Below are positions 1 through 18,739 of a DNA stretch of 18,739 bases, piece by piece. The notes under the pieces were generated by a model. That model worked only from the letters and a program-made list of their open reading frames with translations. It did not search any database and was not told where the DNA came from. Made by a program: the position numbers and the translations under genes. The stretch is from an uncultured Collinsella sp. GTDB taxonomy: Bacteria > Actinomycetota > Coriobacteriia > Coriobacteriales > Coriobacteriaceae. The stretch is from NCBI GenBank assembly GCA_902475825.1, contig CABSBA010000007.1, positions 1 through 18,739 on the forward strand, given 5' to 3'. The first letter of the stretch is position 1, and each line of letters starts with the position of its first letter.

Positions 1-66
1 CCCCTGCCCACGGGTCCGCACACCTTCGTGCACAAGAAAGCGATTCCACCCGACCGAGTGGCAGAA

Positions 67-131
67 AAACCATCACAACATTCGATGCTTTTCCCGATTT
101 TGGCGAAAAACGTCGAATGTTGTGATGGTTT
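67..131. terminator. Long hairpin, 21-bp arms, possible bidirectional terminator
   Basis: Arms 67-87 and 111-131 are inverted repeats of 21 bp with one mismatch, separated by 23 nt. The stem can continue inward (TTTTC at 89-93 against GAAAA at 105-109). On the minus strand the hairpin is followed by a run of five T, on the plus strand only by TTTGTG. No minus-strand gene lies just to its right, so it may terminate a gene left of the window or be a mobile-type repeat. Confidence 0.5.
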
Positions 132-236
132 GTGTGTTGAGGATGGGCGCTAAGCCTACACGGCGCATGCCCGTATTCAAATGGAAATGACCGCGCTCGG
201 AGCGTGACTTTTTTCGCCCCACTGTCGACACAAACC

Positions 237-267
237 TTGACTCTACAATCGTTATAGGGTTTTCACT
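237..267 (+). promoter_or_regulatory. MerR-type promoter and operator for the MATE-merR operon
   Basis: A good -35 TTGACT (237-242) is followed after 19 bp by TTCACT (262-267), or after 20 bp by TCACTA. Between them sits an imperfect palindrome, ACTCTACAA (240-248) against TTATAGGGT (252-260). A TTGACTCT-type -35 fused to a dyad in an over-long 19-20 bp spacer is the known arrangement of promoters activated by MerR-family proteins. A MerR gene lies two positions downstream, which supports autoregulation. The -10 itself is poor, as expected for an activator-dependent promoter. Confidence 0.65.
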
Positions 268-309
268 ACACTGGTACCTAAACGAACCAAGCCAGAAAGT
301 ACCCCGCCC

Positions 310-1656
310 ATGGAACACGACCTCACACGCGGCAATGTCCTTAAGACCATCGCGGTCTTTGCCCTGCCTTATATGCTCTCGTACTTTTTGCAGATGCTCT
401 ACGGCATGGCCGACCTGTACATGATGGGGCAGTTTAGCGGCGCTGCCGGCATCACCGCCGTGGGCAATGGCGCGCAGACGCTCTATATCATTACCGTGAC
501 GCTCGTGGGCCTGGCCATGGGAACGACGGTCATCGTCGGCCACGCCGTGGGCTCGCGCCGGTTTGACCGTGCCGAGACCGCTATCGGCAACACCATTACA
601 CTCTTTATGGGTGTCTCGGTGGTGCTGGCCGCTGTCCTGCTCGCACTGTGCCCGCAGATCGTGTCACTCATTGGCACGCCGGCCGAGGCAGTCGAAGGCA
701 CCGCCGCCTACCTGCGCATTTGTTTTATGGGCATTCCCTTTATCGCCGCGTACAACATCCTCTCGGCCATCTTTCGCGGCCTGGGCGATTCGCGCTCGCC
801 CATGTACGTGATCGGCGTGGCGTGCATCATTAACATCGCGCTCGACTTTCTGTTTATCGGCCACATGGGGCTCGGCCCCGTGGGCGCGGCGCTCGGCACG
901 GTAACCGCGCAGACGTCCAGCGTTGCCCTCGCACTCGTGTGGCTCAAGAGCCGCCGCACGAACATCCACGTTAAGCGCAGCGACCTGCGCCCCCAGCCCG
1001 AGGTGCTCGGCAGCATCCTTAAGATCGGCGTGCCCGTGGCCGTGCAGGACGGCTGCATCCAGGTGGCGTTTATGTTTATCACCGTCATCGCCAACCACCG
1101 CGGCCTGGTCGACGCCGCCGCCGTGGGCCTGGTCGAGAAGATGATCAGCTTTTTGTTCATTGTGCCGAGCTCCATGGGCGCCACCGTCAGCGCGCTCACG
1201 GCGCAAAATGCCGGCGCGGGCAAGGGCGACCGCGCGCGTCAGGTGCTCAAAGATGCCATGACTATCTCGGTGGTGTACGGCTGCCTGATCACAGCGCTGA
1301 TGTGGCTGGTGGCGCCGGCGTTTATCGGCTTTTTTGCCAAGGACCCCGCGGTGGTCGCGGCCGGTACCGGCTATATGCACAGTTATATTTTCGACGCAAT
1401 CTTTGCCGGCATCCACATTTGCTTTAGCGGCTTTTTCGCTGCGTATGGCAAGAGCTACATCGGCTTTGCGCACAACGTGCTGGCCGTGGCGCTCATTCGC
1501 GTGCCCGGTGCGTGGCTGCTGTCGAATGCCTATTCCGATACGTTGTTTCCCATGGGCATCGCTTCGCCGTGCGGGTCAATTCTGTCGGCAGTCATTTGCG
1601 TGATGGCATTTACCATACTCAACCGCCGCGGGGCTTTTGACAAGCTGATGGCGTAG
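310..1656 (+). CDS. MATE family multidrug efflux transporter
   Basis: A 448-residue membrane protein, the usual length for the family, expected to have 12 transmembrane helices in two homologous halves. It should export drugs or other organic compounds from the cytoplasm using a Na+ or H+ gradient. The N-terminus (LTRGNVLKTIAVFALPYMLS) and the segments MADLYMMGQFSG and AIFRGLGDSRSPMYV are typical of the bacterial NorM/DinF-like groups. The start at 310 begins the conserved N-terminus. The ribosome binding site is weak (AGAAAG about 12 nt upstream). The MerR-type promoter at 237-267 precedes it, and merR follows after 61 bp on the same strand. The substrate cannot be told from sequence. Confidence 0.92.
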   Translation: MEHDLTRGNVLKTIAVFALPYMLSYFLQMLYGMADLYMMGQFSGAAGITAVGNGAQTLYIITVTLVGLAMGTTVIVGHAVGSRRFDRAETAIGNTITLFMGVSVVLAAVLLALCPQIVSLIGTPAEAVEGTAAYLRICFMGIPFIAAYNILSAIFRGLGDSRSPMYVIGVACIINIALDFLFIGHMGLGPVGAALGTVTAQTSSVALALVWLKSRRTNIHVKRSDLRPQPEVLGSILKIGVPVAVQDGCIQVAFMFITVIANHRGLVDAAAVGLVEKMISFLFIVPSSMGATVSALTAQNAGAGKGDRARQVLKDAMTISVVYGCLITALMWLVAPAFIGFFAKDPAVVAAGTGYMHSYIFDAIFAGIHICFSGFFAAYGKSYIGFAHNVLAVALIRVPGAWLLSNAYSDTLFPMGIASPCGSILSAVICVMAFTILNRRGAFDKLMA

Positions 1657-1717
1657 AGGATCGTTTGCGTCGTACGACCTCGGCGCCCCTTCCCCGTCCA
1701 TTGAAAGGAGCGGTGCC

Positions 1718-2566
1718 ATGACCGACTCGCCAACTGAACATACCGAGGGTCTGCTCCGCATTGGCGAGGTTGCGCGCCTGTTTAACCTGAGCGTGGGCAC
1801 GCTGCGCCATTACGAGCAGATGGGCTTGCTGGATCCGGCACACATCGATCCGGCAAGTGGATACCGCTACTACGGATCGCGGCAGCTCTCCACCCTCAAC
1901 ACCATCAGTCATCTGCGTGTTCTCGACTTGCCGCTCGCACAAATCCGTGAGTTTGTGACCACGCGCGATGTGGACCTCATGCAGCGGCAGCTGGCTCAGC
2001 AGCAGGAGCTCATCGAGCGCAAGCGCCGCGAGCTCGAACGCGTGTCGCGCAAGATCGATAACCGGCTTGCCCTGTTGCACGATGCCCTGAACACCGAGCT
2101 CGATACCATTTGCACAATCGATGCGCCCGAGCTTCGCTGCGCCGTGTTGCGCGAACGCGTCAACCCCACCGACGCCTATGCGTTGGAGTGGCAGATTCGT
2201 CAACTGCAGAAGGGCCAGCACGAGACCTTTGTCTTTCTGGGCAACTTGGGCGTTGGGATTAGCGCCGAGCGCCTCGCCGCCGGCGACTTTGATGGCTACG
2301 ACGAGGTCTTTCTACTGCTCGATGACACCGATGATTACGTGGGCGACCTCGAGACGCGGCCCGCCGCGCGCTGCCTGACCATTAGCTTTCGCGGCACGCA
2401 CGGGCAAGCAACCCCACGCTATGAGCAGCTGCTCAACTATATGCGCGAGCGCAACCTGACACCCGTCGGCCCCTCGCGCGAGATCGCCCTCATCGACGAC
2501 ATCATCAGCGACGACCCCACAACCTACGTGACGCAGATCACGGTGCCCGTTGCCCCGTCCAAATAA
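1718..2566 (+). CDS. MerR family transcriptional regulator with effector-binding C-terminal domain
   Basis: A 282-residue protein. Residues 13-82 form the MerR winged helix-turn-helix (RIGEVARLFNLSVGTLRHYE, then GYRYY). Residues 85-122 are a charged coiled coil for dimerisation. Residues from about 135 to the end resemble the BmrR/GyrI-like ligand domain, so it probably senses a lipophilic or cationic compound. The start has a clear ribosome binding site, GAAAGGAG at 1703-1710. It lies 61 bp after the MATE gene with no terminator between, so both are likely on one transcript from the promoter at 237-267, which carries a MerR-type dyad. It probably activates the pump and itself when ligand is bound. 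The ligand is unknown. Confidence 0.9.
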   Translation: MTDSPTEHTEGLLRIGEVARLFNLSVGTLRHYEQMGLLDPAHIDPASGYRYYGSRQLSTLNTISHLRVLDLPLAQIREFVTTRDVDLMQRQLAQQQELIERKRRELERVSRKIDNRLALLHDALNTELDTICTIDAPELRCAVLRERVNPTDAYALEWQIRQLQKGQHETFVFLGNLGVGISAERLAAGDFDGYDEVFLLLDDTDDYVGDLETRPAARCLTISFRGTHGQATPRYEQLLNYMRERNLTPVGPSREIALIDDIISDDPTTYVTQITVPVAPSK

Positions 2567-2605
2567 GAACCGCTCGAAAGGCATCATGCTTTCCGGGCGG
2601 TTCTT
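2565..2605. terminator. Shared bidirectional terminator between merR and ligA
   Basis: Perfect 9-bp arms AAGAACCGC (2565-2573) and GCGGTTCTT (2597-2605), with an imperfect upper stem (CGAAAG against CTTTCCG). It starts within the merR stop codon and lies 19 nt beyond the ligA stop. The minus-strand tail is TTCTTATTT, the plus-strand tail TTCTTCAATT. Convergent genes on each side fit a two-way terminator. Confidence 0.75.
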
Positions 2606-2624
2606 CAATTAGGCTATCGATGCG

Positions 2625-4883
<2,259 letters not shown>

Positions 4884-5000
4884 TTACTAGAGTACCACCG
4901 GTCACTTTGGCGCCGAATAGCCCTTTCGAACCGCACCGAATCGGCAGCCACCAGGCCGGGGTGGATCGCGCGATCAAACCATGCCCTTGCCAGTTCTAAA

Positions 5001-5031
5001 TGATCCGTTTTCCTCCGTCCCCAACGGATCA
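5001..5031. repeat. Small hairpin with a GGGGACGG loop
   Basis: Perfect 9-bp arms TGATCCGTT (5001-5009) and AACGGATCA (5023-5031) enclose 13 nt containing GGGGACGG on the minus strand (5015-5022). It lies just past the htrA terminator in the direction of htrA transcription and upstream of ligA. The minus-strand tail (TTTAGAAC) is poor for termination. It could be a second, backup terminator or a member of a repeat family (see findings). Confidence 0.5.
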
Positions 5032-5040
5032 ATGAGAAAA

Positions 5041-5076
5041 GAGGGGGCTGTCCCACATTGATGGGACGGCCCCCTC
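5041..5076 (-). terminator. Rho-independent terminator of htrA
   Basis: Arms 5041-5055 and 5062-5076 pair over 15 bp with one G-T wobble and a 6-nt loop. On the minus strand the stem is followed by TTTTCTC. It lies 27 nt past the htrA stop codon. Confidence 0.88.
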
Positions 5077-5103
5077 TGGCATCGGTATGTGCGATACGGC
5101 TCG

Positions 5104-6564
5104 TTAGTAACCCTGGCCGTATCCCTGACCCTGGCCCTGCTGGCCTAGTAGCTCCTCCAGGTACTGGCGCAGCTGCTCGTCGGTAATACCGCCGTTGCCG
5201 GTGTCGGTCGAACTGTCGTCCTGCTGCTGGTTCTGCAACTCCTCATCGGAGCCCAGCTCGACGGTGACCTTCTTCTCTTCCTTGCCGCGCATGAGCGTGA
5301 TCTCGACTTTCTCGCCCACCTCGTGGCTGCGCAGCGCGATGATCAGGCCATCAGCGCTCGTAATCTCATCGTCGCCCAGCTTGGTAATGACATCGCCCTC
5401 TTGGATGCCAGCCTTGGCGGCAGGACCGTCCTCGACAACGCTCGCCACATACGCGCCGCTATCGGTGCTCAGCTTATTAGTACGGGCGTTAAGCGCATTG
5501 ACGCTCGAAAGCGTGGCGCCCAGGTACGGATGAACCGGCGTCTTACCGTCGATGATCTGGTCGGCAATGTTCTTGGCATAGTTGACCGGAATGGCAAAAC
5601 CCACGCCCGAGCTGGAGCCCGAATAGCTCTCGATGAGCGAGTTAATGCCCACGAGCTCACCATTGTCGTTGACAAGCGCGCCGCCGGAGTTGCCCGGGTT
5701 AATGGCGGCATCGGTCTGGATCATGTTGGCATAGATGGTGTTGCCGCTGGTAGAGCTCATGGCCGTGGAGCGATACAGCGCCGACACGATACCCGTGGAG
5801 ACAGACTGCTCGTTGCCGAACGGCGAGCCGATCGCCATGACCCACTCGCCCACGTTGAGCTTGGAAGAATCACCGATCTCAATCGGCGTGAGCTTGGAGG
5901 CGTCGGCGTCCTTGAGCTTGATGACGGCCAGGTCGCTTGAGGCGTCGTTGCCCACGAACTCGGCCTCGTAGGTGGTGCCGTCGTCCATGGTCACCACGTA
6001 CTGGTCGTAACCATCGACCACGTGGTTGTTGGTGAGGATATGGCCCTCGGTATCGAGTACCACGCCCGAACCAACGCTGCCCGAGCTATCCGACTCATCA
6101 GAAGACTGCGAAAGCGAGCCATTCTGGCTGCCGCTCGAAGTGGCAGTGATGGAAACGACGGAGGGCAGGGCCTTGGCAGAGACGGCCTCGGCCAGCGTGG
6201 TGTCCTCGGAGTCGATCGTGATCTTTTGCGTCGATGAACCCGAAGCACCCGCCGTCACGGCGTTCCTGCCGCCGCCGATATCGAGCGTGCCGCTCATAAT
6301 GAGCGCAATGACCAGCAGGGCGCCGCAGGCACAACCGGCGAGTGCCGTAATAAAGATCGGCAGCTTTTTGGTCTTAGTCTTGACCACTGTGTGCTTGTTT
6401 ACAACCTGCTGGCTGTCCAGCGGCTTGCCGGTCTGTGTGTCGTAGGCCTGCACGTAGGGAATGTTGCTGTCGGCAGGCGTCGACTCCACCTGCACGCGCG
6501 GTTGCTGCTGCGTCTCGCCGGCGTGGCCCGCATCCTGGGGACGCTGAGAATCGTTCTCGCTCAT
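5104..6564 (-). CDS. htrA: HtrA/DegP-type serine protease with one PDZ domain, membrane anchored
   Basis: 486 residues from the ATG at 6564. That start has AAAGGA about 9 nt upstream, whereas the longer TTG-initiated frame to 6603 has no ribosome binding site. Residues 1-67 are cytoplasmic and polar, 68-90 a single membrane anchor. A Ser/Thr-rich linker leads to the trypsin-like domain with catalytic triad H181 (TNNHVV), D211 (SSDLAVIKL) and S293 (NPGNSGGAL). One PDZ domain follows (about 347-440), then a Gln/Gly/Tyr-rich tail ending QGYGQGY. It should degrade or refold damaged proteins outside the membrane. It is transcribed alone and ends in a strong terminator. A GC-only hairpin lies in its leader. 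Confidence 0.94.
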   Translation of the reverse strand: MSENDSQRPQDAGHAGETQQQPRVQVESTPADSNIPYVQAYDTQTGKPLDSQQVVNKHTVVKTKTKKLPIFITALAGCACGALLVIALIMSGTLDIGGGRNAVTAGASGSSTQKITIDSEDTTLAEAVSAKALPSVVSITATSSGSQNGSLSQSSDESDSSGSVGSGVVLDTEGHILTNNHVVDGYDQYVVTMDDGTTYEAEFVGNDASSDLAVIKLKDADASKLTPIEIGDSSKLNVGEWVMAIGSPFGNEQSVSTGIVSALYRSTAMSSTSGNTIYANMIQTDAAINPGNSGGALVNDNGELVGINSLIESYSGSSSGVGFAIPVNYAKNIADQIIDGKTPVHPYLGATLSSVNALNARTNKLSTDSGAYVASVVEDGPAAKAGIQEGDVITKLGDDEITSADGLIIALRSHEVGEKVEITLMRGKEEKKVTVELGSDEELQNQQQDDSSTDTGNGGITDEQLRQYLEELLGQQGQGQGYGQGY

Positions 6565-6593
6565 AGCTGCGATCCTTTCGTCAAATAACCAAA

Positions 6594-6617
6594 GGCCCGC
6601 CAAACATGTGGCGGGCC
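6594..6617 (-). promoter_or_regulatory. GC-rich leader hairpin just upstream of htrA
   Basis: Perfect 8-bp all-GC stem, GGCCCGCC (6594-6601) with GGCGGGCC (6610-6617), loop 8 nt. On the minus strand it is followed by TTTGGTTATTT and then the htrA ribosome binding site, only 29 nt from the start codon. There is no room for a promoter between hairpin and gene, so it should lie inside the htrA leader. It could be an attenuator, a stability element, or a weak terminator for upstream transcription. Confidence 0.5.
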
Positions 6618-6736
6618 ATCATTGTTCACGTTGAGTTGTACCCCAATATGCGGGCGAACGTGTATGAGAACGCAATCTTTTAGGAAGGCTTAAGTTCTGC
6701 TGCAAACTCGAAAGGGATCCACGCATGCGGCAAAAC

Positions 6737-6767
6737 CACCACAAAGGTGCCTGCCCCCTTTGTGGTG
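6737..6767 (-). terminator. Hairpin terminator after the GlnR-like gene
   Basis: Perfect 11-bp arms CACCACAAAGG (6737-6747) and CCTTTGTGGTG (6757-6767), 9-nt loop, followed on the minus strand by GTTTTG. It begins 5 nt past the stop codon of the regulator. The loop edge carries GGGGGCAGG on the minus strand, similar to other hairpins in this window. Confidence 0.7.
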
Positions 6768-6772
6768 AAAAG

Positions 6773-7435
6773 CTAATCCTTAAACAGATAGCCCACGCCG
6801 CGGACGGTGGTGATATGTGCCGCGATCTGCGGGCCCACCTTGGAGCGGATGCGTCGGATGTGCACGTCGACGGTACGCGTACCGCCGCAGTACTCAAAGC
6901 CCCACACGCGGTGCAGCAGTACCTCGCGGCTGTAGGCACGGTTGGGATGCGTCGCCAAAAAGCTCAGCAGCGAGTACTCCATCAGCGTCAGGTCGATGGG
7001 CTCGTTATCGAGTGTCACCTGGTAGGTAGCCAGGTTAATCTCGAGGTTATCGATGTTGAGCACATCGTCGGCGGCGACGGTCTCCTCCTCGCCCATCAGG
7101 CGCTGTGCGCGAGCCTTGAGCTCGTTGGGCGTCGCCGTGGGGCATACAAAGTCGGCATGCGCGTGATTCGGCAGGCGCAGGGTGCCGAGCGCCTCGTCGT
7201 CGACAATCACCAACATGGGGACGCCGCCGCGATCGTCAAGCCACTTGGCAATCTGATCGATGCGGTCGCTGCGGATACCGTCGGAATCGAGGATCAGCAG
7301 GTCAAAGTCGTGCGCCGCAGTCGGCGAATCGGGGGTAGCCAGGCTCACCTCGACACCCAGGGTGGTCGTCAAGCTGCGGGCAAACTCGTGGAAGCGCGTC
7401 GTGCGCGCCATGAACAGGGCACTCTTTTCGGACAT
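6773..7435 (-). CDS. Orphan OmpR-family response regulator, GlnR-like
   Basis: 220 residues from the ATG at 7435, chosen because GGAGG lies at 7441-7445. Residues 1-115 are receiver-like but degenerate. D50 sits at the phospho-acceptor position (LLILDSDG), the usual acidic pair near residues 8-12 is absent (SALFMART), and the KPF lysine is replaced (VCPTATPNEL). Residues 125-218 are an OmpR-type winged helix (LTLMEYSLLSFLA, then VWGFEYCGGTRTVDVHIRR), closely resembling actinobacterial GlnR, a nitrogen regulator that also lacks a normal phosphorylation pocket. There is no kinase gene beside it. It follows the glutamine-synthetase gene by 50 nt with no terminator between, so the two are probably co-transcribed. 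The GlnR assignment is from recalled family features. Confidence 0.82.
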   Translation of the reverse strand: MSEKSALFMARTTRFHEFARSLTTTLGVEVSLATPDSPTAAHDFDLLILDSDGIRSDRIDQIAKWLDDRGGVPMLVIVDDEALGTLRLPNHAHADFVCPTATPNELKARAQRLMGEEETVAADDVLNIDNLEINLATYQVTLDNEPIDLTLMEYSLLSFLATHPNRAYSREVLLHRVWGFEYCGGTRTVDVHIRRIRSKVGPQIAAHITTVRGVGYLFKD

Positions 7436-7485
7436 ATCGGCCTCCAAGGAAATGAGCTCAATCGTACTGGAACAAGCCAGCGCGA

Positions 7486-8823
7486 TTAGGAGTTCGCCAG
7501 ATAATGCTTGATCTCCCACTCGGTGATCGTGGACTCAAACTTATGCCACTCGTTGCGCTTCTTTTTGAGGAAGAAGCTGTGGATGTGCTCGCCGAGGGCA
7601 TCCTTCATAAACTGCGAGTCCTCAAAGACGTCGAGTGCCTCTTTGAGCGAGCGCGGCAGCGGCGTGTAGCCGGCCTCGAGCATCTGACGGTCGGTGAGTT
7701 TGAGCGTCTCGGCCGTGGCCTCGGGCGGGAGCTCCAGCTTGCGCTCGATGCCATCGAGACCGGCCGCCAGCGTGACGGCGTTGACCAGGTACGGATTGGC
7801 CATGGGGTCGGGGCTACGAAGCTCGATGCGCGTGGACAGCTGCTTGCCGGGCTTGTAGACCGGGATGCGGATCATGCTCGCGCGGTTGCGCAGGCCCCAT
7901 GTGGCGTACTGCGGCACGGAGTCGCCGCCCGTGGTGATGCGCTTGTACGAGTTGACCGTGGGGTTGGTGATGGCGCTAATCTCGCGCGCGTGCGCCAGGA
8001 TGCCGGCCATGTAGTGCTTGGCGATATCGGAGAGGTGGTACTTCTCGTCATCCTCGCCCCAAAAGACGTTGTTGCCGTCGTGGTCGAACAGCGACTGATG
8101 CAAAAACATGGCGCTGCCGTCCTCGCCCGCCAACGGCTTGGGCATAAAGGAGGCATGGCAACCGCTCTCGTAGGCCTGCTGCTTAATGATGAGTTTGGCC
8201 GTGGTGATGGCGTCGGACATGCTCAGGGCCTCGGCGTGGCGCAGGCTCATGCCGTGTTGCGAGCGGCCGGCGGCGTGGAAGGTGTACTCCACGGGCACGG
8301 ACATCTTCTCGAGCGTGAGGACCGTGTTGCGACGCAGGTCGCGGGCGGCGTCGCTCACCGAAAGATCAAAGTAGCCCACGTTGTCGAGCGGCTCGGGGGT
8401 GTGCTCGTCGGGGAAGTAGTAGTACTCCAGCTCGGCGCCCACGTTGAGCAGATAGCCGGCCTTCTCGGCCTTGTAGAACATGCGGCGCAACGCATCGCGC
8501 GGGTCGCCGGCAAACGGCTTGCGATCGGGAGTGCACACGTCGCAGAACACGCGGGCAACGCCGTTATGGCTCGGGCGCCACGGCAGGATCTGGAAGGTCG
8601 AAGCATCGGGGAATGCGAGCATGTCGGCTTCCTCGGGCGTGGCAAAGCCCTCGATAGCGGAGCCGTCAAAGCCAATACCCTCCTCAAAAGCGACCTCGAG
8701 GTCCTCGGGGCTAATGGCAAAGTTCTTGAGGCGGCCGAGAATGTCGACAAACCACAGACGCACAAAGCGGATGTCACGCTGCTCTACGGAGCGGAGTACG
8801 TAATCGATGTTCTGCTGGTTCAT
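7486..8823 (-). CDS. glnA: Type I glutamine synthetase family protein with altered active site
   Basis: 445 residues, the length of Bacillus-type (GSI-alpha) enzymes, without the adenylylation region of GSI-beta. Beta-grasp domain about 15-100 (FDGSAIEGF at 52-60), catalytic barrel about 108-445. Conserved parts: ELE (131-133), NPTVNSYKR (287-295), NRASMIRIP, STRIELRS (330-337). Against B. subtilis GlnA recalled from memory, HEVAPGQHEID reads HAAGRSQHGMS here. The n1-metal glutamates become A184 and G191, the n2 histidine becomes F240 (GSAMFLH), and the flap glutamate becomes S302. Normal ATP-dependent glutamine synthesis is therefore doubtful, and a regulatory or different ligase role is possible. 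The codons were re-read directly and the frame is intact. Start supported by AAAGGGGA at 8830-8837. Confidence 0.88.
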   Translation of the reverse strand: MNQQNIDYVLRSVEQRDIRFVRLWFVDILGRLKNFAISPEDLEVAFEEGIGFDGSAIEGFATPEEADMLAFPDASTFQILPWRPSHNGVARVFCDVCTPDRKPFAGDPRDALRRMFYKAEKAGYLLNVGAELEYYYFPDEHTPEPLDNVGYFDLSVSDAARDLRRNTVLTLEKMSVPVEYTFHAAGRSQHGMSLRHAEALSMSDAITTAKLIIKQQAYESGCHASFMPKPLAGEDGSAMFLHQSLFDHDGNNVFWGEDDEKYHLSDIAKHYMAGILAHAREISAITNPTVNSYKRITTGGDSVPQYATWGLRNRASMIRIPVYKPGKQLSTRIELRSPDPMANPYLVNAVTLAAGLDGIERKLELPPEATAETLKLTDRQMLEAGYTPLPRSLKEALDVFEDSQFMKDALGEHIHSFFLKKKRNEWHKFESTITEWEIKHYLANS

Positions 8824-8858
8824 GTCGCTCCCCTTTCTTTCGGGCGGGTTTCGACTGG

Positions 8859-8904
8859 TCTATATCGCAGATACTATCGCAGAAAAATGTTTCCGCAGGG
8901 TTAA
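8859..8904 (-). promoter_or_regulatory. Candidate glnA promoter with GlnR-type binding site
   Basis: Reading the minus strand: TTAAC (8904-8900), six bases, GAAAC (8893-8889). This matches the GTNAC-N6-GAAAC half-site pair known for actinobacterial GlnR, with one change (T for G). One base further on is TTTTTC (8887-8882) as a weak -35, then 17 bp to TATAGA (8864-8859) as -10. An alternative -10 is TAGTAT (8876-8871), which would place the box over the -35. Either layout fits an activator site. A second GAAAC stands alone at 8852-8848. Confidence 0.5.
8863..8883. repeat. Tandem 9-bp direct repeat in the glnA promoter
   Basis: TATCGCAGA occurs at 8863-8871 and again at 8875-8883, three bases apart, inside the predicted promoter spacer. 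The 12-bp period is close to one helical turn, so it could be a second regulator site. Confidence 0.55.
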
Positions 8905-8957
8905 AGCGTATCAAGCGCTCAAAAAACGTGTGTGAACAGGCCGTTGCGAACGAGCGG

Positions 8958-9980
8958 CTAGCGCGAGGTCGAAGCGCGGTGTTCGATGTGGCCGGGGATC
9001 TCGATGCGCTTGGGGGCGAGCTTTGCGGCATCGCCCACCGTAGTGGTAACGACGTCGATACGCTCGGACAGACGCTCGACTACGCGCTCGGCAATGGTAA
9101 GGGTGTCTTGCGCGGCCGTGGTCACACCGCCAAAGAGCACATGGTTCCAGGGATAATCGTCAAACGTCGCGATCTTGAGCCCCGCCGGCAGCGAGGGACC
9201 AAGCTGCGCCAGTGCCTCGGTCAGACGCAGGAAGACCAGACCGTTGACAGCAATGAGGCCGAGCTTTTTGCCTGCATAGCCGCGGATGGTCTCGTCCAAG
9301 CGGCCGACGCCCGAGGCGCCACCGTCGGCCAGAGTGACGACCTCACCCGCAAGGCCGCGTCGCGAAAGTTCGTCGGCAAAGGCCTCGGCACGCTCGCGAC
9401 GCACGGGGCTGTCGTCGCTTGCCTCGGTGAGCAGGCACAGGCGCTCGCTGCCAGCGGCGGCCAAGGCATCTACCAAGCCGGCAACTAGCTCGCGGTTGTT
9501 AGATGTCACCAGATCGACACCGCCAGCGGCAACATCGCGGTCGAGCAGCACAACGGGCAGTCGTCCCGCTGCCGCGGCGATCGCCTCGTCATTGCCTCCG
9601 CAGGTATTGACGACCAGGCCATCCACACCAGCGTCGATAAGCCTGGTGAGCGACTCTGCTTCCTTTGCGGAATCGTTGCCGCTAATGGCCGTCATGAGCG
9701 AGCAGCCGCGCGCGGCGGCGCTAGCGGAAAGGCCCTCGAGCATGGCGCTGGAGAACGGGTTGGCGATGTCGGCCAAGATCACGCCGATAAGGTTGGTGCG
9801 CGAGCTGCGCAGATTGCGCGCGGCGGCACGCGGGCGATAGCCGGTGCGCTCGATGACCTCGGCAATGCGAGCACGGGTCTCCTCGGTCATTTGCCCGGGA
9901 CGGTTGTTGAGATAGCGCGAGACCGTGGCCGGGCTCACACCCGCCTCGACGGCAATGTCCTTGATTCTCATCTGCGCCAT
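8958..9980 (-). CDS. LacI/GalR family transcriptional regulator
   Basis: 340 residues from the ATG at 9980. Another in-frame ATG at 10028 would add 16 non-conserved residues and has no ribosome binding site. The chosen start has only a weak GGGG-type site, and an ATG nine bases further in is also possible. Residues 4-24 are the LacI helix-turn-helix (IKDIAVEAGVSPATVSRYLN), 49-62 the hinge, and the rest a periplasmic-binding-protein-like sugar sensor (LIGVILADIANPF, then TFDDYPWNHV). It should repress a sugar-utilisation operon by binding DNA until an inducer is present. No sugar genes lie nearby, so target and ligand are unknown. The tail resembles KdgR-type proteins, but this is weak. Confidence 0.88.
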   Translation of the reverse strand: MAQMRIKDIAVEAGVSPATVSRYLNNRPGQMTEETRARIAEVIERTGYRPRAAARNLRSSRTNLIGVILADIANPFSSAMLEGLSASAAARGCSLMTAISGNDSAKEAESLTRLIDAGVDGLVVNTCGGNDEAIAAAAGRLPVVLLDRDVAAGGVDLVTSNNRELVAGLVDALAAAGSERLCLLTEASDDSPVRRERAEAFADELSRRGLAGEVVTLADGGASGVGRLDETIRGYAGKKLGLIAVNGLVFLRLTEALAQLGPSLPAGLKIATFDDYPWNHVLFGGVTTAAQDTLTIAERVVERLSERIDVVTTTVGDAAKLAPKRIEIPGHIEHRASTSR

Positions 9981-10046
9981 GGCGCACCCCGTTTCCCCAT
10001 TGTCAGCAGTCTGAGCCATTTTAGGCATTTTTTAAAAATCTCGGTT

Positions 10047-10080
10047 GCAAAACGCTGTAGGTGAGCAGCATCGTTTTTGC
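10047..10080. promoter_or_regulatory. Imperfect inverted repeat between gntR and lacI
   Basis: GCAAAACGCTG (10047-10057) faces CAGCATCGTTTTTGC (10066-10080), pairing apart from a bulge. It is 24 nt past the gntR stop and 66 nt before the lacI start. It may be the gntR terminator, although its T-run comes eight bases late on the minus strand. Alternatively it is an operator for LacI autoregulation, since the halves carry GCAAAACG, loosely like LacI-family half-sites. Confidence 0.35.
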
Positions 10081-10104
10081 GTCTCGAGCAGATGCGGTGA
10101 TGGG

Positions 10105-10797
10105 CTAGATAGACGAGTCTTTGGACAGCTCAAAATAGTCGGGATGCATGGCGATAACCGGGCCCTGCTCCTCGGGCATCAGGTGCAGGTGCGTCTCTGC
10201 CAGATAGCTCGCCGCGTCGGTATCGCCCCTCTTAATGGCCTCGAGAATCCGGCGATGCTGTCGACGAATCGGCTCCCAATCCAGGTCCTGCGACACCATA
10301 CGCAACCAGTTGTATCGCTCAAAATGCGTGTTGACGCTCTTCATCCAATCCCACAGCATGTGACGGCCGGCAATCACGAAACACGTCTCATGGAACAGGT
10401 TGTCCAGATCGAAAAAGCGACGCGTTTCGCTATGGTCGAGCGACTCGGACTCGGCAAGAATCTGCTCGAGCCGATGCTTTTGCTCGGGCGAGGCGGCCGA
10501 ACAGCATTTAATGAGTACGCTTCTTTCGAGTTTCTCGCGCAAGAAACAGGCATTCTCGGCGTGTTCCATGCTGATCTTAGAGACGTAGGTGCCGCTCTTG
10601 GGACGCGTTTCCACCAGCTCCTGCTCACGCAAGCGCACAAAGGACTCGCGAATGGGCGTGCGCCCGATTCCCGTCTCCTTTTCCAGACCAATCGCCGAAA
10701 GGCGCGTGCCGGGCTTGAGCTCGGCATAGATGATCTTGGAGCGCAATGCGTTGTATGCCTGATCTTGCAGGCTCTGATTATGCTGGTGTTGTTCCAT
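10105..10797 (-). CDS. GntR family transcriptional regulator, FadR/FCD subfamily
   Basis: 230 residues, typical of the subfamily. Residues 10-75 are the GntR winged helix (KPGTRLSAIGLEKETGIGRT, then PIRESFVRLREQELVE), and 82-210 the all-helical FCD ligand domain. Candidate metal or ligand residues in FCD are D132 and H136 (DNLFHE), H181 (RQHRRIL) and H203. Such proteins bind DNA as dimers and usually respond to an organic acid. The start is preceded by GAGGG. It lies between lacI and the flavin oxidoreductase on the same strand, about 210 bp from the latter, so control of that gene is plausible but unproven. A likely terminator-like hairpin separates them. Confidence 0.9.
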   Translation of the reverse strand: MEQHQHNQSLQDQAYNALRSKIIYAELKPGTRLSAIGLEKETGIGRTPIRESFVRLREQELVETRPKSGTYVSKISMEHAENACFLREKLERSVLIKCCSAASPEQKHRLEQILAESESLDHSETRRFFDLDNLFHETCFVIAGRHMLWDWMKSVNTHFERYNWLRMVSQDLDWEPIRRQHRRILEAIKRGDTDAASYLAETHLHLMPEEQGPVIAMHPDYFELSKDSSI

Positions 10798-10832
10798 AAA
10801 GCCCTCGGATGAAGCTCACGGTTTGTCGAATT

Positions 10833-10878
10833 TCACCACGTAATACTATCGCATCCCCCATTCCCTCAGTTGTGGTGA
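10833..10878 (-). promoter_or_regulatory. Candidate gntR promoter region
   Basis: On the minus strand TAGTAT (10848-10843) is a plausible -10, 46 nt before the start codon and preceded by TGCGA exactly as in the glnA promoter region. No good -35 is visible. The -10 is flanked by inverted 7-mers TCACCAC (10833-10839) and GTGGTGA (10872-10878), 32 nt apart, which could be operator halves. Confidence 0.35.
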
Positions 10879-10914
10879 GATAGAGACACTTGCGCCGCCG
10901 GGATCACAAGAGCA

Positions 10915-10954
10915 AGCGGCGGTCGTCCCACGCACGGGACGACCGCCGCTTTTT
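10915..10954. terminator. Strong hairpin terminator between the oxidoreductase gene and gntR
   Basis: Perfect 15-bp arms 10915-10929 and 10936-10950 with a 6-nt loop. Five T directly follow the stem base on the plus strand (10950-10954), while the minus-strand tail is TTGCTCTTG. It lies 56 nt past the oxidoreductase stop, so it probably ends that minus-strand transcript, although the better T-run is on the other strand. Confidence 0.65.
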
Positions 10955-11006
10955 GCTATCTACCGACTGACGCCGCGGGGACAGGCCCCATGCACCAAGG
11001 GGTTGA

Positions 11007-12956
11007 CTAGAGTTCGCAGGCAACCTTGTAGCCATCGCCGATGGCGTCGCGGATGTTGCCGCACTTGTTGGCATCGCCCAGCACGTGGGTGGCAACACCG
11101 GCTGCAGCCAGGTCGTCGGCAAGCTTGGTGTTGGGACGATAGCCCATGGCCAGCACCAGCGTATCGGCACCGGTGATGGTGTGGATCTCGCCATCCTTCT
11201 CGTAGCTGATGGCATCCTCGGTAATCTCGGTCACCTTGGCCTCGGTCAACACATGGACGCCCTTGGAGAGCATGCGCGTGATGAGCACCGCGCGACCGGC
11301 GCCGCCCTCGTTGGCGGCGAGCGTCTTGGTCATCTCGATGACGGTGACATCGCGGTTGGCCGGCGACAGGTCGTTGACCAGCGGGGCCAGGTAATCGGCC
11401 GTCTCGCAGCCGACGGTGCCGCCGCCTACGATGACGATCTTCTTGCCCGGGAAAGCCTTGCCACCCAGCAGGTCGTCAGCCGTCATAACCTGCTTAAAGC
11501 CCTGCATGAAGGCCGGAGCGATAGGCTCGGCGCCATAAGCCAGGACAACCTCGTAGCCCGCGTAGTCGCGCTGAATGTCCTCGGCCGTGAGCTCGGTACC
11601 AAAGACGCACGTGACGCCGGCCTCGGCCAGGCGACGGTACTGATACTTGATCACGCGGGTAAGCTCCTGCTTTGCCGGCGGCACGGCCGCGATGCGCATC
11701 TCGCCACCCGGTTCGTCCTGCTTGTCAACGAGCACCACGTTGTGGCCGCGCTTGGCGGCAATGTAGGCTGCCTCCATGCCCGCAGGACCAGCGCCCACAA
11801 CCAGTACGTTCTTGGCCTCGGCGGCAGGCTCGTAGCCAGCCTCGTCGCGCTCCACGTCCGGGTTGACGGTGCAGGAGATGCGCTTACCGAACATAATGCC
11901 GTTCAGGCAGCGCAGACAGCCGATGCAGGGGCGGATATCGTCGGCGTTGCCGGCGGCCGCCTTGTTGCAGAACTCGGCGTCGCACAGATTGGCGCGGCCC
12001 ATCATGCAGATGTCGGCAGCGCCGTCCTCGATCAGCTCCTCGGCGATCCAGGCCTCGTTGATGCGTCCAACGGTGGCGACGGGGATATTGACGTGCTTTT
12101 TGATCTCGCGCGAGCAGGCGGCATGCGAGGCCTGCTGCGTGCCGGCGGCGGGAATGGCGGAGCCGCGCTTGATGGTGGTACCGCCCGAGACATGAATCAT
12201 GTCGACGCCAGCCTTCTCCAAGCGACGCGAGACGTAGATCATATCGTTGAGGGTCAGGCCGCCATCGGTGTACTCGTCGCCCGAGATACGGACGTCGATG
12301 ATAAAGTCCTTGCCGCAGCGCTCGCGAATCTCGGCAATAACCTCGAGCAAGAAGCGCATACGGGCGTCGAGCGAGCCGCCGTACTCATCGGTACGCTTGT
12401 TGTAGAGCGGGGTCAAAAAACCGCCGAGCATGCCGTGGGCGTGGGCCGCATGGACCTCGACGCCATCGACACCGGCCTTCTGCATACGCACGGCAGCGTC
12501 GCCAAACTGATGCGTGAGCTCGTGGATCTCGTCGACCGTGATGGGGCGCGGCGCCTCGCGGGCGTAAGACGGGCCCACAAAGGACGGAGCGATCAGGCGC
12601 GGCGTGCCCGGAATGTTAAAGGCCATGTAGGCGGGGTGGAAGAGCTGCGGCATGATCTTGCAGCCATACTCGTGGACGGCCGCGGCGAGCTTTTCCCAGC
12701 CAGGGATAAACGTGTCGTCGTAGCAGCACATGTCACCCGGCAGATAGGTATAGGTAGGCTCGACCGTCACGACCTCGGTGATGATCAGGCCAACGCCGCC
12801 CTTGGCACGGGCACGGTAATGATCGACCAAGTCGTCGGTCACATAGCCATGATCGGCCAGGTTCGTGGACACCGGCGGCATAAAGACGCGGTTCTTGACC
12901 TCGGTCGTACCGACCTTGATCGGGCTAAAGAGCATCGGGTAGTCGGAAGACTCCAT
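11007..12956 (-). CDS. NADH:flavin oxidoreductase, 2,4-dienoyl-CoA/enoate reductase type
   Basis: 649 residues from the ATG at 12956, which has GAAAGGA upstream (the longer frame to 13001 has none). Residues 7-340 are an old-yellow-enzyme FMN barrel (KNRVFMPPVSTN, NKRTDEYGG). A 4Fe-4S cluster motif follows with C344, C347, C350 and C362. Residues 383-649 are a FAD/NAD(P)H domain with two Rossmann motifs (VVGAGPAGMEAA, IVIVGGGTVGCE). The family includes FadH, enoate reductases, BaiCD and trimethylamine dehydrogenase, which reduce C=C bonds or demethylate amines. The usual Tyr of the HGYL/EGYL motif is not present (HAAHAHGMLGGF at 169-180). The cysteine spacing is CX2CX2CX11C rather than FadH's CX2CX3CX11C. 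The substrate is unknown. Confidence 0.9.
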   Translation of the reverse strand: MESSDYPMLFSPIKVGTTEVKNRVFMPPVSTNLADHGYVTDDLVDHYRARAKGGVGLIITEVVTVEPTYTYLPGDMCCYDDTFIPGWEKLAAAVHEYGCKIMPQLFHPAYMAFNIPGTPRLIAPSFVGPSYAREAPRPITVDEIHELTHQFGDAAVRMQKAGVDGVEVHAAHAHGMLGGFLTPLYNKRTDEYGGSLDARMRFLLEVIAEIRERCGKDFIIDVRISGDEYTDGGLTLNDMIYVSRRLEKAGVDMIHVSGGTTIKRGSAIPAAGTQQASHAACSREIKKHVNIPVATVGRINEAWIAEELIEDGAADICMMGRANLCDAEFCNKAAAGNADDIRPCIGCLRCLNGIMFGKRISCTVNPDVERDEAGYEPAAEAKNVLVVGAGPAGMEAAYIAAKRGHNVVLVDKQDEPGGEMRIAAVPPAKQELTRVIKYQYRRLAEAGVTCVFGTELTAEDIQRDYAGYEVVLAYGAEPIAPAFMQGFKQVMTADDLLGGKAFPGKKIVIVGGGTVGCETADYLAPLVNDLSPANRDVTVIEMTKTLAANEGGAGRAVLITRMLSKGVHVLTEAKVTEITEDAISYEKDGEIHTITGADTLVLAMGYRPNTKLADDLAAAGVATHVLGDANKCGNIRDAIGDGYKVACEL

Positions 12957-12990
12957 ACAGGGTTCCTTTCGTTTGAGCCGCTCGGCGGCA

Positions 12991-13019
12991 GTTGCTGACA
13001 CACCTATCGTATCAGCAAC
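12991..13019 (-). promoter_or_regulatory. Operator-like palindrome over the oxidoreductase promoter
   Basis: Perfect 8-bp arms GTTGCTGA (12991-12998) and TCAGCAAC (13012-13019), spaced 13 nt, centre to centre two helical turns. On the minus strand a possible -10 TACGAT (13011-13006) lies inside, 50 nt before the start codon. A dimeric repressor bound here would block transcription. The nearby GntR and LacI proteins are candidates. Confidence 0.5.
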
Positions 13020-13072
13020 CGCGCTGTACTCGACCGCGCACGCTCCCCCGGCTTTTACTCAGCCCACAAAAA

Positions 13073-13139
13073 AGTTGCGGTGGAATAGTTCCTGAATGAG
13101 GCGCTTGGCACACCAAACAGGAACTATTTCACCGCAACT
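13073..13139 (-). terminator. Long hairpin terminator of the kdp operon
   Basis: Arms 13073-13094 and 13118-13139 pair over 22 bp with one mismatch around a 23-nt centre that contains a small TTGG/CCAA hairpin. On the minus strand the stem is followed by TTTTTTG, giving a strong terminator about 60 nt past kdpC. The plus-strand side has no T-run. Dimensions match the hairpin at 67-131 closely. Confidence 0.8.
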
Positions 13140-13202
13140 GATGGGCGGGGTGGAATTGAGGGCTCAGATAGTCAGTCATGCCCTCATCCGCCACTCCCTC
13201 AC

Positions 13203-13793
13203 CTACAGCGCGCCGTCCAGCATAAGGTTCACCTTGAGCACGTTGACCGTGGGCTCGCCGAACACGCCGAGGAAACGGCCCTTGGTGCACGCGGCGATGA
13301 TGTCGCGCACCTCGTCCTCGCTTTTGCCCGTGGCCTTGGCAAGGCGCGGGACCTGGTACTCGGCGGCATCCGGAGAGATCTCCGGGTCGAGGCCGGACCC
13401 CGAACACGTCACCAGGTCGACGGGCACAGCGTCCATATCGGCATCGGGGTTGGCGGCGCGGATCTTCTTCACGCGCGCATCTATCAGCTGCCGATACTCC
13501 TCACTCGCCGGGGACAGGTTGGACGGGGTACCATACGCCATGAGCTCGCCGTCTTCGCCTTCGACAATTGACACATTCTGGATACGACCCCACATGTGGG
13601 CATCGTCATCGAAGTTCTGGCCGATGAGCACGGAACCCACAACCTTGCCGTCGACCGTAATGAGCGATCCGTTCGCCTGGTACGGAAACGCAAGCTGCGC
13701 GACGCCGGTCACCACGAGCGTGTATCCCAGGCCGCAGACGATGGTAAACAGCGCGAACACGCCAAGTGCGCGCGATGCGATACCTTTGAACAT
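13203..13793 (-). CDS. kdpC: Potassium-transporting ATPase subunit KdpC
   Basis: 196 residues, near the family norm of about 190. One N-terminal membrane helix (about 11-33), then an extracytoplasmic domain with the conserved GSVLIGQNF (53-61), MWGR and DLVTCSGSGLDPEISP signatures. KdpC stabilises the KdpFABC complex and is thought to help K+ binding or ATP affinity. The start has GGAGG upstream and lies 12 nt after kdpB. It is the last gene of the operon, followed by the terminator at 13073-13139. Confidence 0.97.
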   Translation of the reverse strand: MFKGIASRALGVFALFTIVCGLGYTLVVTGVAQLAFPYQANGSLITVDGKVVGSVLIGQNFDDDAHMWGRIQNVSIVEGEDGELMAYGTPSNLSPASEEYRQLIDARVKKIRAANPDADMDAVPVDLVTCSGSGLDPEISPDAAEYQVPRLAKATGKSEDEVRDIIAACTKGRFLGVFGEPTVNVLKVNLMLDGAL

Positions 13794-13805
13794 ACAAACC
13801 TCCGT

Positions 13806-15866
13806 CTACATCATGCCAATGCCGAGCAAGGCCAGCAGCATGTCGATAATCTTGATGAATACGAACGGCGCCACGATACCGCCCAGACCCCACACCAGCA
13901 GGTTGTGGGTCAGCAGCTGGCCGGACGAAAGCTCGCGGTACTTCACGCCTTTCAGGGCGGCAGGAATCAGCGCGACGATGACCAGCGCGTTGTAGATAAT
14001 GGCGGACAGCACGGCAGACAATGGGCTGGTGAGCCCCAGGATGTTGAGGGCGTCCAACCCGGGGTAGATCGGCGAGAATAGCGCCGGGATGATGGCGAAA
14101 TACTTGGCGACGTCGTTGGCGACCGAGAAGGTCGTGAGCGAGCCGCGGGTCATGAGCAGTTGCTTGCCGATACGCACGATATCGATGAGTTTGGTGGGGC
14201 TGGAGTCGAGGTCGACCATGTTGCCGGCCTCCTTGGCGGCCTGGGTTCCCGTGTTCATGGCCACGGCGACGTCCGCCTGGGCGAGCGCCGGTGCATCGTT
14301 GGTGCCATCGCCGGTCATGGCGACCAGGTGGCCCTCGCGCTGGAACGCGCGGATCTTCTCGAGCTTGCCCTCGGGGGTGGCCTCGGCCAGGAAGTCGTCC
14401 ACGCCCGCCTCGGCTGCGATGGCGGCGGCAGTCAGCGGGTTATCACCCGTCACCATGATGGTCTTGATACCCATGCGGCGCAGATCGGCGAACTTTTCCT
14501 TCACGCCGGACTTGATGATGTCCTTAAGGTAGACAACACCCAGCACGCGTCGGTCCTTTGCCACGACCAACGGGGTGCCGCCCACCTTCGCAATGCGTTC
14601 GACGGCCTCGTCGCACTCCTTCGAGAACACTCCTCCGGCAGCCTCCACATAAGCGCGAACGGAATCGGCCGCACCCTTGCGAATCTCGCTGTCGGCGTAG
14701 TTCACACCGGACATGCGGGTCGCCGCGGTGAAGGGGATGAACTCCATGCCCTTATCCTCGAGCGTGCGGCCGCGCAGCCCAAACTGCTCCTTGGCGAGCA
14801 CGACGATGGAGCGGCCTTCGGGGGTCTCGTCCGCCAGAGAGGACAGCTGCGCGGCATCGGCGAGTTCTGCCGGATCGACACCGTCGACCGGAATGAACTC
14901 AGCGGCCTGGCGGTTGCCCAAGGTGATGGTACCGGTCTTATCGAGCATGAGGATGTCGACGTCGCCGGCGGCCTCGATGGCGCGACCGGACATGGCCAGC
15001 ACGTTGGCCTCGTTCAGTCGGCTCATGCCGGCGATGCCAATGGCGGACAGCAGCGCACCAATGGTGGTGGGCGCCAGACAGACGAGCAAGGCAACGAGCG
15101 TGGTCACAGCGGTGGGGTTCGCCATACCGTTGAGCCCTGCAGAGAAACTCGAGTAGCAGTACAGTGCGAGCGTCACGAGGATGAAGATGACGGACAGAGC
15201 AACCAGAAAGATCTCGAGCGCGACCTCGTTGGGGGTCTTCTTGCGGGCGGCGCCCTCGACCATGGCGATCATCTTGTCCAGGAAGCTCTGGCCAGGCTCG
15301 CTGGTGATTTTCACCACAATCCAATCGGAAAGCACGGTGGTGCCGCCAGTGACGGCAGAACGATCGCCGCCAGCCTCGCGAACCACGGGTGCAGACTCGC
15401 CGGTGATGGCCGACTCATCAACCGAGGCGGCACCCTCGATGACATCGCCGTCTCCCGGAATCTGCTCGCCGGCGCGCACGACCACCAGATCCCCGCGTGA
15501 GAGCTCGGTACCGGGAACGACCGTGAAGCGGTCCTTATCCTCGACGGACTCGATGCGATGGGCCTCGACGTCCTTTTTCGCCGCACGCAGGGAGTCTGCC
15601 TGCGCCTTACCGCGGCCCTCGGCAAGTGCCTCGGCAAAATTTGAAAAGAGGTCGGTCAGCCAGAGAATGACGGCAATGGCAATCACATAGTACGTGGGAA
15701 CGTCGGCGTCCTGTACCCCAAAAATAGAGGCGATGGCCAGAATGGAGGTCATGGCGGCCGACAGCCACACCAGGAACATGACCGGGTTTTGGACCTGGAC
15801 ACGGGGGTCAAGCTTGGCAAATGAATCGCGCACCGCGCGGCTCATCATGTCTTTTTGCATAGCCAT
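13806..15866 (-). CDS. kdpB: Potassium-transporting ATPase ATP-binding subunit KdpB
   Basis: 686 residues, a P-type ATPase that powers K+ uptake through KdpA. The actuator domain has TGES (155-158). Its serine S158 corresponds to the inhibitory phosphorylation site known in E. coli. The phosphorylation site is D309 in DKTGT. The nucleotide domain contains [12 protein letters not shown], and the hinge TGDGTND (518-524). Seven membrane helices are expected. The start at 15866 has AAAGGAG overlapping the kdpA stop, suggesting coupled translation. A second ATG two codons in is also possible. Confidence 0.98.
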
Positions 15867-15881
15867 AAATCTGCGACTCCT

Positions 15882-17705
15882 TTACGCAACCATCTGGAAG
15901 AATTCGGCAACGGGACCAAGCGCCAACGCCGGGAAGAAGCTCAGGGCGCCAATCAGCAGAACGACGAATACCAGCAGGAACACGAACATGGCATTGGTGG
16001 TGGAAAGCGTGCCGGCGCTCTCGGCGACCTTGCCCTTCCCGGCCAGCGAGCCCGCGATGGCGAGCGTGCCCGCAATCGGCAGGAACCGCGCGAACAGCAT
16101 CTCGATACCCAACAGCACGTTGATCCACGGGATGTTGCAGTTCATGCCGGCGAATGCGGAGCCGTTGTTGCCGCCAGCCGAAGTAAGGGTGTACAGGACC
16201 TCGGAGAAGCCATGCGCCCCGCCGTTGTTGAGTTGGTCGACAAGACCGGGCACCATGCAGGCGATAGCGGAGCTCACCAGAATGGCGAACGGGGTGGCGA
16301 GACACAGAACCACCGCCCAGCGCATCTCGGTCGGCTCGATCTTCTTACCCAGGAACTCGGGCGTGCGGCCGACCATAAGGCCGGCGATAAACACCGTGAG
16401 GATGGCGAAGCCGATCATGCCGTACAGGCCGCAGCCCACGCCGCCGAACACCACCTCGCCCAGAGCTATCTGGAGCATCTGGACAAACCCGCCGAGCGGG
16501 GTGTAGGAGTCGTGCATGGAGTTGACCGAGCCGTTGGAAGCAGCCGTCGTGAAAGCGGACCAGGTGGAAGAGGAGGCGATGCCAAAGCGGCTCTCCTTGC
16601 CCTCCATGTTGCCGCCCGCCTGGCCATCGGTCATCTCGATGTTGACCGCGCCGCCATCTGCCAGCTGCGGGGTGCCCATATGCTCGTTAACGGCGATGAT
16701 GCCGGTAAAGACCACGAGCAGGATAAGCATCGCCGCGAAGATGGCCTTGCCCTGCCTGGCATTCTTGACGCCGATACCGAAGGTGAAGCAGCAGGCGGCC
16801 GGGATCAGCAGCAGGCTGGTCATCTCGATGATGTTGGTGAAGGCACTGGGGTTCTCATACGGATGGGCGGAGTTCACACCGAAGAAGCCGCCGCCGTTGG
16901 TGCCGGACTGCTTGATGGCGACCTGAGGAGCCGCGGGCCCCTGGGGCAGGAACTGATCGGTGACCACGCGCGCGCCCTCGACAACCTTGCCGTCGACCTT
17001 GACCGTGTCGCCCTCGATCTGGGCGCCGTCGATGACGCTCCAGCCGCCGTCTGCATTAGGCTGGACAGCGACGGGCTCTACGAGCTCAGCCTTCTGAGCC
17101 GGCTGGAAGTTGGAGATGACGCCACCGGCAGCCAGGCAGATGCCGAACACGAGGTTCAGCGGGATGAGCACATACAGGACGGTGCGGGTGAGGTCGACCC
17201 AGAAGGAACCCAGACCCTGCTCCTTGACCTGACGGAAGCCGCGGATCAGCGCGAACATGACCGCGATACCGGTGCCGGCGGAAACGAAGTTCTGCACGGT
17301 GAGACCCATGAACTGCACAAGGTAGGACAGGGTGGTCTCACCGGAGTAGGACTGCCAGTTGGTATTGGTTATGAAGGAAGCAGCCGTATTGAACGACAGG
17401 TCCCATGACACACCCGGCAGGTGCTGGGGATTGCCTGGCAAGAAGGACTGAAACACCTGGAGTGCCACAAGAGCCACGAGGCCGATCCCCGAAAAGACCA
17501 GCACGCTCGCCAGATAGCGCCTACACCCCATCTGCTCTGCCGCGTCGATGCGAAGCAGACGATAGACGCCACGCTCCACAGGAGCAATCACAGGCGACAG
17601 GAACGTATGCTCACCATCCATGATATGGGCCATGAACCGACCGAGCGGAACGGCCAGGACGACGAGCACGGCAAAGTACAAGATGTACTGAATCGCAGCG
17701 TCCAT
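15882..17705 (-). CDS. kdpA: Potassium-transporting ATPase channel subunit KdpA
   Basis: 607 residues, about 50 more than E. coli KdpA (557). KdpA binds and conducts K+ across the membrane. The four pore loops are visible: TNTNW (113-117), TNGGG (269-273), SNG (390-392) and GGNNGS (511-516). Much of the extra length is a polar segment at about 200-250 before the second pore loop (QPNADGGWSVIDGAQIEGD), expected outside the cell. The start at 17705 lies 3 nt after the kdpF stop, with GAGGAG inside kdpF as ribosome binding site, so the two are translationally linked. Confidence 0.97.
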   Translation of the reverse strand: MDAAIQYILYFAVLVVLAVPLGRFMAHIMDGEHTFLSPVIAPVERGVYRLLRIDAAEQMGCRRYLASVLVFSGIGLVALVALQVFQSFLPGNPQHLPGVSWDLSFNTAASFITNTNWQSYSGETTLSYLVQFMGLTVQNFVSAGTGIAVMFALIRGFRQVKEQGLGSFWVDLTRTVLYVLIPLNLVFGICLAAGGVISNFQPAQKAELVEPVAVQPNADGGWSVIDGAQIEGDTVKVDGKVVEGARVVTDQFLPQGPAAPQVAIKQSGTNGGGFFGVNSAHPYENPSAFTNIIEMTSLLLIPAACCFTFGIGVKNARQGKAIFAAMLILLVVFTGIIAVNEHMGTPQLADGGAVNIEMTDGQAGGNMEGKESRFGIASSSTWSAFTTAASNGSVNSMHDSYTPLGGFVQMLQIALGEVVFGGVGCGLYGMIGFAILTVFIAGLMVGRTPEFLGKKIEPTEMRWAVVLCLATPFAILVSSAIACMVPGLVDQLNNGGAHGFSEVLYTLTSAGGNNGSAFAGMNCNIPWINVLLGIEMLFARFLPIAGTLAIAGSLAGKGKVAESAGTLSTTNAMFVFLLVFVVLLIGALSFFPALALGPVAEFFQMVA

Positions 17706-17708
17706 AGT

Positions 17709-17795
17709 TTACGAATCACTCCTCATCAGAATGTAGATGTAATAGATAAAGAGTCCAATGCAGACGACTCCGATGATGGGAATGAGGATGTCCAT
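17709..17795 (-). CDS. kdpF: Potassium-transporting ATPase small subunit KdpF
   Basis: A 28-residue single membrane helix starting MDILIPIIGVVCIGLF and ending LMRSDS, directly before kdpA, the place and size of KdpF (29 residues in E. coli). KdpF stabilises the KdpABC complex. It has a ribosome binding site (AAAGGGG, 17801-17807) and overlaps no other real gene. It is easily missed because of its size. Confidence 0.9.
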   Translation of the reverse strand: MDILIPIIGVVCIGLFIYYIYILMRSDS

Positions 17796-17816
17796 TTACC
17801 GCCCCTTTCACACGCG

Positions 17817-17869
17817 GTCCGATCTCTCGGACGCCTGCTCTCGCAAGCGCCTGGGGACAGTAAACGCTT
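17817..17869 (-). promoter_or_regulatory. Structured leader upstream of kdpF
   Basis: A perfect 6-bp hairpin GTCCGA (17817-17822)/TCGGAC (17827-17832) lies 21 nt before kdpF. Further upstream, AAGCG (17845-17849) and CGCTT (17865-17869) enclose GGGGACAG on the plus strand (17853-17860). Both would be in the kdpF leader if transcription begins near 17869. No known riboswitch is recognised. Confidence 0.4.
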
Positions 17870-17875
17870 CTAGGG

Positions 17876-17931
17876 ATTAAAGAGGTGTGAGGGCCGGGGC
17901 TCACGACCTTAAGATGCCGTAAAGATGCAGG
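17876..17931 (-). promoter_or_regulatory. Candidate kdpF promoter and KdpE binding site
   Basis: AAGATG occurs at 17911-17916 and 17922-17927 (plus strand), exactly 11 bp apart, within 11-mers that match at 8 of 11 positions. Direct hexamers with 11-bp spacing are the typical site of OmpR-family regulators such as KdpE. On the minus strand the box ends 6 bp before a weak -35 GTGAGC (17904-17899), then 17 bp to TTTAAT (17881-17876) as -10. A poor -35 behind an upstream box fits activator dependence. Confidence 0.5.
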
Positions 17932-17961
17932 TAGAAAGCACTATCGCGGCTGCAGTGCGCC

Positions 17962-18011
17962 TATACTCGACCTCGCGTGCATACAGTGGCGTCCTCACCG
18001 CGTATGCACGC
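17962..18011 (+). promoter_or_regulatory. kdpD promoter -10 and leader hairpin
   Basis: TATACT (17962-17967) is a good -10 on the plus strand with no clear -35. Just after it, GCGTGCATAC (17975-17984) and GTATGCACGC (18002-18011) form a perfect 10-bp inverted repeat with a 17-nt loop. If transcription starts near 17974 the hairpin is the very 5' end of the kdpD message. It may protect the RNA or be a DNA operator. No T-run follows. Confidence 0.5.
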
Positions 18012-18039
18012 ATGGACAACGCTTCAGAAAGGCTACGCT

Positions 18040-18739
18040 ATGCAGCGCGACGCATCGGACACTCGCGTCAATCCAGACCTCATCCTCAAGGCAATTGAGA
18101 AAGACGAGGTCGTCGATGACGCTCGAACCAGCCGGGGACACCTCAAGATTTTCTTTGGCTACGCTGCTGGCGCAGGCAAAACCTATGCGATGCTTCAAGC
18201 CGCCCACGCCGCCAAGCGGCGAGGTGTCGACGTCGTCGCGGGATACATCGAGCCGCACGAACGTCCGGCAACTGCCCATCTTGCACAAGGGCTTGAGAAC
18301 GTGCCCTGTAAACTCATCGAGCACAACGGCATTGCGCTCAGCGAGTTCGATCTAGATGCGGCTATCGAACGCGCCCCTCAGCTCATCCTTGTCGACGAGC
18401 TCGCCCATACGAACGCGCCGGGATCTCGCCACGACAAACGCTATCGAGACGTCGAGGAACTTCTACATGCGGGCATCGACGTCTATACGACCGTGAACGT
18501 TCAGCATATCGAGAGCCTAAACGACATGGTTGCATCCATCACCGGCGTTGTCGTGAGCGAACGAATCCCCGACCATATCTTCGATGATGCTGACCAGGTC
18601 GAGCTCGTCGACATAGAGCCCGAAGACCTACTTGAGCGCCTTCGCGCCGGCCTCGTTTACCGTCCCGCACAAGCCGACCGAGCGCAACAACATTTTTTTA
18701 CCGTCGAGAACCTCACCGCACTCCGAGAAATCGCGCTGC
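18040..18739 (+). CDS. kdpD: Sensor histidine kinase KdpD, N-terminal part (cut by window edge)
   Basis: The reading frame is open from the ATG at 18040 to the window edge, 233 residues with no stop. Ribosome binding site AGAAAGG (18026-18032). The N-terminal KdpD domain is clear: Walker A GYAAGAGKT (40-48), YIEPHERPAT (69-78), Walker B LILVDELAHTNAPGSRH (115-131), DVYTTVNVQHIESLND (147-162), and the start of the following segment (PDHIFDDADQVELVDI). KdpD senses K+ limitation and phosphorylates KdpE, which activates kdpFABC. The sensor and kinase domains, and presumably kdpE, lie beyond the edge. Divergent placement from kdpFABC shares one regulatory region. Confidence 0.96.
   Translation, partial: MQRDASDTRVNPDLILKAIEKDEVVDDARTSRGHLKIFFGYAAGAGKTYAMLQAAHAAKRRGVDVVAGYIEPHERPATAHLAQGLENVPCKLIEHNGIALSEFDLDAAIERAPQLILVDELAHTNAPGSRHDKRYRDVEELLHAGIDVYTTVNVQHIESLNDMVASITGVVVSERIPDHIFDDADQVELVDIEPEDLLERLRAGLVYRPAQADRAQQHFFTVENLTALREIAL

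Follow-up and report, generated by a model that had tools for sequence, protein, structure and literature searches.

Studies have shown that glutamine synthetase (GS) can itself act as a nitrogen signal. For example, GS of the Bacillus type signals to the MerR-type regulator GlnR, the C-terminal tail of GlnR enters the GS active site, and GS reports glutamine through the Arg62–Glu304 pair, as described in the part of PMC9249791 available to us. Lengsin is a non-catalytic dodecamer of the GSI family according to the accessible portion of PMC2667176. Some GS-fold ligases have switched substrates: GlnA3 and PauA7 keep the equivalents of E129, E131, E212, E220 and H269 but lose those of E327 and D50 (PMC5403932, available sections), and NpaA1 keeps the metal ligands while its flap and D50 residues are replaced (PMC11335346, available sections). 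The signal to which the OmpR-type GlnR of actinobacteria responds is unknown, no kinase is co-localised with it, and it was not phosphorylated in vitro; Ser/Thr phosphorylation and Lys acetylation have been reported as signals for the Streptomyces GlnR, and the consensus of the M. smegmatis GlnR is t/gTAAC-n6-Gc/aAAC (all from the available part of PMC10704036). In the literature that we searched by title and by the start of the abstract, no bacterial GS pseudoenzyme was described. The search, in which subscription journals were covered only to a small extent, also returned no description of the GS clade reported below, no paper on GlnR and glutamine synthetase together with Coriobacteri-, and none on GlnR together with Collinsella; what it returned for Collinsella with glutamine synthetase and nitrogen regulation dealt with other subjects, judging by title.

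Collinsella- and Olsenella-type bacteria are common gut residents. In this study, we analysed a stretch of 18,739 nucleotides from an uncultured Collinsella sp. (the window), in which a GS homologue is followed by a GlnR-like regulator. The features that matter here are the following:

7486..8823, minus strand: predicted GS-fold pseudoenzyme gene, 445 aa, with both GS domains; A184, G191 and F240 present, flap Glu absent
6773..7435, minus strand: OmpR/PhoB-type GlnR-like regulator gene, 220 aa, PF00486, 50 bp downstream of the pseudoenzyme gene
8889..8904, minus strand: GlnR box-like site TTAAC-CCTGCG-GAAAC, lying 81 bp ahead of the start of the pseudoenzyme gene
6594..6617, minus strand: hairpin resembling a terminator, downstream of the regulator; it would close a predicted unit of two genes ahead of htrA

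We lean towards the view that the GS of this clade is a non-catalytic nitrogen sensor, which is proposed to pass its signal to GlnR by direct binding.

The active site and its distribution

The initial annotation had described an intact gene of full length, and this holds. The open reading frame runs without interruption from 8823 to 7486 on the minus strand, and its 445-aa product carries both the beta-grasp domain (PF03951, 96 bits) and the catalytic domain (PF00120, 343 bits) of GS. The GS fold of the window protein is predicted to be retained. Against the GSI equivalog model TIGR00653 the protein scored 403.4 bits, below the curated cut-off of 429.15. The best 120 of the 7985 scored candidates in the homologue search were all 99–100% identical to the window protein, and three Collinsella records were 99% identical to it. 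Of the sampled words of the window, 25% are shared by the nearest genome.

Active-site residues were mapped onto the window protein by alignment with the Paenibacillus polymyxa GS (PDB 7tdp_A). E187 and E194 of the reference, two of the n1-metal glutamates, are replaced by A184 and G191, respectively, and the n2 histidine H243 is replaced by F240. The three metal-site substitutions first read from the sequence were therefore confirmed, and the complete set of n1 and n2 metal ligands is absent. A fourth substitution had been proposed at the flap glutamate, as S302; a flap Glu is indeed lacking, but the residue that faces E302 of the reference is D301, and S302 is an inserted residue, so that there is no Glu either way. 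Position 62 is Thr (T62), and the feedback Arg found there in Bacillus is absent. The active site has been lost only in part, because E131 (the third n1 Glu), E133 and E334 (n2), D53 and the arginines at 295, 314, 319, 332 and 336 are kept.

The distribution of these changes was followed in a class draw of 149 Coriobacteriia genomes, 137 of which had a GS homologue. The names Coriobacteriaceae-like, Atopobiaceae-like and Eggerthellaceae-like were inferred from named records (Collinsella, Atopobiaceae, Olsenella, Slackia). The genes read were all 25 Coriobacteriaceae-like ones, all 22 from matching Atopobiaceae-like genomes (of 23 genomes), 19 from the 20 Eggerthellaceae-like genomes, and 19 more (11 first copies and 8 second copies) from 11 Coriobacteriia genomes among the 70 others with a match. 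The 25 Coriobacteriaceae-like and 22 Atopobiaceae-like genes make up the 47 clade genes, which exclude the window gene; two of the loci, L001 and L010, represent a single gene.

None of the 47 clade genes retains E184, E191 or H240 (all three lost in 25/25 Coriobacteriaceae-like and 22/22 Atopobiaceae-like genes). The question whether close relatives share the substitutions, raised in the initial annotation, is thus answered: they do, and the change is not local. The metal triple was fully kept in 38/38 other genes (19 Eggerthellaceae-like, 11 first copies and 8 second copies) and in 18/18 further genes, which come from seven other families of the order (17 genomes); the triple loss was therefore seen in 0 of 56 related genes from other Coriobacteriia. 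Two distant GS-like genes, L255 and L253 (the latter from the twentieth Eggerthellaceae-like genome), also keep the triple. Because the loss occurs in 47/47 genes of two families against 0/56 in other Coriobacteriia, we believe that it is not due to chance. Among named records, the losses are shared by three from Collinsella (L083–L085), one from Atopobiaceae (L086), one from Olsenella (L087) and a Coriobacteriaceae MAG (L088), and the triple loss is absent from a Slackia record (L089). An assembly error or a local mutation was ruled out, since the losses are common to all 47 clade genes and to these six named records. In a tree of 72 proteins, from which near-duplicates (L001, L005, L007–L011, L023, L029 and L072) and later loci (L216 on) were omitted, 31 of the 47 clade genes grouped with the window gene in one branch with 100/100 support.

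The other positions behaved differently. By a simple pattern, the flap Glu was found in 17/22 Atopobiaceae-like genes and 1/25 Coriobacteriaceae-like genes; flap loss is family-dependent and does not stand as a trait of the whole clade. Position 131 is Lys or Arg in 16/22 Atopobiaceae-like genes, and position 62 is Arg in 0/47 clade genes. R295, R314, R319, R332, D53, E133 and E334 were invariant in all 85 tallied genes, and R336 was present in 83 of them. The equivalents of N264 and G265 (glutamate site) vary, and the equivalent of H271, an ADP contact, is His in just 16/47 clade genes; ligand binding may therefore be weakened. In other families of the order, three genes (L248, L249 and L250) have E131 changed to A, K or T and an altered flap with the metal triple kept. 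These partial changes look like possible intermediate stages in a graded relaxation of catalysis.

Nei–Gojobori dN/dS was 0–0.20 in 16 pairs within the clade and 0.06–0.19 in 6 pairs of GS genes with intact residues. Each of the 47 clade genes has an open reading frame with a near full-length match, and 64 residue columns are invariant across the 72 clade and non-clade proteins. Low dN/dS together with open frames in all 47 genes indicates that the pseudoenzyme gene is in use. We infer that the clade GS would not synthesise glutamine. That catalysis was lost and a function retained is well supported by the clade-wide losses, the low dN/dS, the kept fold and the presence of GSIII elsewhere in the genome, and the initial preference for a non-standard function over decay has gained ground on the same evidence.

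GSIII as the candidate catalytic enzyme

GSIII (PF12437) was matched in 68/68 genomes of the three families in the class draw (25 Coriobacteriaceae-like, 23 Atopobiaceae-like and 20 Eggerthellaceae-like, with family counts made by hand) and in 2 of the 81 remaining genomes of the draw. In one genome (G099), GSIII lies in pieces across two contigs. In the genome nearest to the window, the GS-domain genes found were the clade-type GS and GSIII and no other, and the two lie approximately 49 kb apart on one contig. One full GSIII sequence from this genome was read by eye and keeps what we take to be the usual GS motifs; the question of another GS in the genome, raised in the initial annotation, is thus answered by GSIII in the nearest genome. 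GSIII was also matched in 14/17 genomes from seven further families of the order. In 4 of these 17 genomes (G267, G436, G437 and G440), GSIII is the divergent neighbour of the GSI gene, and at the divergent GSI–GSIII loci (L243, L247, L251 and L252) approximately 0.35–0.5 kb separates the matches.

A GlnR box with at most two mismatches was found on the forward strand in 11/20 GSIII promoters of Coriobacteriaceae- and Atopobiaceae-like genomes and in 11/20 of a second batch (18 of them Eggerthellaceae-like). On the reverse strand the same test gave 7/20 and 1/20, respectively, and shuffles expect approximately 1.75/20. Control of GSIII by GlnR is only suggested by these counts. PII signalling proteins were present in 20/25 Coriobacteriaceae-like and 14/23 Atopobiaceae-like genomes. 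Therefore, another nitrogen sensor often exists, which counts against reading the GS as a sensor.

The regulator, its linkage to GS and the GlnR box

The regulator of the window matched PF00486 with 82 bits and PF21695 (GlnR_1st) weakly, with 22.4 bits against a cut-off of 27. Among four regulator homologues, one Eggerthellaceae-like protein scored 20.7 for PF21695 and three Atopobiaceae-like proteins returned no row for it. The best PDB sequence matches were 8hig and 8hih, which we take to be actinobacterial GlnR structures. The neighbour had been called GlnR-like from the start, and it does adjoin the GS gene and resemble GlnR, but of the OmpR type and not of the MerR type found in Bacillus.

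In an alignment of 32 regulator homologues, compared by eye, the DNA-binding part was highly conserved and the receiver differed. The acidic pair at the beginning of the receiver was missing in 9/9 Coriobacteriaceae-like, 7/7 Atopobiaceae-like and 9/9 Eggerthellaceae-like regulators and present in 7/7 regulators from families outside the order. Because the pair is gone in the three families and present outside, we believe that degeneration of the receiver took place within the order that carries GSIII, and GlnR there is therefore likely not switched by ordinary phosphorylation. The window regulator lacks the pair and keeps the Asp of strand 3. The phospho-Asp position is Asp in the Coriobacteriaceae-like and Atopobiaceae-like regulators and in the seven from outside the order. 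It is Glu in 9/9 Eggerthellaceae-like regulators (L046–L048, L052, L065–L068 and L070), which stand next to a GS with intact residues.

The regulator directly follows the GS gene in 25/25 Coriobacteriaceae-like loci and, with an intact GS, in 19/19 Eggerthellaceae-like loci, and it lies within 2.7 kb of 11/11 first copies of other families, again with an intact GS. In the Atopobiaceae-like family it follows in 19/22 loci, twice at 52 bp and 17 times after a stretch of 3.5–4.9 kb, so that the linkage holds in 44/47 clade loci. In the three exceptions, the contig ends 4 kb downstream (G093), 1.5 kb was read (G089), or the regulator is on another contig (G105). The stretch was scanned in one Atopobiaceae-like locus, where an amino-acid-type ABC transporter (SBP_bac_3, permease and ATPase; L058:2114–5703) lies between the pseudoenzyme and the GlnR-like gene; a gap of similar length occurs in 17/22 loci. 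The 18 further genes from the order were read with flanks of approximately 1.5 kb; the regulator was seen beside 10 of them and no regulator beside the other 8. Of seven named records, six have the regulator downstream and the seventh (L088) has just 135 bases of flank. Most simply, the linkage is older than the loss of catalysis, because it is found with an intact GS on several branches. As far as gene order and residues tell, it has outlived that loss.

The joint presence of the two genes was surveyed across the order, in 395 genomes. GS was found in 64/65 Coriobacteriaceae-like and 129/140 Atopobiaceae-like genomes, and the regulator in 64/65 and 127/140, respectively. Among the 162 genomes of the two clade families that are at least 90% complete (hand count), 160 had both genes, 2 had neither (G099 and G170) and none had just one of them; all 8 discordant genomes are less than 90% complete. 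The joint absence is weak evidence, because one deletion can remove both linked operon genes.

The box was sought in distinct promoters with at most one mismatch to GTAAC-n6-GAAAC, with Markov simulations as the control; the window stands for L003–L012, and L029, L059 and L072 were left out. On the forward strand it was found in 13/16 Coriobacteriaceae-like, 10/19 Atopobiaceae-like and 9/19 Eggerthellaceae-like promoters, in 10/11 first copies of other families and in 4/18 further genes. On the reverse strand the five groups gave 0, 1, 2, 0 and 0, respectively, and the simulations 0.05–0.16 per group. For the pooled clade promoters, this amounts to 23/35 forward against 1/35 reverse, with approximately 0.2 expected; the other 12 of the 35 distinct promoters had no box within one mismatch. 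Most sites lie 57–121 bases before the GS start. Across the whole of six genomes, exact boxes were no more frequent than the reversed control pattern (13 and 14 sites, respectively), although in one genome (G087) the single exact box is the site before the GS gene. In two genomes of the genus of the window (L165 and L166), an orthologous exact GTAAC-N6-GAAAC lies approximately 0.2 kb before a gene that was recognised by eye as encoding a binding protein of the branched-chain-amino-acid type and is a possible GlnR target. A putative regulatory link between GS and GlnR is supported by the conserved linkage, the GlnR box and the joint presence and absence of the two genes.

Between 6400 and 9100, three terminator-like sites were found against a shuffle mean of 2.2, and the role of the 6594–6617 hairpin as a terminator is suggestive only. 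A sigma-70 consensus scan of the same interval found no promoter, and Rfam at its gathering score gave no match in the window. Elsewhere in the window, a kdpABC-like potassium transport operon with KdpA-, KdpB- and KdpC-like reading frames was recognised by eye at 13203–17705 (minus strand), and no sensor kinase or regulator was recognised beside it within the window. The minus-strand gene at 11007–13001, near a GntR/FCD regulator gene at 10105–10797, encodes an FMN/FAD oxidoreductase of 664 aa that belongs to the NADH:flavin oxidoreductase family (PF00724 and PF07992).

Proposed mechanism, rival explanations and known systems

We speculated on the following course of events. The glnA of Coriobacteriia would have had, or gained, a signalling role toward its operon partner. 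GSIII would have entered near the root of the order and taken over catalysis, making that of GlnA dispensable. In the ancestor of the Coriobacteriaceae-like and Atopobiaceae-like families, the metal site could then have disappeared, with the signalling role retained. What is left of the pocket, with the n2 acids E133 and E334, the arginines and D53, may bind a nucleotide and/or an amino-acid ligand, and the pseudoenzyme may contact the receiver domain of GlnR in a ligand-dependent way. Such contact would control the dimerisation or DNA binding of GlnR at its own promoter, at other nitrogen genes and possibly at GSIII.

Tentatively, then, the GS pseudoenzyme could be the missing nitrogen sensor of the OmpR-type GlnR, binding the degenerate receiver according to its ligand; this would amount to an independent reinvention of the Bacillus GS–GlnR switch with an unrelated regulator, made possible once GSIII had taken over catalysis, and we hold this full account as a possibility short of an even chance. 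How an OmpR-type GlnR learns the nitrogen state is unknown according to the available part of PMC10704036, and a GS partner would address that gap. If the account is true, the intact GlnA beside GlnR in other Coriobacteriia may be an enzyme and a sensor at once. The link between GS and GlnR in sensing is directly testable in this clade, since catalysis and signalling would there have come apart already. The protein would be a bacterial counterpart of lengsin. For metabolic models there is a warning, as the name glnA may not denote a glutamine synthetase in these families.

Other explanations were weighed against the same data. It is unlikely that the protein is still an enzyme, acting as a ligase or kinase on another substrate with an active site that is rearranged or holds one metal. 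The invariance of R295, R314, R319, R332, D53, E133 and E334 in 85 genes (R336 in 83/85) would fit an enzyme, as would the flap Glu kept in 17/22 Atopobiaceae-like genes and the Lys or Arg at position 131 in 16/22 of them, which could replace a metal charge. However, the switched ligases keep the five metal ligands listed in the available text of PMC5403932 and lose D50 and E327, and the clade does the opposite, with D53 kept. In addition, no amine-catabolism gene was recognised nearby, the neighbours being regulators, an HtrA-type protease and, in the Atopobiaceae-like family, an ABC transporter. The changed ligase substrate that the initial annotation gave as its alternative is thus disfavoured, because the substrate-switched relatives, as far as the cited excerpts describe them, keep the ligands that are lost here. 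We also think it improbable that the protein acts on catalytic GSIII or on other proteins, as a scaffold, an inhibitor or a store, and not on GlnR. The divergent placement of GSIII beside the GS–GlnR pair in 4/17 genomes of other families hints at a link between GSI and GSIII, but the linkage in the clade is with GlnR (44/47 loci), and GSIII lies approximately 49 kb off in the nearest genome.

There is very little to be expected from the idea of a decaying relic that is kept for now because it heads the glnR transcription unit. The stepwise degradation of catalytic residues in other families (E131 and the flap in L248, L249 and L250) agrees with decay, but the frames are open and near full length in 47 genes, dN/dS is 0–0.20 in 16 pairs, 64 columns are invariant across 72 proteins, and GS is kept in G105 though glnR sits on another contig; in view of this purifying selection, the relic was set aside. 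It would surprise us even more if the protein were a moonlighting structural protein like lengsin. That a non-catalytic GSI-family dodecamer exists at all (PMC2667176, accessible portion) speaks for such a role, but lengsin is distant in sequence (PDB 2j9i, E-value 1.8e-8, against 1.6e-118 for the best enzyme with the window protein as the query), and the operon suggests no structural role.

A nitrogen sensor acting on GlnR, the reading that we prefer, has its closest parallel in the circuit of feedback-inhibited GS and GlnR in Bacillus, Paenibacillus, Listeria and Staphylococcus (FBI-GS/GlnR). There, as here, a GSI-fold gene and a nitrogen regulator share one operon; in that circuit the state of GS controls DNA binding by the regulator. 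In contrast, GS is an active enzyme there, whereas catalysis has likely been lost in this clade; its partner is a MerR-type GlnR with a C-terminal tail and not a PF00486 regulator of the OmpR/PhoB type; and it carries R62 and the flap Glu, both absent from the window protein. Because R62 is gone and, in Coriobacteriaceae-like genes, the flap Glu too, the Bacillus chemistry is not reused here. A Bacillus-type mechanism was therefore set aside, as its MerR partner and the R62/E304 pair are absent. The analogy drawn in the initial annotation survives in the linkage of GS and regulator, but its mechanism does not carry over to an OmpR/PhoB-type partner and a protein with T62 and no flap Glu. The Bacillus circuit is an analogue and not the same system.

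Lengsin, the pseudo-GS of the vertebrate lens, likewise belongs to the GSI family and has been retained in another role after losing catalysis, as is proposed here from residue losses. Unlike the clade, it is eukaryotic, distant in sequence and without a tie to a nitrogen regulator. The amine ligases GlnA3, PauA7, GmaS and NpaA1 are also GS-fold paralogues with altered active sites, some of them actinobacterial, in the available parts of the papers cited above. In GlnA3, PauA7 and NpaA1, as described there, the metals are kept and the ammonium site is changed, and for the metals and D50 the clade shows the reverse. The joint loss of D50 and E327 that marks the switched ligases was not found, as D53 is present in 85/85 genes and the flap Glu is kept in 17/22 Atopobiaceae-like genes, although it is lost in 24/25 Coriobacteriaceae-like ones. 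With the actinobacterial GlnR, an OmpR-type orphan response regulator, the adjacent regulator and the GTAAC/TTAAC-N6-GAAAC box agree in type. The available part of PMC10704036 names no GS partner for that GlnR, unlike the regulator described here, which is linked to GS.
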